Below, piece after piece: positions 1 through 64,000 of a DNA stretch of 64,000 nt. The notes beneath the pieces were generated by a model. The model did not search any database. It was not told where the DNA came from and was given only the letters and a program-made list of their open reading frames with translations. This DNA is from Dehalococcoidia bacterium (GTDB taxonomy: Bacteria; Chloroflexota; Dehalococcoidia; Bin125): positions 248,001 through 312,000 of the forward strand of contig JAJDWB010000007.1 of the NCBI GenBank assembly GCA_022825855.1. Reading direction: 5' to 3'. Both the position numbers and the translations under genes were made by a program. How positions within the stretch are numbered: position 1 is the stretch's first letter; every line of letters begins with the position of its first letter.

Positions 1-845
1 CTCGCCGGTTGACGGCCGTGCACAGCGAGTCGGTCGAAGTGGTCGACGGTCCGGGCATTGCGGCCAACGGCCGGGCGGCGCCGGCCAAGGACGTGTCCGG
101 GGGCGTATCCGAGGGCGCGTTCGCCTCGGTCGACTTCGCCTATGAGGACACATCGAGGGCGGCGCTCGACGATGTCTCGTTCGAACTGAAGCCGGGCGGG
201 ACGGTGGCGCTGGTCGGTCCTTCGGGAGCGGGCAAGACGACGGCGGCACACCTGATGTTGCGGTTCTGGGATCCGCAGGATGGACGGATCACGCTGGAGG
301 ATTCGGATCTGCGCGCCTACCGGCTGGACGAGCTGCGCGGTCAGGTCGCGCTGGTCGCCCAGGACACCTACCTGTTCAACGCCTCGATCCGCAACAACCT
401 GCTGGTCGCCAAACCCGACGCGAACGAGGAGGAATTGCTGTTGGCGATCGAGCGGGCGGGCCTGGCCGACTTCGTGGAGTCGCTGCCGGACGGGCTGGAC
501 ACGCCGGTGGGCGAACGGGGCGCGCAACTCTCGGGCGGTCAGCGCCAGCGCGTGGCGATCGGCCGCGCGCTGCTCAAGGACGCTCCGGTGCTGATTCTGG
601 ACGAGGCGACGTCTCACCTGGACGGACTCAACGAGCGGCTGGTCCGCAATGCTCTGGACGAACTGATGGAAGACCGCACGACGCTGGTGATCGCGCACCG
701 GCTCTCGACCGTGCGCGACGCCGATCAGATCGTGGTGCTGGACGAGGGCCAGGTCGTGGAGATTGGCAAGCATGACGATCTGGCGTCGCGGGACGGGCTC
801 TACGCTCGCCTCGTCCGCCGCCAGCTTGCTGCGGCGCGGCGATAA
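1..845 (+). CDS. ABC exporter ATP-binding domain, 5' truncated by window edge
   Basis: This is the C-terminal nucleotide-binding part of an ABC exporter of the MsbA/multidrug type, which couples ATP hydrolysis to export across the inner membrane. Visible motifs are Walker A (GPSGAGKTT), a Q-loop (VAQDTYLFNASI), the signature LSGGQRQR, Walker B (VLILDEAT) and the H-loop (VIAHRLS). The reading frame stays open to the window edge, so the TTG at position 9 is probably not the true start. The membrane-spanning half, usually about 320 residues, should lie upstream. The substrate cannot be told. It converges with dnaE2 across 27 bases. Confidence 0.9.
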   Translation, partial: RRLTAVHSESVEVVDGPGIAANGRAAPAKDVSGGVSEGAFASVDFAYEDTSRAALDDVSFELKPGGTVALVGPSGAGKTTAAHLMLRFWDPQDGRITLEDSDLRAYRLDELRGQVALVAQDTYLFNASIRNNLLVAKPDANEEELLLAIERAGLADFVESLPDGLDTPVGERGAQLSGGQRQRVAIGRALLKDAPVLILDEATSHLDGLNERLVRNALDELMEDRTTLVIAHRLSTVRDADQIVVLDEGQVVEIGKHDDLASRDGLYARLVRRQLAAARR

Positions 846-872
846 CGCCGGCAGCGGAGGGCCGGGCGCTGT

Positions 873-3800
873 TCAGTGCCAGTCGTGGGCGCTGGGCATG
901 CGAATGTCGGCGCCGATCGCGTCGATCCGTTCGGCCACGATGTTGGTCGTCCCGTCCCAGCGGTCGATACGTCCCTGCAGCAGGATGAGCTGGTTCGAGA
1001 GCGCCCGGCGGCAGCGAGCGAAGACTTTGGGCCAGACGATCGACTGCACGTCGCCGGTTTCGTCCTCGATTGTGACGAAGACGGTGCCGTCCTGGCCGCG
1101 CGGATGCTGGCGCGCGATCGGCCAGCCGGCGATGCGGATGCGGGCGCCATCCTCGCAGTCGTAGACCTGAGCGGTCGTGAGGACGCCCGCGTCCAGGGTG
1201 GGGCGGATGAACTCCATCACGTGACCGCGGGGGTAGATGCCGAGCGTCCGGTACTCGCCAACCATTTTCTCGTAGTCGGTGAAGTCGTCGAAGCTCGGCG
1301 GCGCTTCCGCGCCGACGACCGGAAAGGCGCGCTGGCCCGATCGCGCGGGGCGGATCGAGAGTCCTGCTTCCCACAGCGCCTCACGGCGGTTGGGCGTGAC
1401 GGCGTCGAACGCGCCTGCCTCAATCAGCGATCGCACCGCCTGCGGCTTGAGCCCGGTGCGGCGGACCAGTTCGCCCGCGTCGGCGTAGGGCCCGCGCGCC
1501 TCGCGTTCCGCGACGATCAGCCGCGCCGACTCGGGTCCGATGTCCTTGATCATGCCCAGGCCGAGGCGCCCCCCCTCTGCCTGCGGCATCTCCCCCCGCG
1601 GAGCGGGGGGAGAAGGGAAGGCAGGCGCGGCCCGGACCTCGCTGTGGTTGACGCAGGGGTTGAGGAAGCGCACGCCGAACTTGCGGGCGTCCTCCTTGAG
1701 CGTCTCGACCGGATAGAAGCCCATCGGCTGGTTGTTGATCAGCGTGACGAAGAACTCGAGCGGGTGGTAGCGCTTGAGCCAGGCGGCCTGGTAGGCGGTG
1801 ATCGCGAAGGCGTGCGAGTGCGATTCGGGGAACATGTAATGGCCGTTGATCTTGCCGAAGATCTTCTCGGCGATGTCGGGCGGCACGCCGTTCGCCCGCG
1901 CGCCTTCGAGGAAGCGCTCGCGGTGCATGGCGATCAGATGATCGTTGTTGGCCCGCGCGAAGGCGCGGCGAACCTCGTCCGCCTCGGCCGCGGTCATGCC
2001 GGCGACGTCCATGATCAGTTGCACGACCTGTTCCTGCCAGACGATCACGCCGCAGCCGCGCTCCAGGGCGCGCTCCTCCAGCGGATGGTCGTACTCCCAC
2101 TCGACGCCGTGCCGGTAGCGGTCGACGAACTGGCTCACCGCGCTGCCCTGGGTGCCGACGCCGGGCCGGATCAGCGCGACCTGGTAGGCGAGGTCGAGCA
2201 GTCGGCGCGACCTGAGCCGCTGGCCCATCTTGAGCTGCGCCGGCGACTGGAGCAGGAAGACGCCCTTCGAGCGGCCCGCGTTGATCATGTCGTAGACGCC
2301 GTCGTCCTCGGGGCTGAGCCGGCTGAGATCGGGCCGTTCGCCGCTGCGCTGTTCGATCAGATCGAGCGCCTCCTCGAGCTGGTCGAGCACGGGCAGGGAG
2401 AGCAGGTCGATCTTGGCGAAGTTGGCGTCGGCGACGCTGTCCTTGTTCCAGTCCATGATGTAGCGACCCTCCATCGCGCCGGCGCGGACCGGCACCATCT
2501 CGGGGATCGGCGAGTCGCTGAGGATCATCCCGCCCACGTGCTGACCCAGGCCGCGCGGCGCGTTCATGAGTTGCGGGGCGAGCGCGATCAGGTCGCGCCA
2601 GCCGTGGGCATCGACCTTGTCGCGGAAGGCGGGCAACTGTTGCATCTCCTCGCGCAGGCGCGCGCCGTCGTGCGAGTGGATCCGTTTCGAGAGCATCCGC
2701 AGATCGTCCTGCGGCAAACCCAGCGCCTTGCCCAAGTCCTGGATGATGCCCTTGACCGAATAGGTGGAGATCGCGCCGGTGAGGACGGCGTAGTCGCGGC
2801 CGAAGTACTCGTGCACGCGCTCGATCAGTTCGTCGCGCAGCCCGCGGGGGAAGTCAAGGTCAATGTCGGGCAAGGAGGTCATGTCGTCGGGCAGGAAGCG
2901 CTCGAGGGTGAGTTCCCACTTGAGCGGATCGACGTGGCTGATGCCGATCAGGTAGCCGACCAGCAGGGCCACCGACGATCCGCGACCGCGGCCCGGCGGA
3001 CGCTTCTCCAGCGGCGTCTCCGGCTCGGCCAGACCGCGTTCTTCCATGATTTGCTGGGCCAGACGCACGATCTCTCGGTAGAGCAGCAGGAAGCCGGCCA
3101 GGTGATGCCGGCCAATCAGGTTGAACTCTTCCTCCAGGCGCTGCTCGACCTCCGGTGTGACGGAGCCGTAGCGCCGCGCCGCAGCCTCATGGCAGAGGCG
3201 CTTGAGATAGGTCTCGGGCGTGTAGCCCTCGGGCACGATTGGCTCGGGCAGGGTGTAGCCGAGGTCGGTGCTGAGGTTGAAGGCGCACTGCTCGGCGACG
3301 CGTTGCGTGTTGCAGACGGCCTCGGGGAACTCCGAGAACAGCTCGGCCATCTGCGCGCCGGACTTGAGGTGCAGGTGATGATTGGCCTGGATGTAACGCA
3401 GCGCCTGGTCGATCGTCGTGTTGCGTTTGGCCGCGACCAGCGCGTGCTGCAGGCGGTAGCGCTCGGGCGCGTGATAGTGGACGTCGTTCGAGGCGACCAG
3501 CGGCGCTCCGAGCTCGCGTGCCAGTCCGACCAGCTCGCGGTTGCGCTCGGTGTCGCCGCGCAGGAAGTTCTGCTGCAGCTCGACGTAGACGGAGTCCGCG
3601 CCGTACCAGTCGCGGTAGCGACCAAGCAGCGCTCGAGCCGCAACCCCCTCACCCGACAGCGCCAGCCGGGAGAGCGCGCCGTGCCGTCCACCGGCGAGCA
3701 GCACCAGTCCCTCGGCATGCTCGGACAGATGGGCCGGATCGAGCCGGGGTTCGCGCCGGTCAACCGTGTTGGCGAGCGTGAACAGCCGCGAGAGGTTGGT

Positions 3801-4061
3801 GTAGCCCTCGCGTGACTTGGTCAGCAGCGTGACGCGCGAGTCGTCCTGGAGCGTGAGTTCGCCGCCGGTGATCGGCTGGATCTCGAGGCTGTTCGCCAGC
3901 CGGGCAAACTCCAGGGCTCCGCAGAGATTGGTGTCGGTCAATCCCATGGCCGGCAGGCCCAGCGCCCGAGCCTGGGCGAGTAGCTCGTGGCCGTGGGACG
4001 CGCCGAGGCCGAAGGAGTGAAAGCTCTTGGCGTGCAGTTCGACGTAGATCACATCAACCAC
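873..4061 (-). CDS. dnaE2: Error-prone DNA polymerase III alpha subunit DnaE2
   Basis: DnaE2 (also ImuC) is the C-family polymerase that carries out damage-tolerant, mutagenic synthesis with ImuB. The protein has 1062 residues, normal for the family. An N-terminal PHP domain covers about residues 7-250. The palm holds PDIDLDF at 398-404 (Asp399, Asp401) and KIDLLSL with Asp552, which are the expected catalytic acids. A C-terminal OB fold follows and the chain ends SAHDWH. The start is GTG at 4061, 9 bases after the imuB stop, so the two are co-transcribed. About residues 811-831 are a Pro/Gly-rich insertion encoded by a palindromic repeat (see 1590-1612). No imuA gene lies beside it. Confidence 0.95.
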   Translation of the reverse strand: MVDVIYVELHAKSFHSFGLGASHGHELLAQARALGLPAMGLTDTNLCGALEFARLANSLEIQPITGGELTLQDDSRVTLLTKSREGYTNLSRLFTLANTVDRREPRLDPAHLSEHAEGLVLLAGGRHGALSRLALSGEGVAARALLGRYRDWYGADSVYVELQQNFLRGDTERNRELVGLARELGAPLVASNDVHYHAPERYRLQHALVAAKRNTTIDQALRYIQANHHLHLKSGAQMAELFSEFPEAVCNTQRVAEQCAFNLSTDLGYTLPEPIVPEGYTPETYLKRLCHEAAARRYGSVTPEVEQRLEEEFNLIGRHHLAGFLLLYREIVRLAQQIMEERGLAEPETPLEKRPPGRGRGSSVALLVGYLIGISHVDPLKWELTLERFLPDDMTSLPDIDLDFPRGLRDELIERVHEYFGRDYAVLTGAISTYSVKGIIQDLGKALGLPQDDLRMLSKRIHSHDGARLREEMQQLPAFRDKVDAHGWRDLIALAPQLMNAPRGLGQHVGGMILSDSPIPEMVPVRAGAMEGRYIMDWNKDSVADANFAKIDLLSLPVLDQLEEALDLIEQRSGERPDLSRLSPEDDGVYDMINAGRSKGVFLLQSPAQLKMGQRLRSRRLLDLAYQVALIRPGVGTQGSAVSQFVDRYRHGVEWEYDHPLEERALERGCGVIVWQEQVVQLIMDVAGMTAAEADEVRRAFARANNDHLIAMHRERFLEGARANGVPPDIAEKIFGKINGHYMFPESHSHAFAITAYQAAWLKRYHPLEFFVTLINNQPMGFYPVETLKEDARKFGVRFLNPCVNHSEVRAAPAFPSPPAPRGEMPQAEGGRLGLGMIKDIGPESARLIVAEREARGPYADAGELVRRTGLKPQAVRSLIEAGAFDAVTPNRREALWEAGLSIRPARSGQRAFPVVGAEAPPSFDDFTDYEKMVGEYRTLGIYPRGHVMEFIRPTLDAGVLTTAQVYDCEDGARIRIAGWPIARQHPRGQDGTVFVTIEDETGDVQSIVWPKVFARCRRALSNQLILLQGRIDRWDGTTNIVAERIDAIGADIRMPSAHDWH
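1590..1612. repeat. REP-like palindrome inserted in frame in dnaE2
   Basis: An 8-bp perfect inverted repeat (CTCCCCCC, 7-base loop, GGGGGGAG) lies inside the dnaE2 coding region. Together with its flank (CTCTG, then GGCATCTCC) it matches the intergenic element at about 41635-41680, which has the same order of motifs. It is therefore read as a mobile palindromic repeat captured in coding sequence rather than native polymerase sequence. The affected codons are about 1569-1631. Confidence 0.7.
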
Positions 4062-4070
4062 GTTCCCGTC

Positions 4071-5573
4071 TCAGGCTGTCTGCCGATACCACTGCTGATC
4101 CTCCTGATCGCGATAGATCGTCAGCCGCTGACCGTCCTCCCGGCTGATTCGGTAGTAGCTGCGGTGCATGGGTGTGGGACGCCACCAGAGATCGAAACTC
4201 CAGCGATCCTCGATGTCTGTGACATCCTGCCATTCGGTTCCGATGCGCACCGCCCTCGGTTCCTGCGCGGGGCCCTCGCGGACTTCGACGACAGACGGGA
4301 CGGAGACGGGACGCATACCGTCGGCGGCGGCCGGGTCGATGGAGACCTGAACGGTACGCATTTCGGGGGCGGGATGCCAGGGCGCGATCTCGACCATGCG
4401 GTGCAGCGCGTGCTTGCCCTTGAGCCGGGCCTGGAGCTGGCGCTCGGTCTCGAGCAGGCGGCGCTCGCGGTCGGCGCGGAGGTCGGGGAAGAGCGAGAGC
4501 TGGACGCCCGAGGCGCCGCTGAGGTTGCCCAGCGTGACGGTCATTGCTTCGACCGGCGCCCGCGGATGCTCGGTCTCGAGCCGGCCCTTGATAATCTCCG
4601 CCGCCCGCTGCCAGTTGCCGACGCCGCTCTTGAAGTGAAACTCTTTGATCCACGTCGACGCATCGGTGGGTGCATCCTCGAGCGTGCAGACGAGCGTGGC
4701 CGAACCGGCGTAGCGGCCCTGCATCGGCGGTTGCGCGAAGACGCGCGTGAGCAGCATGTCGACCGCGACGCGCAGCAGCTCCAATGAAGCCGAGGCGGCC
4801 GGCAGCGTGACCGTCTCGGTGATCGATTCCTCGGCGACGCGCGGCTGCAGCGGACGCTCGTCGATGCCGCGGCACAGCTCCCAGGCGCGCCGACCCTCGT
4901 GTCCGAAGCGGTCGAGCAGCGCGTGCATCTCCTGCGCCGCGACGTCGCCCATCGTGTGCAGTCCGAGCCGGTGCAGGTCGTCGAGCAGCTCGGAGGGGAC
5001 CAGCGTCGGGGGCAGCAGATTGATCGAGTGCGGCGCGAGGAAGGCGGCGGCGTCCCGGCCGACCCGGCTGACGCCCGGCGCGCCCCGCATGCGGGCGGCG
5101 ACGAAGGCGGGGAACTTGCCTCCGGACTCGCCCTGCGCGATGCCGATGCGAGGCTCGAAGTGGGAAGGCACGGCGTGCAGCAGCGCGTCGAGCATCGGCG
5201 TCTCGCCGCCGTACATCGCGGCGAGCCCGTCGAGTCCCACGTAGGCGACGCCCGGCTCGGCATCCTGTTTCGCCGCCTCGACGCGGTCGCTGACATCGTC
5301 CAGCGCGCGCAGCAGGCGCTCGAACTCGCGCGCGTAGTGCGGCTCGTCCGCCTCCAGGACGACGGCCTCGGGCTGCAGGCTCAGGGCCTGATCGAGCGTC
5401 ATCCCCACTTCGACCGCCTCGGCCGCCGGCAGGCAGTCGATCACCGCCGGCCGGGAGCCCGAGCGATCGACGATCACGCCCGCCGCCGCCCACAGTTCGG
5501 GCCGCCGGGCCAGCTCGACGCGAGCGCGGAAGTGGGAAATCAGCAGGCAGGCGATGGTCGCGGCGTCGGCCAT
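4071..5573 (-). CDS. imuB: ImuB-like inactive Y-family polymerase, DnaE2 partner
   Basis: The product is a 500-residue Y-family polymerase-like protein of the ImuB type, which links DnaE2 to the sliding clamp in the mutasome. It keeps Y-family landmarks such as VGLDGLAAMYGGE (about residues 113-125) and the helix-hairpin-like region with LHRLGLHTMGDVAA. It lacks the usual N-terminal catalytic DMD/DxD acids, as expected for ImuB. A QLSLFPD motif near residue 360 resembles a beta-clamp binding motif (QLxLF). It is the first gene of the operon, with an SOS promoter directly upstream and dnaE2 9 bases downstream. The ATG at 5573 follows GGAGAG at about 12 bases. Confidence 0.85.
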   Translation of the reverse strand: MADAATIACLLISHFRARVELARRPELWAAAGVIVDRSGSRPAVIDCLPAAEAVEVGMTLDQALSLQPEAVVLEADEPHYAREFERLLRALDDVSDRVEAAKQDAEPGVAYVGLDGLAAMYGGETPMLDALLHAVPSHFEPRIGIAQGESGGKFPAFVAARMRGAPGVSRVGRDAAAFLAPHSINLLPPTLVPSELLDDLHRLGLHTMGDVAAQEMHALLDRFGHEGRRAWELCRGIDERPLQPRVAEESITETVTLPAASASLELLRVAVDMLLTRVFAQPPMQGRYAGSATLVCTLEDAPTDASTWIKEFHFKSGVGNWQRAAEIIKGRLETEHPRAPVEAMTVTLGNLSGASGVQLSLFPDLRADRERRLLETERQLQARLKGKHALHRMVEIAPWHPAPEMRTVQVSIDPAAADGMRPVSVPSVVEVREGPAQEPRAVRIGTEWQDVTDIEDRWSFDLWWRPTPMHRSYYRISREDGQRLTIYRDQEDQQWYRQTA

Positions 5574-5603
5574 ATCTGGTCACTCTCCAGAGTTCGGAGA
5601 GTC

Positions 5604-5632
5604 AGCATACAGAACAGTCGTTCGTCTCTCAA
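5604..5632 (-). promoter_or_regulatory. Sigma-70 type promoter of imuB-dnaE2
   Basis: On the minus strand there is TTGAGA (5632-5627), a spacer of exactly 17 bases, then TATGCT (5609-5604). Transcription would start near 5597, giving a 5' leader of about 24 bases before the imuB ATG. The spacer contains the LexA-type operator, so repressor binding would block polymerase directly. Confidence 0.75.
5612..5623. promoter_or_regulatory. LexA (SOS) box, GAAC-N4-GTTC
   Basis: The sequence GAACAGTCGTTC is a perfect match to the Gram-positive/actinobacterial-type SOS box core (GAAC-N4-GTTC). It sits between the -35 and -10 hexamers of the imuB promoter, 38 bases from the start codon. This placement predicts LexA repression of imuB-dnaE2 and induction by DNA damage. 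The lexA gene itself is not in the window. Confidence 0.85.
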
Positions 5633-5711
5633 GTGGGAGCGACCACATCGGGGGAGGACACATAACGCGGGGTCTGCGCCTCCTCCTTTGGAGGGAAGCT
5701 GCAGTGAGTCC

Positions 5712-5792
5712 ATGAAGAAGTCGCATAGAGCCAAGGGATATCTCTACGACATCCTCGATACGGCCCAGCTCACTCGGGACAACGACCTCTAG
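5712..5792 (+). pseudogene. Possible remnant of a HepT-like (DUF86) N-terminus
   Basis: A 26-codon open frame encodes a segment (KGYLYDILDTAQ) resembling the N-terminal helix of HepT/DUF86 toxins, which commonly begins with xYLxDILxAI. No full gene or MNT-type partner is present, and the frame stops where yqeC ends on the other strand. It may be a decayed gene fragment or chance similarity. Confidence 0.25.
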
Positions 5793-6562
5793 TCGACCAC
5801 ATCCAACAACCCCGACCCCGCATCCCACAGCACTGCCCGACCCTCGATCTGCGACGCCAACGCCCTCGACCCCTCCGGGTTCCTCCCTGCCCCCGACACC
5901 AGCACCACGAACTCCGCCGACTCGGGCACGCCCTTCCGACCGCCGTCGGACGACGTCAACACCTTCGCCGCCAGTTCGGGAGTGACTACGTCGCCGATCT
6001 TGGCTCCTGCGATCTGGGCGGCGATTTCTGGGCGGTGGACCGAACGCTCATCGAGGGGGCGGCCCAGGACGCTGGCGCCGATCACGGCGGCCACGACGTC
6101 GACGCCCTCGGGGATGACCGGTTCGTGAACGCCGGGGGCCTTGAAGGGGCGGCCTCGGGAGCCGTCGGCCTCGACCGCAACGAGGCTGGCGAGGCCGGCG
6201 TCGACGGCGCTGCGCGGCCAGGCGGGATCGACGCCGAGCACGCGCTCTCGGTCCCCGCGGCCGGAGCCGACGACGGCCGAAGCGCGGCCCCGCGAGCGGA
6301 TGTCGTCGAGCGCGCCGGCGCGGAAGGCGGCGTCGCGGCCGATGGCAAGCGGGAGCTGACGGCCCTCGGCGGGGATGGTCATCCTGGTGGTCGTCGTGAG
6401 CACGGTCAGGTCCCCAACGCCATCGTGGCCGCCGGCGACTTCCCACTCGGTGGCGAGCGCGAAGAGGATGGTCGTCTTGCCGCCGCCGCCGACGGTCGCG
6501 AAGACGGCCGGGCGGGTAATCCCCAATGCGTCGTGCAGCGGCAGGTTGGACGCTGTGCCCAT
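5789..6562 (-). CDS. yqeC: YqeC-family molybdoenzyme maturation protein
   Basis: YqeC-family proteins are small P-loop-like proteins linked to selenium-dependent or other molybdenum hydroxylases; their exact reaction is not established. The N-terminus has TVGGGGKTT (about residues 23-31), then TTTTRM, and VEADGSRGRPFKAP near the middle, all characteristic of the family. Length (257 residues) is normal. It is divergent from mobA with only 22 bases between the starts, so the two genes share a promoter region. This supports a role in molybdenum cofactor delivery, although no molybdenum hydroxylase subunit lies in the window. Confidence 0.82.
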   Translation of the reverse strand: MGTASNLPLHDALGITRPAVFATVGGGGKTTILFALATEWEVAGGHDGVGDLTVLTTTTRMTIPAEGRQLPLAIGRDAAFRAGALDDIRSRGRASAVVGSGRGDRERVLGVDPAWPRSAVDAGLASLVAVEADGSRGRPFKAPGVHEPVIPEGVDVVAAVIGASVLGRPLDERSVHRPEIAAQIAGAKIGDVVTPELAAKVLTSSDGGRKGVPESAEFVVLVSGAGRNPEGSRALASQIEGRAVLWDAGSGLLDVVD

Positions 6563-6584
6563 GCCCGCAGCGTAAACTCAAGCC

Positions 6585-7208
6585 ATGAGTGCCTCGTGTT
6601 CCGTGATCATCCTGGCCGGTGGATTCGGCCGCCGGCTGGGCCGCGACAAGGCGACGACCGAAGCCGGCGGGCGACCGCTGCTGCACTGGAGCGCGCTCGC
6701 CGCGGCCCAGGTCAGCGATGACATCGTCGTCGCCCGACGCCCCGACCAGCAGTTGCCGCCGCTGGACGGCGTGCACTGGCGCGAGGCGGTCGACCACCGG
6801 CACGACCGCGGGCCGTTGGCCGGCCTTGAAGCGGCGCTGCCGCTGATCAAACACGAAGTGGCGGTCGCGGTCGCCTGCGACATGCCGTTCCTCGATCCTG
6901 CACTCATGCGGGCGATCGCCGAGGCCTGCGACGGCGTGGAGATCGCGATGCCCTACCTCGACGGCGTCGCCCAGCCATTGCTCGCGGCCTACCGGCCGAC
7001 GATCGTGCCGCATGCGACGCGGCTGCTGGAGGAGGGCGACGGCCGGATCCGGGCGTTGCTGCCGCTGGTCGAGCATCGCTTGCTGGTGGAGGATGAGCTT
7101 CGCGTGCTGGATCCGCGGCTCGAATCGTTCACCAACGTCAACCATCTTGAGGACCTGAACGCGGTCGAAGCGGTCCTCAATGTGCGATCGTCAGCCGGAC
7201 CGGTCTGA
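6585..7208 (+). CDS. mobA: Molybdenum cofactor guanylyltransferase MobA
   Basis: MobA-type enzymes attach a nucleotide to molybdopterin (GTP gives MGD; the close paralog MocA uses CTP). The nucleotide-binding motif LAGGFGRRLGRDKA is at residues 10-23, and ACDMPFLDPAL (about 100-110) carries the metal-binding Asp. The NVN motif near residue 185 is also typical. The protein has 207 residues, the usual size. It is divergent from yqeC, which fits a molybdoenzyme maturation pair. Sequence alone does not fully exclude the cytidylyl form. Confidence 0.85.
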   Translation: MSASCSVIILAGGFGRRLGRDKATTEAGGRPLLHWSALAAAQVSDDIVVARRPDQQLPPLDGVHWREAVDHRHDRGPLAGLEAALPLIKHEVAVAVACDMPFLDPALMRAIAEACDGVEIAMPYLDGVAQPLLAAYRPTIVPHATRLLEEGDGRIRALLPLVEHRLLVEDELRVLDPRLESFTNVNHLEDLNAVEAVLNVRSSAGPV

Positions 7209-7236
7209 GGAAATGTCGATCAAGGCCCGGACGAAA

Positions 7237-7276
7237 CCGATCACATCCGATCAAATCCGATCAAGATCGATCAGTA
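7237..7276 (+). repeat. Four 10-bp tandem GATCA repeats upstream of a small-protein operon
   Basis: Four consecutive units, three beginning CCGATCA and the last TCGATCA, repeat at exactly 10-bp intervals and end 14 bases before the ATG at 7291. A further TCGATCA lies at 7216. One unit per helical turn places all copies on the same DNA face, as in a cooperative operator. Simple repeat slippage is the alternative. Confidence 0.7.
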
Positions 7277-7290
7277 GAAGGGACGATCCG

Positions 7291-7602
7291 ATGGCCATGT
7301 ACCGCAGAGTCCTGACCGGCCGGGTGGCGCCCGGCAAGCACGGCGAGTTTCTGCGAGCCGTGGAGGCGGCGCTGGACTATCAGTCGGCCCGGGGAATCGA
7401 GGCGCAGTTCTCGGTCTGGGATGCAATCACCGGGGCCGCCTCGACAGTCGAGATCGTGGCCGAGTTCGAGGATCTCAAGGAGCTCGAACAGTTCGAAGAG
7501 TTGGCCGCGCAGGACCAGCAGTTCGCCCAGTTGCGCCGCGCCGTGCGCGAGGCGATGGTCTTCGACTCGGCCGAAATCAACATTTACCGCAACCTCGTCT
7601 GA
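7291..7602 (+). CDS. Small protein, possible ferredoxin-like alpha/beta-barrel fold
   Basis: The product has 103 residues and I do not recognise it as a named family. The pattern (short strand YRRVLTGRVAPGKHGEFLRA, helix, strand EAQFSVWDAI, acidic helix, strand AEINIYRNL) resembles the dimeric alpha/beta-barrel fold seen in NIPSNAP and antibiotic-biosynthesis monooxygenase-like proteins. The ATG at 7291 follows AGAAGGGA. The frame opens upstream at 7180, but that part overlaps the mobA end and the GATCA repeats. It is the first gene of a run ending with threonine aldolase and a lipoprotein. Confidence 0.65.
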   Translation: MAMYRRVLTGRVAPGKHGEFLRAVEAALDYQSARGIEAQFSVWDAITGAASTVEIVAEFEDLKELEQFEELAAQDQQFAQLRRAVREAMVFDSAEINIYRNLV

Positions 7603-7630
7603 GCAGAGACGATCCGAGTGGAGCAACAGT

Positions 7631-7915
7631 ATGGTCCGCGTCGATCCGCAGCGACAGTCCGAGTATCGCGAGGCGTGGGAGGCCTGGCAGCGGCAACTTA
7701 GCCGCATGCACGAGGTGTTCCTGGATGGCGCGCCGCTGGAGCCGCCCAAACTCAAAGGACTGCTGAATCGCGAGGCTCGGGCCAAGCAGCGCTATGACGC
7801 GGCGCGTGAGGCGCTGCTCGGTATTGGCGCGTTGCCTGCGGCGCCCGGCGGCGTTGGACGCATTCCGGCGCCGTCCATAGACTCAGGGTCAGCGGATGGC
7901 GCGGACGACGTATGA
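7631..7915 (+). CDS. Small hypothetical protein, 94 residues
   Basis: A short charged, helix-prone N-terminal half (DPQRQSEYREAWEAWQRQL) is followed by a basic helix and a low-complexity Ala/Gly/Ser/Asp tail. No signal peptide, membrane segment or known motif is visible. GTGGAGC precedes the ATG. It lies 28 bases after the preceding small gene in the same direction, which suggests co-transcription. Function unknown. Confidence 0.55.
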   Translation: MVRVDPQRQSEYREAWEAWQRQLSRMHEVFLDGAPLEPPKLKGLLNREARAKQRYDAAREALLGIGALPAAPGGVGRIPAPSIDSGSADGADDV

Positions 7916-7952
7916 CCATCCCTGCGCTGCGCGGGGTCCGGGACGGGAACAG

Positions 7953-7973
7953 GTTCCCGCAGATGGCGGGAAC
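7953..7973. repeat. REP-like hairpin
   Basis: GTTCCCGC and GCGGGAAC form an 8-bp perfect stem around a 5-base loop, between two genes of the same direction and 11 bases before the next start. It belongs to the attCCCGC-type palindromes seen elsewhere in the left block. Confidence 0.6.
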
Positions 7974-7984
7974 TGGAGGAAGAG

Positions 7985-8431
7985 ATGACCGACGACTACG
8001 GCGTCGACCTCGAGGAGATACTCCGGGTGATCGACCGCGCGTCGGTGCTGATCGTGCGCTTCGAGGTGCTTGAGCCGAGGTTGCTTGTCGACTTCCGTAC
8101 CGACCCTCCGGACATGCCAATCATCCGCCTCGTCGACCGGGTCAACTCGGCCGAGGAACGCTTCCGACACCTCAAGTCACTGCGTCCGCGGATGCCGCTG
8201 CCGGATCGCATCCTCTCTTTCCCCTGGCCTCGCGCGATCCGCGCCTTCGAGGAGTCGGGCATCTGGGAGAAGATGGAGGCGCGCCTGCTCAGTCTGGGCA
8301 CGGACGCGGACGACATCAACGCGATCCAACAACAGCTCCGCGACGGGGAGCGCGCCGTCACGCTGGCCGCGATCGCCGGTGGCGAGGGCTTCCGCACCAT
8401 CTGGGAACGATCGAACGGACCGGCCGAGTGA
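7985..8431 (+). CDS. Conserved hypothetical protein, 148 residues
   Basis: A strong ribosome binding site (GGAGGAAGAG) precedes the ATG. The protein is soluble and predicted mixed alpha/beta. The central segment LVDFRTDPPDMPIIRLVDRVNSAEERFRHL is followed by a Pro-rich turn (RPRMPLPDR) and a helical C-terminus. I do not recognise a catalytic motif. Its stop overlaps the GTG start of the threonine aldolase gene (GTGA), so the two are translationally coupled. Confidence 0.75.
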   Translation: MTDDYGVDLEEILRVIDRASVLIVRFEVLEPRLLVDFRTDPPDMPIIRLVDRVNSAEERFRHLKSLRPRMPLPDRILSFPWPRAIRAFEESGIWEKMEARLLSLGTDADDINAIQQQLRDGERAVTLAAIAGGEGFRTIWERSNGPAE

Positions 8432-9501
8432 CACAGAGCCAGAACTCCGAACTTCCGCTGATCGACATGCGCTCCGACACAGTGACGAGGCCGACGCCGG
8501 CGATGCGCCGAGCAATGTTCGAGGCGGAGGTCGGTGACGACGTCTTCGGCGAGGACCCGACGGTTACGACTTTGGAGGAGACGGCGGCCGAGCGGACTGG
8601 CAAGGAGGCGGCCCTGTTCGTCTCCAGCGGCACGATGGCGAACCTGGTCTCGCTGCTCTCGCAGACCCGGTCCGGCGACGAGCTGCTGGTCGGCGACCGA
8701 GCGCACATCGTGCGCTCGGAAGCGGGCGGAGTCTCGCGGCTGGGCGGCGTGCTGGCGACGACGCTGCCGAATCAGCCCGACGGCGGATTCGACCCTGAGC
8801 TGATTCCCGGCGCGGTACGTCCCGACGACATGCATCAACCGCGCACGACGCTGCTCGCGCTGGAGAACACGCACAACTTCTGCGGCGGCTCGGTGGTTTC
8901 GCTGGAGCGGACCGAGGAGATCGCGGGCGTGGCGCGCGAGCACGGATTGCGCGTCCACCTGGATGGGGCGCGGATCTTCAACGCTGCGGTCGCCTCGGGT
9001 CGCAGTGTGGCCGAACTCGCCGGACCGGCGGACAGCGTGACCTTCTGCCTGTCCAAGGGTTTGGGTGCGCCGGTTGGTTCGTTGATCTGCGGAGACGAGT
9101 CGTTCATCCGCGAGGCGCGGCGCACACGCAAGCTGGTCGGCGGCGGGATGCGTCAGGCAGGCATCCTGGCGGCCGCAGGACTGGTCGCGCTGGAAGAGAT
9201 GGTCGACCGGCTGGCTGACGATCACGCCAACGCGCGGCAGCTCGCGCGCGGACTGGCCGAACTCGGCTTCGGGATCAATCCCGAAGACGTGCAGACCAAC
9301 ATCGTTATTGTTCAGCTCGATACGTCGCAGGATTCAGCGCCGTCTCCGAAACTGCAGGCGGCGCTGAAGGCGCTGGGCATCCTGGTCACCACTCCCGACC
9401 GAACCAAGATTCGGCTGGTCACGCACGCCGACCTGTCCTCGGAGGACTGCGCCGAAGCGCTGCGCCGTATGGCGGAGGCCGAGATCGGCCCGGACTCGTA
9501 A
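8428..9501 (+). CDS. ltaE: Low-specificity L-threonine aldolase
   Basis: This PLP enzyme (fold type I) cleaves L-threonine and allo-threonine to glycine and acetaldehyde. Characteristic segments are DMRSDTVTRPTPAMR at residues 13-27, GDDVFGEDPTV, the HLDGARIFNAAV block carrying the PLP-contacting Asp, and FCLSKGLGAPVGS with the Schiff-base Lys. Its length of 357 residues is normal. It begins with GTG overlapping the previous stop, and its own stop overlaps the ATG of the next gene by one base, so it sits in the middle of a tight operon. Confidence 0.92.
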   Translation: MTQSQNSELPLIDMRSDTVTRPTPAMRRAMFEAEVGDDVFGEDPTVTTLEETAAERTGKEAALFVSSGTMANLVSLLSQTRSGDELLVGDRAHIVRSEAGGVSRLGGVLATTLPNQPDGGFDPELIPGAVRPDDMHQPRTTLLALENTHNFCGGSVVSLERTEEIAGVAREHGLRVHLDGARIFNAAVASGRSVAELAGPADSVTFCLSKGLGAPVGSLICGDESFIREARRTRKLVGGGMRQAGILAAAGLVALEEMVDRLADDHANARQLARGLAELGFGINPEDVQTNIVIVQLDTSQDSAPSPKLQAALKALGILVTTPDRTKIRLVTHADLSSEDCAEALRRMAEAEIGPDS

Positions 9502-10286
9502 TGCCCGCCATTCGCCATGTGTGCGCGGCCCTGGCGGTCGGGTGTGCGCTGTTGGTCCTCGGCTGCAGTTCCGAGAGCAGCTTCGGCGACCCCGAGAATC
9601 CCGTCTCCCGGATCGTCTGGCCCGACTTCGAGCGGCTGCACTACGACATGCTCGACCAGACCGACACCAAGTTGGGCACCCTGGTCATGGAGACAGTGCG
9701 CGAGGACAATCGCTATCGGCTCTCGCTGGAGTTCAGCCTCGAGTCGGAGGAAGGCCCGGTCCGCGACGTGGTCACGGTCTGGGTCGATGCCGAGACTCTG
9801 ACGCCGGTTCGCTACGAGCGGAACGCAGATTCGGTGGCTGAGTCGTTGAGCGCGAACGCTGTGTATGTATCGAGTTCCGACGGAGAGATCTCTGCAGAGA
9901 TATCTGTGGAACAGATCGACAACGAGGAAGAGGACGAAGACAAGCGACGAGAGCTGATCGAGGAAACGCTGGACGTGGGGCAGTTCGCCTTCGACAACGA
10001 CTCCTCCGCCTGGCTCTGGCGCTCACTGGATTTCATGCAGGACCTGGAGCTGACCTATCGCTCGGTCAACGTGATTCAGCAGCGCAGCCAGCTCGTGCAG
10101 GTCGCCGTGCGCGGCCAGGACACGCTGCGCGGTCCGGAGGGCGATGTCGTCGTCTGGCAGGTCGTGGCCACACCTGGGGTTGAGGTGTCACGCGCATGGT
10201 ATGAGATCGAGCCGCCGCATCGCCTTGTTCGCTGGGACCAGCAGCCGCGGCGCTTCATTCTCACCAGGATCGAGACAGAGCCGTAA
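9501..10286 (+). CDS. Predicted outer-face lipoprotein, unknown function
   Basis: The N-terminus is a lipoprotein signal peptide with lipobox LVLGC (Cys22), so the protein should be lipid-anchored outside the cytoplasmic membrane. The 261-residue chain is acidic, with a Glu/Asp-rich stretch near residue 140 (EEEDEDKRRE), and is built mostly of beta strands. Repeated patterns of the type DxETLTPVRYER are reminiscent of DUF3108- or LolA-like lipid-binding barrels, but I cannot assign a family. It is the last gene of the operon and converges with an ABC ATPase 4 bases away. Confidence 0.7.
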   Translation: MPAIRHVCAALAVGCALLVLGCSSESSFGDPENPVSRIVWPDFERLHYDMLDQTDTKLGTLVMETVREDNRYRLSLEFSLESEEGPVRDVVTVWVDAETLTPVRYERNADSVAESLSANAVYVSSSDGEISAEISVEQIDNEEEDEDKRRELIEETLDVGQFAFDNDSSAWLWRSLDFMQDLELTYRSVNVIQQRSQLVQVAVRGQDTLRGPEGDVVVWQVVATPGVEVSRAWYEIEPPHRLVRWDQQPRRFILTRIETEP

Positions 10287-10290
10287 CGGA

Positions 10291-11382
10291 TCAGTCTTGC
10301 CGCGGTCGGGCCCAGACGGGTCGCTCCACGCCTTCGGGCGGAGCGAACGAGGCGTCCTCGTCGGTGGGTTCGTCGGCCTCGGGGATCTCGGGCGACCAGG
10401 ATTCGTCTGTTGCGGACTCCTCCGCGCCGTTGACGGCGGTCTGCTCCGCGGGCAGGTCGGCGCCGAAGACGTGGCGCGCCTGCGCCTCGCTGATCTCGGG
10501 ATGGGCGGCCCGCTCGGCCGCGATCCGTTCCTCGACCGTCGGCGCGAAGTCGGCTCCGTGGGACTGCACGGCCGATACTTCCTCCTGCACGTCGCTTGGC
10601 AGTTCGGCCGCGAAGCGCGAGCGTTCCTCACGCACCGTGTAACGAAACAGTTCCTGCTCGTCGGGCTCAAGCAAGTGGCCGTCGCGCATTTCCTCGACGC
10701 GCGGGACCAGTTCCATGACTGTGCGGTCGTGCGTGGTGGTGATGATCGTGACGCCCTGCTCGACCACGAGATCGTGCAGCAAGCGGAAGATCGAGACAGC
10801 CGTGGTTGAGTCGAGCTCACCGGTCGGTTCGTCGGCGAGGATCAGCGCCGGCGAGTTGGCCAGCGCTCGAGCGATCGCGACCCGTTGCTGCTCGCCGCCC
10901 GAGAGTTCGTATGGTCGATGCCGGGCGCGTCCGCCCAAGCCGACTGCTTCGAGCAGTTCGTCCGCCCGGCGACGGCGTTCGCGAATACCCGCTCCGGCGA
11001 TGCGCAGGGAGAGTTCGACGTTTTCGTAGGCAGAGAGCAGCGGCAACAGACCGAAGGACTGGAAGACGAACCCGACGCGGTGACGGCGCAACTGGGTGAG
11101 CTGCCGCTCGGAGTATTCGGTGATGTTCTCTCCGTCGATTGTGACGTGTCCCGATGTGGGGGAGTCGAGCCCGGCGATCAGATTGAGCAGCGTCGTCTTG
11201 CCGGAGCCGGAGCGGCCGATCAGGGCGACGAACTCGCCCCGGGTCACCTGCAGCGACACGTCGCGGACGGCCCAGATGTCTTCGCCGCCGACAACGAACT
11301 TACGGCTGACATTCTGCACGTCAACGACAAGTTCGCGGTCCGCAGCGGCCGTCCGGCCGTTGCTCATCTGGGTGGTGGTCAT
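10291..11382 (-). CDS. MacB/LolD-like ABC ATPase with acidic C-terminal tail
   Basis: The core (residues 18-245) is a LolD/MacB-type ATPase: Walker A GRSGSGKTT at 56-64, signature LSGGEQQR, Walker B ALILADEP, and the TGELD motif typical of this subfamily. These ATPases drive FtsX-like permeases in lipoprotein extraction, tripartite efflux or cell-wall remodelling. The remaining 120 or so residues are an unusual acidic, Pro/Glu/Ala-rich tail. Its ATG overlaps the stop of the preceding ATPase gene by 4 bases. No FtsX-like permease is adjacent. Confidence 0.88.
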   Translation of the reverse strand: MTTTQMSNGRTAAADRELVVDVQNVSRKFVVGGEDIWAVRDVSLQVTRGEFVALIGRSGSGKTTLLNLIAGLDSPTSGHVTIDGENITEYSERQLTQLRRHRVGFVFQSFGLLPLLSAYENVELSLRIAGAGIRERRRRADELLEAVGLGGRARHRPYELSGGEQQRVAIARALANSPALILADEPTGELDSTTAVSIFRLLHDLVVEQGVTIITTTHDRTVMELVPRVEEMRDGHLLEPDEQELFRYTVREERSRFAAELPSDVQEEVSAVQSHGADFAPTVEERIAAERAAHPEISEAQARHVFGADLPAEQTAVNGAEESATDESWSPEIPEADEPTDEDASFAPPEGVERPVWARPRQD

Positions 11383-12329
11383 CGCTGCTCGGCCTCCTCG
11401 TCGCCCGCGTCGGCCTCGTGCGCCGGGGTGATGATGATCCGCCCGTCGCGCGAGTCTACGTAGGCGCGCCGCCCCAGCGCGACCTGGTCGAGCAGCGGCT
11501 TGGGAATCTGCAGGCGGCCGGCGCCGTCCACCACGGCGAACTCTTCGTGTACGACCTCGGCGATTTCCGTGCCCTGGTTCTCGACCCGGCGAACGGTTTC
11601 CGTCGCGATCGTGCCGTCGCGGATGGCGACTACGCGATCGACCCGCGCCGCAATCGCCGGGTCGTGAGTGACGATGATGATCGTCAATCCGAACTGGTTG
11701 GACAGACTGCGGAACAGGTGGAAGATCTCCTCTGAGGTGTGCGTGTCGAGCTCACCGGTCGGCTCGTCGGCGAGGAGCAAGGGGGGATCGTTAGCCAAAG
11801 CGACGCCGATCGAGACACGCTGCTGTTCGCCGCCGGAGAGCTGATCGGGGCGCTGCTTGCGCTTGTCCATCAATCCGACGGCCTGGAGCAGTTGCATCGC
11901 CCGCTCACGGGCGTGCTTGCGCGTGCGGCCCGCGAGGATCATCGGCACTTCGATGTTCTGTTGGGCGGAGAGATAGGGGATCAGGTTGCGGCCGGTCTGC
12001 TGCCAGACGAAGCCGACCTCTTCGCGGCGGTAGTCGACCAGCTCCTGCTCCGTCAGCGCGAGCAAGTCGGCCTGGTTGACGTAGGCCTGACCGGCCGAAG
12101 GTATGTCCAGTCCGGCAAGCACGTTGAGCAGCGTCGACTTGCCCGAGCCCGAGGCTCCGACGATTGCCAGTACTTCGCCCTTGCCAACCGTCAGGTCGAG
12201 GCCGCGCAGGGCGACGACTTCGAGATCGGCGATTTTGTAGATCTTGAACAGGTCACGGCAGACCACGTGCTGCTCGGCCTGCATGTCTTCCGGACGCATC
12301 GGCGGACGGGCCGCGCTGGTCGTCATCAT
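11379..12329 (-). CDS. ABC ATPase fused to an AbrB-like C-terminal domain
   Basis: Residues 20-250 are a LolD/MacB-type ATPase (Walker A GASGSGKST at 58-66, LSGGEQQR at 164-171, LLLADEPTGELD at 184-195). Residues 262-302 (FAVVDGAGRLQIPKPLL then DGRIIITP) look like a SpoVT/AbrB-type swapped-hairpin domain, usually a DNA-binding or dimerisation module. This would give a transporter ATPase with a regulatory tail. It is the first of two overlapping ATPase genes, which suggests an ATPase heterodimer working with a permease encoded elsewhere. The fusion is seen; its role is inferred. Confidence 0.85.
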   Translation of the reverse strand: MMTTSAARPPMRPEDMQAEQHVVCRDLFKIYKIADLEVVALRGLDLTVGKGEVLAIVGASGSGKSTLLNVLAGLDIPSAGQAYVNQADLLALTEQELVDYRREEVGFVWQQTGRNLIPYLSAQQNIEVPMILAGRTRKHARERAMQLLQAVGLMDKRKQRPDQLSGGEQQRVSIGVALANDPPLLLADEPTGELDTHTSEEIFHLFRSLSNQFGLTIIIVTHDPAIAARVDRVVAIRDGTIATETVRRVENQGTEIAEVVHEEFAVVDGAGRLQIPKPLLDQVALGRRAYVDSRDGRIIITPAHEADAGDEEAEQR

Positions 12330-12451
12330 TCACCCCGGGAATCGAGAACGCTCACGCACACAACAGATGCAGGATACCCCCTGATCAGCTTGGCGATACA
12401 TGGGCAGAGGCCCGCTTCCCGCTTGTAATCGACAACCTGCCGGCTCAAGAG

Positions 12452-13030
12452 TCAGGAGAACGGGCCGCTGATGAAGTCCCAGATCGCCTCGGCCGCTTCG
12501 AAGGCGGAGAAGTCGTCGAACCACCTGCCGGTGTGCAGCGTGTACTCGTGGAAGATCTTGAGCGCGGCGAGGAAGAGCAGCCAGCGGACAGCCTCGCCGC
12601 GTGTGAGCGGCGCCGGCGCGCCATCGGCCTGGGAGGCCCAACCGGGACGCAGACGTGCCGGCCAGTGGGGCCGGGCGGCGACGAAGAGGAACCAGAACTC
12701 GAACACGTGGGGAAAGTAGATCAGGATGTCGCGGCCGGCGCCGGCGGTAAAGGCGACGAAGCCGACCAGCCGCCAGCCGAACAGCCCCAGCGCGATCCGC
12801 CGCTCCCAACCGGTCCAACGCAGACTGACCAGGAAGAACAGCCAAATGTAGACCTGATCGACCCACTTGTCCCACTCCTGGTAGTTGGGCAGGCCGCCCA
12901 GGTCGATCGCCTGACGGATGAAGAGGTCGGAGAGGTCAGTGAAGACGGCGATCAGCCCGCCGACGAAGGCCCAGCGCAGGACAGGGAGCGAGCCCGCAAT
13001 GCGGATGAGCGCAATGACGATGGCTTCCAT
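12452..13030 (-). CDS. Integral membrane protein, unknown function
   Basis: The 192-residue product has about four or five hydrophobic segments (for example LPVLRWAFVGGLIAVF and VYIWLFFLVSLRW) with aromatic-rich borders, and no signal cleavage site. Motifs such as KWVDQVYIWLFF and HEYTLHTGRWFD near the C-terminus may be conserved, but I do not recognise the family. It lies between the ABC ATPase genes and phoU, on the same strand. A function in phosphate uptake is not implied. Confidence 0.7.
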   Translation of the reverse strand: MEAIVIALIRIAGSLPVLRWAFVGGLIAVFTDLSDLFIRQAIDLGGLPNYQEWDKWVDQVYIWLFFLVSLRWTGWERRIALGLFGWRLVGFVAFTAGAGRDILIYFPHVFEFWFLFVAARPHWPARLRPGWASQADGAPAPLTRGEAVRWLLFLAALKIFHEYTLHTGRWFDDFSAFEAAEAIWDFISGPFS

Positions 13031-13059
13031 GCAGGAAGGCTAGGGGCAACGGCGAGGCG

Positions 13060-13752
13060 TCAGGAGGCGACGCTGAGGTCTTCGTCGCGCACGCGCTCGA
13101 AGCGTCCGGTGACCTGGAAGATGGTGCGTTCGCAGATGTTGAGCGCCCGATCGCCGATGCGCTCCAGATTGTGCGAGCACCAGAGCACGTGCGTGATCGC
13201 GTCCGACTCATCGGCGTCGCCCTCGGCATCGGCGATTCTCGCGATCAAGCGTTCGTGGATATCGGCGTAGAGATCGTCGACTTCATCGTCGCGCTCTACC
13301 GTCAGGCGGGCCAGGCGCTGATCGCGCTCGAGGAAAGAACGGGTCGCGGACTGCAGCATCTCGCGGACAACGTCGGCCATACGCCAGAGATCCGGTTCGG
13401 TGGCGGCGACCGGGTTGTCCTCGAGGAAGATCGCGTTGCGGGCGATGCCCTCGGCGTGACCGGCGATCCGCTCCAGGTTGAGCGTGATCGCGACGATTGA
13501 CATCAGTTCGCGCAGGTCGCCGGCAACCGGTTGCTGCAGGGCGATGATGCCGGTGACGGCCTCTTCGATGCCGTAGCGGACCTGCTTGGCCTCGCGGTCG
13601 GCCTCGGTCACGCGACGCGCCAGCACGAGATCGCGGCGGAGCAATGCTTGCATCGCGTCGACGATTGAGCGGTCGGCGCGGGCATGCTGGAGACGCAACC
13701 GATCGAGGACATCGGCGCGGTCAGCGGAATACGTCAGCCGTACGGTTGACAT
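13060..13752 (-). CDS. phoU: PhoU, phosphate signalling regulator
   Basis: PhoU couples the Pst transporter to the PhoR kinase and represses the regulon when phosphate is plentiful. The 230-residue protein is all-helical with the duplicated PhoU motif: ALQQPVAGDLRELMSI followed by LERIAGHAEGIAR in the first half, and HNLERIGDRALNICE in the second, with the metal-cluster E/DxxxD pattern. The ATG at 13752 follows GAGGGGAG. An upstream in-frame start at 13776 is possible but adds residues not expected in the family. It is the last gene of the pst cluster. Confidence 0.92.
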   Translation of the reverse strand: MSTVRLTYSADRADVLDRLRLQHARADRSIVDAMQALLRRDLVLARRVTEADREAKQVRYGIEEAVTGIIALQQPVAGDLRELMSIVAITLNLERIAGHAEGIARNAIFLEDNPVAATEPDLWRMADVVREMLQSATRSFLERDQRLARLTVERDDEVDDLYADIHERLIARIADAEGDADESDAITHVLWCSHNLERIGDRALNICERTIFQVTGRFERVRDEDLSVAS

Positions 13753-13811
13753 ACTCCCCTCGTTTCCGGCGGACATTCTTGCGGGACGGACACGGGCCGC
13801 CTCAATGCAGA

Positions 13812-14765
13812 TTAGCCGTACCTGCCGGTAATGTAGTCCTCGGTGCGCTGATCCAACGGGTTGGTAAAGATCTCCTGTGTGGGACCGAACTCAACCAACC
13901 GCCCGACCCGCTCCTCGCCGGCCAGCAGGAACGCCGTGTAGTCGGAGACGCGGCCGGCCTGCTGCATGTTGTGGGTGACCACGACGATCGTGTAGTGCTC
14001 GGCCAGTTCGCGCATCAGATCTTCGATCTTGAGCGTGGCCACCGGGTCGAGGGCGGAGGCAGGTTCGTCCATCAGGATGATCTCGGGCTGCACCGCGATC
14101 GCGCGGGCGATGCAGAGACGCTGCTGCTGACCGCCGGAGAGCGCGAGGCCCGACTTGTCCAACTCGTCCTTGACTTCGTCCCAGAGGGCGGCGCGGCGCA
14201 GCGAGTCCTCGACCAGCCGATCCATATCGCCGGAGTAGCCGTTGATGCGCGCGCCGAAGGCGACGTTTTCATAGATCGACTTGGGGAACGGGTTCGGCTT
14301 CTGAAAGACCATGCCGATCCGCCGGCGGACTTCGACGGCGTCGACGTTGGGGTCAATCAGGTTTCGGCCTTCGAATGTGATCTCGCCTTCGATGCGAGCG
14401 CCGGGGATCAGGTCGTTCATGCGGTTGAAGCAGCGCAGCAAGGTCGACTTGCCGCATCCAGAGGGTCCGATCAACGCGGTCACACGGTTCTGTGGGATCG
14501 GCATCGTCATCTTGTCGATGGCCTGGAAGGAGCCGTAGAAGGCGGAGACATTGCGCAGTTGCAGCGCGACCTCGACTTCTTCGGTGAAATCGTGGCGGAC
14601 GGCCTCGAGGTTGGGATCGAGGTGGACACCGACACCTGCGGCGGCTTCTTCCTTCATGTTGGGCGGCGGCGGTGTGGCACGCTCCGTCCGGCTGTCGCTC
14701 GCCGGCGGTGCAGCCGTGCCGGTGGGTGCACTCGACCTCATCATGGTGAAGAAGTTGCGCGCCAT
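13812..14765 (-). CDS. pstB: Phosphate ABC transporter ATPase PstB with long N-terminus
   Basis: PstB energises high-affinity phosphate import. Walker A is GPSGCGKST, the phosphate-specific motif [14 protein letters not shown] is present, and the signature [14 protein letters not shown] and [12 protein letters not shown] follow. The 317-residue chain is about 60 longer than usual at the N-terminus (a Ser/Pro/Ala-rich segment). A strong AAGGAG sits 7 bases before the ATG at 14765, so the extension appears genuine. It is followed by phoU and preceded by pstA. Confidence 0.95.
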
Positions 14766-14827
14766 TTCTGGCTCCTTGTGTGAGGGCGGATGCGAGATGC
14801 GTCCGCCTTGCGCCTTGCTCAGTCTAT

Positions 14828-16195
14828 CTACCAGTCGGTACGAGTTCGCTGCCGCATGATGATTGCGGCGGCGTTCATCACCAGCAGCACGAGCATCAAT
14901 ACGATGATGCCGGAGGCGGCGATCTCGTGGAAGCCGGACTGGGGTCGCGTGACCCAGTTGAAGACCTGGATCGGCATCACGGTGAAGTCGTCGGTCGGCG
15001 AGTCAGCGAGGAAGGCGATGAATGTGAGCGCGCCGATGGCGATCAGCGGCGCGGTCTCGCCGATCGCGCGGGACATGGCGAGGATGTTGCCGGTCAGCAT
15101 CCCGCCGAAGGCGTAGGGCAGTACGTGAAAGCGGACCACCTGCCAGCGCGTCGCGCCGACGGCGTAGGCGGCCTCGCGCATCGAGGGCGGCACGGTGCGC
15201 AGCGCCTCCTGCGCCGAGACGATGATGATCGGCATGACCAGCAGGGCCATCGTGCAGGCGCCGGCAAGCACCGAGCGCTCGAACTCCAGCACGCGGACGA
15301 AGACCTGCAGTCCGAGTAGTCCGTAGATGATCGACGGCACGCCGGCGAGGTTGGAGATGTTGACCTGGATCATGCGCGAGAACCAGTTGCGTCGCGCATA
15401 CTCCTCGAGATAGATGGCCGCGCCGACGCCGAGCGGGAAGGCGACAGCGGCCGTGATCACCATCATGTAGAGGGTGCCCGTGATGGCGGAGAACAGGCCG
15501 GCCTGGGCGGGAAGTCTGGAAGGGTACGAGGAGAGGAAGAACGGGTCGAGGAAGAGGTAGACGACCCAGGCTGCGATCGCGATCCCCGGCAACAGCAGGG
15601 ACGGCCGGCGCAGGCGATTGGACCAGAACCATCCGGCGGCAATGATGCCGAGCGGAAGGATCAGCCCTGCGACGATCAGGCGAACGAACTGGAATCCGGA
15701 CGCCTCCCCGAAGAGCTGGAAGATGTTGCCCGAGGCTCCGTCGACGCCGATCGCCTTGGCATACTCGATGTAGTAGGCGGACTCGAAGCGCACATAGAGG
15801 ATGTGAACGAACAGCGCGACGGGCAGCGTCGTCGCGAATCCGATCGCCCGTTCCGCGAGCGCCGGGATATCGGCGATCAGGCTGCGGACGACCCGAAGTC
15901 CCATGAAGGGCAGCAGGATCGCGACCGGCATCGCCCAGGCGAGCCAGTTCATGTTCTCGGGCGTGGGCAGATCGATCAGCGTTTCGCCGCGCACCTCCTG
16001 GACAGTGGCCGTTCCGTCGGTGAAGAGCCGCGCCGCGCCGTCGACGAGGATTTCCACGATCAGCGCGCCCAGCATCAGCATCGCCGCGGTGATCGCGAGC
16101 AGGGCGATCACCATGAACCCGACGGAGAGGCCGCGCCGGGCGCGGATGCGCGGCGCGTAGGGGGTGATTCCGGTCGTGGGGATTGCGGCGCTCAC
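14828..16195 (-). CDS. pstA: Phosphate ABC transporter permease PstA, extended
   Basis: PstA forms half of the phosphate channel. The binding-protein-dependent permease domain is in the C-terminal half ([22 protein letters not shown], the EAA loop that contacts PstB). The protein has 455 residues against about 290 in most species; the extra N-terminal region contains additional membrane segments and a periplasmic stretch. The start is taken as GTG at 16195, overlapping the pstC stop (GTGA) and preceded by GGAGGAA. Confidence 0.9.
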
Positions 16196-17181
16196 TCGTA
16201 TTCCTCCCGGAAGCGGTGCGACACCCACTGGGCGATGAAGTTCATCCCCAGCGTGAGAACAAACAACGTCATCGCCACGGCGAACAGGACCTTGAACTCG
16301 ATTGAGGTCGTGGGCGTGTCGCCCAGCGAGAGCTGGACGATCATCGCGGTCATCGTCTGCACCGCTTCAAGCGGTCCGACGCCGAACTGCGGGTTGCCGC
16401 CGCCGGCGATGGTCACGGCCATCGTTTCGCCGACCGCGCGCGAGAAGGCGAGGATGATCGATGCGACGACGCCGGAGAAGGCAGCCGGCAGGACGACGCG
16501 CAGGGAGACTTCCATGCGCGTCGATCCCAGGGCGTATGCGCCTTCGCGCAAGGACCGCGGGACCGCTCTCATGGCGTCCTCGGAGAGCGAAGCGATGATC
16601 GGCACGATCATCAATCCGACCACGATGCCGGCCGACAGGGCGTTGTAAATGCCGACGTCCTGGCCGAAGATGTCGCGGATGACGGGCGAGATGGAGAGCA
16701 AGGCGAAGTATCCGAAGACGACGGTGGGCACGCCGGCAAGCACCTCGAGGATCGGCTTGACCACCGCTCGGACTCGAGGCGGCGCGTACTCGCTGAGGAA
16801 GACGGCGGCCATCAGTCCCAGTGGGATCGCGACGGCCAGGCCGATCAGCGCGATCAGTCCCGTACCCCAGACCAGCGCCCAGACGCCGAACTGCTTTTCG
16901 GCGAACAACGCTGACCACTTGGTCGAGCCGAAGAAGTCGATCAGCGGAATCTCGCGGAAGAACTCGACGGTCTCGAAGATCAGAACCAGCACGATGCCGA
17001 TCGTGACGAACGCGGACAGCGTGGCCGTGACGAACAGTGCGCCGTGGATCAACCGGCCCGAGGGCGTCTCGCGGCCGCTTCCGGGACGCGAGGGCTGCAG
17101 CCGGTCGCGCCAGAGCTCCGCCAACAACGAACGGACCGTGTCTCGTTCCGGTCCGTCCATTCGAGGCGTCTGTGCTGCCAT
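16192..17181 (-). CDS. pstC: Phosphate ABC transporter permease PstC
   Basis: PstC is the second channel subunit. The 329-residue protein has about six membrane helices and the EAA-type loop [23 protein letters not shown] near residue 200, with [14 protein letters not shown] and [16 protein letters not shown] conserved in PstC. The N-terminal 45 residues are charged and cytoplasmic. It lies 259 bases downstream of pstS, with a stable hairpin between them, and is translationally coupled to pstA. Confidence 0.94.
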
Positions 17182-17354
17182 GCTGGACCTCTGTGCGCGG
17201 TTGCCCTGGCGTGGAGTGGGTGCGGGGCCGGGCTGGCGGAGCTTTCCCGGGTCGGAGTCTTATGTGGGCAAGCTATGAATGCCCCGGCTTGCGGCGGTTA
17301 ACACTCCGTAAGTGGGGAGCGCCAATGTCGGCTATGTGTCGTGGGACGCGGCGC

Positions 17355-17394
17355 GCCCCGATCGAGCCGCATCGGTAGCAGCTCGATCGGGGGC
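17355..17394 (-). terminator. Intercistronic hairpin between pstS and pstC
   Basis: GCCCCGATCGAGC and its complement (one bulged G) pair into a 12 to 13-bp stem around a 13-base loop, 47 bases past the pstS stop. No T-run follows in the minus direction, so it is more likely an mRNA-stabilising or attenuating structure that allows pstS to be expressed above pstC-A-B than a full terminator. Confidence 0.65.
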
Positions 17395-17440
17395 GGAGTG
17401 GTCACCTCGCTGCCAAGTGACCGTGCCCTCGATTGAAGGG

Positions 17441-19564
17441 TTAGCCGGCGCCGAAGGTTGATGCCAGCGTGGCGCCTTCCCCGGCCTCCGCCACCGCCGA
17501 ACCGGTGACGCCGTTGAGCACACGTTCGAGGGCGGCTGCGTAGATCGGCTGTGGCAACTGGACGTAGCCGACCTCAGGCGTGTCGACGAGCCAGACGCCG
17601 TCGGTGAGGAAGTACTGGACGAAAGCTACGACTTCCTCGCGATCCAGCGAGGCGAGCGAGACGTAGATGAACAGCGGCCGCGAGAGTGGGTTGTAGGTAC
17701 TGTCGTTGATCGTCTCGTTGGACGGGGTGATCGCCTTACCGGCGTCATTGACCACCGGGACGGCCTTGAGTACGTCGGCGTTGTTCGCGTAGTAGCTGAA
17801 GCCGAAGTAGCCGATCCCGCCGCGGTCGGCCGAGACGCCCTGGACGAGCACGTTGTCGTCCTCCGAAAACGTCGTGTTGTCCGAGCGGTGCACGCCGCCG
17901 TCGCCGTTGATCGCTTCGGTGAAGTAGTCGAACGTGCCCGAGTCGGCGCCCGGCGCGTAGAGGGCGATCTCCACGTCGGGGAAGCCTGCGCGCACGTCCG
18001 CCCACGACGTGGCGAAGTCGTCCGGGCGGAAGATGTGGTTCAATTCTTCCACTGTGAGGAAGTCGACCCAGTCGTTGTCCGGGTTGATCACGACAGTGAG
18101 ACCGTCAAAGGCGACCGGGACCTCGATGAAGTCGATGCCGTTCTCGGCGCAGAGTTCGACTTCGGAGTCCTTGATCGGGCGCGAGGCGTCGGAGATGTCG
18201 GTCTCGCCGGCGCAGAAGCGCTTGAAGCCGCCGCCGGTACCGGAGACGCCCACCGTGACGCGCACGCCGCGGTCGGTCAGGATGCCGAACTCCTCGGCCA
18301 TCGCCTCTGTGATCGGGAAGACGGTGGAGGAACCGTCAACGGCGATCTCGCCCTCGAGCGTCGAGAGGTCCATGACCATCGGTTGCGATTCCTCCACACC
18401 GAAGATCGCGGCCAGGGACATGCCCTCACTTGCGGCGGCCATTGCCGAGCCACCAATCAGATTGTCGACGCGGTCGAGCGCGGCGGCGTAGATCTCCTCG
18501 GGAAGCTGCACGTAGCCGACCTCTGGCGTATCGACGAGCCAGACGCCGTCGGTCAGGTAGTACTCGACGAAGGCGGAGACTTCCTCGCGATCCAGCGAGG
18601 CGACGGAGACGTAGATGAACAGCGGCCGCGAGAGCGGGTTGTAGGTACCGTCGTTGATCGTCTCGTTGGATGGGGTGATCGCCTGGCCGGCATCGTTGAC
18701 GACGGGGACGGCCTTGAGCGCGTCGGCGTTGTTGGCGTAGTAGCTGAAGCCGAAGTAGCCAATCCCGCCGCGGTCGGCCGAGACACCCTGGACGAGTACG
18801 TTGTCGTCCTCGGAGAAGGTCGTGTTGTCCGAGCGGTGCACGCCGCCGTCGCCGTTGATCGCCTCGGTGAAGTAGTCGAACGTGCCCGAATCGGCGCCGG
18901 GAGCGTAGAGCGCGATCTCGACGTCCGGGAAGCCGGCGCGCACATCGGCCCAGGAAGTGGCGTAGTCGTCGGGGCGGAAGATGTGGTTGAGTTCTTCCAC
19001 AGTGAGGAAGTCGACCCAGTCGTTGTCCGGGTTGATCACGACGGTCAGACCGTCGAAGGCGACCGGCAGCTCGATGAAGTCGATGCCCGCTTCGCTGCAG
19101 AGCTCGACCTCGGAGTCCTTGATCGGGCGCGAGGCGTTGGAGACGTCGGTCTCGCCGGCGCAGAAGCGCTTGAAGCCGCCGCCGGTGCCGGAGACGCCGA
19201 CCGTGACGCGCACACCGCGGTCGGTCAGAATGCCGAACTCCTCGGCCATCGCCTCGGTGATTGGGAAGACGGTCGAGGAGCCATCGACCTGGATCTCGCC
19301 TTCGATGTCCTCAAGCCGTTCGCGCGTTTCCTGCTGCTGTTGCTGCGTGGGCGCCGCGGTAGCGACTGCCTGCTGTTGTTGGGACTGTTGCTGCTCCGCC
19401 GCACTCGGCGCGGCGCCTGAGTCCTGTTGCTGTTGCTGCGCGACGGATTGCTGCTGTTGATCATCGTCGCCGCTGCAGGCGACGAGCAGCAACGCTCCCG
19501 CCAACAGGGCGATGATCACCAGCGGCAACCACCGCGTTGACGATCTAGTTTTGGCGAACTCCAA
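17441..19564 (-). CDS. pstS: Tandem-domain phosphate-binding lipoprotein PstS
   Basis: PstS captures phosphate for PstCAB. This one is a lipoprotein (lipobox LLLVAC, Cys30 from the TTG start at 19564, which has AGGAG 10 bases upstream; the frame is open to 19663). A Gln-rich linker of about 55 residues follows. There are then two complete phosphate-binding domains in one chain, each with [17 protein letters not shown], the [16 protein letters not shown] phosphate loop and [13 protein letters not shown]. Typical PstS has one domain and about 340 residues; this one has 707. I count about 16 substitutions over roughly 273 aligned positions between the copies. Confidence 0.93.
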
Positions 19565-19689
19565 GACGATCACGCTCCTCTCGCTCAGCGGCCGGCGTTG
19601 GCTGTTGCCGGTATGCGATTCGCGGCTCGCCCATCCTGAGCGCTCGCCGCGCGTGCGACTCAAAGCATCTAGCTCGCCGGCTGGAGCGC

Positions 19690-19729
19690 GTTAACGATGC
19701 GGATAACGCGCAGTTAAGAGCGGGTTATT
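19690..19729. promoter_or_regulatory. Pho-box-like direct repeats upstream of pstS
   Basis: Four hexamers on the plus strand, GTTAAC (19690), GATAAC (19702), GTTAAG (19713) and GTTATT (19724), repeat with spacings of 12, 11 and 11 bases. An 11-bp period is that of PhoB half-sites, so this could hold two PhoB dimers. It lies between phoR and pstS, about 125 bases upstream of the chosen pstS start, and would give the transporter genes their own phosphate-controlled promoter. Confidence 0.65.
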
Positions 19730-19745
19730 GCCCACAACCCCAGGA

Positions 19746-21014
19746 TCAGCTCTGTTGCGCGAGCGGCACGCTGAAGCCGAAGGTCGATCCTTCGCCCGGA
19801 GTGCTCTGCAGCGAGACGGCCCCGCCGTGCACCTCGGCGATGTGCCGGACGACGGCGAGTCCAAGCCCGGTGCCTCCGCCCGATTGCCGCGCGCGATCGA
19901 TCCGGTAGAAGCGCTGGAAGATGCGCGCCTGCTCAGTTGGCTCGATGCCGATGCCGGTGTCGCGCACGCGGATCCAGACCATCGGCGCGGGATCGCCGTC
20001 GTCGCCCGGCTCCGCCAGCACCTCGATCATCCCGCCCTTGTCGGTGAACTTGACCGCGTTGTGCAAGAGATTCAAGACGGCCCGCTCGACCAGTTCGGGG
20101 TCGGCCATGATCATCGTCTCCGGCCCGCCGTTCGGTCCTCCGTAACTGAGCAGGAGGCCCTCGCGCTCGGCCTGCGGGCGGATGCTGTCGACCGCATCCT
20201 GGAGCAGCGATTCCATGCCGACCACTTCCATCTGCGGTTCGGTCAGGCCCGACTCCAGACGGGCCAGGGCGAGCATCTCTTCAACGAGCTGGCCCATGCG
20301 CTCGGCCTCGGACTGGATGATGGCGCGGAAGCGCTGCGAGTCCTGCGGCGCGCGGGCAATCTCGAGCGTCTCGGCCGCCGCCGAAATCGAAGCGAGCGGG
20401 GTGCGCAACTCGTGGGACGCGTTGATGAAGAAGTCTCGGCGTGCCACTTCGGCCTCGTACAGGTCGGAGAGATCGTGCATCGCCAGCACGACCGACCAGG
20501 GACCGGTCTGGGCGACTGCCGAGACCGGCGCCACCACTGTCCGGAAGCGGCGGCCGGATCGCAGCACGACCAGCACGGCGGGAGTGCCGTCGTCGATCGC
20601 CTGGCGGACCGCGCCGTAGAGGTCCGGATCCTCAACTGCGTCGAGCAGCGGCGCTCCGGCCAACTCTCGGTCGGGTGAGCCCAGGGTGATTTGGGCGGAC
20701 GGGTTGAGATAGCGCACCCGCGCGTCTCCGTCGACTGCGATCACCATGTCGCCGGTCGAGTCCAGCGCTCGTTCGAGCTGATCGCGCTCGGCGGTACGAT
20801 CGCTCAGGTCGCTCTGCAGAGCCTCCAGCGCCTCGAGCCGTTCGGCCGACCGGCCGCGCAGATCGGAGACCGCGCGCACCGCGGCACGCAGACCCCACGC
20901 GCTCAGCGCTGCGCCGAGACCCAGCATGACTCCGCCGCCCGCCACACTGAGGCTGGACGCAAGCAGGCCAACGCCAATCAGCAATCCCACGACACCAACG
21001 GCGAGCGTACGCAC
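19746..21014 (-). CDS. phoR: Phosphate sensor histidine kinase PhoR
   Basis: PhoR phosphorylates PhoB under phosphate limitation. Two N-terminal membrane helices (residues 1-45) are followed by a coiled segment, a PAS domain (about 85-185), HisKA with the phospho-acceptor His in NASHELRTPLASI, and a HATPase domain with NLLHNAVKFT (N box), DTGIGI and GTGLGLAVV. It has 422 residues. It begins with GTG at 21014, 2 bases after the phoB stop, so it is coupled to phoB. The position directly before pst genes supports PhoR over other kinases. Confidence 0.92.
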   Translation of the reverse strand: MRTLAVGVVGLLIGVGLLASSLSVAGGGVMLGLGAALSAWGLRAAVRAVSDLRGRSAERLEALEALQSDLSDRTAERDQLERALDSTGDMVIAVDGDARVRYLNPSAQITLGSPDRELAGAPLLDAVEDPDLYGAVRQAIDDGTPAVLVVLRSGRRFRTVVAPVSAVAQTGPWSVVLAMHDLSDLYEAEVARRDFFINASHELRTPLASISAAAETLEIARAPQDSQRFRAIIQSEAERMGQLVEEMLALARLESGLTEPQMEVVGMESLLQDAVDSIRPQAEREGLLLSYGGPNGGPETMIMADPELVERAVLNLLHNAVKFTDKGGMIEVLAEPGDDGDPAPMVWIRVRDTGIGIEPTEQARIFQRFYRIDRARQSGGGTGLGLAVVRHIAEVHGGAVSLQSTPGEGSTFGFSVPLAQQS

Positions 21015-21016
21015 GG

Positions 21017-21697
21017 CTAGCGCTCGAATCGATACCCCGCTCCACGCACCGTGATCAGGTGCCGCGGCGGACCATCCGGCTGCTCGATCTTCTTGCGCAA
21101 CCAGCGTACGTGGACATCGACCGTGCGCGTCCCGCCGGCGAACGAGATCTCCCAGACGTCATTGAGCAACTGGTCGCGCGTGAACGCTCGGCCGTCGCGC
21201 TGGGCCAGGTAGGCCAACAGCTCGTACTCCTTCGGACGCAGCGCGATCGGCTCGCCGTGCCTGGTCAGCAGGCGGCGGTTGAGATCGAGCTTGAACTCGC
21301 CGAATTCGAGCTCACGCGGCTCGACGGAGACTTCTTGCTTGCGGCGCAGATGCACGCGCACGCGCGCCTTGAGCTCGGCAAGCGAAAACGGCTTGGTGAT
21401 GTAGTCGTCGGCGCCCAGGTCGAGTCCCTTGACCCGGTCGTTCTCGGACGTGCGCGCGGTGAGCAACAGGACCGGCGCCTGCGAGTGCTCACGAATCCCG
21501 CGCAAGACCTGCAGTCCGTCCATGCGCGGCAACATCAGGTCGAGCAGGACCAGGTCGGGCTGGATGGCGCGGGCCATCGACAGTCCTTCGACGCCGTCCT
21601 CGGCAGTTCGGACCCGGTAGCCCTCCATCTCGAGATTGAACCGCAGCGTCTCGGCCAGCGGCCTCTCATCCTCCACCACCAACAATGTTCGTGGCAC
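21017..21697 (-). CDS. phoB: Phosphate response regulator PhoB
   Basis: This is an OmpR/PhoB-family response regulator of 226 residues. The receiver domain has the acidic pair in VVEDERP, the phospho-acceptor Asp in DLVLLDLMLPRMDG and the conserved Lys in ITKPFS. The C-terminal winged helix (residues 125-226) has RPKEYELLAYLAQ and RTVDVHVRWLRKKIE. The start is GTG at 21697, with GAGGAGG 5-6 bases before it; the longer in-frame opening to 21907 would add non-homologous sequence. It heads the phoBR genes and is divergent from a flavin monooxygenase gene. Confidence 0.93.
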   Translation of the reverse strand: MPRTLLVVEDERPLAETLRFNLEMEGYRVRTAEDGVEGLSMARAIQPDLVLLDLMLPRMDGLQVLRGIREHSQAPVLLLTARTSENDRVKGLDLGADDYITKPFSLAELKARVRVHLRRKQEVSVEPRELEFGEFKLDLNRRLLTRHGEPIALRPKEYELLAYLAQRDGRAFTRDQLLNDVWEISFAGGTRTVDVHVRWLRKKIEQPDGPPRHLITVRGAGYRFER

Positions 21698-21830
21698 CCG
21701 CGCCTCCTCAACTGATACACAGTCTATCGAGGCAACCGATAAACCGGTTGCGATCCTGTTAACCGCGACGTTCGCTAGCCTTCCTAGCAGACTGTCCACA
21801 CCCAGCCAACAGCACGGCAGGAGCGAGATC

Positions 21831-22742
21831 ATGCGATTCGGATTCTGGCCTGGCGCCTCCAACCCGTGGGCCGAGGTTCTGACCGTCGCCCGACATGCCG
21901 AACGCACCGGCTGGGACCGGATCTGGTTCGCCGATCACTTCATGCCCAACAAGCCGGTCGGCGAGGACGCCTCGGACGAGATCATGCACGAGTCGTGGAC
22001 CACGCTGGCCGCGTTTGCCGCCAGGATTCCGCGCGTGCGCATCGGGCACATGGTCTCGGGCAACACCTATCGGCATCCGACCGTGACCGCCAAGATGGCG
22101 GCGCAGATCGACATCATCTCCGGCGGACGCTTCATCCTCGGTCTGGGCGCGGCCTGGCAGGAGAACGAGCATCACGCCTACGGCATCCACTTCGGCACGC
22201 TCGGAGAGCGAATGGACCGCTTCGAGGAGGCCTGCCAGTTGATCACAGAGATGTTCCGTTACCAGAAGACCAACTTCAGCGGCGAGCACTACCAGCTCAG
22301 CGATGCGCCGATGGAGCCCAAACCGATCCAGACGCCGCTGCCGCTGATGATCGGCGGCGGGGGAGAGAAGCGAACGCTGCGAATCACCGCCAAGTACGCC
22401 AACGAGTGGAACGTTTGGGGTACGCCCGAGGTATTGATTCACAAGCAGTCGGTGCTCGACGCCCACTGCGCCGACATCGGGCGCGATCCGGCCGAAATCG
22501 AACGCTCCGCCTGCATGCTGCTCATGATGACCGACAACGAGGATGTCCTTGGACCCGTCCGGGGCAGTGGGCGGCCCGTCCTGGGCGGCTCGAACGACGA
22601 GATCAAGCGGACGGTGCAGGCCTATATCGACGCCGGCGTCGACGAGTTGATCCTGCCCGACTTCACCCTGGGCGCCAACGCGTTCCAGCGCACCGAGCAG
22701 ATGGATCGCTTCATCGAGGAGATCGCGCCGGAGTTTCGCTAG
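21831..22742 (+). CDS. Luciferase-like flavin/F420-dependent monooxygenase
   Basis: The 303-residue product is a bacterial luciferase-fold (TIM barrel) oxidoreductase using FMN or F420. It starts MRFGFWPGASNPWAEV, has TGWDRIWFADHFMP, the RVRIGHMVSGNTYRHPTVTAK core and GGRFILGLGAAWQENEHHAYG, typical of the F420-dependent LLM group. The N-terminal start is supported by GGCAGGAGCGAG before the ATG. The substrate is unknown. It is followed within 20 bases by a DinB-like gene, so the two are likely one operon. Confidence 0.85.
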   Translation: MRFGFWPGASNPWAEVLTVARHAERTGWDRIWFADHFMPNKPVGEDASDEIMHESWTTLAAFAARIPRVRIGHMVSGNTYRHPTVTAKMAAQIDIISGGRFILGLGAAWQENEHHAYGIHFGTLGERMDRFEEACQLITEMFRYQKTNFSGEHYQLSDAPMEPKPIQTPLPLMIGGGGEKRTLRITAKYANEWNVWGTPEVLIHKQSVLDAHCADIGRDPAEIERSACMLLMMTDNEDVLGPVRGSGRPVLGGSNDEIKRTVQAYIDAGVDELILPDFTLGANAFQRTEQMDRFIEEIAPEFR

Positions 22743-22761
22743 CCGACGCAGTGAAGAGAGC

Positions 22762-23316
22762 ATGGCGATGACCGATCGCAACTTCGAGGACTTCGCCGCG
22801 GGCAAGCGGGCCGAGTTTCTCGACGGCGCGCGGACGTTGGCGTGGGACGAGATCTGGCTGCGGATGGCGAATGCTCGGTTCGCGCTGATCGACGCGATTC
22901 AGGATGTGTCCCAGGCACAGGCCGACTGGAAGCCGCAGGGCGAGATGGATGCTGATGATGAGGCGACGTGGTCGATCGGCGAGGTGATGCGGCATGTGAT
23001 CACGGCGTCGCCGAACATCGCGGAGATCATCGCGGCGACGGCTAAAGGCAAGACGGTGGTCAAGGGTCCGCCGGGTCAGATCACGGCGCCGGCGTCGGAT
23101 GTGGATGATCTGCGCTTGCAGGTGACGTCGGTGAGCGAGCGATTGCTGAGCGTCGGGAATGCACTGCCCGAGGCGGTCGACGACGAGACGACGGTGCCGC
23201 ACGCGTTCTTCGGGGATTTGCCGTCGATGGCGTGGCCGCTATTCCAGGCGTTCCACGACGGTGATCACACGCGACAGATCATCGCCCTCAAGTCGCACCC
23301 GGATTTTCCAGGTTGA
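22762..23316 (+). CDS. DinB-superfamily protein
   Basis: DinB-like proteins are four-helix metal-binding bundles, often thiol-dependent transferases or hydrolases. The 184-residue protein shows the first helix ARFALIDAIQDVS, then TWSIGEVMRHVI with the first metal His, and FHDGDHTRQII supplying the HxxxH-type ligands. The fold assignment is fairly firm; the reaction is unknown. A second ATG six bases downstream has better spacing from GAAGAGAG and may be the true start. Confidence 0.75.
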   Translation: MAMTDRNFEDFAAGKRAEFLDGARTLAWDEIWLRMANARFALIDAIQDVSQAQADWKPQGEMDADDEATWSIGEVMRHVITASPNIAEIIAATAKGKTVVKGPPGQITAPASDVDDLRLQVTSVSERLLSVGNALPEAVDDETTVPHAFFGDLPSMAWPLFQAFHDGDHTRQIIALKSHPDFPG

Positions 23317-23334
23317 CGTTTGGGTGTTCCGCCA

Positions 23335-24093
23335 TCAACCAGTGACGGCGGTGTCAAGGGGGACAACGATGTACCCACCCATGTCACCCAGGAGCTCCCA
23401 ACGCTTCGGATCTTTCCACAAAAGCCAGGCCGACATCGCGCAAGTGAGACCGTCGAGCGAGTCTTCAATGCGCTTGTAGTCTTGCCCGATAGCGGTTTCC
23501 ACAACCTCATGGTCCAAGACGCGCTGAATCTCTGAATGCTCCAGCACCAGTGGAGCCTCTCCCATTAGCAGATCGCGCAGCAGGGTTTGGTATTGCTGCA
23601 TCCCCGGTCGAAGCACGTCTAAGGGCTTCTTCCCGTACTTGTAGAGAATCCGCTCCTTCAGTCGAAAGAGCCGGACATGGAGCGTATGCGGGTAAACCTC
23701 GAAGCCGAGCCTGCATTCCCGGTTCCCGTCCAATAGCGGGCGAGGGTCCAAGGTGAAATCGCGACTTGCTAGCGAGTAGCCCAACTCAATGCCGGCTCGT
23801 CGTCCCTCGCGATAAGCGTGGTGAGCAGAATGGGCCGAGGCATTGAAGCGCCCGAAGACACGATTAATGTGAGTGTCAACCCAACGCGCCGGCGTGTACA
23901 GAAGCGGAGCATCAATCGAGACAACAACCGTGCCTTCGATCGCGGCCAAGTCATCCGCGTGGCAATCTACATCGCGGGCAACGGTCTCCAGACGGGTGCA
24001 ACGCAAATTTTGTGGAGAGTCGCCTTCGAGCCAGCACACGCCGCTCTCATTCTCAGCCTTCCATGCGAGGTCAAGGCCAACGAATGTAGGCAT
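23335..24093 (-). CDS. DUF429-family predicted RNase H-like nuclease
   Basis: DUF429 proteins have an RNase H-like fold. Here the fold is supported by the N-terminal GLDLAWKAENESGVC strand, VVVSIDAPLLY in the middle and the C-terminal SLDGLTCAMSAWLLW, which carry the expected acidic residues. The protein has 252 residues. By eye the gene is less GC-rich than its neighbours and its codons are more mixed, which suggests acquisition. It faces the DinB gene tail to tail. No partner gene is evident. Confidence 0.75.
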   Translation of the reverse strand: MPTFVGLDLAWKAENESGVCWLEGDSPQNLRCTRLETVARDVDCHADDLAAIEGTVVVSIDAPLLYTPARWVDTHINRVFGRFNASAHSAHHAYREGRRAGIELGYSLASRDFTLDPRPLLDGNRECRLGFEVYPHTLHVRLFRLKERILYKYGKKPLDVLRPGMQQYQTLLRDLLMGEAPLVLEHSEIQRVLDHEVVETAIGQDYKRIEDSLDGLTCAMSAWLLWKDPKRWELLGDMGGYIVVPLDTAVTG

Positions 24094-24136
24094 GAACAGT
24101 CCGATCTTTCGGTTCGCTTGTTCAGCGACAGAACGG

Positions 24137-24157
24137 GTCCCCGCGTGAAGCGGGGAC
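24137..24157. repeat. REP-like hairpin between two minus-strand genes
   Basis: GTCCCCGC and GCGGGGAC form a perfect 8-bp stem with a 5-base loop just past the stop of the enoyl-CoA hydratase gene. It may double as a transcript end, although no T-run follows. Confidence 0.6.
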
Positions 24158-24165
24158 TGAGGGTG

Positions 24166-25056
24166 CTACCGATTGCGAGGGGCCTGGGAGTAGTCGCCGA
24201 AGGGGCCGTCCCGCCAGGCGAGGGCTCCCTTGAGGCCTTCGTCCCGCATCCGGCGCGACCACTCGTAGTGCTGGCTGGTGAAGGTGCCGACGGCGTCGAG
24301 GTCGGTGCTGCTGCGCAACGACGAGTAGATGCCCATGTTCTCGTAGAAGCGGTTCATGTGGACCTTGAGCTGGGCCAGGTGGTCGGCGGGCAGGTTGGAG
24401 ATGCGCTCGGCCAGGGCCAGCGTCTTCTCTTCCAGCTCGTCACGCGGAACCGCGTAGTTGATCAGGTCCAGTTCGGCCGCCTGGGTCGCGCGGATCGGGT
24501 CGCCGGTGTAGAACAGCTCCTTGGCCTTGCGCATGTTGGTCAGCAGGGGCAGGATGGCCGAGGTGCGCGAGCCGGCGAAGCGCAGACCGGGGTGACCGAT
24601 CTGCGTGTCATCGGCGGCGACGACGAGGTCGGCCATCATCGAGAGCTCGAAGCCGCCCGCGATCGCGTAGCCGTGCAGCTGCGCAATGGTCACCTTCTGC
24701 ATGTTCCAGAAGTACATCCAGATGTCGGTCACGCGGGCCATGCCGCCGCGGATACCCATGATCAGTCGGTTGCCGTCGTCGTCGACGGTGCGGAAACGGC
24801 GATGAATCGCGTCGGCGCCGTAGCCGCCGGCCGGGGTCAGGTCGTAGCCGGCCGAGAACGTGCGTCCCGCGCCCTTGACGATCAGCACGCGCACGTCGTC
24901 GTCGGCCTCGAAGTACTCGCAGGCGTCGCGGAAGTCATAGATCAGCTCCTGCGAGAGCGCGTTCATTTTCTCGGGCCGGTTGAGTGTCAGCACGCCGATC
25001 CGGTCGTCGGTGCCGGTACGTTCGAGCAGGACGTTTTCGAAGGTGGGGAGGGACAT
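24166..25056 (-). CDS. Enoyl-CoA hydratase/isomerase family protein
   Basis: This crotonase-fold enzyme acts on acyl-CoA thioesters, hydrating or isomerising the double bond. Diagnostic parts are LTLNRPEKMNALSQEL, the first oxyanion-hole segment GAGRTFSAGYDL and the second AQLHGYAIAGGFELSMMADL. The usual catalytic Glu positions are not both obvious, so the exact reaction is open. Length is 296 residues, slightly above the norm. GGAGATC precedes the ATG. It is divergent from an extracellular binding-protein gene. Confidence 0.88.
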   Translation of the reverse strand: MSLPTFENVLLERTGTDDRIGVLTLNRPEKMNALSQELIYDFRDACEYFEADDDVRVLIVKGAGRTFSAGYDLTPAGGYGADAIHRRFRTVDDDGNRLIMGIRGGMARVTDIWMYFWNMQKVTIAQLHGYAIAGGFELSMMADLVVAADDTQIGHPGLRFAGSRTSAILPLLTNMRKAKELFYTGDPIRATQAAELDLINYAVPRDELEEKTLALAERISNLPADHLAQLKVHMNRFYENMGIYSSLRSSTDLDAVGTFTSQHYEWSRRMRDEGLKGALAWRDGPFGDYSQAPRNR

Positions 25057-25151
25057 GGATCGATCTCCAGGAACTGGTCGTTGGTCCGCCTCAGCCTAGC
25101 CGACGACCGTTGATAGGCTTCTCTGGAGTCGAACACGAAGTGAGGTCGGAC

Positions 25152-26966
25152 ATGAGACGATTGCTGGCGGCGGCGGTCGCGGTCGCCTTGATGCTGGCGG
25201 CCTGCAGCGACAACATCCCCACGACCCCGGAGACCACGCCGAACACAACGCCGGATGCGCCGCCGGACACCGTGTCGACCCTATTGGCCAACGCGTCGGC
25301 CTTCGAGTATGTGGTCGGCGAGCGGGGCGGGGAGCTCACGTTCGCGACCATTTCCGAGCCGCTGACCTTCAACCTGGCGCTGTCCAACGACGCCGGATCT
25401 TCGGGCGTGCTGGGCTACCTGTTCGAGGGTTTGACCGACATCTCCTGGCTGAGCGGCGAGCCCCAGCCGAATCTGGCCGAGTCGTGGGACGTGTCGGCCG
25501 ACGGCCTGACCTGGACCTTCTACCTGCGCCGCGATGTCCGCTGGCACGACGGCGAGCCGTTTACCGCCGACGATGTCGAGTTCACGTTCAACGAAATCAT
25601 CTACAACGAGGAGATCCCGACATCGACGCGTGCAGCGTTCACTTTCCGACTGCTGGACGAGAACGGCGAGTGGCAAGAAGCGCCGATGGCGGTCGAGGCG
25701 ATTGACGAGTACACAGTGCGCTGCGTGCTGCCGGTCTCGTTCGCGCCGTTCCTGCGTTCGATGGCGACCGCGATCTACCCGCAGCACATCCTGCAGCCCT
25801 TCGTCTACGAGGGGACGTTTGCTGACATTTGGGGGATCGACACCGACCCGTCCGAGATCATTGGCACGGGGCCGTTCCTGATCGATCAGTTCACTCCCGA
25901 GGAGCGGATCGTCTACCGCCGCAACCCCGACTACTGGATGACCGACGCCGACGGCAACCGGCTTCCCTATCTCGACCGCGTCGTGCAGGTGATCGTGCCC
26001 GACCTGGAGAGCGAACTCGAGGCGTTCCGCAGCGGCCTGGCCGACACGCACGGCGTGCTGGGCGCGGAGTACGAGGAGCTGATGCTGCTGCAGGAGGACG
26101 AGAACTTCACCATTCACCGCCGCGGCCCGTCGTTCGGCTCGGTCTTTCTCGCCTTCAACCAGAATCGCGGCGTCGACCCAGAGAGCGGCGAGGCCTATCT
26201 GTCGGACGAGCGCCTGCACTGGTTCACGAACCTGCAGTTCCGGCGGGCGATTGCCCACATCGTCGACAAGGACGCGATCATCGACCAGGTCCAGCACGGG
26301 CTCGGCTACCCGCAGTGGTCGCCGATCAGCCCGTCCTCGGGCGACTTTCACAACCCAGATGTCGCCGCGTACGACTTCGAGATCGGTCGCGCAGCGGCGA
26401 TGCTGGACGATCTGGGCTGGACCGACCGGGACGGCAACGGATTCCGCGAGGACGACCTCGGCAACGAGATCGCGTTCAGCCTGGCGACCAACGAGGGCAA
26501 CACGGTCCGGGAACAGGTCGCCGGCATCATCCACGAGCGCATGATCGAGCTGGGCGTGAACGTTGAGCTGCGGATCGTCGACTTCGGAGACCTGGTCGGT
26601 CAGTTGACTACCACGTACGACTGGGACGCCATCGTGATCGGGCTCACGGGCGGCCCGGATCCGTACTCGGGCATGGTCGTCTGGCACAGCAGCGAGAGCC
26701 TGCACCTGTGGCATCCGAACCAGCCGGAACCGGCGACGGCCTGGGAGGCAGAGGTCGACGACCTCTACATCCGCGGCAGCCAGGAACTGGATCGAGAACG
26801 GCGGATTGCGCTCTATCACCAGGCGCAGGAGATCATCGCCGACAACTTGCCGCTGATCTATACGACGCTGCCCGAACGGCTCTCGGCCGTGCGCAACGTC
26901 TTTGGCAACACGACGCCCACGCTCTACGGTCTGTGGGATGTGCGCTACGTCTATCGAGTGGACTAG
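25152..26966 (+). CDS. Family 5 extracellular solute-binding lipoprotein
   Basis: This is a peptide/nickel/oligosaccharide-type ABC binding protein (SBP_bac_5) of 604 residues. The start at 25152 gives a lipoprotein signal with lipobox LMLAAC (Cys18), then a Thr/Pro-rich linker. Family features include NLAESWDVSADGLTWTFYLRRDVRWHDGEPFTADDVEFTF, GTGPFLIDQF and the C-terminal ADNLPLIYTT. No permease or ATPase gene is next to it, so it is an orphan whose transporter lies elsewhere. Ligand unknown. Confidence 0.9.
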   Translation: MRRLLAAAVAVALMLAACSDNIPTTPETTPNTTPDAPPDTVSTLLANASAFEYVVGERGGELTFATISEPLTFNLALSNDAGSSGVLGYLFEGLTDISWLSGEPQPNLAESWDVSADGLTWTFYLRRDVRWHDGEPFTADDVEFTFNEIIYNEEIPTSTRAAFTFRLLDENGEWQEAPMAVEAIDEYTVRCVLPVSFAPFLRSMATAIYPQHILQPFVYEGTFADIWGIDTDPSEIIGTGPFLIDQFTPEERIVYRRNPDYWMTDADGNRLPYLDRVVQVIVPDLESELEAFRSGLADTHGVLGAEYEELMLLQEDENFTIHRRGPSFGSVFLAFNQNRGVDPESGEAYLSDERLHWFTNLQFRRAIAHIVDKDAIIDQVQHGLGYPQWSPISPSSGDFHNPDVAAYDFEIGRAAAMLDDLGWTDRDGNGFREDDLGNEIAFSLATNEGNTVREQVAGIIHERMIELGVNVELRIVDFGDLVGQLTTTYDWDAIVIGLTGGPDPYSGMVVWHSSESLHLWHPNQPEPATAWEAEVDDLYIRGSQELDRERRIALYHQAQEIIADNLPLIYTTLPERLSAVRNVFGNTTPTLYGLWDVRYVYRVD

Positions 26967-26972
26967 CACCTC

Positions 26973-27019
26973 GGCTCTCGGATGTTGCCGGGTACCAGCC
27001 GTTCGACAATCCGAGAGCC
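26973..27019 (+). terminator. Hairpin terminator after the solute-binding protein gene
   Basis: GGCTCTCGGAT and ATCCGAGAGCC form a perfect 11-bp stem around a 25-base loop, starting 7 bases past the stop codon and followed by AAACCTTTAG. The position fits a transcript end for the binding-protein gene. Confidence 0.6.
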
Positions 27020-27092
27020 AAACCTTTAGTCTGTGCGCGAATCTATCGATGCCCGTGCCGGATCGCGACGGGCTGCTTGAGGAGACCGCGCC

Positions 27093-28160
27093 ATGGTGAC
27101 TGCCGACAGACTTGACGAACTGCAGATGGAACCGGAGGCGCCAGAACTGGATCTCTCCTGGCTCAACCTCGACACCGAGTGGGGTGTCGTCTCGGAGCCG
27201 GGCCGCAAGGGTCTGACGCTGCAACAGATCAACAAGTCGATCTACGGCGAGATTCCTGCCACGTCGGAGGACAGTTCGGCGCGGCCGCGCGGCGCCGCAG
27301 CGCCCGAGGGCGCGACTCCACGGATGACGCCCTGGGTGCTGGGCGACGCGACCGAGACGTTTTCCGACTCGGCGGCGCTGCTCTACGACGAGGCTGTGTC
27401 GCGCCAGTGGTCGTCGGCCACCGACATTCCCTGGGACACGCTGGACGAGCTGCCCGAGGACATCGAGCGGGCGATGGTGCAGCTCTGCACGTCGCTGACC
27501 GAGGTCGAGTTCATCGCCGGCGACGTGCCCGGCAAGTGGCTGCCGCGGATCGCCGCCGATCACTATGAGTCGGGACTCTTCCTGATGTCGCAGGTGATGG
27601 ACGAAGCGCGCCACACGGATGTGTTCCGCAAGCGCGCGCTGGCCAACGGCGGCGGCCTGCTGCTGCAGGGCGGCGGCGGGGGACTGCGCCAGATTCTCGA
27701 GGCCGAGGACTTCACGCAGATGTCCTCGATGCTGCACATCCTGGGTGAGGGCTTCGTCCAGTCGCTCTTCCGCCTGGGCGAGTTGATTGCCCACAACGAG
27801 GCCGAGAAGCGCATCTTCCGGCTGGCCGCGCAGGACGAGTCGCGGCACGTGGCGTACGGCGTGACGCACCTCAAGTACACGCTGGAGCACGAGCCCGAGA
27901 AGGCCGAGGAAGTCCACTGGACGCTGGACATGTTCGAGGACACGTTGGTCGACCCCGACCAGGCCAACCCGGGTCTCGCGGGCGCGCTGGTCTACCTGCT
28001 CGGCGACGGCGACGTCGACGAGGGCTGGCGGCTGTTCTGGCACGTGCGGCGCAAGCAGGTGCTCGAGTACCTGCACCGGCTCGACGTGGCCGGCCTCGGC
28101 GGCCGGCTGGAGACCGGCCGCCTGCATCCGGCGCTCGCCGGGGCGCTCGACGAGAACTAA
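27093..28160 (+). CDS. Ferritin-like diiron oxygenase, catalytic-type subunit
   Basis: The 355-residue helical protein has the full ligand pattern of R2-like/diiron carboxylate proteins: Glu137 (LTEVEF), the first ExxH in DEARH (Glu171, His174), Glu219 (LGEGF) and the second ExxH in DESRH (Glu249, His252). Such centres activate oxygen for hydroxylation, desaturation, N-oxidation or radical formation. The substrate cannot be told. A glycine-rich loop lies near residues 186-197. It is followed by a paralog that has lost several ligands, which suggests a two-subunit enzyme. GAGGAG precedes the ATG by about 9 bases. Confidence 0.82.
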   Translation: MVTADRLDELQMEPEAPELDLSWLNLDTEWGVVSEPGRKGLTLQQINKSIYGEIPATSEDSSARPRGAAAPEGATPRMTPWVLGDATETFSDSAALLYDEAVSRQWSSATDIPWDTLDELPEDIERAMVQLCTSLTEVEFIAGDVPGKWLPRIAADHYESGLFLMSQVMDEARHTDVFRKRALANGGGLLLQGGGGGLRQILEAEDFTQMSSMLHILGEGFVQSLFRLGELIAHNEAEKRIFRLAAQDESRHVAYGVTHLKYTLEHEPEKAEEVHWTLDMFEDTLVDPDQANPGLAGALVYLLGDGDVDEGWRLFWHVRRKQVLEYLHRLDVAGLGGRLETGRLHPALAGALDEN

Positions 28161-28189
28161 GCAGGAACCTGCTTCATCACGACGGATGT

Positions 28190-28216
28190 CAGGGGCGACC
28201 CTTGCGGTCGCCCCTG
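28190..28216. repeat. Palindrome between the two diiron genes
   Basis: CAGGGGCGACC and GGTCGCCCCTG pair perfectly over 11 bp with a 5-base loop. A 12-base palindrome, GCAGGAACCTGC, lies just upstream at 28161-28172. These sit between co-directional genes and may tune relative expression or stabilise the upstream message. Confidence 0.6.
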
Positions 28217-28253
28217 CGCGTATCGACGAACCGTGGAGATTGGGAGGCAACAG

Positions 28254-29348
28254 ATGCCCGACAACGATGTGATCGCCGCCGCGAAGGAGCGTCTGGAGCA
28301 GTCGGGCTTGCCCTCGACCTGGCTGGATATTCCCGTGCACTGGGGCGTCAAGGCCAAGGAGCAGGCGACGGCGGAGAACGGCGGGCTGCGCTTCCAGATG
28401 CTCAACGTCGACGTCTACGGCGAGGTGCCCGAGTTCTGGGACAACAACACCGAGATCCCGCGCGGGGCGGTGCCCGACACGCGCACCGAGCAGATGGGCT
28501 ACTCGATCTTCAACAAGGCGGAAGTCTGGTCCGACCTCTGCGCCGAGCTGTACGAGGACGCGATCGCCGATCGCTGGAACTCGTCCTCGGACGTTCCCTG
28601 GGACTCGCTGGAGCCGATCGGCGCGGACCTGGAGCGCGCGGTCTGCCAGATTGCGACGATGATGTCGGAGTACGGCTGGACCAAGGCGCAGACCACCGGC
28701 CGCTGGCTGCAGGAGATCTCCTACGGCTACATCGAGGTCAAGCTGTTTCTGGGCACCGTGGTGTTCGACGCGGCGCGGCTGTTCGAGGTCTGGCGCAAGC
28801 GGGCGCTGGCCAACGGCGGCGGGCTGGGGCGCGGCGGGCGCAACTGGAAGTTCCTGCCGCTGACCCAGAGCTACACGTTCAGCGAGTTCTGCGTGGCGTC
28901 GATCATGCACGACTCGATGCTGCTTGCCCTGTTGCGGCGGGGCGAGCAGTTGGCCCAGACCGAGGCCGAGCGCAGCATCTACCGGCTCTGCGAGCGGGAC
29001 ATCGAGCGGCACCTGACCTACTTCGTCGATCACATGCGCTACCTGATGCTGAAGGAACCGGTGCGGCGCGAAGAGATTCACCGCTACATGAACAAGGCCG
29101 AGTGGTACCTGGCCAAGGACGGCGACGACACGCTCTACAGCGCGGTCGCGGTGATCATGGGCGACGGCCGCGAGGGGGCGCAAGAGGCGATGGCCGACGT
29201 GGCCGAGCTGCGCCAGGAGCAGATCGAGACCTACCTGGGTTATCTGCGGCAGTGCCACCTGGCCGATCGGGAGGATCGGCTGAACCTGGAGCTGCGCAAG
29301 TGGGCGGGCATGGTCGAGCCGGAGGCAGAAGAGAAGATCCCGGTCTGA
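28254..29348 (+). CDS. Diiron-protein paralog with degenerate metal ligands
   Basis: The protein aligns along its length with the preceding gene product (both have ERAxxQ, then FRKRALANGGG or WRKRALANGGG, and RGEQLAQTEAERSIY). Metal ligands are altered: the first ExxH (DEARH) is DAARL, the Glu before the second motif is Asp, and DESRH is DIERH. It should not hold a normal diiron site. It is best read as a structural or regulatory subunit of a heteromeric enzyme, as in bacterial multicomponent monooxygenases, but that is inference. The ATG at 28254 follows GGGAGG. Its length is 364 residues. Confidence 0.78.
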   Translation: MPDNDVIAAAKERLEQSGLPSTWLDIPVHWGVKAKEQATAENGGLRFQMLNVDVYGEVPEFWDNNTEIPRGAVPDTRTEQMGYSIFNKAEVWSDLCAELYEDAIADRWNSSSDVPWDSLEPIGADLERAVCQIATMMSEYGWTKAQTTGRWLQEISYGYIEVKLFLGTVVFDAARLFEVWRKRALANGGGLGRGGRNWKFLPLTQSYTFSEFCVASIMHDSMLLALLRRGEQLAQTEAERSIYRLCERDIERHLTYFVDHMRYLMLKEPVRREEIHRYMNKAEWYLAKDGDDTLYSAVAVIMGDGREGAQEAMADVAELRQEQIETYLGYLRQCHLADREDRLNLELRKWAGMVEPEAEEKIPV

Positions 29349-29361
29349 CCTCCGTTCAGCT

Positions 29362-30312
29362 TCAGGCGAGGCAGCGCAGGGGCTGGCCGCCGTTGTATTC
29401 GAGCATCTGACCCATGGCGGCGAACATGTCGATCTCGGCGCCCCACGCTTCGCCGCGGAGTTCGCTATAGGCGCGGTGCAGGTTGCCGACGATCCGCTCG
29501 GTGTCGGTCCATTCGCCGAAGCGGCCCAGGTCGAGGTCTCGGGCGGCGGCGAGCGGGTCGACTCCGGCGTCGTATGCAGACCTGGCGGAGTCCTGGACGA
29601 ACGCCAGGTAGGCGTCGACCTCGTCGAGGACCGAGGCATCGGCGACCGGGCCGTGACCGGCGATCACCGTTTCGATCGGTAGCTGCTTCAGCCGGACGAG
29701 GGCCGAGCGCCAGCCGGCGACCGAGCCCATCAGCGCGAACGGCGTGCCCCGGTTGAAGACGATGTCGCCGGCGATCAGGACCCGCCGCTCGGGGATCCAG
29801 ACGACAGCGTCGGTGTTGGTGTGCGCGGGTGAGACGTAGATCAGTTGCAGCTCAAGGTCGCCGGCGAAGAGCGTCATGGCGTCGTCGAAGACGACGCTGG
29901 GCGCGGCCGGGCGGAACTCGCCCCACTCGACGCCGGGGAACATCATCGGCGCTCGCGCCGGCAGATCGGGCGCGTCGCGCAGCACGTCCTCGCGGCAACG
30001 GCGGTGCCCGACGATCACGGCGTCGTCGGCGAAGAGGAAGTTGCCGTAGGTGTGATCGAAGTGGCTGTGCGTATTGACCAGCGTGCGCACCGGGTTGGGC
30101 GAGAGGCTCGAAATCGCGTCGCGGAAGGCGCGCGTGCGGCGTTCGGTGGCGCAGGCGTCGATGGCGATCACCTGACCGCCGGCGTCGACGAAGGCGGGGT
30201 TGTTCAGGCACCAGGAGCCATCGTGCTGGATGTAGGCGAAGATGCCCTCGGAGACCTCGACCACCTCGGGTTCGGGGAGGATGTCGTTGTGGGAAGTGTG
30301 TTCGGTGCTCAC
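29362..30312 (-). CDS. Metallo-beta-lactamase-fold hydrolase
   Basis: The zinc motif THSHFDHTYGN (HxHxDH) lies near residue 82. Further ligands are in VSPAHTNTD, IAGDIVF and AGHGPV, in the order expected for MBL-fold hydrolases of about 310 residues. This subgroup often hydrolyses thioesters, lactones or similar bonds; the true substrate is unknown. The start is GTG with AGGAG about 8 bases upstream. It converges with the diiron operon 13 bases away and follows the SDR gene, so the cluster may process one metabolite. Confidence 0.88.
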   Translation of the reverse strand: MSTEHTSHNDILPEPEVVEVSEGIFAYIQHDGSWCLNNPAFVDAGGQVIAIDACATERRTRAFRDAISSLSPNPVRTLVNTHSHFDHTYGNFLFADDAVIVGHRRCREDVLRDAPDLPARAPMMFPGVEWGEFRPAAPSVVFDDAMTLFAGDLELQLIYVSPAHTNTDAVVWIPERRVLIAGDIVFNRGTPFALMGSVAGWRSALVRLKQLPIETVIAGHGPVADASVLDEVDAYLAFVQDSARSAYDAGVDPLAAARDLDLGRFGEWTDTERIVGNLHRAYSELRGEAWGAEIDMFAAMGQMLEYNGGQPLRCLA

Positions 30313-30370
30313 CTGTCACTCCTAGGTTCTGCCGTCCTGCCGGGACTTGCTGCTCCTGGGTTCTTCCGTC

Positions 30371-30459
30371 ATACCCGCACTTGCTGCGGGTATCTCGCCG
30401 CTTCGAGCACGACCGTCGGCGCGGGTTTCGGCGAGATTGCCGCGGCGGAGCGCGGCAAT
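30371..30459. repeat. Pair of inverted REP-like elements
   Basis: Two 8-bp hairpins in opposite orientation lie here: ATACCCGC/GCGGGTAT (30371-30393, flanked by GTC and CTCG) and ATTGCCGC/GCGGCAAT (30436-30459, flanked by CGAG and GAC). The head-to-head pairing resembles bacterial interspersed mosaic elements built from REP sequences. It fills the gap between the SDR and MBL genes. Confidence 0.7.
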
Positions 30460-30465
30460 GACAGG

Positions 30466-31287
30466 CTATCTGTTGGCGAAGAAGTCGAAGTCGTCCATGA
30501 TTCGCTGATAGCGGCGCTCGACCTGGTCGCGCAGCTCGGGATGGGAGAAGATCAGACGGCGGTTGGCCTTGACGCCTCGGAGCACGATGCGGCCGACGTC
30601 CTCCGGATTCATCTGTTGCGACATCATGCCCGGGCTGAAGCCTCGCGCGGGCTCGTCGCTGGGACCGCCGAACTGATCGGGGCGGTTGCGCTCGGCCATG
30701 CCGATCAGGGTGTCGACGCCGCCCGGACAGAGCGCGGAGACGCCGATGCCCTCGGCGGCGAGCTCGTCGTGCAGCGCCTCGGAGTAGGCGAGGGCGGCGT
30801 GCTTGCTGCTGGAGTAGACGCCCAGGGGCACGACTTCGTTGAGCCGGAGTCCGGCCATCGAGACGGTGTTGACGATGTGCGCGTCGCCGTCCTGCGCGCG
30901 CATGCGCGGCAAGAAGGTATTGACGCCGTTGATGACGCCGAACAGGTTGACGCGGAAAGTCCAGTCCCAGTCGGCCTGGGTACCCTCGCTGACCGGGCCG
31001 GCCGTCATCACGCCGGCGTTGTTGACGAGCAGGTTGAGTTCGCCGAACTCGTCGTAGACGCGCTCGGCCAGCCACTCGTAGGCGACGGTGTCGGAGACGT
31101 CGAGATCGACGGCGAGAGCGCCGACTTCGCGGGCTTCGACCTCGGCGGCGACGGCCTGGGCGGTGCCTGCCTGGACGTCGGCGAGGATGACGTGCATGCC
31201 CTCGTCGGCGCAGGCGAGGGCGATGCCGCGCCCGATCCCGGATCCGGCGCCGGTGACGAGCGCCACCTTGCCGCTCAGATTGTCCAT
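30466..31287 (-). CDS. Short-chain dehydrogenase/reductase
   Basis: This classical SDR of 273 residues has the cofactor motif TGAGSGIGRG (residues 12-21), NNAGVM near residue 90 and the active-site YSSSK preceded by a Ser in VNTVSMAG. Asp in VILADVQAG after the second strand favours NAD(H) over NADP(H). It oxidises or reduces an alcohol/ketone pair of unknown identity. GGAGG precedes the ATG by 8 bases. The MBL-fold hydrolase gene lies downstream on the same strand. Confidence 0.88.
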   Translation of the reverse strand: MDNLSGKVALVTGAGSGIGRGIALACADEGMHVILADVQAGTAQAVAAEVEAREVGALAVDLDVSDTVAYEWLAERVYDEFGELNLLVNNAGVMTAGPVSEGTQADWDWTFRVNLFGVINGVNTFLPRMRAQDGDAHIVNTVSMAGLRLNEVVPLGVYSSSKHAALAYSEALHDELAAEGIGVSALCPGGVDTLIGMAERNRPDQFGGPSDEPARGFSPGMMSQQMNPEDVGRIVLRGVKANRRLIFSHPELRDQVERRYQRIMDDFDFFANR

Positions 31288-31454
31288 GGCTCAACCTCCG
31301 AACTGGTCAATGTCGAAACAGGATAGGCAGGGTGGTCGAGGCGCGTGCCCTCAGGTCGGGACGGATCCGGGCACAGCGAAGCCGGGCGAACCGATTCCGG
31401 CGCGCCCGGGCGTGGAAAAAACACGCGCGGCCCAAAGAAAAAGAGAGAAGGCGA

Positions 31455-31772
31455 TTACCAGGGATCGTCATCGTCCTCGAGACTGTCCTCCTGCGTGGGG
31501 TCAGCGGCGTCGGTACAGTCAGCCGGCAGCGGCAGCGCGGGGTGGAGATGGAACCAGGCTCGCTGCTCGGGGCTGGGGGCGGCGTCGGGACCGCGCGGGG
31601 GGCGGACGGGCCAGTCACGCCAGGCGGGACCGAAGATCCTGGTGAGGATGCGTCCGGCCTGGCGCCGGACGTACTCGGGACCGCGATGGGCTTCGAGATG
31701 GAGGCGTTTGAGGACGGCCTGAGGTTCGAAGGGGACGGGCGGTGCGGTATGGGTGCGGGTGGCGGCGGTCAT
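31455..31772 (-). CDS. Small hypothetical protein with acidic C-terminus
   Basis: The 105-residue frame has a basic central helix (EYVRRQAGRILTRIFGPAWRDW) and an acidic tail (EDSLEDDDDPW). No family is recognised. Support comes from a promoter-like sequence 41 bases upstream (31813-31842) and AGGAAAGGA before the ATG. The amphipathic basic core and acidic tail could suit nucleic-acid or protein binding, but there is no direct evidence. It is isolated between the SDR and CoA-transferase genes. Confidence 0.5.
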   Translation of the reverse strand: MTAATRTHTAPPVPFEPQAVLKRLHLEAHRGPEYVRRQAGRILTRIFGPAWRDWPVRPPRGPDAAPSPEQRAWFHLHPALPLPADCTDAADPTQEDSLEDDDDPW

Positions 31773-31812
31773 TGCTGTGGTCCTTTCCTGGACGGGTTGG
31801 GGATGATCCTCG

Positions 31813-31842
31813 ATTGTATATGGACTGATGTTCGGATAGCAA
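31813..31842 (-). promoter_or_regulatory. Sigma-70-like promoter for the small hypothetical gene
   Basis: On the minus strand, TTGCTA (31842-31837) is followed after 18 bases by TACAAT (31818-31813). This predicts a start near 31806 and a 34-base leader to the ATG at 31772. Confidence 0.5.
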
Positions 31843-31928
31843 GTTCGGCGGCGTGATCGGATCCCGCGCTCGGACGGTTGGGGGACGGCTGAGGTTGGAC
31901 TTGCGAGCAGGGTTTGGGAGGATCGTGG

Positions 31929-32009
31929 TTCCTGCTTCCGCAGGAATGACGGGGGGGCAGGATTGACGGAGGGGCCCTCACCCTAACCCTCTCCCTCGGG
32001 GAGAGGGGA
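31929..32009. repeat. REP-like hairpin and long palindromic repeat (family A copy 1)
   Basis: TTCCTGC/GCAGGAA (31929-31946) is one hairpin. At 31975-32009 lies a 35-bp element, beginning CCCTCACCCTAACC, whose core CCCTCTCC-loop-GGAGAGGG is a perfect palindrome. Near-identical copies are at 41759-41793, 42643-42677 and 42681-42715. This copy lies 37 bases before the CoA-transferase start. Confidence 0.85.
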
Positions 32010-32046
32010 CCGGAAGGGGGAGGGTGTGGGCTTTATCCTCGGGGTC

Positions 32047-33246
32047 ATGGATGCGCTTGCGGGGATGACGGTGCTCGAGGATGGGGGCGGGATCGCGGCG
32101 TCGTACGCGGGCAAGCTGCTGGCCGACCTGGGCGCGGATGTGATCAAGGTGGAGCGGCCCGGGGGCGACGAGGTGCGGCGGCAGCCGCCCTTTGCTGGCG
32201 ACCGGCCGGGGCGCGAGCGGAGCGGGCTGCACCTGTTCCTGGACACGAACAAGCGCAGCGTGACGCTGGATCCGGGGTCGGCGGCGGGGCGGCGGATCTA
32301 CCGCGATCTGGCGCGACGATGCGGGACGGTGATCACGTCGCGGCAGATTGCCGAGCAGCGCGAACTGGGGCTGGACTGGGAGGCGCTGTCGGCGGGCGGG
32401 GCGGAGTTGAACCAGGTCACGATCACCGTGTTCGGGATCGGGACGCAGCGCGAGGGCTGGCAGTCGGAATCGCTGATCGCGTCGCTGGCCAGCGGGATTT
32501 CCTACCGGATCGGCGATCCGGATCGTGCGCCGCTGGGGTTGCCCTACGACGCGCCGCAGTACCAGGGCGGGATCCACGCGGCGATTGCGGCGCTGCTGGC
32601 GCGGCGGGCGACGCGCGAGAGCGGGCAGGGCCAGCACGCCTGGCTGTCGATCGTGGACATCATCAGCAACGTGATGGCGGGCGCGGGAGTGGCCGCGTTC
32701 GTGTTCACGGGCCAATCGCGGGGCCGGGCGGGGACGCGCATGAACGCCTTCTATCCCTGGCAGGTGACGCCGGTGAAGGACGGCTACTACGAAGTGATCA
32801 CGATGGTCGACCGGCAGTGGAACCGGTTCCTGGAGTTGATGGGCGATCCCGACTGGCAGCACGACGAACGGCTGCAGAATCGCTGGCTCGCGTTCCAGCA
32901 CGCGGAGGACCTGGACGCGTTCTGGCATCCCTGGATGGCGGAGCGGACCAAGTCGGAGCTGATGGAGCTGTTCGGCGAGAACCACATCTCGTTTCAGCCC
33001 GTGCACACGATCGGCGAGGTGGCGGAGTCGGAGCATCTGCAGGCGAGGCAGTTCTGGGCGGAGGTGGAGCATCCGGAGTTTGAGGAGCCGGTGCGGTTGC
33101 CGGGCGCCCCGTACAAACTGAGTGAGAGTCCGTGGGCGATCCGGCGTCGGGCGCCGCTGCTTGGGGAGCACACGGCTGAGGTGCTGTCGGAGGTTGGAGT
33201 CGGCAGGTCGGCGTTGGCTCGGTTGCGGCGGACCGGAGTGGTCTGA
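32047..33246 (+). CDS. Class III CoA-transferase (CaiB/BaiF family)
   Basis: Family III enzymes transfer CoA between carboxylic acids. The 399-residue product shows YAGKLLADLGADVIKVERPGGDEVR at the N-terminus, FLDTNKRSVTLD, and GQGQHAWLSIVDIIS in which the Asp occupies the catalytic position. The C-terminal PGAPYKLSESP block is also typical. The ATG at 32047 lacks a clear ribosome binding site, and the upstream in-frame start at 32026 would extend toward the palindromic repeat. It converges with the next gene with no gap. Confidence 0.9.
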   Translation: MDALAGMTVLEDGGGIAASYAGKLLADLGADVIKVERPGGDEVRRQPPFAGDRPGRERSGLHLFLDTNKRSVTLDPGSAAGRRIYRDLARRCGTVITSRQIAEQRELGLDWEALSAGGAELNQVTITVFGIGTQREGWQSESLIASLASGISYRIGDPDRAPLGLPYDAPQYQGGIHAAIAALLARRATRESGQGQHAWLSIVDIISNVMAGAGVAAFVFTGQSRGRAGTRMNAFYPWQVTPVKDGYYEVITMVDRQWNRFLELMGDPDWQHDERLQNRWLAFQHAEDLDAFWHPWMAERTKSELMELFGENHISFQPVHTIGEVAESEHLQARQFWAEVEHPEFEEPVRLPGAPYKLSESPWAIRRRAPLLGEHTAEVLSEVGVGRSALARLRRTGVV

Positions 33247-34377
33247 CTAGCCGAGCATGCGGCGGACGATTTGCTCGACGGCGTTGGTGTGTTGGGCGAG
33301 GGAGTTGGGGTCGATGCAGCGGTCGTAGGTGTCCTGGGGGCTGTGGAAGTAGGGGTGGCCGCCGAGGATGGAGACGAAGCGGCCGTTGATCTCGCCGATG
33401 TTGCGGGCTTCGCCGAAGCCGGCGCTGCCGACGGGGAAGGGCTGGCGCTCGATGCCCTGCGCGTTGAGGGCGTCGGTCGCGAGGTTGAAGAGCTCGTCGT
33501 CGGAGGCGGCGTAGCTGGGTTGGCCGTTGCGTGAGCCGATTGAGGCTCCGAGGTGCATCCATGCGTGGACGCGGTGGGCGGCGTCGCCGAGTTCGCGGAT
33601 GTAGTGGTCGAGGCCGAGGTGGTGCAGCTCGTGGCCGCTGGAGGCGACGAGGTTGAGGGTGCGTCGGCCGAGGTGGGCGGCGATGCGGCCGGCGACTTCG
33701 AGCCATACGGCGATGCCACCGCCGCGCTCGGCGGCGCAGGTGTACCAACCCGACTTGGGCGTCATCAGGACGACGGGCGCGGCGTGGGGATCGGTACCGG
33801 GGATCGATCCGACGACGTTGTGCGCGGGCGCGTCGACGCGGCCGCCGTCGACGATCATTGTGGCCTCGGAGCCGATGGCGTCGAGGATTGGGCCGGCGTG
33901 GTTGGGAGCGACCTGGAGAACGGGCAGCTCGATCGGGTCGAGCGGGCGCTCGGCGTTGCGCAGGACGATCTCTCCGTCGGGGTCGCCCATGACGAGGATG
34001 ATCCCCTGTGCGCCGTCCTGGCGGGCGAGCTCGAAGGAGCTGTAGATGCCGGGCGACATGCGCTCCTGGTCGTCGTGCGCGAACTCCCAGACGACGATGC
34101 CGGGGCCGTTGTCGCGGCGGAGGACGCCGGTGAGGCCGTCGTGGTCGGTGAATGCGCCGTCGTAGATGGGCACGGCGGGGATGTCCCAGCCGCCGAACCG
34201 GATTGCGGCCTCGTGGATTTCGACGCGGGGGAAGCGCCAGGTCTGCCAGTCGGCGTCGACGCCGAGCAGGCGCAGCTCCTCCATCATCCAGGGCGTGGTG
34301 AGGTCGTCGGCCTCGCGGCCGGTGCGGTGGATGCCCAACTCCTCGTAGGCGCGAATGCGGCGTTCGGCGTCGTTCAT
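33247..34377 (-). CDS. M28-like peptidase fold protein with altered metal site
   Basis: The 376-residue chain has a PA-like insert (GAQGIILVMGDPDGEI, residues 125-145) and an M28 aminopeptidase-like C-terminal domain, including LNLVASSGHELHHLGLDHYI and HPYFHSPQDTYD. In active M28 enzymes the first metal motif is HxD followed by an Asp in the DNxSG turn; here the equivalent region reads TPKSGW then ERGGG, so the usual ligands are missing. It may be inactive or have a different role. GGAGGAGG precedes the ATG. Confidence 0.75.
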   Translation of the reverse strand: MNDAERRIRAYEELGIHRTGREADDLTTPWMMEELRLLGVDADWQTWRFPRVEIHEAAIRFGGWDIPAVPIYDGAFTDHDGLTGVLRRDNGPGIVVWEFAHDDQERMSPGIYSSFELARQDGAQGIILVMGDPDGEIVLRNAERPLDPIELPVLQVAPNHAGPILDAIGSEATMIVDGGRVDAPAHNVVGSIPGTDPHAAPVVLMTPKSGWYTCAAERGGGIAVWLEVAGRIAAHLGRRTLNLVASSGHELHHLGLDHYIRELGDAAHRVHAWMHLGASIGSRNGQPSYAASDDELFNLATDALNAQGIERQPFPVGSAGFGEARNIGEINGRFVSILGGHPYFHSPQDTYDRCIDPNSLAQHTNAVEQIVRRMLG

Positions 34378-34439
34378 ATGCGGCCTCCTCCACTAGCTCT
34401 GGTAAGGCCAGAATAAGAGAGTTGAAAGCGGAAGCAGAC

Positions 34440-34898
34440 ATGTGTGATCAGCCGTCTCCGGGAAGCGGATATGTGGCGGTCCTCTATCTGGCTGCTCTGG
34501 CGTCTATCGGAGCGTTGGCGGCTGTCCTGTTGGAGGTCCACGCCGAAGGATGGCTGGCTCTGGTGTTGTGGGTCGGTCTGTTCTGCGTACCAGTCGGGAT
34601 CATCCCGATTCTCCTGCTGCACGCGGCATACCGGACGGTCTACGTCTTCAGAGAGGAAACACTCCACCTGCGAGCCGGCGTGCTGATCGGAGCGGAGTTG
34701 CGTTACGACGAGATTGCGACGGTCGAGGCGGCCCCGTTCGTGTCGAACGTGCTGGGCTGGTGGATACGAGTGAGAGCGATTTCGAATCGGATGACGTACG
34801 GCATCGTAATCACTCTGGACTCCGGCATGCGCTACTACATTAGCCCCTCGGACCCGGAGGCCTTCGCGGAGGCCTTGCGTTCACGCGCGCGACTGTGA
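34440..34898 (+). CDS. Membrane protein with bacterial PH domain
   Basis: The 152-residue protein has two hydrophobic helices (YVAVLYLAALASIGALAAVLL and LALVLWVGLFCVPVGIIPILLL), followed by a beta-rich domain: YRTVYVFREETLHLRAGVLIGAELRYDEIATVEAA. That pattern matches bacterial PH-like (YdbS/DUF304) domains. The C-terminal YYISPSDPEAFAEAL is also typical of them. Function unknown. The ATG at 34440 has GCGGAAG 5 bases upstream; a TTG at 34422 is an alternative. Confidence 0.75.
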   Translation: MCDQPSPGSGYVAVLYLAALASIGALAAVLLEVHAEGWLALVLWVGLFCVPVGIIPILLLHAAYRTVYVFREETLHLRAGVLIGAELRYDEIATVEAAPFVSNVLGWWIRVRAISNRMTYGIVITLDSGMRYYISPSDPEAFAEALRSRARL

Positions 34899-34902
34899 CC
34901 AC

Positions 34903-36015
34903 TCAGTCGGCGACGGCTGCCGCTTGGCGCTGGGAGGCGGCGTCGCGGCGGGCGACTTCCTGCTTGACCATGGGGATCAGCTCCTGGCCGTAGTCGACGG
35001 CGTCGGGCAGGGGTTCGAAGCCGCGGATGAGGATGGTGGTGACGCCGAGGTCGACGTACTTGAGCAGGACTTCGGCGACCTGCTCGGGGGTGCCGACGAG
35101 GGCGGTGCTGTTGCCGGCGGCGCCGGTGGCTTCGGCGATCGGCATCCAGAGGCGTTCGTCGTGGATTTCACCCTTGGCGGCGAACTCGAGCAGGCGCTGG
35201 GAGCCGCGAGACTGGGGGCGGAAATCGAGCGGCTGCTTGGACAGTTTCTGCACGGCGGCGAGGTAGCTGTGCGCCTTTTCCCAGGCCTGGTCCTCGGTGG
35301 GGGCGATGATTGGGCGGAAGGAGACGGAGAGTCTGGGGTTGCGGCCGTGGTTGGCGGCGCCTTCGCGGACTCGGTCGATGGTTGATGCAATCGAGGCGCG
35401 GGGTTCGCCCCACATCATGTAGACGTCGGCGTGCTTGACGCCGATCTCGAAGGCGATGTCGGATGCGCCGCCAAAGTAGAGGGGGATGCCGCCGGGCTGG
35501 ATGGGGGCGACCTCGGGGTTCTGGCCGACGAGCTGGTAGAACTCGCCGTCGAAGTCGAAGGGTTCGCGGCCGTGGGCGTCGTGCTCCCAGGTGCGGCGGA
35601 GGATGGTGAGGTACTCGTCGGTGCGGCGGTAGCGTTCGTCGTGGGTTTTCCAGTCGCCGTCGCGGCGCTGTTCGGCGTCGTGTCCGCCGGTGATGATGTG
35701 GACGGAGACGCGTCCGCCGGTGAAGTAGTCGAGGGTGGCGAACTTGCGGGCGGCGAGGGTGGGTGCGACGAAACCGGGGCGGTGGGCGATGAGGAACTTG
35801 ATGCGTTCGCTGCAGGCGGCGGCGGCCTGGGCGACGTGGAGTCCGTCGGCGGAGGCTGAGGTGTAGCCGACGAGGACGCCGTCGAAGTCGGAGTCTTCGT
35901 GGGCTTTGGTGAATTGACAGAGATAGTCGTGGTCGATGCCGCCGCCGATGATGTGCATGGCGGCGTTGGACTCGGAGGGCTTGACGCCAATCATTCCCAG
36001 GAATTCGACGGGCAT
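34903..36015 (-). CDS. SsuD-like FMN-dependent monooxygenase
   Basis: This luciferase-fold protein of 370 residues resembles alkanesulfonate monooxygenase SsuD, which releases sulfite from sulfonates with FMNH2. Matching parts are HRPGFVAPTLAARKFATLDYFTGGRVSVHIITGG, DERYRRTDEYLTILRRTWEHD and PLYFGGASDIAFEIGVKHADVYMMWGEP. Specificity may instead be for other sulfonates or sulfones. GAGGTG precedes the ATG. No flavin reductase or sulfonate transporter gene is adjacent. Confidence 0.88.
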   Translation of the reverse strand: MPVEFLGMIGVKPSESNAAMHIIGGGIDHDYLCQFTKAHEDSDFDGVLVGYTSASADGLHVAQAAAACSERIKFLIAHRPGFVAPTLAARKFATLDYFTGGRVSVHIITGGHDAEQRRDGDWKTHDERYRRTDEYLTILRRTWEHDAHGREPFDFDGEFYQLVGQNPEVAPIQPGGIPLYFGGASDIAFEIGVKHADVYMMWGEPRASIASTIDRVREGAANHGRNPRLSVSFRPIIAPTEDQAWEKAHSYLAAVQKLSKQPLDFRPQSRGSQRLLEFAAKGEIHDERLWMPIAEATGAAGNSTALVGTPEQVAEVLLKYVDLGVTTILIRGFEPLPDAVDYGQELIPMVKQEVARRDAASQRQAAAVAD

Positions 36016-36347
36016 GGGACACCTCGTTCCGCTTCAACCAGCCTCGGGAACAGAATAGGGGGACTGGGCCGGGGAGGAGAATTCGGGGCGGATCGGGGGA
36101 TCGTGCGGTTTGGGCCGGGAATTCGGCTGGATCTTGGTTGGGCGATGTCAGATTTGGTCAGATTTGGGTGGATGAGGGTGAATTTGGGTGGTTGGGGGTG
36201 AATTTTGTTGTGTTTTGGGAGGGTTTTGTGGGTTTCTGTTGGGGGCTTGGGGATTTTGGGTTGGTTGGTTGGTGGTGGGGCTGGTACGTTTATTCTACTT
36301 GGTTTCGAGGAGGGGTGTGGTGGGGAGGTCAAAGGCTGCTTGGGAGA
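36016..36347. other. Gene-free spacer with extreme G/T strand bias
   Basis: No credible gene is present in these 332 bases. From about 36130 to 36310 the plus strand is almost entirely G and T, in runs such as TTGGTTGGTTGGTGGTGGGG, with very few C or A. Several GGG tracts are close enough to allow G-quadruplex formation on the plus strand. Open frames here are low-complexity Gly/Val/Leu/Trp strings and are not accepted as genes. Confidence 0.8.
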
Positions 36348-36770
36348 TCAGGAGGGTTCGGCTCGGAGAAGGGCGGTGAAGCCGGCCTGTTCGAAGTCGC
36401 GGTCGTAGGCGAGCGCTTCAGTGATGGCGCGTTCTTCCATGACGAGGAAGCTGGCGCAATCGGTGAGGCTCCAGCGCTGGTCTGGACGGTTCGCAAAGCG
36501 TTCGGCTGCCGCGTGGAACTGCTGCGTCGTCTGCGGGACAATCTCTACGTTCTCGTTCGCTCGGAGTTCGGTCAGCATTGCACTGACCTTGCGCCGATTC
36601 CCGGCCCCAGCATCCGATAGGTGGTTGAACAGCTCTACCAAGACCATCTCGGTCGTGACGATCGTCAACGGCTCTAGTCGTCGAGTGATGAACTGCGCGT
36701 GCCGATTCAGGTCATCCCGTTCGTCGAGCAGCGCGATCCAGTAGCCGGCATCGGCGAAGAGGACCCTCAT
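36348..36770 (-). CDS. PIN-domain toxin (VapC-like ribonuclease)
   Basis: The 140-residue product has the PIN-domain acidic set: Asp in VLFADAGYWIALL, Glu in VLVELFNHL, Asp in WSLTDCASFLVM, and Asp in ALAYDRDFEQAGF. PIN toxins are metal-dependent RNases that stop translation. Its ATG overlaps the stop of the antitoxin gene (ATGA), the classic toxin-antitoxin arrangement. The target RNA is unknown. Confidence 0.9.
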   Translation of the reverse strand: MRVLFADAGYWIALLDERDDLNRHAQFITRRLEPLTIVTTEMVLVELFNHLSDAGAGNRRKVSAMLTELRANENVEIVPQTTQQFHAAAERFANRPDQRWSLTDCASFLVMEERAITEALAYDRDFEQAGFTALLRAEPS

Positions 36771-37027
36771 CAGTGGTCTTGTTCCTCTTCTTTGGGATGA
36801 CCGTAGAGGTAGTGCTTGTAGTTTCTGGCGCCGTCGGTCGGCATCGGCTCGCGCGTCTCAGGCGGGTACTTGCGATGCAGTCTCTCGAACATCTCCAGCA
36901 GTGACTCGGCTCCGGTCTCGGCGTCTTCCGAGACGGTGACCGTGACTTCGCAGCCGTCCTTCAAGTTGAGCGGTTCGAGGGGTTCGAGCTTGCCGTTGGC
37001 GTAGCGGGCTCGGAACTGGGTTGTCAT
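36770..37027 (-). CDS. DUF104-like antitoxin of the PIN toxin
   Basis: The 85-residue protein begins TTQFRARYANGKLEPLEPLNL and continues DGCEVTVTV, the strand pattern of DUF104/AF2212-like antitoxins that accompany PIN toxins. A flexible, acidic C-terminus (residues 40-85) should wrap the toxin. The ATG at 37027 has AGGAG 6 bases upstream. The frame opens further upstream but that part is unrelated. Confidence 0.82.
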   Translation of the reverse strand: MTTQFRARYANGKLEPLEPLNLKDGCEVTVTVSEDAETGAESLLEMFERLHRKYPPETREPMPTDGARNYKHYLYGHPKEEEQDH

Positions 37028-37129
37028 GGCTGGCTCCTGGGGCCAGCGTAACGCGCCGTGGCGGGAGCGACCGGGTCGCGTTGCGACCTCCGTCATTCCG
37101 GGCCTGACCTGAAATCTCGGCCGCAGCTA

Positions 37130-37255
37130 CTCGGCCTCCCGGAGGGGTGGGAGGTTGTCGACGATCCTCATGGTCTCGACGCTGAGGATGGTGACGCGGT
37201 GAGTCAGAAGCTGGGTCCGAGTCGGAGTCGTCGGATCGGGTACTGCGGCGGGTCC
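37130..37255 (+). pseudogene. Decayed copy of the neighbouring aspartyl protease 3' end
   Basis: The stretch around 37202-37245 (AGTCAGAAGCTGGGTCCGAG and following) closely resembles the 3' end of the protease gene at about 37648-37700 (CAGACGCTGGGTCCGAGGCC). It sits just upstream of the intact gene and in the same direction, but has no start or intact frame. It looks like the remains of a tandem duplicate. Confidence 0.45.
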
Positions 37256-37287
37256 AGGAGTTAGACTGAGCTTGCCGGGAGGGTGAA

Positions 37288-37704
37288 ATGGGTGAGGTCG
37301 TCGTCGAGATCGAACTGGAAAACGTCCATGATCGCGGGCAGGCGCTGGGTGGTTCGCGCGCAGAGTCGGACGTGCGGAGGGCGAGCATACGGGCGGTGGC
37401 GGACACCGGCGCGGTGATGCTGGCGCTGCCCGAAGATGTCGTGGCGCGACTGGGGCTGCCGACGGTGAGGGAGATCTCAACGACGTTTGCCGACGGTCGA
37501 CGGGGCCAGTTGCCGATCGCCGGTCCGCTGTCGATTCAGATTGGCGACCGGCGGATGCCGACGGAGTGCATCGTCGTGCCGGAAGCCGCCGAAGCGCTGA
37601 TTGGCCAGGTCGTGATGGAAGTGCTGGATCTGATTCCTGATCCGGTGAATCAGACGCTGGGTCCGAGGCCGGAGTCGCCGGATCGACCGTTGCTGCGGGT
37701 GTAG
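37288..37704 (+). CDS. Retropepsin-like (clan AA) aspartic protease
   Basis: The 138-residue protein has one retropepsin motif, AVADTGAVMLALPEDVVARLGL, with the active-site DTG at about residues 38-40; these small enzymes act as homodimers. The second half (ALIGQVVMEVLDLIPDPVNQTLGP) matches the family's LLG-then-Leu/Asp pattern. GGGAGGG sits 4 bases before the ATG. A role for such proteins in bacteria is mostly unknown. It lies next to a toxin-antitoxin pair and a restriction system. Confidence 0.78.
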   Translation: MGEVVVEIELENVHDRGQALGGSRAESDVRRASIRAVADTGAVMLALPEDVVARLGLPTVREISTTFADGRRGQLPIAGPLSIQIGDRRMPTECIVVPEAAEALIGQVVMEVLDLIPDPVNQTLGPRPESPDRPLLRV

Positions 37705-37869
37705 GAGGCAATCGGTCGCCACCTACCTCCGTCACTTTGGTCTGGACGCGGAGTCTGGCGCGCTCTTGCTTTTCCTAACGGCACGTCGGATTGATGCCTC
37801 CAATGGATCGACATACTGGCTTTGTCTCCTGCCTAAGGCTGTTAGAGTCCACGCTTGAGAGGATCTTCG

Positions 37870-39153
37870 ATGCCTTGGGTCAAATTCCCCAACTACATCA
37901 ACAAACTGTGGAAGTTGCGTTCCGCATTGCAGGTAGCGCGCACCTTGAACCCGAGCGAGCTTGCGAACGACGAATCCTATGGATACGCCTTGCTCGACGC
38001 GGGAGTCATCACTTCCCGATCGTCCGTTGAAGAACTCAAGCTGAAGTCTCCAGCAGACCAGGGCCCGATCACATCCGGGCGGGGCCTACATGAGATGTTC
38101 CAACTTCTCGGCATGATGGTTCGTGACCCTGATGGAATACAACTCACCGAGGCTGGGAACCGAATCGCCGACGCAAGTGGAGAGTCCATCACAGATGATG
38201 AACTCAACCTGTGGCGAACCTCCCTGCTCGATCTCCGCTTCCCACACGAGGCCTTCCCCGACAAGTCGGTAGGGGTCGACTTTCGTCCGGCGCAAATCGT
38301 GATCTCGATGCTTGAGCAAGGACCATTGCCCAGTCAAGGACTTGCCTTCGCCTTCGCTGTCGCCAACGAAACCCCGAGTGAAGTTGAAAGAGCAAGGAAT
38401 CTTGCAGCTCAGTGGAATGACGTGCCGCGCCAGGAGCTCGCAAATGCAGCTTCAACTACTGTGCGAGAACTAGAAAACAATGCGAAGGTCTTTCCCGGCT
38501 TGCTGGAACAGACTGGCCTCATCAGGCGAGCCGGCGGGTGGGCATACGTGACCACAGAAGGCCTGGAAGCTCTTGGCATTGACGGAAGTGGCCCACGGAC
38601 CGTGGAACCATCGAGTGCACCGGTTCGGAAGGCCAGAAGCCGTCCGATAGATGACAACGGCCCGGCTTCATGGTCCCCAGACCCTGTTGACCCTAAAGAT
38701 GCGGCTGAACGTGCCTTCCTTCGGCTGGTGAAGCTGGAGAGGGCAAACGCCGCACATGAACTAGCGCTGCGTATGCTAAACGACTGGCTGGTAGAGCTCG
38801 GCTTCACGACTGCTCAAGCAGACTACGATATCCACGCTGCCCGCGATGACCTTGAGATCCTCGTCGAGGTCAAATCGCTAACGGCCACAAATGCTCGAAG
38901 ACAGACTATCTCAGCAATAGGCCAGCTTGCATATTACTACAACGACCTGGCAAGGGACGCCCCTGGATCGCGTCAACTCACGCGTGTCGCATTCTTCGAT
39001 CAAGAGCCGTCGCACCCCCAAGTCAGCAGCGTCTTGCACCAGGAACACATAGAACTCGGCTGGATCAACGACGACGGCAACATTGCCTTCGCCGACGCCG
39101 CATTCTACGACACTTTGGTAGGGAGCGACCGAGCCACCTCTGCTTCGGACTGA
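37870..39153 (+). CDS. Type II restriction endonuclease, PD-(D/E)XK type
   Basis: The 427-residue protein has a helical, probably winged-helix N-terminal half (DNA recognition) and a C-terminal nuclease domain: DYDIHAARDDLEILVEVKSLT gives the D...ExK active site, followed by the helix QTISAIGQLAYYYND typical of PD-(D/E)XK nucleases. It is tail-to-tail with two DNA methyltransferase genes, overlapping the first by 49 bases at the 3' end, which identifies it as their cognate nuclease. The recognition site is unknown. The start at 37870 follows AGAGG. Confidence 0.8.
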   Translation: MPWVKFPNYINKLWKLRSALQVARTLNPSELANDESYGYALLDAGVITSRSSVEELKLKSPADQGPITSGRGLHEMFQLLGMMVRDPDGIQLTEAGNRIADASGESITDDELNLWRTSLLDLRFPHEAFPDKSVGVDFRPAQIVISMLEQGPLPSQGLAFAFAVANETPSEVERARNLAAQWNDVPRQELANAASTTVRELENNAKVFPGLLEQTGLIRRAGGWAYVTTEGLEALGIDGSGPRTVEPSSAPVRKARSRPIDDNGPASWSPDPVDPKDAAERAFLRLVKLERANAAHELALRMLNDWLVELGFTTAQADYDIHAARDDLEILVEVKSLTATNARRQTISAIGQLAYYYNDLARDAPGSRQLTRVAFFDQEPSHPQVSSVLHQEHIELGWINDDGNIAFADAAFYDTLVGSDRATSASD

Positions 39154-39920
39154 ACAGCAGCCAACCGCCGAAGAGAGAGCTGAACAAAAGACGGATTGAT
39201 CTCGAAGCCTATGAAATGCCTTGCTGTCTCAGCAGCCGCAACGCACTCCGACCCACTCCCAGCGAATGGAACAAGGACTAACTCACCTGGATTGGAGAAG
39301 TGCTCTACAAGCCGCCGACTCAACGCCAGCGGCTTCTGAGTGGGATGATCCACTTTCTCTTCCCGAAACCGACGACCGGCCAGGGTTGGAATGTTCCACA
39401 CATCCCCGGCTAGTTTGCCCGCCGGATTGGGTATCCAGACTTTCCCGTTCTTGGTCACCTTGTGCTTGAGGCGTTCAACGCTCTTGTATGGCTGACGGAT
39501 CTGATGGTAAGTAAAGAGATCGCCCTTCGAGAACCACAGTATGGGTTCATACTCCGCGGCCAGCGACTTAGTGTAGCCAGAGAAGCCGTTCTGGTAGTGC
39601 CATATGATCTGTCGCCTGTATGACAAGCCTAGTTCGTAGAGATGGCACTGCAGCCAGCAAAGGTGGTGATGAATGCCGTAAACGAAGATGCTCCCGCCAG
39701 GCCTTAGGACCCGTTCACATTCGCTCAACCACTCCTTAGACCAAGGGAGCCATTCCTCGCGGCGTTCCTGCTCCTTCCAAACGCCAAAGTCCTTGTCGAG
39801 ATTGTACGGAGGATCCGCGACAATCAGATCGACTGAGTTGTCAGGGAGCAGGCGTAGGCCTACGAGACAGTCAACTTCAACGACAGTGTCTATCCAACGC
39901 ATATCCATTTCGCTTCTCAC
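39105..39920 (-). CDS. DNA methyltransferase 1 (beta-class, DPPY)
   Basis: Motif IV, VADPPYNL, is near residue 36, and the SAM-binding motif VPFAGSGSE is near the C-terminus (about 224). This circular order is that of beta-class amino-methyltransferases, most often N6-adenine. HPTQKPLALSRRLVEHF is motif X. Its 271 residues match the class. The ATG overlaps the stop of the second methyltransferase gene, so both are expressed together, and the 3' end overlaps the nuclease gene. Confidence 0.88.
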   Translation of the reverse strand: MRSEMDMRWIDTVVEVDCLVGLRLLPDNSVDLIVADPPYNLDKDFGVWKEQERREEWLPWSKEWLSECERVLRPGGSIFVYGIHHHLCWLQCHLYELGLSYRRQIIWHYQNGFSGYTKSLAAEYEPILWFSKGDLFTYHQIRQPYKSVERLKHKVTKNGKVWIPNPAGKLAGDVWNIPTLAGRRFREEKVDHPTQKPLALSRRLVEHFSNPGELVLVPFAGSGSECVAAAETARHFIGFEINPSFVQLSLRRLAAVQSEAEVARSLPTKVS

Positions 39921-40831
39921 TTCGCTTTCGCATTCTGCAGAATGAGTACATATTGGTGATGGATGTTGGGTACATACGCGTACGGATATCCGTAGGGAAA
40001 GATACGCTTCTGACGCTGATGCAGAATAGTTAGCCCACGGAGTTCTAGGCTGTGATCCTGGAGCGCTTCGGCAAGATGACTGTGAAAGGTGATGTAGCGA
40101 GGACCATCGCGAAAGTCACTTACGATCACGGCCATGTACTTCCGAGGCTTCAGTGCACGTCCACACTCGCCTAAGACTCCCGCAAGGTCACTCAGAAATG
40201 AAGCATAGTCGCCGATGTTGCCTAAGTCGCGAGGATCGTCGGAGTAGCGAGTATCCAGCTTTCTCTGGATTCGTTCTTGCCGCGCCTTGTGGTCTTCTTT
40301 GTGAAGAATGTTCCAATACGGTGGGCTTGTAACCACGAAATCGATGCTGTCAGTAGGAAGCTCCTGCGTCAGTATGCGAGCGTCGCCGCATTGGATTATC
40401 TGGCTATGCTCGATTGCGGCGAAGCCGACTTCGGATAGGAGTCGCTCATGGGTTAGGGTCACGTACTCCTCGTTTAGCTCGAAACCGATGCCACGACGTC
40501 CATGAAGCGCACACGCTTTGAGGGTGGAGCCTATCCCGACGAATGGATCTAAGACAACCGCGCCAGCCTTCGTGAAGAAGCGAATGAGGCGACCCACATC
40601 AGTGAAGGAGAAGGGTGCAGGATGCTGGCGCTCAATCCGAGTGTCAGGATGTCGGGCGCCCAGCCCCTTTTGCGCCCAGACTGAGACAGTCTCGGCGACC
40701 CACTCGGTGGACGAGAGATCGTTGAGCTTGTTCCTAGGATCGACCTTGCGGGAGTCGGCGTCTAATGCCGCATCGTCCTTCGTGCCCAATGAGTGAGCAG
40801 GACTTGTGCTGGAATCAAGGAAATTCGTCAT
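39917..40831 (-). CDS. DNA methyltransferase 2 (SPPY, probable N4-cytosine)
   Basis: SAM motif I (VVLDPFVGIGSTL) comes first, preceded by motif X-like HPAPFSFTDVGRLIRFF, and motif IV is TSPPYWN. SPPY is the usual signature of N4-cytosine methyltransferases. The 304-residue start at 40831 is chosen because the N-terminal extension in the longer frame is non-homologous low-complexity sequence. Two methyltransferases with one nuclease suggest an asymmetric site or modification of two bases. Confidence 0.85.
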   Translation of the reverse strand: MTNFLDSSTSPAHSLGTKDDAALDADSRKVDPRNKLNDLSSTEWVAETVSVWAQKGLGARHPDTRIERQHPAPFSFTDVGRLIRFFTKAGAVVLDPFVGIGSTLKACALHGRRGIGFELNEEYVTLTHERLLSEVGFAAIEHSQIIQCGDARILTQELPTDSIDFVVTSPPYWNILHKEDHKARQERIQRKLDTRYSDDPRDLGNIGDYASFLSDLAGVLGECGRALKPRKYMAVIVSDFRDGPRYITFHSHLAEALQDHSLELRGLTILHQRQKRIFPYGYPYAYVPNIHHQYVLILQNAKAK

Positions 40832-41088
40832 TGTGTTCCGCTTATCTGTGCTAGTGAGCGTCTGAATGGCAGAATAGGCGGCGAAACGGCTTCTGTCCAG
40901 AGTGCGACTGGCGATTGAGCACGTGGTCAGTCTACGGCTAAGCGTGCGTCCGGCTGCAGGGACTGTGGAGAAACCTGTGGAGACCGAGGGTGTGTTCGAG
41001 TTAGTCAAGGATGTCACCGCGGCTGCGTCGTTCGGCGCGCCGGAGAGTGAATGGCATGTTGTCTAGGGAGTGGAGGGTTGAGGGCGCC
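40832..41088. other. Intergenic region upstream of methyltransferase genes
   Basis: These 257 bases hold the presumed promoters of the methyltransferase operon (minus) and of the next hypothetical gene (plus). A direct repeat, CTGTGGAGA, occurs at 40963 and again 12-13 bases on, which could be an operator. No controller (C) protein gene was found. Confidence 0.4.
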
Positions 41089-41550
41089 ATGACGACGGCG
41101 GATGATCCGGTGGCTCGGGAGATTGAGGCGCTGGCGGCGGCGATCCGGGAGCATCCGCTGGACTGGCGGGAGCACTGCGCGGGCGATGAGTCACTGGAGC
41201 ATGCTTTGCGGTCGCTTGAAGGTGCGGTTGACCGAGCGGCGTTGGTCCAGCGGACGGAGTCGCTGCGGGCGGAGTTCGACGAGCTGGCCGAGCGCTGGCA
41301 CGAGGAGACGAGCGGCTACTCGTTTGCCGCGCAGTATGCGTCGCATTCCGCCTATCGCCGGATCATCGGCATGGGCTATCCGGTCCTGCCGCTGATCTTC
41401 GAGCGGTTGGCGGACAGCGGCGGTCGATGGTACGTGGCGCTGCACGCGATCACCAACGCGAGTCCCGTGGCGGAGGGGGAGCGGGGTCAGCAGGACAAGG
41501 TGCGCGCCGCCTGGCTGGCGTGGGGTCGTGAGGCGCTGATTGTCTCGTAG
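41089..41550 (+). CDS. Conserved hypothetical protein
   Basis: The 153-residue product begins with a helical region and ends with a recognisable block, HSAYRRIIGMGYPVLPLIFERL, RWYVALHAITNASPV and KVRAAWLAWGREA. I have the impression that similar blocks (xIIGMGxPxLPLIL... WxxALxxIT... WLxWG) occur in many unlinked bacterial small proteins, but I know no function. The ATG at 41089 follows GAGGG. It lies beside the restriction-modification system, so a defence-linked role is possible but unproven. Confidence 0.6.
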   Translation: MTTADDPVAREIEALAAAIREHPLDWREHCAGDESLEHALRSLEGAVDRAALVQRTESLRAEFDELAERWHEETSGYSFAAQYASHSAYRRIIGMGYPVLPLIFERLADSGGRWYVALHAITNASPVAEGERGQQDKVRAAWLAWGREALIVS

Positions 41551-41577
41551 TGGCGTGTGACGGTGGTCGTGCAGGTT

Positions 41578-41793
41578 GCGGCGAGATTCCCGCGGCGAGC
41601 GCGGGAATGACGGGATGGGGCGGAGCGAGGAACCCCCTCTGTCACTCCGTGACATCTCCCCCCTGGAAGGGGGGAGAGAGTATGGGAAGGCGGGGAGGGA
41701 GCCGAGCGGGTTCCCGCCTGCGCGGGCATGACGGAGGGTGCGCGGGGACGGGGGAGGGCCCTCACCCTAACCCTCTCCCTCGGGGAGAGGGGA
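41578..41793. repeat. Cluster of four palindromic repeats
   Basis: Four elements fill this gene-free stretch: ATTCCCGC/GCGGGAAT (41586-41608), CTCCCCCC/GGGGGGAG (41656-41676, preceded by GTCAC/GTGAC), CCCGC/GCGGG (41713-41726) and the 35-bp family A repeat (41759-41793). The second matches the insertion in dnaE2. No gene is present here. Confidence 0.85.
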
Positions 41794-41802
41794 CTGGGAT
41801 GG

Positions 41803-42609
41803 TTAGCGGTTTTGGAAGACTGGGGGGCGTTTTTGCATGAAGGCGGTGCGGCCTTCTTTGTAGTCGGCGGAGGCGAAGCAGGCCTGGACGAGGCGGTTGA
41901 CGTGGTCCATGTCTCGCTGGTCGGGGTCTTTGGGGATTTCCTGGATGGCGTGGCGGATGGCTCGGATGGTCATGGGGGCGTTCTGGGCGATGGTGGCGGC
42001 GAGTTGGTGGACGGTGGGTTCGAGGTCGTCGCGGGTGGTGACGCGGTTGATCAGGTTCCAGCGCGCGGCGTCGGCGGCGGGGAAGCGCTTGCCGGTGAGC
42101 AGGATTTCTTGGGCGGCGGCGAAGCCGACGAGGTCGACGAGGGTCTTGACGCCGGCGTATCCGTAGCCGAGGCCGAGGCGTGCGGCGGGGACGCCGAACT
42201 GGGAGTCGTCGGAGGCGATGCGGAGGTCGGCGCGGAGGGCGGTGAGCAGTCCGCCGCCCATGCAGAAGCCCTGGATCATGGCGATGATCGGCTTGTCGAG
42301 CTCGCCGTAGGCGCGTCCGGCGGCGGCGCCGATGCGGTCGTATTTGGCGATGGTCTCGGGGTTGGAGCGCTGGGCTTCGAACTCGGAGATGTCGGCGCCG
42401 GAGACGAAGGCGCGCTCGCCGGCGCCCTTCATGACGACGACGCGGACGTCGGGGTCGTCGCGGAAGGTGTGCATGATCGTAGGGATGGCGGCGTTCATGG
42501 CGACGCCCATGGCGTTGAGTTTGTCGGGGTTGTTGAAGACCATCCAGCCGATGCCGTCCTCGGACCAGGCGAGCATTTTGTCGGTGTCGAGGGGGATGTG
42601 GTGTTTCAT
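41803..42609 (-). CDS. Enoyl-CoA hydratase/isomerase family protein
   Basis: This crotonase-family enzyme of 268 residues has VFNNPDKLNAMGVAM, the oxyanion segment GAGERAFVSGADI and IQGFCMGGGLLTALRADLRIA. The HGxxxGGG helix is QGFCMGGGL here. It has a good AGGAGA before the ATG. The substrate is unknown. It stands between REP clusters and shares its strand with the following CoA-transferase, suggesting acyl-CoA catabolism. Confidence 0.88.
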   Translation of the reverse strand: MKHHIPLDTDKMLAWSEDGIGWMVFNNPDKLNAMGVAMNAAIPTIMHTFRDDPDVRVVVMKGAGERAFVSGADISEFEAQRSNPETIAKYDRIGAAAGRAYGELDKPIIAMIQGFCMGGGLLTALRADLRIASDDSQFGVPAARLGLGYGYAGVKTLVDLVGFAAAQEILLTGKRFPAADAARWNLINRVTTRDDLEPTVHQLAATIAQNAPMTIRAIRHAIQEIPKDPDQRDMDHVNRLVQACFASADYKEGRTAFMQKRPPVFQNR

Positions 42610-42642
42610 TGGTGGTCTCCTGTCGGTATCAGTTGCAGCCGG

Positions 42643-42715
42643 CCTTCACCCTAGCCCTCTCCCTCGGGGAGAGGGGATGGCCCTCACCCTAACCCTCTCC
42701 CTCGGGGAGAGGGGA
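42643..42715. repeat. Two tandem copies of the family A palindrome
   Basis: Two 35-bp copies (42643-42677 and 42681-42715) lie head to tail with 3 bases between them. Each has the CCCTCTCC-CTCG-GGAGAGGG hairpin. The second ends directly at the stop codon of the CoA-transferase gene, where it could end or protect that transcript. Confidence 0.88.
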
Positions 42716-43903
42716 TCAGATGACTCCTCGCTGGCGGAGGTCGGCGATGGCGTCGGGGGTGTAGCCGAGGTCTGTGAGGACTTCGTCGGTGTGTTGGCCG
42801 AGGGCTGGGGTGCCGAGGCGCATTTTCTTGGGTTGGGGAGTGCGGGCCATGTTGATGGGTTGGCCGACGAGGGTGATTTCGCCGCGTTCGGGATGCGGGG
42901 CCTGTCGGGCGATGCCGAGGTGCTTGACCTGCTCATCCTCGAAGGTGCCGGGGATGTCGTAGATCGGACCGCAGGGGACGCCGGCCTCGTTGAGGCGCTG
43001 GATCCAGTGCTCGGAGGTGTTGGCGCGGGTGCGCCGGTTGATCTGCTCGTTGAGCTCGACGCGGTTCTTCGAGCGCCGGGCGGAGCTGGCGAATTCGGGA
43101 TGGTCGATCAGGTCTTCGGCCTCGATGGCGCGGCAGAGTCGGGCGTACATGTCGCCGCCGGAGGCGGCGATGTTGATGTGGCCGTCGGCGGTTTCGTAGA
43201 CGCCGGTGGGCATGAGGGTGGGGTGGTCGTTGCCGGCCTGGGGCGGGACTTCGCCGTCGATCGTCCAGCGGGTGACCTGGAGGTCGAGCATGGCGATCTG
43301 TGCTTCGAGCAGCGAGGTGTGGACCCACTGGCCCTCGCCGGAGCGCTCGCGCTCAAGCAGGGCGATGAGAATCGCCTGGGCTAGGAAGCCGCCGGCGGTG
43401 AGGTCGGCGATCGGGACGCCGACGCGGACGGGTCCGGCGCCGGGCAGCCCGTTGACGGACATGATGCCGCCGAGTCCCTGGGCGATCTGGTCGACGCCGG
43501 CGCGCCAGGCGTAGGGTCCGTCCTGGCCGAAGCCGGAGATGCTGCCGTAGACGATGCGCGGGTTGCGTGCGCGGCAGGCGTCGTAGTCGATGCCGAGCCG
43601 GCGCTTGACGTCGGCGCGGTAGTTCTCGACGACGACATCGGCGCGTTCGACGAGGGAGAGGAAGATCTCGACGGCTTCGGGCTCCTTGAGGTTGAGGGTG
43701 AGGGAGCGCTTGTTGCGGTGCAGGTTGAGGAAGTCGGAGGATTCGCGTCCGCCGGTGACGCCTTCGGCCTGCCCGGGGACCTCGGGTTGCTCGACCTTGA
43801 GCACGTCGGCGCCCCAGTCGCCGAGTTGTCGGGTCGCGGTGGGTCCGGCGCGGGCTCGGGTGAGGTCGAGGACGAAGAGGTGGTCGAGGGGGAGGTAGGT
43901 CAT
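42716..43903 (-). CDS. Class III CoA-transferase (CaiB/BaiF family)
   Basis: The 395-residue protein contains LDLTRARAGPTATRQLGDWGADVLKVEQPEVPGQ, the FLNLHRNKRSLTLNLK block, and GEGQWVHTSLLEAQIAM. In the last block the usual catalytic Asp position appears as Glu (LLEA), which is seen in some family members. It resembles formyl-CoA/L-carnitine type transferases; the donor and acceptor are unknown. It lies upstream of the enoyl-CoA hydratase gene on the same strand. Confidence 0.9.
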   Translation of the reverse strand: MTYLPLDHLFVLDLTRARAGPTATRQLGDWGADVLKVEQPEVPGQAEGVTGGRESSDFLNLHRNKRSLTLNLKEPEAVEIFLSLVERADVVVENYRADVKRRLGIDYDACRARNPRIVYGSISGFGQDGPYAWRAGVDQIAQGLGGIMSVNGLPGAGPVRVGVPIADLTAGGFLAQAILIALLERERSGEGQWVHTSLLEAQIAMLDLQVTRWTIDGEVPPQAGNDHPTLMPTGVYETADGHINIAASGGDMYARLCRAIEAEDLIDHPEFASSARRSKNRVELNEQINRRTRANTSEHWIQRLNEAGVPCGPIYDIPGTFEDEQVKHLGIARQAPHPERGEITLVGQPINMARTPQPKKMRLGTPALGQHTDEVLTDLGYTPDAIADLRQRGVI

Positions 43904-43985
43904 GGTTGGTCACGCTGACACTGCGGCTGGTGCGGCAAGTACAGTGGCATTGCCTTCGTCGACGTTGTCGCAGAGCTGCCGGTCT

Positions 43986-45089
43986 TCATACGGGTGACTC
44001 ATCGTAGCGACGCGCTGCATCTTTCAGAGCGTCGACATGTTGGTAGATGTCATCAAGCGAGTCCATATCTACCCACTGTGCATTCTTCTGCGCATCAAGG
44101 AGGGCAATCTGCTTTCTGCCCGGACGAAAGCTGAAGCGGCAGAGTGGCTTTCTATTGTTGTCGTCAAGGAGAATTCCGCAATAGCTCTTCGTATCCCGAA
44201 TGAACACCCGCTCGGACGCTACTGTTCCCTCCAAAAGCGACTTTACTATTTCGTAGGCTTCGATTTCTTCTGCCGTTGTGACTATGCCGCCGCTATCGCC
44301 TTGATCCTCGCCGTCATTGAGATCATCGGGAGCGCTTAGGGCCGCATCTTCTTCAGGCTCGCTTAGGGGCTCCTGCTGCAAGTCAACTGCCCTACGCAGA
44401 ACTTCGTTCACCTTCTCGTTGATCAGCGAACGGAATGCCCTACGAGTGCGTTCAGTAAACTCCTCTCTCACAGACTGCCTGAGCTGACCAGTATAGACTT
44501 GTCGCGCAAGCCAAGTCACAACGTCCGGGTCCGGGTCATCCAACTGGCGGTCCAATGCTTCGCGCATCCCCTTGAGATATGCCAACTCGACCGCCGCCGA
44601 GAGCATACCTTCGAGATCGAAGTTATCCGTTGTGATGCGATCCAGCGCGTTAACGTTGTTCTCATCAAGGATGCGGAGATCTACAATCAGAAACGGCGAC
44701 TGGTCCATGACGTTGGGCTGGTCCAGATCGGTGAAAAACTGATACACGATCCCGTTCGTCAGAATGCCGATCCGCGCCTTGGTCGCTCCAAAGTATCGAA
44801 CGAGTTGCGAGAGATGGCTTTGGTTTAGCTCTACTCCGGCCTTCTTGCACTCGATCAAGATGACTGGCTCTTCGTTGTGGATCAGTGCGTAATCAACCTT
44901 CTCTCCGCGCAAACCGGCAACGTCGGCGACGAACTCCGGGATAACCTGACTCGGGTCGAACACGTTGTAGCCGAGTGCCTGAAGGAACGGCAGAATCAGC
45001 GCGTGTTTGGTAGCTTCTTCGGTGGGGAGCTTACCTTCCCAATCATCAAGCCGTTCGGCCAGAGCGGCCAGTCTTTGACGGGTATCCAT
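43986..45089 (-). CDS. Solitary HsdR-N-like nuclease
   Basis: The 367-residue protein begins with a type I restriction R-subunit N-terminal domain: KVDYALIHNEEPVILIECKKAG gives the D...ExK nuclease core, followed by RYFGATKARIGILTNGIVYQFF, a conserved stretch. It lacks the helicase motor of HsdR and no hsdM/hsdS genes are adjacent. The C-terminal part has an acidic linker (near residue 245) and a small second domain. The ATG at 45089 follows AAAGGA. By eye the gene is less GC-rich than its neighbours, consistent with transfer. Confidence 0.75.
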   Translation of the reverse strand: MDTRQRLAALAERLDDWEGKLPTEEATKHALILPFLQALGYNVFDPSQVIPEFVADVAGLRGEKVDYALIHNEEPVILIECKKAGVELNQSHLSQLVRYFGATKARIGILTNGIVYQFFTDLDQPNVMDQSPFLIVDLRILDENNVNALDRITTDNFDLEGMLSAAVELAYLKGMREALDRQLDDPDPDVVTWLARQVYTGQLRQSVREEFTERTRRAFRSLINEKVNEVLRRAVDLQQEPLSEPEEDAALSAPDDLNDGEDQGDSGGIVTTAEEIEAYEIVKSLLEGTVASERVFIRDTKSYCGILLDDNNRKPLCRFSFRPGRKQIALLDAQKNAQWVDMDSLDDIYQHVDALKDAARRYDESPV

Positions 45090-45158
45090 CTGCGGCGTCC
45101 TTTCGTCCAAGCGCATCCTCTGAGGCGTCGCGACCTCAGACTAGCCAAACTCTGCCTT

Positions 45159-45743
45159 TCAGGCTGGCACTGCCGCCGAAGCGGATAACTCGGCTGCGTA
45201 GCGTTGGTCGACGTCGTCGCTGAGCAAGCCCTGGGCGGTCCAGTCTTCCAGGCTCTGGGCGACCATTCGGTTCGACTCCAGCTTGACCGTTGCGGCCTGG
45301 TCGCGCAGGAAAGCTGCCTCGCGACGCTTCGTCGCAGCGCCTTCGTCGTTTGGCTCACAGCAGGCATCGAGGCCGAGTTGCCGGTCGGGATCGAAGGCAG
45401 CTCCCGGCTGGGCATCGAGGGCCCAATGTGTGTACTGGGTACGGTGATTCCAGCCGCAAGAGTCGCAGCGCCAGTCCATGAAGGCGTCAATCGCGCGCCG
45501 GTGCGGCCCGGCCGAGCGCTCCACCATCAGGCAGCGGTCGACGATCTCCGAGGCATACGGGTCATGCTCGCCGGAGCCGTTGCAACCCTGCGACTTCCAG
45601 ACCAGGCCATGCGAGGTGTAGAGCATTCCCGCCACGCGGCGGAGGCGGTCCAGGTCGGGTCGGCGCGCCCGCCAGATCGCGTCGATCTCTTCGTCGATGC
45701 GTCGGAGGTAGCGGAGTTCGTTGAGCGATTCCTGGCTTCTCAT
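45159..45743 (-). CDS. Conserved hypothetical protein with CxxC motif
   Basis: The 194-residue product has a charged helical N-terminus (NELRYLRRIDEEIDAIWRARRPDL) and one CDSCGW motif, which could bind zinc with the nearby His and Cys residues. The rest is rich in Asp, Ala and Gln. No family is recognised. It sits between the HsdR-like gene and an enoyl-CoA hydratase gene on the same strand. AGGACC precedes the ATG. Confidence 0.55.
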   Translation of the reverse strand: MRSQESLNELRYLRRIDEEIDAIWRARRPDLDRLRRVAGMLYTSHGLVWKSQGCNGSGEHDPYASEIVDRCLMVERSAGPHRRAIDAFMDWRCDSCGWNHRTQYTHWALDAQPGAAFDPDRQLGLDACCEPNDEGAATKRREAAFLRDQAATVKLESNRMVAQSLEDWTAQGLLSDDVDQRYAAELSASAAVPA

Positions 45744-45763
45744 CGTGGTGGGTCCTGTCTCGA

Positions 45764-46552
45764 CTACTCGCCCTTGAACTCCGGGGTGCGGCCCTCGGCG
45801 AAGGCGCGGGGGCCTTCCTTGGAGTCGGCGGTCTGGCCGACGATCCAGCGCAGGGAGCCTCCGAAGCGGTTGGCCTGGGCGAGGGTCATGTCGCCCTGGG
45901 CGTTGATCAGTTCCTTCATCGCGCGGACGGCGATCGGGGCGTAACCGGCGACCTGGGCGGCCATTTCCTGGGCGGTGGGGAGCAGTTCCTCTTGCGGGAC
46001 GAGTCGGGAGATCAGGCCCCACTGCAGGGCTTCCTCCATGCTCAGGCGGCGGCCGAGGTAGAGCATCTCGTTGGCATAGGCCTGCGGGATGGCGCGGGGC
46101 AGGCGCATGGGGCCGCCGGCGAGGGGGAAGAAGCCGAGCGTGATCTCGGGCAGACCGAGCCGGGCGCGGGCGTTCTCTGCGCCGATGCGCATGTCGCAGA
46201 CGAGCGCGATCTCGAAGCCGCCGCCGAGCGCGTGTCCGTTGATCGCGGCGATCAGCGGTTTCTTGGCGTCGAACTCGTCGAAGCGGTCGCCGGGGTTGGC
46301 GGGGAAGTGCCCGGCCGGTCCGGCCGAGGCGGCGGGACCGTCGCCCTGAGTGAGATCGGCGCCGGCACAGAAGGCGCGGTCGCCCGTGCCGGTGATCACG
46401 GCCGAGCGGATCTCGTCGTTGTTGCGAACCTCGATCAGCGACTCGATCAGTTGCGAACCGAGCGCGCTGTTGATCGTGTTCATCTTGTCGGGGCGGTTGA
46501 GCGTGATCGTGGCGACTCGTTCGGAGATGTCGAGCAGGACTTCATCGGCCAT
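45764..46552 (-). CDS. Enoyl-CoA hydratase/isomerase family protein
   Basis: The 262-residue enzyme shows ITLNRPDKMNTINSAL, TGDRAFCAGADLTQGD, NGHALGGGFEIALVCDMRIG and a conserved Glu in LGLPEITLGFFPLAGG. It is the most canonical of the three crotonase-fold proteins here. GGAG lies 9 bases before the ATG. The partner enzymes of beta-oxidation are not in the window. It is divergent from the amidase operon. Confidence 0.9.
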   Translation of the reverse strand: MADEVLLDISERVATITLNRPDKMNTINSALGSQLIESLIEVRNNDEIRSAVITGTGDRAFCAGADLTQGDGPAASAGPAGHFPANPGDRFDEFDAKKPLIAAINGHALGGGFEIALVCDMRIGAENARARLGLPEITLGFFPLAGGPMRLPRAIPQAYANEMLYLGRRLSMEEALQWGLISRLVPQEELLPTAQEMAAQVAGYAPIAVRAMKELINAQGDMTLAQANRFGGSLRWIVGQTADSKEGPRAFAEGRTPEFKGE

Positions 46553-46679
46553 GTTGGGGGACTCCTCGCAGGGCTGGGACCTGATTGATCTGTGCGGAGC
46601 GGACGAGGGCAGGATAGGGGCAGCGCCCGTATCATCGAGTCCAGACCGGGCCGGACATGGACGGGGAGAGGAATCGGGC

Positions 46680-46913
46680 ATGGCAGATTCACCACTGGAC
46701 GCGCTGGCCGCGCTGGCGGAGTCGCTGGGCGCGTCCGCAAGCGAGACGGAGTTGGAGCGAGCGCTGCCGATCGTGACGCGGACGCTCAAGAATGCCCTGA
46801 GCGAGGAGCCGTTGCACGACCTGGGCGAGACCGAGCCGGCCTTCGGACTGCGTTACGACGTCGGCGATTTGCGCTACGAGGTTGGCGCCCTGCGCCGGGG
46901 AGCGGAGGACTGA
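46680..46913 (+). CDS. Small AtzG/GatC-like amidase partner
   Basis: The 77-residue protein has two short helices (LDALAALAESLGASASETELERALPIVTRTLKNAL) and an extended acidic tail with EPAFGLRYD. It resembles the small AtzG (DUF4089) and GatC subunits, which wrap around amidase-signature enzymes. It ends 1 base before the amidase ATG, so the pair is co-translated. The homology is by shape and position rather than strong sequence identity. GGAGAGG precedes the ATG. Confidence 0.6.
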   Translation: MADSPLDALAALAESLGASASETELERALPIVTRTLKNALSEEPLHDLGETEPAFGLRYDVGDLRYEVGALRRGAED

Positions 46914-46914
46914 G

Positions 46915-48297
46915 ATGGATCATCGCGAGCCACACGAACTCTCGATTGTCGAGGCCGGCGCGGCGTTGCGCGACGGGTCGTTGACCGCGGCCGCGCTGAC
47001 GGAGTCGGTGCTGTCGCGGGTGGCGGCGACCGAGCCGCTGCTGAACGCGTACATCACGGTCACGGCCGAGCTGGCGCGCGAGCAGGCCTCGGCCGCGGAC
47101 GACGCGCTGCGCGACGGGCGCGACCTGGGACCGCTGCACGGGATTCCCGTGGCGCTCAAGGACCTCGTTGATACGGCAGGCATTGCGACGACCGGCGGCG
47201 GCGGGTTCCTGCGCGACCGGATTCCCGACTCGGATGCGGTCGTCTACACCAAGCTCCAGCAAGCCGGCGCGGTGATGCCGGGCAAGCTCAACCTGCATGA
47301 GTTCGCCTTCGGCACGACCAGCCGCAACCCGCACTATGGCGCGGTCTGCAATCCGTGGGACGTGATCAGGACGCCGGGCGGGAGCAGCGGCGGATCGGGG
47401 GCGTCGGTGGCGGTCGGATCGTCGCTGGGCGCGCTGGGTTCGGACACCGGCGGCAGCATTCGGATTCCGGCAAGCCTGTGCGGCGTGACGGGTCTGATGG
47501 GGACGTACGGCCGCGTCTCGCGGCGGGGCGTGCTGCCGCTTTCGTGGACGCTGGACCACGTCGGTCCGCTGACCAAAACGGTGGAGGACGCAGGACTGGT
47601 GCTCAACGCGATTGCCGGATACGACGCCGAAGACCCGGGCAGCGCGGATGTGCCGGTTGGCGATTGCACCGAGACACTGGTCGAGGGCGTGGACGGAATC
47701 CGGATCGGGATTCCGCGCCAGATGCTCTGGCAGAGATGCGAGGAGGACGTGATCGAGCACTGCGAGATCGCCGTCGACCACTTGCGCAGCATGGGCGCGA
47801 CGGTGACCGAGGTGGAGATGCCGCTGCAGGAGGGTCGTCCGCGCGGACTGACGATCATCGCCGAGGCGGCGGCCTATCACGCCAAGTGGCTGAAGGAGCG
47901 CCGCGACGAATACGGCGACATCCTGGAACGGGTCGAGGCAGGACTGGCCGTCTCGGCGGTCGACTACATCAACGACCAGCGCCTGCGGCGCAAGTTCATT
48001 GACGAAACGGTTAAGGTGTTGCAGGAGGTGGACGTATTGATCTCGCCGACCTGCTCGCGCACGGCGCCGCTAATCGAGGACGGCGATCCGACGGCCGAGC
48101 TGGCGCGGTTGACGGCGCCCTACGACGTGACCGGGATACCGGCGATCTCGATTCCCTGCGGCTACGACCGTAACGGCATGCCAATCGGCCTGATGATCGG
48201 CGGCCGCCACTTCGACGAGGCGACGGTCTGCCGGGTGGCGCACGCGTATGAGCAGTCGACCGACTGGATCATGCAGCGTCCGGAGCTCGAGCTGTAG
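46915..48297 (+). CDS. Amidase-signature enzyme
   Basis: The 460-residue enzyme has the complete amidase triad: Lys82 (VALKD), the cis-Ser in PGGSSGGSGAS (Ser158) and Ser181 in SDTGGSIRIP. Such enzymes hydrolyse amides, or transfer ammonia when part of GatCAB. The preceding small subunit gene suggests an AtzE-like (1-carboxybiuret hydrolase) or other two-subunit amidase, rather than the tRNA amidotransferase, since no gatB is present. The substrate is not known. Confidence 0.9.
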   Translation: MDHREPHELSIVEAGAALRDGSLTAAALTESVLSRVAATEPLLNAYITVTAELAREQASAADDALRDGRDLGPLHGIPVALKDLVDTAGIATTGGGGFLRDRIPDSDAVVYTKLQQAGAVMPGKLNLHEFAFGTTSRNPHYGAVCNPWDVIRTPGGSSGGSGASVAVGSSLGALGSDTGGSIRIPASLCGVTGLMGTYGRVSRRGVLPLSWTLDHVGPLTKTVEDAGLVLNAIAGYDAEDPGSADVPVGDCTETLVEGVDGIRIGIPRQMLWQRCEEDVIEHCEIAVDHLRSMGATVTEVEMPLQEGRPRGLTIIAEAAAYHAKWLKERRDEYGDILERVEAGLAVSAVDYINDQRLRRKFIDETVKVLQEVDVLISPTCSRTAPLIEDGDPTAELARLTAPYDVTGIPAISIPCGYDRNGMPIGLMIGGRHFDEATVCRVAHAYEQSTDWIMQRPELEL

Positions 48298-48315
48298 GCA
48301 ACCGCCGCGGGGCGA

Positions 48316-49110
48316 TCAGTCGAGGCGGCCGAGGAATGCGGAGAGCGCCTCGGCGACCGCTTGGGACTGTTCGACCACGAGGGCGTGTCCGGCGTCGGGG
48401 ATCAGCTTGACTTCGGCGCCTGCGGCGTCGGCGAGCAGCTGGGCGTGGTCGGCCAGGACGAGCAGGTCCTCTTCGCCGTGCAGGACGAGCATGGGGATGC
48501 CGAGCGTCTGGAGCCGCTCGATCGGGTCGAAGATCAGGGCCGACTGGAGCGGTCCCAGGGTGGCGATCATCGGCGCGCCCTGGCTGCGCTTCTCGACCGC
48601 TTCGTCGAGCATGTCGGGGTGTTCGTCGATGAAGTCGGTGGCGAAGAGGATGTCCATCATCGCGGCGGCGGCCTGGGCCACAGGCAGTTGCGCGCCGCGC
48701 ATCATGTGCTGCATCGACTCGGGCGGCGTCGGCGGGCCCGAGGGTCCGGCCGAGGTCGCGCAGGTGACGATGCCGCGCACCAGCTCGGGCGCGGCGAAGG
48801 CGACCGCCATGGCGACGGTGCCGCCCAGCGAGTTGCCGATCAGGACGGCCGGTCCAGCGTCGAGCGTGCAGATCAGGTTGACCGCGTCCTCGGCGAACTG
48901 GTCGACGGTGTAGCCCTCGGTCGGCTGGTCGGATTCGCCGATCCCGCGCTGGTCGTAGCGCACGATGCGGTAGGCGTCGGAGAGCGGCTCGGCGACCAGC
49001 GCCCACTGATCCATGTCCATCATCCCGCCGGCGATCAGGATGACGAGCGGGCCGTCGCCCTGCTCGGCGACGTCGAGGGAGAGGTCCGGGGCGATCTGTA
49101 GTCGGGTCAT
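48316..49110 (-). CDS. Alpha/beta-hydrolase
   Basis: The 264-residue enzyme has the nucleophile elbow GNSLGG (Ser about 97), the acidic residue in LHGEEDLLV and the catalytic His in IPDAGHALVVEQ. The oxyanion-hole region LIAGGMMDM precedes the first conserved turn (YDQRGIGESDQP). It probably cleaves esters, lactones or C-C bonds; specificity cannot be assigned. It converges with the amidase gene and starts 33 bases from the nuclease gene on the other strand. Confidence 0.88.
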   Translation of the reverse strand: MTRLQIAPDLSLDVAEQGDGPLVILIAGGMMDMDQWALVAEPLSDAYRIVRYDQRGIGESDQPTEGYTVDQFAEDAVNLICTLDAGPAVLIGNSLGGTVAMAVAFAAPELVRGIVTCATSAGPSGPPTPPESMQHMMRGAQLPVAQAAAAMMDILFATDFIDEHPDMLDEAVEKRSQGAPMIATLGPLQSALIFDPIERLQTLGIPMLVLHGEEDLLVLADHAQLLADAAGAEVKLIPDAGHALVVEQSQAVAEALSAFLGRLD

Positions 49111-49143
49111 GGCAGCGAGGGTAACGCAGGTATCCTGTCGCGC

Positions 49144-49734
49144 ATGGCCGAGGACTATGCGGTGCATGTGGTGCGGGTGATTGACGGCGACTCCGTCAAG
49201 GTTCGACTGCTCAACGGCGACGAGTACTCGGTGCGGATGTACGGGATCGACGCGCCGGAGAAGGACCAGCGAGCGGGGCGGGACTCGCATGATTACCTGC
49301 GCCGCGTCGTGCGCAGCCGGCGGGAGTGGCGGCTGCGGGTGGTGGATGTCGACCGCTATCAGCGGCTGGTCGGCGTGCTCTATCCCGAGGGCGGGTCGGT
49401 CCGCGATTCGGCCAATCATGCGATGGTCGAGCAGGGCTTGGCCTACTGGTATCGGGAGTACGGCGGTGCGGAGCTGGGCTTCGACGACTCAGAGCGTTAT
49501 GCAAAGCGCGAGCGCTTCGGGGTGTGGGGCCAGGAGGGCTCGGTCAAGCCGTGGGACCATCGGCGGGCGAAGCGAGCCGAGTCCCGGGCGCGGCGCGAAG
49601 CGGCGGAGTCCCCGTGGATCATCCTGATCGGCGGGATGTTGAAGCTGGTGGGGGCGGTCCTGGTGGCGCTGTTGAAGGCGTCGACAGCGAGTTCGGGTGG
49701 TCGGAGACGGCGGCGTCGGCGTCGGGGGTGGTGA
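49144..49734 (+). CDS. Staphylococcal-nuclease-like protein with C-terminal anchor and Arg tail
   Basis: The N-terminal 125 residues form an SNase (thermonuclease) domain: VVRVIDGDSVKVRLLNGDEYSVRMYGIDAPE (Asp ligands), YQRLVGVLYPEG and ERFGVWGQ. After this comes a hydrophobic helix (SPWIILIGGMLKLVGAVLVALL) and a tail of eight consecutive Arg. It is probably membrane-tethered by the C-terminus. The polyarginine end might bind nucleic acid or lipid phosphates. No clear ribosome binding site precedes the ATG. Confidence 0.82.
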   Translation: MAEDYAVHVVRVIDGDSVKVRLLNGDEYSVRMYGIDAPEKDQRAGRDSHDYLRRVVRSRREWRLRVVDVDRYQRLVGVLYPEGGSVRDSANHAMVEQGLAYWYREYGGAELGFDDSERYAKRERFGVWGQEGSVKPWDHRRAKRAESRARREAAESPWIILIGGMLKLVGAVLVALLKASTASSGGRRRRRRRRGW

Positions 49735-49805
49735 GAGTTTGCGCAGAACGGCAGGGCTCTAGCCCTCTCAGTCAGGAGCCTTGCGAATACCACCACGATT
49801 AAGTC

Positions 49806-49869
49806 GCCCCCGCGCAGGCGGGGGCAGCGCGTCCGCACAAGCGCTCGCTGGCCCCGCCTGCGCGGGGCC
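49806..49869. repeat. Two palindromic repeats before ilvD
   Basis: GCCCCCGC/GCGGGGGC (49806-49825) and GGCCCCGC/GCGGGGCC (49850-49869) are perfect 8-bp hairpins in the spacer between the nuclease and ilvD. They are the last REP-like elements I found; none occur to the right. Confidence 0.75.
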
Positions 49870-49916
49870 GACTCTGTTGGGTCTACGCGCTGCCTCCCTC
49901 GGCGAGCAAAGAGAAT

Positions 49917-51569
49917 CTAGCTCGTCACGGCGCCGCGTTCGGCTCCGCTGACGAGGGTGGCGTACTTGGCGAAGACTCCGTTGGCGTAGTTGGGGGTCGG
50001 CGGCTGCCAGTTGGCTCGGCGGCGGGCTAGCTCGGCCTCGTCGACGTTGAGGTTGAGCTCGCGGTTGGCGATGTCGAGGGTGATCTCGTCGCCCTCTTCG
50101 ACCAGGGCGATGGGGCCTCCGACGAAGGCCTCAGGGGCGACGTGGCCGGCCATCAGGCCTCGGGTCGCGCCGGAGAAGCGGCCGTCGGTGAGCAGCGCGA
50201 CGGACTCGCCCAGGCCGGCGCCGACGATGGCGGCCGTGACGCCGAGCATCTCGCGCATGCCGGGTCCTCCCTGCGGACCCTCGTAGCGGATCACCACCAC
50301 GTCCCCCGGCTGGATGCGGCCTTCCTGGACCGCGGCGAAGGCGGCCTCCTCCGAATCGAAGACCCGCGCCGGACCCTCGTGCCGCGTCTTGGCGTGCCCG
50401 GCCAGCTTCAGGACGCAGCCTTCCGGAGCGAGGCTGCCGGTGAGGATGGCGAGGCCTCCCCGGGCCTTCACCGGCTCCGCCGCCGGCCGGATCACCTCCT
50501 GGCCGGGCGCTTCCGCGGCCTGCTCCGCGAGCTCGAACAGGGTGTCGCCCGAGACCGTCGGGGTGTCGGTGAGCAGCCCGCGTTCACGGAGGCGTGACGC
50601 GAGCAGGCGCATTCCGCCGGCGGCCTCCATGTCGGGGGCGGTGAACCGGCCCCCGGGTTTGAGGTCGGTGAGGACGGGAGTGGCGGCTCCGATCTCGTCG
50701 AGGTCCTCGAGGGTCAGGTCGCTGCCGGCTTCGTGGGCGATGGCGAGCAGGTGGAGCACCGCGTTCGTGGAGCCGGCGGTCGCCGAAACCGAGCGGTAGG
50801 CGTTCCGGAGCGCCTCCCGCGAAAGGAAGTCCCGGGCGGTCCTGCCGTCCCGCAGCAGTTCCATCACGCGCTCGCCGACGCGCCGCGCGGCGGCGGGTTT
50901 CCGCGGGTCCATCGCGGGCACTTCGTTGCCCACCATCGGCGAGATTCCGAGAAAGGCGGTGGCCACCGACATGGTGTTGGCCGTGAACTGCCCGCCGCAG
51001 GCGCCCGGGCCCGGACAGGCGGCGTCCTCGATCTCCCGGAGCTCCTCGTCGGTGATGTTGCCGGCGGCGTGGGCGCCCACCGCCTCGTAGACCTCCTGCA
51101 GCGTGATCGCCTCGCCCCGGTAGCTTCCCGCCGCGATGGAGCCGCCGTAGAGCATGAGCGAGGGAAGGTCCAGCCGGGCCAGCGCCATGACGGTCCCCGG
51201 GATCGTCTTGTCGCATCCCGAAATCGCCACGACTCCGTCGAGCAGGTGGCCGCGCGCCACGAGTTCGATGGAGTCGGCCACCACCTCGCGGGAGACGAGC
51301 GAGGCCCGCATCCCCGACGTCCCCATCGCGATCCCGTCGGTCACCACGATGGTGTTGAACTCCAGCGGGGTTCCGCCCGCCTCCCGCACTCCGAGTTTGA
51401 CCTGCTCCGCGAGCGCCCGCAGGTGCCAGTTGCAGGGGGTGACCTCGGTCCAGGTGTTCGCGATCCCGATCAGTGGCCGCGCGATCGCCTCGTCCGTCAG
51501 CCCGATCGCCTTCCACATGGCGCGGGCGCCGGCGCGGGCCGGGCCGCTCTTGACTTCGTCGCTTCGCAT
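49917..51569 (-). CDS. ilvD: Dihydroxy-acid dehydratase
   Basis: IlvD removes water from 2,3-dihydroxy acids in valine, leucine and isoleucine synthesis, using an iron-sulfur cluster. The 550-residue protein has GCDKTIPG, the [18 protein letters not shown] cluster motif, and [12 protein letters not shown] near the C-terminus. The start is ATG at 51569. Upstream genes of the branched-chain pathway are not here. The 3' end matches the left block in style while the 5' two thirds match the right block, so this gene may span a junction (see findings). Confidence 0.95.
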
Positions 51570-51644
51570 GGGGTCCTCCTCGGGGCGGGCGCCGCCGGTG
51601 GGCGGGGCGGCGGAGGGCCGCTACTCTGTCATGAACCCGGTCCC

Positions 51645-52565
51645 ATGACGCCCAAAGAGCCCGTCCGTTTCCTCGTCTTCGGCGCGGGAGCGACCGGCAG
51701 CGTCTTCGCCGCCCGCCTCGCGGCCCGCCATCCGGTGGCGGTCGTGGCCCGCGGCGAGCGGCTCGGCCAGATCGCGCGGGACGGCATCCGCGTGGAGGGA
51801 GCGACGGACGCGGCGATCCGTCCGCCCGCCGCGCCCCTGGCCCGGGATTTCGCCGACTTTCGGCCCGACTACGTGCTGGTGGCGGTCAAGGCGCATGCGA
51901 CCGGAGCGGCGGCGCCCCTGCTCGAACCCCTCGGCCGCCGGCCGGTGCGCGTCTCGCTGCAGAACGGTCTCGGGAACGAGGAGACGCTCGCGGCCGGGGG
52001 CTTTTCCGTGATCGGCGCGGTCACCAACAACGGAGCGACCCTGCTCGAGTCCGGACGCGTCTTCCACGCCGGGCTCGGCGAGGTCATTCTCAGCGGGTTC
52101 CAGGCGGTGTCCGGCGGCCAGGTGGAGGGCCTCGCCCGGTGCCTGTCCGATGCCGGCTTCCCGGTCGAGCGCGTCCCGGACATCAGGAAGCCGCTGTGGG
52201 AAAAGACGATCCTGAACGCCGCAGTCAATCCCGTCACCGCCCTGCTCGGCATCCGCACGGGGCAGTTGCTCAAGGATCCCGGCACCGAGGTCCTGGTCCG
52301 CATGCTGGTCCGGGAGGCGGTGGCCGTCGCCGGCGCCGAGGGGGTCGCCACCTCCGAAACCGAGGTCTGGGCAATGGTGCGGCGGATCGTGGCGCGCACC
52401 GCCGGGAACAAGACGAGCATGCTCCAGGACCTGGAGCGCGGAGTGCCGACCGAAGTGGAGGCGATGAACGGGGTCATCGTCGCCAGGGGCGCGAAGCGGG
52501 GGATCGAGACCCCCTGGAACCGGCTCATGCTCCGGCTGATCCGGAGTCGCGAGCGCGGCGGTTAG
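51645..52565 (+). CDS. panE: 2-dehydropantoate 2-reductase
   Basis: PanE/ApbA reduces ketopantoate with NADPH in pantothenate synthesis. The 306-residue enzyme has FLVFGAGATGSVFAARLAA (residues 9-27), DYVLVAVKAHAT, SLQNGLGNEE, VGxxTNNGA-like region GAVTNNGATLL, the Lys in KPLWEKTILNAAVNPVTALL and the C-terminal TEVEAMNG. The start at 51645 is the first in-frame ATG after the ilvD divergence. It may share a regulatory region with ilvD. Confidence 0.9.
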   Translation: MTPKEPVRFLVFGAGATGSVFAARLAARHPVAVVARGERLGQIARDGIRVEGATDAAIRPPAAPLARDFADFRPDYVLVAVKAHATGAAAPLLEPLGRRPVRVSLQNGLGNEETLAAGGFSVIGAVTNNGATLLESGRVFHAGLGEVILSGFQAVSGGQVEGLARCLSDAGFPVERVPDIRKPLWEKTILNAAVNPVTALLGIRTGQLLKDPGTEVLVRMLVREAVAVAGAEGVATSETEVWAMVRRIVARTAGNKTSMLQDLERGVPTEVEAMNGVIVARGAKRGIETPWNRLMLRLIRSRERGG

Positions 52566-53443
52566 CCGCCCGCGTCGGCCGGGTCGCGCGGCCAGTGCCA
52601 CGCCACCCGTCCGAGGACGTCGTCCTCCGCGGACAGGGGACGGGCGGGGTGGGCCGGGTTGTCGGCGACCACGGTCCAGCAGTCCCGGCGGGAGAGACGC
52701 CGGACCACCGGGCCGCTCCCGGCAGCGAGGGCGAAGAGCGCCTGATCGACGGGCTCGGTGCAACCCGGATCGAAGGCGACGACGTCTCCCTCCCGGACCG
52801 TGACATCCATGAGGTCGTCCGCGGCCCGCATGCAGACCAGGCGATCCGGCTGCGCCCAGGACGGGAGCGCCTCCCGCGCCACTCCCACCGCCAGTTCCGG
52901 GGATTCCTGGAACACGGGCGCCCGGGGATCGCCGCCGCGGATTCCGGAGGCGAAGGGGATCATCACCAGGCGGTCCCCGGCCGGCGCGGTCCGGCCGGTC
53001 CCGGCGGCGGCGTCCGGCGGGGGCTCCCAGCCGGCGACCACCTGCAGCAGCGACTGCGCCGCCGTTGCCAACCGGTCGGCCATTCCCTTCACGATGGCGA
53101 CTCCGTCGCTGAGCGGCGCCGCGACGGCCGCGCCGTACTTCTCCGGGAACACTGCTGACGCCGACCCGCGCTCCGGCATCCGGCCGGCAGCCGCCGCGTG
53201 CCCCGGGTACGGCGGCGCCGACGCGAGATCGCCCGTGCCGGGGCCGATCATGAGCGGCACGCCGAGGACCTCCGTCATGGACTGGATGGTCGTGACGCGG
53301 ACCGCCCGCCCGTCGAGCAGGCTCCGGATCTGACCCACCGGGATCCCCGTTCTCGCGGCGAGCGGCCGAAGTCCCTCTGCTTCCACCAACTCGCGGAATG
53401 CGTTTCTTAATCTCTCTATTCCGTTGAGTGTCACATCCGTCAC
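52562..53443 (-). CDS. S24-like repressor lacking catalytic residues
   Basis: The N-terminal 80 residues carry a helix-turn-helix (LRPLAARTGIPVGQIRSLLDG) and the C-terminus a LexA/CI-like domain (TVREGDVVAFDPG, then VADNPAHPARPLSAEDDVLGRVAW). Self-cleaving repressors have Ser in GDSM and a Lys on the neighbouring strand; here these positions read DDLM and VVRRL, so autocleavage is unlikely. A long Pro/Ala-rich linker joins the domains. The start is GTG at 53443. It is divergent from another DNA-binding gene and overlaps panE by 4 bases at its 3' end. Confidence 0.68.
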   Translation of the reverse strand: MTDVTLNGIERLRNAFRELVEAEGLRPLAARTGIPVGQIRSLLDGRAVRVTTIQSMTEVLGVPLMIGPGTGDLASAPPYPGHAAAAGRMPERGSASAVFPEKYGAAVAAPLSDGVAIVKGMADRLATAAQSLLQVVAGWEPPPDAAAGTGRTAPAGDRLVMIPFASGIRGGDPRAPVFQESPELAVGVAREALPSWAQPDRLVCMRAADDLMDVTVREGDVVAFDPGCTEPVDQALFALAAGSGPVVRRLSRRDCWTVVADNPAHPARPLSAEDDVLGRVAWHWPRDPADAGG

Positions 53444-53542
53444 ATTACACCAAGCCTCCGTCGCGCCGGGGTCGCGGCGGATCCACCCGCCGACCGGAAT
53501 CCACTTGCTGCGGCCGTGCCCTGTGTGGCATGCTTGCGTGCC

Positions 53543-53815
53543 ATGGATGACACGGCGCGACAGCTCGTCAGGCTCTGCGGCCTCTTTGCCGAACACACCG
53601 GCCGGAGCGTGTCCACGGTGTCGCGATACGCCACCGGGAGCGGGGAGACCGTGGCCCGGCTCTGCCGCGGCAAGACGATCACGACCCGCCGGGCAGAGCG
53701 GGCGTTCCGATTCCTTTCGGAGAACTGGCCGGACCCGGCGGAATGGCCCGACGGGATTCCGCGCCCGGCCCCGATCCGGACAGCGGATTCAGGAGTCGAC
53801 GCCCGGACGGCGTAA
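53543..53815 (+). CDS. Small HTH-like DNA-binding protein
   Basis: The 90-residue product contains a helix-turn-helix-like segment, RSVSTVSRYATGSGETVARLCRGKTITTRRAERAFRFLSENW. It probably binds DNA, though the family is not certain. It starts 99 bases from the divergent repressor gene. In between are two direct repeats of ATGTGAC spaced 9 bases (around 53430-53445), which could be a shared operator. A regulator pair, perhaps of mobile-element origin, is possible. Confidence 0.6.
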   Translation: MDDTARQLVRLCGLFAEHTGRSVSTVSRYATGSGETVARLCRGKTITTRRAERAFRFLSENWPDPAEWPDGIPRPAPIRTADSGVDARTA

Positions 53816-53835
53816 CCCCGTACGGCGGACCGACC

Positions 53836-53858
53836 GTTCGCCTTCCCGGACGGCGAAC
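53836..53858. terminator. Hairpin between convergent genes
   Basis: GTTCGCC and GGCGAAC form a 7-bp stem with a 9-base loop between the converging small regulator and sulfurtransferase genes. No T-run follows on either side. Confidence 0.45.
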
Positions 53859-53872
53859 ACCCGCCGGAGCCG

Positions 53873-54736
53873 CTAGGGCGTTCCCCGCGCGACCGGACGG
53901 CGCGGGTCGGCGCACCACTCGGACCAGGACCCCGAGTACACCGCCACGTCCCGGATGCCGGCGAGTTCCAGCGCCAGGGCGCTGTGCGCCGCGCTCAGGC
54001 CGGAGCCGCAGTAGCAGACGATGCGGCGTCCCGCCCGGTCCCTGGTGAGGGCGCCGAGACTTTCGCGCAGGCCTTCCGGCGATCGGAAGCGGCCGCCGGG
54101 GTCGAGGTTGCCCTTCCAGAGATGGTTCCTGGCCCCCGGGATCCGTCCCGCGACCGGGTCGATGGGCTCGTGCTCGCCGCGCCAGCGGACCGGTTCCCGG
54201 GCATCCACGAGCAGGTGCGCGCCGCTCGCCAGACCGGCCTCGACTTCGGCGAGGCCGAGCGCCATCCCGGGCTCCGGCTTCGGGATGAACTGCCGGGGCG
54301 CCCGCGTCTCCTCTCCGGGGACCAGGGACCCCCCGGCCTGCTCCCAGGCGTTCATTCCGCCGTCCAGGACCGCGACCTGGGCGTGTCCGAGATAGCGGAG
54401 CATCCACCAGAGCCGGGCCGCGAACAGTCCCGAAACATTGTCGTAGGCAACGACCACGCTGTCGGGCCCGATGCCGAGGCGTCCGAAGACCTCCCCCATC
54501 CGTTCCACCGTGGGGAGCGGGTGACGCCCGTTGGTCCCGGTCTTCGGCGCCGAGAGGTCGCGGTCGGTATCCGCGAACACCGCTCCCGGGAGGTGCCCCT
54601 CGAGATAGCGGGCGCGCCCCCAGGCCGGGTCCGCGAGGTCGGCCCGCACGTCGACCAGCACGAGCCGGGAGTTGCCGGCAGCGAGCTGCTCGCGCACCCG
54701 GGCGGCGGAGACGATGGACTGTGGAACGCCGTTCAT
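53873..54736 (-). CDS. Rhodanese-like sulfurtransferase
   Basis: The 287-residue protein has two rhodanese modules. The second carries the active site CYCGSGLSA (Cys near 242), and the first has VAYDNVSGLFAARLWWMLRYLGH and VLDGGMNAWEQAGG. The CGSGxxA loop resembles thiosulfate:cyanide or 3-mercaptopyruvate sulfurtransferases (SseA-type). The actual donor is unknown. It is the last gene of a long minus-strand run that begins near 61.6 kb. Confidence 0.9.
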   Translation of the reverse strand: MNGVPQSIVSAARVREQLAAGNSRLVLVDVRADLADPAWGRARYLEGHLPGAVFADTDRDLSAPKTGTNGRHPLPTVERMGEVFGRLGIGPDSVVVAYDNVSGLFAARLWWMLRYLGHAQVAVLDGGMNAWEQAGGSLVPGEETRAPRQFIPKPEPGMALGLAEVEAGLASGAHLLVDAREPVRWRGEHEPIDPVAGRIPGARNHLWKGNLDPGGRFRSPEGLRESLGALTRDRAGRRIVCYCGSGLSAAHSALALELAGIRDVAVYSGSWSEWCADPRRPVARGTP

Positions 54737-54797
54737 CGCGACAGCGTACCGGCTGATCCTCCCGCGCGAACATGCCCGCCGCCCGGACGGCGGCCCG

Positions 54798-56510
54798 TCA
54801 GCGCTCCGGATCCGCCCGGTAGGTGGCCGTTCCGCCCAGCCAGGTGGAATCCACCCGCAGATCGAGGATCGAGGCGTCCGGCGGGTCCGGCGCCGCGCCG
54901 CTCAGCACGACGAAATCGGCCCATTTCCCCACCTCGATCGAGCCGATCTCCCCGTCCCAGCCGGCGGCGGCGGCCGGCGCCAGCGTGTAGGCCGTCAGGG
55001 CTTCCCGCCACGAGACGCGCTGCCCCGGATGCCATCCGCCCGCCGGCCCGCCGGCAGGCTTTTCCCGGACCGTCGCGGCGTAGAGCTGGCGCAGCGGGTC
55101 GAGCGGCGCGGTGGACCAGTCGCTGCCGAACACCAGGGTGGCCCCGGCGTCGCGCGCCGCCCCCCAGGCGAAGGACCAGGCCGCCCGTTCCTCGCCCAGG
55201 CGGTCGGTGTTGTAGACGTCGATCCCGGTGATGCAGTGGTGCGGATTGAAGGAGGCAAGCACTCCGAGCTCCGCGAAGCGCGGGGCGTCCTGCGGGTCCA
55301 GCACCTCGATGTGTTCGATGCGGTCGGCGAGCGGGAGACGCGGTCCCTGGCCGGCGGCGTGCTCGAAGGCGTCGAGGGAAGCGCGCACCGCGCGGTCGCC
55401 GATCGCGTGGATCGCGACCGGGAAGCCGGCCTCGTGGATCCGGGTCACGGCGCTGGCGAGACCGTCGAACTCGGTCACCATGAACCCGGATTCGCCGGGA
55501 GCGTCGGCGTAGGGAGCGAGCAGCGCCGCCGTCCGGGCGGACAGCACTCCGTCCGCCATCAGCTTCGCGTAACCGACGTCGAACGTCGGCCCCCGCTCCG
55601 CGGTTACGGCGGCCAGGGCGCCGCGCGCGCCGTCGCGGGCCGCGAACAGCTCGTCGACCCGGTCCTCGGCGCCGACGGCGCCGTACCAGACCCGCAGCGG
55701 CAGCTCGCCGGCGGCGGCGAACCCGACGTAGGCCGGAATCCGGTCCAGCCCCGCCATCGTGTGGACCCCGGTGAGTCCGAGCCTCGCGGCGGCCCGGAAG
55801 GTCTGGCGCATGATCTCGCGCTCCTCGTCGGCGCTGAGCGGCGGGACATGGTCTCTGACGAGTCCGCCGGCCGTCTCCAGGAGGATTCCGGTCGGGTCGC
55901 CCGACGCGTAGCGGAGGATGCGGCCACCCGGGGGATCCGGGGTGGCGGCGTCCACGCCGGCGATCTCGAGCGCGAGGCTGTTGGCCCAGGTGGTGTGTCC
56001 GTCGATGTCGGACAGCACTACCGGATTCTCGGGGGTACCGGGGTCGAGCTCCTCGATGGAGGGGAACTCGCCGCCGGACAGCGTGTGGTCCCAGCGCCCG
56101 CCCACGATCCAGGCCCCCGGACCCAGTTCGGCGGCGCGGGCGGCAATCCGGCGCATCCATTCCTCCCGGTCCGCGATTCCGGTCAGGTCCACTCCGCGGA
56201 TCAGGGAGAGCCCGGACTCCAGGTGCACGTGTCCGTCGATGAGGCCCGGAATGACCGCTCGCCCGTCGAGTTCGATCACTTCCGTGGCCTCGCCGATCCA
56301 GCGTTCCGCCTCGCGCGCCTCGCCGACGAAAACGAACCGGCCGTCCCGCACCGCCAGGGCCCCGGCGGTCGGGTGCCGGGCGTCCACGGTGTGGATCACG
56401 CCGCCGCGCACGACCAGGTCGGCGGGTTCCCGTTCCGAGGGACCCGCGCAGGCGGCGGCAACGGCGAGTCCGGCGGCGGGGAGCGCCGCGCGGCCGGGAA
56501 GGAATCTCAT
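54798..56510 (-). CDS. Lipoprotein amidohydrolase (YtcJ/Amidohydrolase_3-like)
   Basis: The 570-residue protein is a lipoprotein (lipobox AVAAAC, Cys21) with an amidohydrolase domain: VIPGLIDGHVHLESG (the HxH metal motif), IHAIGDRAVRASLDAFEHA, DRIEHIE, FNPHH and VFGSDW, followed by PAAAAGWDGEIGSIEVGKWADFVVL. This is the metallo-dependent hydrolase type of the YtcJ group. The substrate, probably an amide or related compound outside the cytoplasm, is not known. It starts 50 bases after the three lipoprotein genes. Confidence 0.88.
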   Translation of the reverse strand: MRFLPGRAALPAAGLAVAAACAGPSEREPADLVVRGGVIHTVDARHPTAGALAVRDGRFVFVGEAREAERWIGEATEVIELDGRAVIPGLIDGHVHLESGLSLIRGVDLTGIADREEWMRRIAARAAELGPGAWIVGGRWDHTLSGGEFPSIEELDPGTPENPVVLSDIDGHTTWANSLALEIAGVDAATPDPPGGRILRYASGDPTGILLETAGGLVRDHVPPLSADEEREIMRQTFRAAARLGLTGVHTMAGLDRIPAYVGFAAAGELPLRVWYGAVGAEDRVDELFAARDGARGALAAVTAERGPTFDVGYAKLMADGVLSARTAALLAPYADAPGESGFMVTEFDGLASAVTRIHEAGFPVAIHAIGDRAVRASLDAFEHAAGQGPRLPLADRIEHIEVLDPQDAPRFAELGVLASFNPHHCITGIDVYNTDRLGEERAAWSFAWGAARDAGATLVFGSDWSTAPLDPLRQLYAATVREKPAGGPAGGWHPGQRVSWREALTAYTLAPAAAAGWDGEIGSIEVGKWADFVVLSGAAPDPPDASILDLRVDSTWLGGTATYRADPER

Positions 56511-56560
56511 GGCCCAATTCTGGATGCCGTTCGAGCACCGCGGCGCCCGGCCTGGCGGAA

Positions 56561-57220
56561 TCACCGGAATTCGCGGGCGGCGAGCGAGCGGCGCAGTTCG
56601 CGAGACGAGGCGATGACTTCCCCGAGCTCGGTCATGGCGTGCTCGATCGCCATCTCGACGGCGAGCCCCACCGCTTCCGCCCCGCCCCGGCACGTCACCC
56701 CGCCGGCGTCCTGGATTCCACTGCCGTAGACGATTTCCCGGAGCAGCAGCCCGTCGCTCGTGAACGCCGAAACGGCAAGGGTCAACTCGGCGCTCCCCCG
56801 GAAGTCCCGGAACGGGTCCCCGCCAACTCCGGCGTCGAACGTGTCGGCGCGGACGACGATCACCGCGTCGAGGCCGCTCGCTTCCATCGCTTCCCGGTCG
56901 AAGGGGGTCGCGGTGCGGCGCACGTCGTCCATCACCCGCTCGAGAGTTCCGATGACCGACAGTTCGAGCGCTTCCCCGGCGTCCACGGGATACCGCGAGT
57001 CCTGGCACCAACCGTAGCCGCCGGCTTCCGCGCGACCGAGGTGCACTTCCCGCCGCAGCCCTTCCGCGTCCACGAAGACGGCGGCGGCCGCCGGCAACGG
57101 CGGCCCGAAGTCGAATACGTCGTGGGATGGCGCGGGGCGCACCACGGTCGAGTGCGAACAGGCGAGGAAGAGACTCAGCGGGACCGCGGCGATCGCCGCC
57201 GGCAGCGGACAGCCCGCCAC
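56561..57220 (-). CDS. Tandem lipoprotein paralog A
   Basis: The 219-residue product has a lipoprotein signal (FLAC, Cys21 from the GTG at 57220, which has AGGAGG 9 bases upstream). Then come VVRPAPSHDVFDFGPPLPAAAAVFVDA, YPVDAGEALELSVIGTLERVM and AMTELGEVIASSRELRRSL. It keeps two further Cys (WCQDSRYPVD and VTCRGG), probably a disulfide. I do not recognise the family. It is the most divergent of three consecutive paralogs. Confidence 0.72.
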   Translation of the reverse strand: MAGCPLPAAIAAVPLSLFLACSHSTVVRPAPSHDVFDFGPPLPAAAAVFVDAEGLRREVHLGRAEAGGYGWCQDSRYPVDAGEALELSVIGTLERVMDDVRRTATPFDREAMEASGLDAVIVVRADTFDAGVGGDPFRDFRGSAELTLAVSAFTSDGLLLREIVYGSGIQDAGGVTCRGGAEAVGLAVEMAIEHAMTELGEVIASSRELRRSLAAREFR

Positions 57221-57325
57221 GGACACGACCCTCCTGTCCGTTCCCGGTCGCGCCAACCCGCCACTCCGTGCCCGCCCGGAGTGTATGACGCGACGGCGGC
57301 TCCCGCCGTGGCCGCCAGCGCCGGA

Positions 57326-58003
57326 TCAGCCGGAGCGGCCGAGCGACTCGCGCAATGCAGGAGAGTTGGCGATGAGCTCCCCGAGTTCGGTCATGGCGTC
57401 TTCGATGGCGGCTTCGACCGTGTGGCCGAGGACTTCGGCGCCGGTATCGCAAAAGGCGCCGCTCCGGTGCCGCGTTCCGTTGCCGAGGATCACTTCCCGC
57501 AGTTTCAGGGCGTCACGCGTGAACGCCGACACCGAGAGGGCCAGTTCGACGCCCGCCTGGAAGGTCAGGAGAGCGCCGCTCGCGAGCCCGGCATGGAACG
57601 TGTCCACCCGCACCACGATGACGGAATCGAATCCGCGAGCCTGCATCGTCGCGCCGTCGGGGGGAGCGGAGACCGGCTCGACCCGGCGCACCAGCCGCTC
57701 CATGGTGCCCAGTACCGATACCTCGAGCGCTTCGCGGGCGTCCACCGGGTATCGCGAGCCGATGCAGTGCTCTCCGTCCCCCGACGGATGGGGCACCACG
57801 TGGACCTCCCGAAGCAGTGGATCGGCGTCCACGAAAACCGCTGCCGATGCCGGCAGCGGCGCCTCGAACGCGAAGGCGTCGTAAGAGGGCGCCGGCCGCA
57901 CCACGACGGCGTGCGAGCAGGCCGCCACCCCCAGGCACCCGGCGAGGAGCGCCGCGGGAAGCGCGACGGTCGGCGGATTCCCCAGACGGCTAGGGGCCCG
58001 CAT
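57326..58003 (-). CDS. Tandem lipoprotein paralog B
   Basis: The lipobox GVAAC (Cys29) follows a hydrophobic signal. The mature part has the family pattern VVRPAPSYDAFAFEAPLP, AVFVDADPLLREV, SRYPVDAREALEVSVLGTMERLV, VSAFTRDALKLREVILGNG and AMTELGELIANSPALRESLG. Two Cys (EHCIGSRY and GAFCDTG) match those in the paralogs. Its start overlaps the end of paralog C by 14 bases, indicating translational coupling. Function unknown. Confidence 0.78.
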   Translation of the reverse strand: MRAPSRLGNPPTVALPAALLAGCLGVAACSHAVVVRPAPSYDAFAFEAPLPASAAVFVDADPLLREVHVVPHPSGDGEHCIGSRYPVDAREALEVSVLGTMERLVRRVEPVSAPPDGATMQARGFDSVIVVRVDTFHAGLASGALLTFQAGVELALSVSAFTRDALKLREVILGNGTRHRSGAFCDTGAEVLGHTVEAAIEDAMTELGELIANSPALRESLGRSG

Positions 58004-58658
58004 CACCGAGGGATGCGCGCAGCTCGGGCGAGTTCGCGATCAGCTCCCCGAGCTCGGTCATCGCGTTCTCGATGGCGATCTCGACCGCCGCTCCGAGCGC
58101 CTCCGAGCCGTTGCCGCAGGTGATGCCGCTCTCGGTCTGGACCGCGTTCCCGAACACCACGTCGCGCAGTTGCAGGCCGTCGCCGGTGAATGCCGAGACC
58201 GAGAGCGTGAGTTCCGCGCCCGCCTCGAAGCTCAGGAACGCCCCGCTCGTCAGGCCCACGTTGAACGTGTCGGCGCGCACCACGACGACGGCGTCGAGGC
58301 CGCGCGCCTCCATTGCCGCCCGGTCCAGCGGCGCCGCGGTCGGCACGACCTCGTGCACCAGCCGCTCCAGGGTGCCGACGACCGACACCTCGAGCGCTTC
58401 GCGGGCGTCCACCGGGTAGGTCACTTCGTCGCAGAGGGAATCTCCGTCCACCGGGTCGGGCGTCATCCGGACCTGCCGGTAGAGCTGGTCGGCGTCCACG
58501 AAGACCGCGGCGGCCGCCGGCAACGACGCCTCGAAAGCGAACGCCTCGTAGGACGGGGCCGGCCGCACCAGCACGGCCTGTGAGCAGGCCGCAAGGGCGA
58601 GCACCAGACCAGCGCCGGTCACCAAGACCGCGCGCCGGGAAATACCGAGGGTCGTCAT
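57990..58658 (-). CDS. Tandem lipoprotein paralog C
   Basis: The 222-residue chain has lipobox LALAAC (Cys25) and the same body as paralogs A and B: LVRPAPSYEAFAFEASLPA, VDAREALEVSVVGTLERLV, VVVRADTFNVGLTSGAF, SVSAFTGDGLQLRDVVFGN and AMTELGELIANSPELRASLG. It also has the two conserved Cys (SLCDEV and GITCGNG). AGGAGG lies 7 bases before the ATG at 58658, which is next to the ddl stop. It is the first of the tandem triplet. Function unknown. Confidence 0.78.
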   Translation of the reverse strand: MTTLGISRRAVLVTGAGLVLALAACSQAVLVRPAPSYEAFAFEASLPAAAAVFVDADQLYRQVRMTPDPVDGDSLCDEVTYPVDAREALEVSVVGTLERLVHEVVPTAAPLDRAAMEARGLDAVVVVRADTFNVGLTSGAFLSFEAGAELTLSVSAFTGDGLQLRDVVFGNAVQTESGITCGNGSEALGAAVEIAIENAMTELGELIANSPELRASLGDAGP

Positions 58659-58659
58659 C

Positions 58660-59721
58660 TCACGTCCTCCTGGTCGCGGCGAGCTTCGCGATCCGGTCGC
58701 AGAGCGCCGGAAAGCCGATCCCCATGACCGCCGCCGACTGCGGCAGCAGGCTGCGGGTCGTCATTCCCGGGAGCGTGTTGGCCTCCAGCACGAACGGATC
58801 GCCGTGCGCGTCGAGGCGAAAGTCCACGCGGGAGAAATCCCGCAGGCCGAGCGCCCGATGGGTCTTCACGGTCAGCTCGCGCAGTGTCCCCGCCAGCGAC
58901 TCCGGGATGTCCGCGGGGAAGATCTCCTCGGCCACGCCCGGGGTGTACTTGGCGTGGTAGTCGAAGAGCCCGGATCCGGTCACGATCTCGCCCACGCCGA
59001 GCGGTTCGAGACCCACGCCGTCGGGTTCGCCGACGACGCCAACGGTGAATTCGCGACCAGGGAGCATTTCCTCCACCAAAACGCAACGATCGTGCCAGCG
59101 GGCTTCGGCGACGGCGGAGCAGATGTCGTCGAAGTCGTAGGCGACCCGGAGCCCCACCGACGAACCCACCCGGGAAGGCTTGACGACCACCGGGGCGCCG
59201 AGGGCCTCGATCTCATCCCGCCGGTCCTCCGGGGTCTGGACCTCGAGCATCTCGAAGCGCGGGGTGGGAATCCCGGCGCCCTGCAGGACGCGCTTGGCCG
59301 AGGCCTTCTCCATCGCCAGGGCGCTCGCCAGGACCCCGCTGCCGGTGTAGGGAAGGCCGCCGAGCTCGAGGACCGCCTGCAGGAGCCCGCCCTCGCCGTC
59401 GAGCCCGTGGAGGACCAGGAAGGCAAGATCAGCCTCGCTGACCGGCTTCAGGCGAAGGAGGCCCGGGACGTCCTCGCGGTCGCGCGCCAGCGCCAGCTCC
59501 TCGTCCGCGGGCGGCTTGCGGCCCACCCGAAGCGCCAGGAACTGGCCTTCCTGCTCGGGTCCCAGGACGCCGTGCACGGTATCCACCGCCGTAACCTCGT
59601 GCCCCGCCACCCGCAGGGCGCGCAGGACCTCGCCGGCGCCGGCCAGCGCCACGTCGCGCTCGGGCGTGGAGCCGCCGGTGATCAGCGCGATGCGGAGGCG
59701 CTCGCCCGATCCGCCCGTCAC
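58660..59721 (-). CDS. ddl: D-alanine--D-alanine ligase
   Basis: Ddl joins two D-Ala for peptidoglycan using ATP. The 353-residue protein shows LHGLDGEGGLLQAVLELGGLPYTGSGVLASALAMEK, KPSRVGSSVGLRVA, the VEEMLPGREFTVGV block and ANTLPGMTTRSLLPQSAAVMG. All are typical ATP-grasp and Ddl motifs. The start is GTG overlapping the symporter stop (GTGA). Its place between a symporter and lipoprotein genes is unusual. In this family some members ligate D-Ala to other acids. Confidence 0.9.
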   Translation of the reverse strand: MTGGSGERLRIALITGGSTPERDVALAGAGEVLRALRVAGHEVTAVDTVHGVLGPEQEGQFLALRVGRKPPADEELALARDREDVPGLLRLKPVSEADLAFLVLHGLDGEGGLLQAVLELGGLPYTGSGVLASALAMEKASAKRVLQGAGIPTPRFEMLEVQTPEDRRDEIEALGAPVVVKPSRVGSSVGLRVAYDFDDICSAVAEARWHDRCVLVEEMLPGREFTVGVVGEPDGVGLEPLGVGEIVTGSGLFDYHAKYTPGVAEEIFPADIPESLAGTLRELTVKTHRALGLRDFSRVDFRLDAHGDPFVLEANTLPGMTTRSLLPQSAAVMGIGFPALCDRIAKLAATRRT

Positions 59722-61163
59722 AGTGTCATCGCGAGCCGTACGGGCTCGGGGACCGGCTGCGGCCGGGAGAGGAGACCGGCGGCGAGCAGCACGACAAAGC
59801 CCGCCGCCATGGCGAGCAGCGCCGAGGGGACCGGCAGTCCCGGCAGCAGGCTCTCGATCGCGGCCAGCGAACCGAGTCCCGTCGCCATGGAGAGGACCGC
59901 GGCGCGCGCCGTGATCCGCTGCCAGGCGAGCCCGAGCAGCAGCGTGGGCGCGAGGGAAGCGGCGAACGCGCCGAACCCGAGCGTCCCGAGCAACGCGATG
60001 AGGCCCCCTCCCGCTAGGTGCCAGGCGGCGATCCCCAGTGCCGCGAGCCCCACGATCAGGGCCGCGAGCCGGGCAGCGGCCAGGCTCGAGAACCGTTCCC
60101 GACGGAATGCCCGCGGGAGATCCCGGCAGAGGGCGGCCGCCCCCAGGTTCAGGAAGGCGTCGCTCGTGGACATGATGGCGGCGAGCACCGCGGCGGCGAC
60201 GAGGCCGGCCAGGAGTTCCGGAGTGCCCGGCAGGCCGAGGACCGCGAGCGCCGCCTCGTCGGGGTGTGCGGAGGCGTTCCCCGGAGCGCCGCCGAGCAGG
60301 ATCATGGCGCCGGTTCCGAGGCCGATCCAGACGAGGATGCTGAGTCCCTGGGCGCCGCCGATCACCGCGGGCAGATAGCGGAGCGCCTCCGGGCTCTTCA
60401 GCATCAGGAACTTGTGGAGCATATGGGGTTGCCCGAGGGTGCCGATCGAGAAGAGCAGCAGGAAACCGAACCCCGTGGCGGGGTCCAGGACCCCCAGCGG
60501 CTCGAGGAATCCGCCGGCTCCCGGTCCCCGGGCGTTCACGCTCGCGGCGATGCCCGCCGGACCCCCGACTGCCGTCATGACCCACAAGAACGCCGCCACC
60601 GCCGCCACCACCATCACGGCTGCCTGGAGCGCGTCGGTGTTCACCGAGGCCACCATTCCGCCGGCGAGCGAATAGGCGAGCACCACCGCCAGGCCGAGCA
60701 CGAGACAGGCCGTCAGGCTCACGTCAGGGAAAGCGAAGCGGGCGGCCCGGGCGAGCGCCGCGAGCTGGACTCCGAGGTAGATCACGCTCCCGGCCAGGAT
60801 GGCGACCGCCGCCAGCGCGGCCGGCGCCCGGCCTCCGAAGCGGAAGGCGATGGACTCCGGCAGGGTCTGGGCGCCGCTCGCTTCGGCGATCAGCACGAGC
60901 CGCCGCCCCACGGTGCGGCAGAGGAGCGCCGCCGTAAACCCGGCGGGAACCACGATGGACAGCGAACCGAAGCCGACCTCGGCGGTCAGCCCCGGCCCCC
61001 CGAGGAACACGAAGCCGCTGAAGGCGGAGGCGGCGACCGCGAGCCCGGCGCGGAGCGCGCCCAATCGGCGTCCGGCGACGAAGAAGTCCGACGAATCCCG
61101 CGTCTTCCGGACCGCGGCGACCCCGATCGCCAGGGTCAGGAAGAGCAGGAGCGCCGGGATCAA
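59718..61163 (-). CDS. Sodium:solute symporter (SSS family)
   Basis: The 481-residue protein has about 13 membrane helices. Family features are FFVAGRRLGALRAGLAVAASAFSGF near the N-terminus, YSLAGGMVASVNTDALQAAVM (the Na+-site helix), and AAIMSTSDAFLNLGAAALCRD near residue 330. The start is taken as TTG at 61163, overlapping the stop of the small upstream gene (TTGA), with GGGGA upstream. The solute is unknown. It is coupled to ddl. Confidence 0.85.
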   Translation of the reverse strand: MIPALLLFLTLAIGVAAVRKTRDSSDFFVAGRRLGALRAGLAVAASAFSGFVFLGGPGLTAEVGFGSLSIVVPAGFTAALLCRTVGRRLVLIAEASGAQTLPESIAFRFGGRAPAALAAVAILAGSVIYLGVQLAALARAARFAFPDVSLTACLVLGLAVVLAYSLAGGMVASVNTDALQAAVMVVAAVAAFLWVMTAVGGPAGIAASVNARGPGAGGFLEPLGVLDPATGFGFLLLFSIGTLGQPHMLHKFLMLKSPEALRYLPAVIGGAQGLSILVWIGLGTGAMILLGGAPGNASAHPDEAALAVLGLPGTPELLAGLVAAAVLAAIMSTSDAFLNLGAAALCRDLPRAFRRERFSSLAAARLAALIVGLAALGIAAWHLAGGGLIALLGTLGFGAFAASLAPTLLLGLAWQRITARAAVLSMATGLGSLAAIESLLPGLPVPSALLAMAAGFVVLLAAGLLSRPQPVPEPVRLAMTL

Positions 61164-61588
61164 GAGTTTCCCCGCGACCGCGCGCGGAGCCGCTCCAGTT
61201 CCGCCGGAGTCGGGGGCGCGAACGAGACCGCGAAACCGAGGCTGGTGAGGAGCAGCGGAATCAGCCAGACCCCGAGCAGGAGTCCCCAGAGCGACCGGGG
61301 CAGGCCGAAGAAGCCCGGCCCGTCCGCGAGGCCCGCCGCGAGCAGGGCGCCGGCGGCCAGGGAAAGACCGAATCCGATGCCGATCGCACCACGGATCCGC
61401 TTCTGCCGCTGCCCCGCACCGGTCTCCGGGCGGCCGGCGGAGCCGACGCTCCACACGGCGATGACGGCGGCGCTCACCGCAACGGCAGCGAGCGGACCCG
61501 CGGATTCACCGGGCAGGAGAAGCGCCGCCGCCGCGGCAACCACCAGGGACGCCGCGAGAATTGGGGACCGGCCCCCTTTGGCTAGCAT
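61160..61588 (-). CDS. Small membrane protein, possible symporter accessory subunit
   Basis: The 142-residue product has about four hydrophobic segments and a soluble, charged C-terminus (PTPAELERLRARSRG). It is translationally coupled to the SSS symporter. Many SSS transporters are accompanied by a small membrane subunit (DUF485- or DUF4212-like), and the end motif FAPPTPAELERLR resembles these. The assignment depends on context. GAGGAA directly precedes the ATG. Confidence 0.7.
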   Translation of the reverse strand: MLAKGGRSPILAASLVVAAAAALLLPGESAGPLAAVAVSAAVIAVWSVGSAGRPETGAGQRQKRIRGAIGIGFGLSLAAGALLAAGLADGPGFFGLPRSLWGLLLGVWLIPLLLTSLGFAVSFAPPTPAELERLRARSRGNS

Positions 61589-61611
61589 TTCCTCATCCAG
61601 GCAGGTTTTTC

Positions 61612-62436
61612 ATGGTAGCCCGATTGTCCCCCGCCGCCGTTGTCATCGCCGCCCTGGGCGCCGCCTCCTGCGACGCTCCCCCGGAGCCGCCGCCACCGCC
61701 GCCCGGCCCCGAGACCGTCGCCGGCTGGACAATGGTGGATCTCAGTCACGAATACGGCGAGAACACGCTCTACTGGCCCACCGACGAGAAGGGGTTTCAG
61801 TTGGACACCCTGGCGGAAGGAATGACCCCGGCCGGCTTCTTTTACGCCATGAAGGAGTTCGCGACCGCCGAGCACGGCGGAACGCACCTCGACGCGCCGT
61901 ACCACTTCTACGAGGGCGCCGACCTCGTCGGCGACATTCCGCTCCGCCGGCTGATCGCTCCCGGGGCGGTGGTGGACGTGAGCGCGCAGGCCGCGGCGGA
62001 CCCGGACTACCGGGCGAGTGCGGAGGACATCCGGAATTGGGAGGCGGAACACGGGGTCATCGCGCCGGGCACCGCCGTCCTCTTCCGGACCGGCTGGGCC
62101 GCCCGCTGGCCCGATGCGTTGTCCTATCTCGGGGATGACGAACCGGGGAGCGCCGACAACCTGCACTTCCCGGGACTTGCGGAGGACGCGATGCGGCTCC
62201 TGGTGGAGCGGGACGTGGGGCTCGTGGGCATCGACACCGCGAGCGTGGACTACGGCCCTTCCACCGACTTCATCGTGCACCAGGTCGGCGGCGCGGCCGG
62301 GATTCCCAACCTCGAGAACGTCGGGGATCTTTCCGAAGTGCCGGAGACCGGATTCCTGCTGATCGCCCTGCCCATGAAGATCGAGGCCGGCACCGGCGCC
62401 CCGGTGCGGATCGTGGCGCTGATCCCGCCCGCCTGA
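61612..62436 (+). CDS. Cyclase/kynurenine formamidase-like lipoprotein
   Basis: The 274-residue protein has the cyclase-family metal motif HGGTHLDAPYHF (HxGTHxDxPxH, near residue 90), then DLSHEYGENTLYW near the N-terminus and GVIAPGTAVLFRTGW. Family members hydrolyse formamides or related bonds with a divalent metal. It is a predicted lipoprotein (GAASC, Cys20) followed by a Pro-rich spacer, so it would act outside the cytoplasm. It is divergent from the symporter operon with only 23 bases between starts. Confidence 0.85.
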   Translation: MVARLSPAAVVIAALGAASCDAPPEPPPPPPGPETVAGWTMVDLSHEYGENTLYWPTDEKGFQLDTLAEGMTPAGFFYAMKEFATAEHGGTHLDAPYHFYEGADLVGDIPLRRLIAPGAVVDVSAQAAADPDYRASAEDIRNWEAEHGVIAPGTAVLFRTGWAARWPDALSYLGDDEPGSADNLHFPGLAEDAMRLLVERDVGLVGIDTASVDYGPSTDFIVHQVGGAAGIPNLENVGDLSEVPETGFLLIALPMKIEAGTGAPVRIVALIPPA

Positions 62437-62521
62437 TCCGGGATCCGAGAATGCGCCCCACCTGTCGGACGGCCGGCTGTACGGACGGCGGTCGTTAGGG
62501 CGCCCGGCTCCCCACGTCACC

Positions 62522-63919
62522 ATGCCGCTCGGCTCGAGGACGCGGCGCCTGCTCGCGCTCGTTGTCGAATCGCTGCGGGGTTCCGACCGCGACCTGACGT
62601 CCGGGCCGCTCACCCCCGCGGTGTTCGTGCTCGCGGTGCCGATGGCGCTCGAAATGGTGGGCGAGTCCATCTTCGCGGTGGTGGACGCGTTCTTCGTCGC
62701 GCGGCTGGGGGCGGCGGCGCTCGCTTCCGCGGGGATCACGGAGACCGCGCTCGATCTGGTGTACGCCATCGCCATCGGGTTCTCGTTCGCGGTGACCGCG
62801 GTGGTGTCCCGCCGCGTCGGGGAAGGGGACCGGCGGGGCGCGGCGCGCGCCGGCGTCCAGGCGATCGGGCTCGGGCTGGCGGTGTCGGTCGTGCTCGGAG
62901 CGCTCGGGATGATGTTCGCGCCCCGGGTTCTCGGCCTCATGGGAGCGGACGCCGAGACGGTCGCCGTGGGCACCCCGCACGCCCGGATCATGTACGCCGG
63001 GATGGCCACGATCATCCTCCTGTTCCTGAACAACGCGATCCTGCGGGGGGCGGGGGACGCCCAGGCGGCCATGCGGGCGCTCTGGCTCTCGAACGGCATC
63101 AACATCGTGCTCGACCCGTGCCTGATCTTCGGACTCGGGCCGTTCCCGGAACTCGGGCTTCCGGGTGCCGCCGTAGCCACCACGATCGGCCGCGGCACCG
63201 GTGTCCTCTACCAGTTCTGGATCCTCACCCACGGGTCGCGGCTCCGGATCCGGCGCGAGGACATCCGGACCCAGTGGGGCGTGCTGCGGAACCTGTGCCG
63301 GGTGTCCCTCGGCGGGATCGCCCAGATGCTCGCCGACATGCTGCCGTGGATCCTGCTGATCCGCATCATCGCGAGTTTCGGCACCATCGCGGTCGCCGGC
63401 TGGGTCATCGCCATCCGGGTGGCGCTCTTCGTCATCCTCCCGTGCTGGGGACTCTCGAATGCGGCGTCCACGCTCGTCGGCCAGAACCTCGGGGCCGGGA
63501 AGCCGGACCGCGCCGAACGGGCGGTCTGGATCACCGCCGGCTGGAACATGGCGTTCATGGGCCTGGTGACGGGGGCCTTCGTGTTCTTCGCCCCGGACAT
63601 CGCCCGAATCTTCACCGACGATCCGGAGGTGCTCGGCATCGCCTCCACCGCGCTGCGCGTGGTCAGCTACGGCTACGTCTTCTACGCGCTGGGCATGGTC
63701 ACCCGGCAGGCCTTCAACGGCGCGGGGGACACCCGCACCCCGACCTGGATCGATCTCGTCTGCTTCTGGCTCTTCGAGATCCCGGCGGCCTGGTTCCTGT
63801 CCCGCACCGTCCTCGGCGTGGACGGAGTGTTCTGGGCGGTGGCGCTCGCCTATTCCCTGTCCGCGGTGGTCAGCACGCTCGTCTTCCGGCGGGGCGGCTG
63901 GAAGACGACGTCCGTCTGA
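62522..63919 (+). CDS. MATE-family efflux transporter
   Basis: The 465-residue protein has the 12-helix MATE layout with two related halves. The first half contains ALEMVGESIFAVVDAFFVARLGAAALAS and GFSFAVTAVVSRRVGEGD; the second contains SNAASTLVGQNLGAGKPDRAERAVW and VTRQAFNGAGDTRTPTWID. These transporters export drugs or metabolites using a Na+ or proton gradient. The ATG lacks a good ribosome binding site. It follows the cyclase gene by 85 bases. Confidence 0.92.
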   Translation: MPLGSRTRRLLALVVESLRGSDRDLTSGPLTPAVFVLAVPMALEMVGESIFAVVDAFFVARLGAAALASAGITETALDLVYAIAIGFSFAVTAVVSRRVGEGDRRGAARAGVQAIGLGLAVSVVLGALGMMFAPRVLGLMGADAETVAVGTPHARIMYAGMATIILLFLNNAILRGAGDAQAAMRALWLSNGINIVLDPCLIFGLGPFPELGLPGAAVATTIGRGTGVLYQFWILTHGSRLRIRREDIRTQWGVLRNLCRVSLGGIAQMLADMLPWILLIRIIASFGTIAVAGWVIAIRVALFVILPCWGLSNAASTLVGQNLGAGKPDRAERAVWITAGWNMAFMGLVTGAFVFFAPDIARIFTDDPEVLGIASTALRVVSYGYVFYALGMVTRQAFNGAGDTRTPTWIDLVCFWLFEIPAAWFLSRTVLGVDGVFWAVALAYSLSAVVSTLVFRRGGWKTTSV

Positions 63920-63950
63920 GCCCGGGACGTCGTTGCCGTGGGGACGGCCG

Positions 63951-64000
63951 CTACTCCCCGGCGAGCCCGATGAGGAACGCGTAGATCTCCGCGGTCTCCT
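63951..64000 (-). CDS. C-terminus of a probable c-type cytochrome, cut by window edge
   Basis: Fifteen codons and a TAG read ETAEIYAFLIGLAGE on the minus strand. Similar endings (xxIYAFLxxL) are common in small cytochrome c domains. The heme motif would lie outside the window. Confidence 0.4.
   Translation of the reverse strand, partial: ETAEIYAFLIGLAGE

Follow-up and report, generated by a model that had tools for sequence, protein, structure and literature searches.

A putatively catalytic R2-like protein and its ligand-deficient paralog as a candidate heteromeric oxygenase of Dehalococcoidia

Two adjacent genes of a Dehalococcoidia bacterium encode paralogous proteins, here termed A and B, of which only the first has kept a full set of putative metal ligands. 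The question raised by this locus is whether the two proteins work together as a catalytic subunit and a pseudoenzyme, or whether they act apart. We addressed it by computation, starting from the window, i.e., the whole stretch of 64,000 nucleotides that was analysed. The close relatives of the window are metagenome-assembled genomes labelled Chloroflexi or Dehalococcoidia, and we infer that they belong to SAR202 proper. One genome, bin125, could be traced by its accession to a metagenome of the sponge Aplysina aerophoba (PMC5649159). The features on which the argument is built are listed in Table 1.

Table 1. Positions of the features discussed (coordinates of the window, except for the C gene)
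Feature	Position	Strand	Basis
Subunit A, 355 amino acids, R2-like/ferritin-fold	27093..28160	+	Open reading frame and translation
N-terminal arm of A (residues 20-80), motif GLTL..IN...YG..P...PRGA common to A and B	27150..27332	+	Predicted models
Codon of Glu139, most likely first metal ligand	27507..27509	+	Invariant in A and A-like outgroups
First ExxH of A (E171-A-R-H174)	27603..27614	+	Invariant in A; aligns to DExxH of VlmB and R2lox
Codon of Glu219, either a bridging or a terminal ligand	27747..27749	+	Invariant in 24 A proteins
Second ExxH of A (E249-S-R-H252)	27837..27848	+	Invariant in A; aligns to DExxH of VlmB and R2lox
A-B intergenic gap, 93 nt	28161..28253	+	Without terminator-like site on scan
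Subunit B, 364 amino acids, paralog of A, metal ligands lost	28254..29348	+	Alignment to A
C gene of the window's genome, on contig 5, adjoining no A-B pair	L190:8769-9338 = G000:C5:158768-159190	-	Search with the C profile

Paralogy of A and B and the fate of the metal site

Open reading frames and translations agree with the positions originally proposed for both genes. The best start of B is the ATG at 28254, which has GGGAGG immediately 5' of it, and scanning for promoters and terminators revealed no signal above chance. In most other tandems the gap between the two genes measures 7 to 461 nt, with 1159 nt in L111. The two proteins align end to end as predicted, starting at residue 22 and extending almost to the C terminus, at an identity of 34% over 325 residues (E 2e-53) that is far beyond chance. 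One of the sequence blocks that had been assigned to both, RGExxAxxEAE, is present in B (RGEQLAQTEAE) but reads LGELIAHNEAE in A. Neither protein scored above the cut-off of any family in Pfam and NCBIfam, and PDB searches with the single A and B sequences returned nothing relevant.

A comparison of the window with seven relatives by the Nei-Gojobori method gave dN/dS ratios of 0.03-0.09 for A and of 0.09-0.28 for B, and the rate of amino-acid change in B is two to three times that in A. Judged by its ratios, B is under purifying selection and thus no pseudogene. A B gene with two TGA codons in its reading was seen in the third pair of another genome (G017:C5:1252-2043), and represents either a decaying copy or an assembly error.

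The ligand set E139, E171, H174, E219, E249 and H252 is unvarying in 24 of 24 diverse A proteins, and in a wider alignment the six residues are kept in nearly all A rows, the distant outgroup L098 having Lys at position 219. While the last five agree with the original prediction, the first ligand had been placed at Glu137 (27501-27503). This residue varies among active relatives (E, Q, V, R and others, with Gln in many A proteins), whereas position 139 is Glu without exception, both among the A proteins and among the distant A-like outgroups; based on this conservation we assign the first ligand to Glu139. In an alignment with the A profile, both DExRH motifs of A coincide with those of VlmB and R2lox.

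By contrast, B reads G141, A173, L176, D220, I250 and H253 at the six aligned positions, and only H253 is kept. The degeneracy proposed for B, including Asp at the third ligand position, was thus substantiated, but the loss is deeper than claimed in that the Glu of its DIERH motif is one residue out of register. Other B proteins have lost their ligands in different ways, for example A-H-H-A-K-H in L056 and G-A-K-K-S-H in L051. The ligand positions vary throughout the B proteins, none of which has the full set, as would be expected of proteins that no longer need to bind metal. With regard to the hallmarks of the R2-like superfamily (a four-helix core and E...ExxH...E...ExxH), A displays both the ligands and the fold, and B the fold only.

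Common inheritance of A and B and a third component

Maximum-likelihood analysis of 76 rows separated 33 A proteins from 31 B proteins at one well-supported split (98/97 and 100/99), which indicates that A and B arose by a single ancient duplication. Members of the family are present in 115 of 393 Dehalococcoidia genomes, with up to several copies per genome, and in the window's own genome there are three tandems of A and B, located on contigs 16, 13 and 22. Independent occurrence of the two genes had been named as an outcome that would speak against their pairing. It was not observed: outside the genus of the window at least 62 tandem pairs are found among the matches listed, unlinked A and B normally reside in the same genome, and their trees match. 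Apparent singletons of A or B, counted among the same matches, represent an upper bound. Unlinked pairs are nonetheless real, as A and B are located on different contigs in G340 and G398.

The distance matrices of 31 A-B pairs correlate with r 0.873 in a mirror-tree comparison. When the B partners were shuffled within genomes, r averaged 0.38 and reached 0.869 at most, i.e., none of 5000 shufflings attained the observed value. Moreover, in G035, G340 and G398 the unlinked A protein agrees with the B that is likewise unlinked (r ~0.8) and not with the tandem B (r ~0). For the split pair assumed in G043, by contrast, another combination fitted better.

Clustering of neighbouring open reading frames brought to light one gene, C, that recurs on the same strand directly 3' of B. 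C is a candidate third component, which is new here and absent from the earlier reading of this DNA. Its product has about 145 residues with an invariant FPS..W and other motifs, and 41 of the 60 C genes checked immediately follow a listed B in the same orientation. Among the 393 Dehalococcoidia genomes, A/B and C occur together in 109 and are both absent from 275, while A/B is present without C in 6 and C without A/B in 3 (112 with C in total). Fisher's test for this co-occurrence yields ~1e-85, a value inflated by kinship since related genomes are counted as independent; by genus, A/B and C are both present in 54 of 226. Both are missing from G016, a member of the same family as the window, and from G020. 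The window's genome has one C for its three A-B pairs, and a ThyX-type thymidylate synthase gene (L190:7501-8460) lies near it.

A few loci depart from the A-B-C order. At L117:8596-10183 (G404:C2), an A-like gene with full ligands is directly followed by C with no B between them, which makes it possible that A and C are the older association and that this locus reflects an older two-part state. L124 likewise has an A-like gene without adjoining B, with C located elsewhere. Given these few genomes in which B is not found alongside A-like and C genes, B may be dispensable in some relatives. At L068:9191-12060 (G048:C17), genes for A, a degenerate B-like protein and C are arranged in a row. In the tree, the B-like gene sits on a long branch and joins distant A-like sequences (100/97); it may represent either a second independent degenerate duplication or a long-branch artefact.

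The fold of C is less clear. Three C proteins had no significant match in Pfam, PF02036 included, and PF02036 has no match in the window's genome though C is present. SCP2 proteins appeared among the non-significant matches of a PDB profile search (E 1.7 and 2.2). Comparison of C with Chloroflexota SCP2 profiles by hhalign gave a P of 5e-4 and a probability of 31%, in a sensible register similar to that of the PDB profile matches, as opposed to a probability of at most 0.3% for unrelated and shuffled control profiles. An SCP2-like fold of C is possible, yet the link is weak and provides a lead only. UbiJ and UbiT are small lipid-binding SCP2 proteins that serve ubiquinone hydroxylation, which involves hydrophobic substrates (PMC6747719). 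If the weak similarity of C to SCP2 profiles reflects a true relationship, they may be a model for C.

Other neighbours are less informative. The MBL-fold, SDR, CoA-transferase III and luciferase-like monooxygenase genes noted at the outset were confirmed by Pfam but are not conserved beside other copies; MBL-fold, SDR and CoA-transferase were dismissed as pathway partners on these grounds. The copy in the window also lies near an enoyl-CoA hydratase gene. Near some A-B copies there are genes for thiolase and ChsH2-type OB-fold proteins. As a hint to the substrate such CoA-type neighbours are weak, because genes of this kind are probably common in these genomes. No reductase was seen among the conserved neighbours of A-B, be it of the PaaE type or, as in bacterial multicomponent monooxygenases (BMM), a reductase or Rieske gene. 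Directly upstream of A, on the same strand and separated by 126 bp, lies a gene for a family 5 solute-binding protein (25050-26966), a homolog of which is present at the loci of at least two close relatives.

Sequences more distantly related to A are scattered. A search of phages with A gave no match, and on plasmids there was one distant ferritin-like match, from a Xenorhabdus plasmid (27.5% identity over 55% of A). Distant R2-like proteins with 25-35% identity to A are encoded on IMG/VR viral contigs (L162 to L175). The first 50 residues of another distant A-like protein (L123:7920-9086; G137:C29) are weakly TusA-like (E 2.9e-4, below the cut-off).

Predicted structures and known diiron enzymes

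The model of A alone has a pLDDT of 80, with values above 90 in the core and a poorly ordered stretch of 80 N-terminal residues. Its best structural match is VlmB (PDB 8wvr; Z 24.0, rmsd 2.6 over 253 residues), followed by VlmB 6d9f (Z 23.8), R2lox (Z 22.5), cyanobacterial aldehyde-deformylating oxygenase (ADO; Z 22.2) and the methane monooxygenase hydroxylase MMOH (Z 20.9). A and B were modelled jointly as one read-through chain of 751 residues, in which the translated stop and the gap serve as a linker between the two in-frame proteins, on an alignment of 24 rows confined to in-frame A-B. Structures predicted not to interact had been named as evidence against a complex. The single chain of the cognate pair was instead modelled confidently (pTM 0.88, mean pLDDT 84.7) with a disordered linker, and for each half a match to an R2-like or ADO fold was obtained (B half versus ADO, Z 19.9). 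A pTM of 0.88 for a model of this length would be hard to reach unless the halves were confidently placed relative to each other. The pLDDT of the N-terminal arm of A, which is ~42-57 in A alone, is mostly 72-89 in the A-B model (residues 21-70), with a dip to 59 at residues 71-80.

VlmB, an azoxy synthase of the valanimycin type that acts on hydrazine substrates, is also the best PDB profile match of A (E 2e-8) and has the DExRH motifs in common with it. However, it is only ~20% identical to A. In natural product clusters VlmB works together with VlmO (PMC11705231), and no degenerate R2-like partner is described there. R2lox resembles A in fold (Z 22) and ligand order, but an identity with R2lox was rejected based on NCBIfam scores of 26.9 bits versus a cut-off of 194 and 23.1 versus 315. 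We know of no degenerate partner of R2lox. R2lox is characterized by a Val-Tyr ether cross-link whose valine is located three residues after the first ligand. In A, if E139 is taken as the first ligand, the corresponding distance leads to the nearly invariant Ala142, at a place where the alignment of the profiles is offset by one residue. AurF (PF11583) was likewise discarded, as the window's A scored 7.6 bits versus a cut-off of 29.6. A separate R2-like protein of the same genome (L053:4410-5255; G000:C10) passes that cut-off with 45.4 bits and is a different dimetal oxygenase.

Three known systems resemble the arrangement proposed for A/B. Yeast Rnr2 and Rnr4 form an R2-fold heterodimer of an active protein and a ligand-lacking paralog; A/B differs from this pair in that, to judge from its context, it does not serve as a subunit of a reductase. 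BMM hydroxylases such as MMOH and the toluene and phenol hydroxylases belong to the same fold family as A and follow the principle of an active alpha and a metal-free beta chain; in BMM, an alpha/beta/gamma hydroxylase is combined with an effector protein and a reductase. Yet A has ~350 amino acids as compared with ~490-515 for the matched alpha chains, and neither A nor B matched the Pfam families of BMM hydroxylases. In the phenylacetyl-CoA epoxidase PaaABCE, the catalytic diiron subunit PaaA and its structural partner PaaC of the same fold form a heterodimer, with PaaB as a small extra subunit (PMC4498308). The identity of PaaA and PaaC is 17% (PMC4498308), and A and B are thus closer to each other. 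No match to PF05138 (PaaA_PaaC) was obtained among A or B members or in the window's genome, whereas control genomes were positive. The comparison with alpha/beta monooxygenases made in the original prediction thus holds by analogy; no sequence test applied makes the family a member of the BMM or Paa groups. All three systems may serve as analogs of the way A and B would work together, and as analogs only.

A model for the A-B-C system and its alternatives

Taking into account the paralogy of A and B, the ligand loss in B, the joint inheritance of the three genes A, B and C, the R2-like fold and the predicted A-B contact, all of which were obtained by computation, we propose that A, B and C probably make up a heteromeric oxygenase of the R2-like type, with a diiron (or Mn/Fe) site, in which A is the catalytic subunit, B a structural pseudoenzyme and C an accessory component that is perhaps lipid-binding. 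The catalytic-plus-pseudoenzyme arrangement suggested at the outset is supported by ligand pattern, co-inheritance and predicted contact alike. It is rather unlikely that A and B instead form separate homo-oligomers that merely share a regulon or pathway, A being a homodimeric R2-like oxidase and B having taken on a new role as carrier, sensor or chaperone without contact with A. R2, R2lox and many ferritin-fold proteins do form homodimers; in some families linkage of B with C is commoner than with A, and B can be located far from A. Against such a separation argue the confident joint model, in which alone the arm of A is ordered, and the match of the paralogous A and B lineages within genomes. 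An improbable variant is that B is catalytic through a different site, either a mononuclear metal or a non-metal one, and that A and B are two sequential enzymes of one pathway. B has indeed invariant residues of its own (Y157, E161, K163, R181-K182-R183, D249 and R252). However, several of these, namely the RKR block and the Asp-x-x-Arg pair, are common to A and B and therefore probably structural, and the ligand positions of B vary without rule.

That the pair is a divergent small subunit of class I ribonucleotide reductase (RNR) for deoxyribonucleotide synthesis, with A catalytic and B comparable to yeast Rnr4, is very improbable despite the common fold and weak profile matches to Ribonuc_red_sm and R2lox. 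An identity of A with class I R2 was rejected: matches to Ribonuc_red_sm are weak only, and the window's genome has none. The genome does encode a class II NrdJ-type reductase above the cut-off, which needs no R2, so that a service of A/B to RNR is ruled out in practice. Also, three pairs in this genome and none in most of the class would be odd for such a function. E. coli R2 has its radical Tyr four residues after the first His ligand, a feature not general to all R2 classes, and the residue four after H174 in A is the invariant Phe178. Finally, the faster evolution of B at amino-acid sites could be taken to mean that B is a relic of the duplication, decaying and kept by chance; with dN/dS well below 1, B in most A-bearing genomes and a single duplication that is very old, the chance of this is close to nil.

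For the proposed heteromeric oxygenase, we infer metal identity, O2 chemistry, role of C, substrate and stoichiometry as follows. A and B would assemble to a heteromer that is at least an A:B heterodimer. A carboxylate-bridged dimetal site in A (Fe/Fe or Mn/Fe) would activate O2. B would have kept the R2 fold without the metal site and would act as a structural and regulatory partner that packs on A and orders its N-terminal arm. C most likely would deliver a hydrophobic substrate to A or hold it there, or else may be an effector or bridging protein. Most likely, the enzyme would oxygenate an organic compound that is hydrophobic or linked to CoA. Since no reductase is conserved next door, electrons are proposed to come from a general ferredoxin or flavin reductase.

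A search of mainly open-access literature retrieved no description of the A/B family, and the Chloroflexota papers searched contain no terms for a diiron system in their main text. Dehalococcoidia of the SAR202 type have been proposed to oxidise resistant dissolved organic matter by means of expanded flavin monooxygenases, dioxygenases and enolases (PMC6946804). It is tempting to speculate, with rather less confidence than in the heteromer itself, that A, B and C might be the central parts of a class of multicomponent diiron oxygenases that has not been described, evolved separately from BMM and Paa, has a degenerate paralog as scaffold and a possibly lipid-carrying C that brings in hydrophobic substrate, and radiated in marine and sponge-associated Dehalococcoidia oxidising such resistant organic matter. 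With its occurrence in 115 of the 393 Dehalococcoidia genomes, a diiron system of three parts would represent a further set of powerful oxidants. A/B would also provide a clear example of an R2-like protein turning into a catalytic-plus-pseudoenzyme pair, with relatives at hand for comparison on both sides of the duplication.
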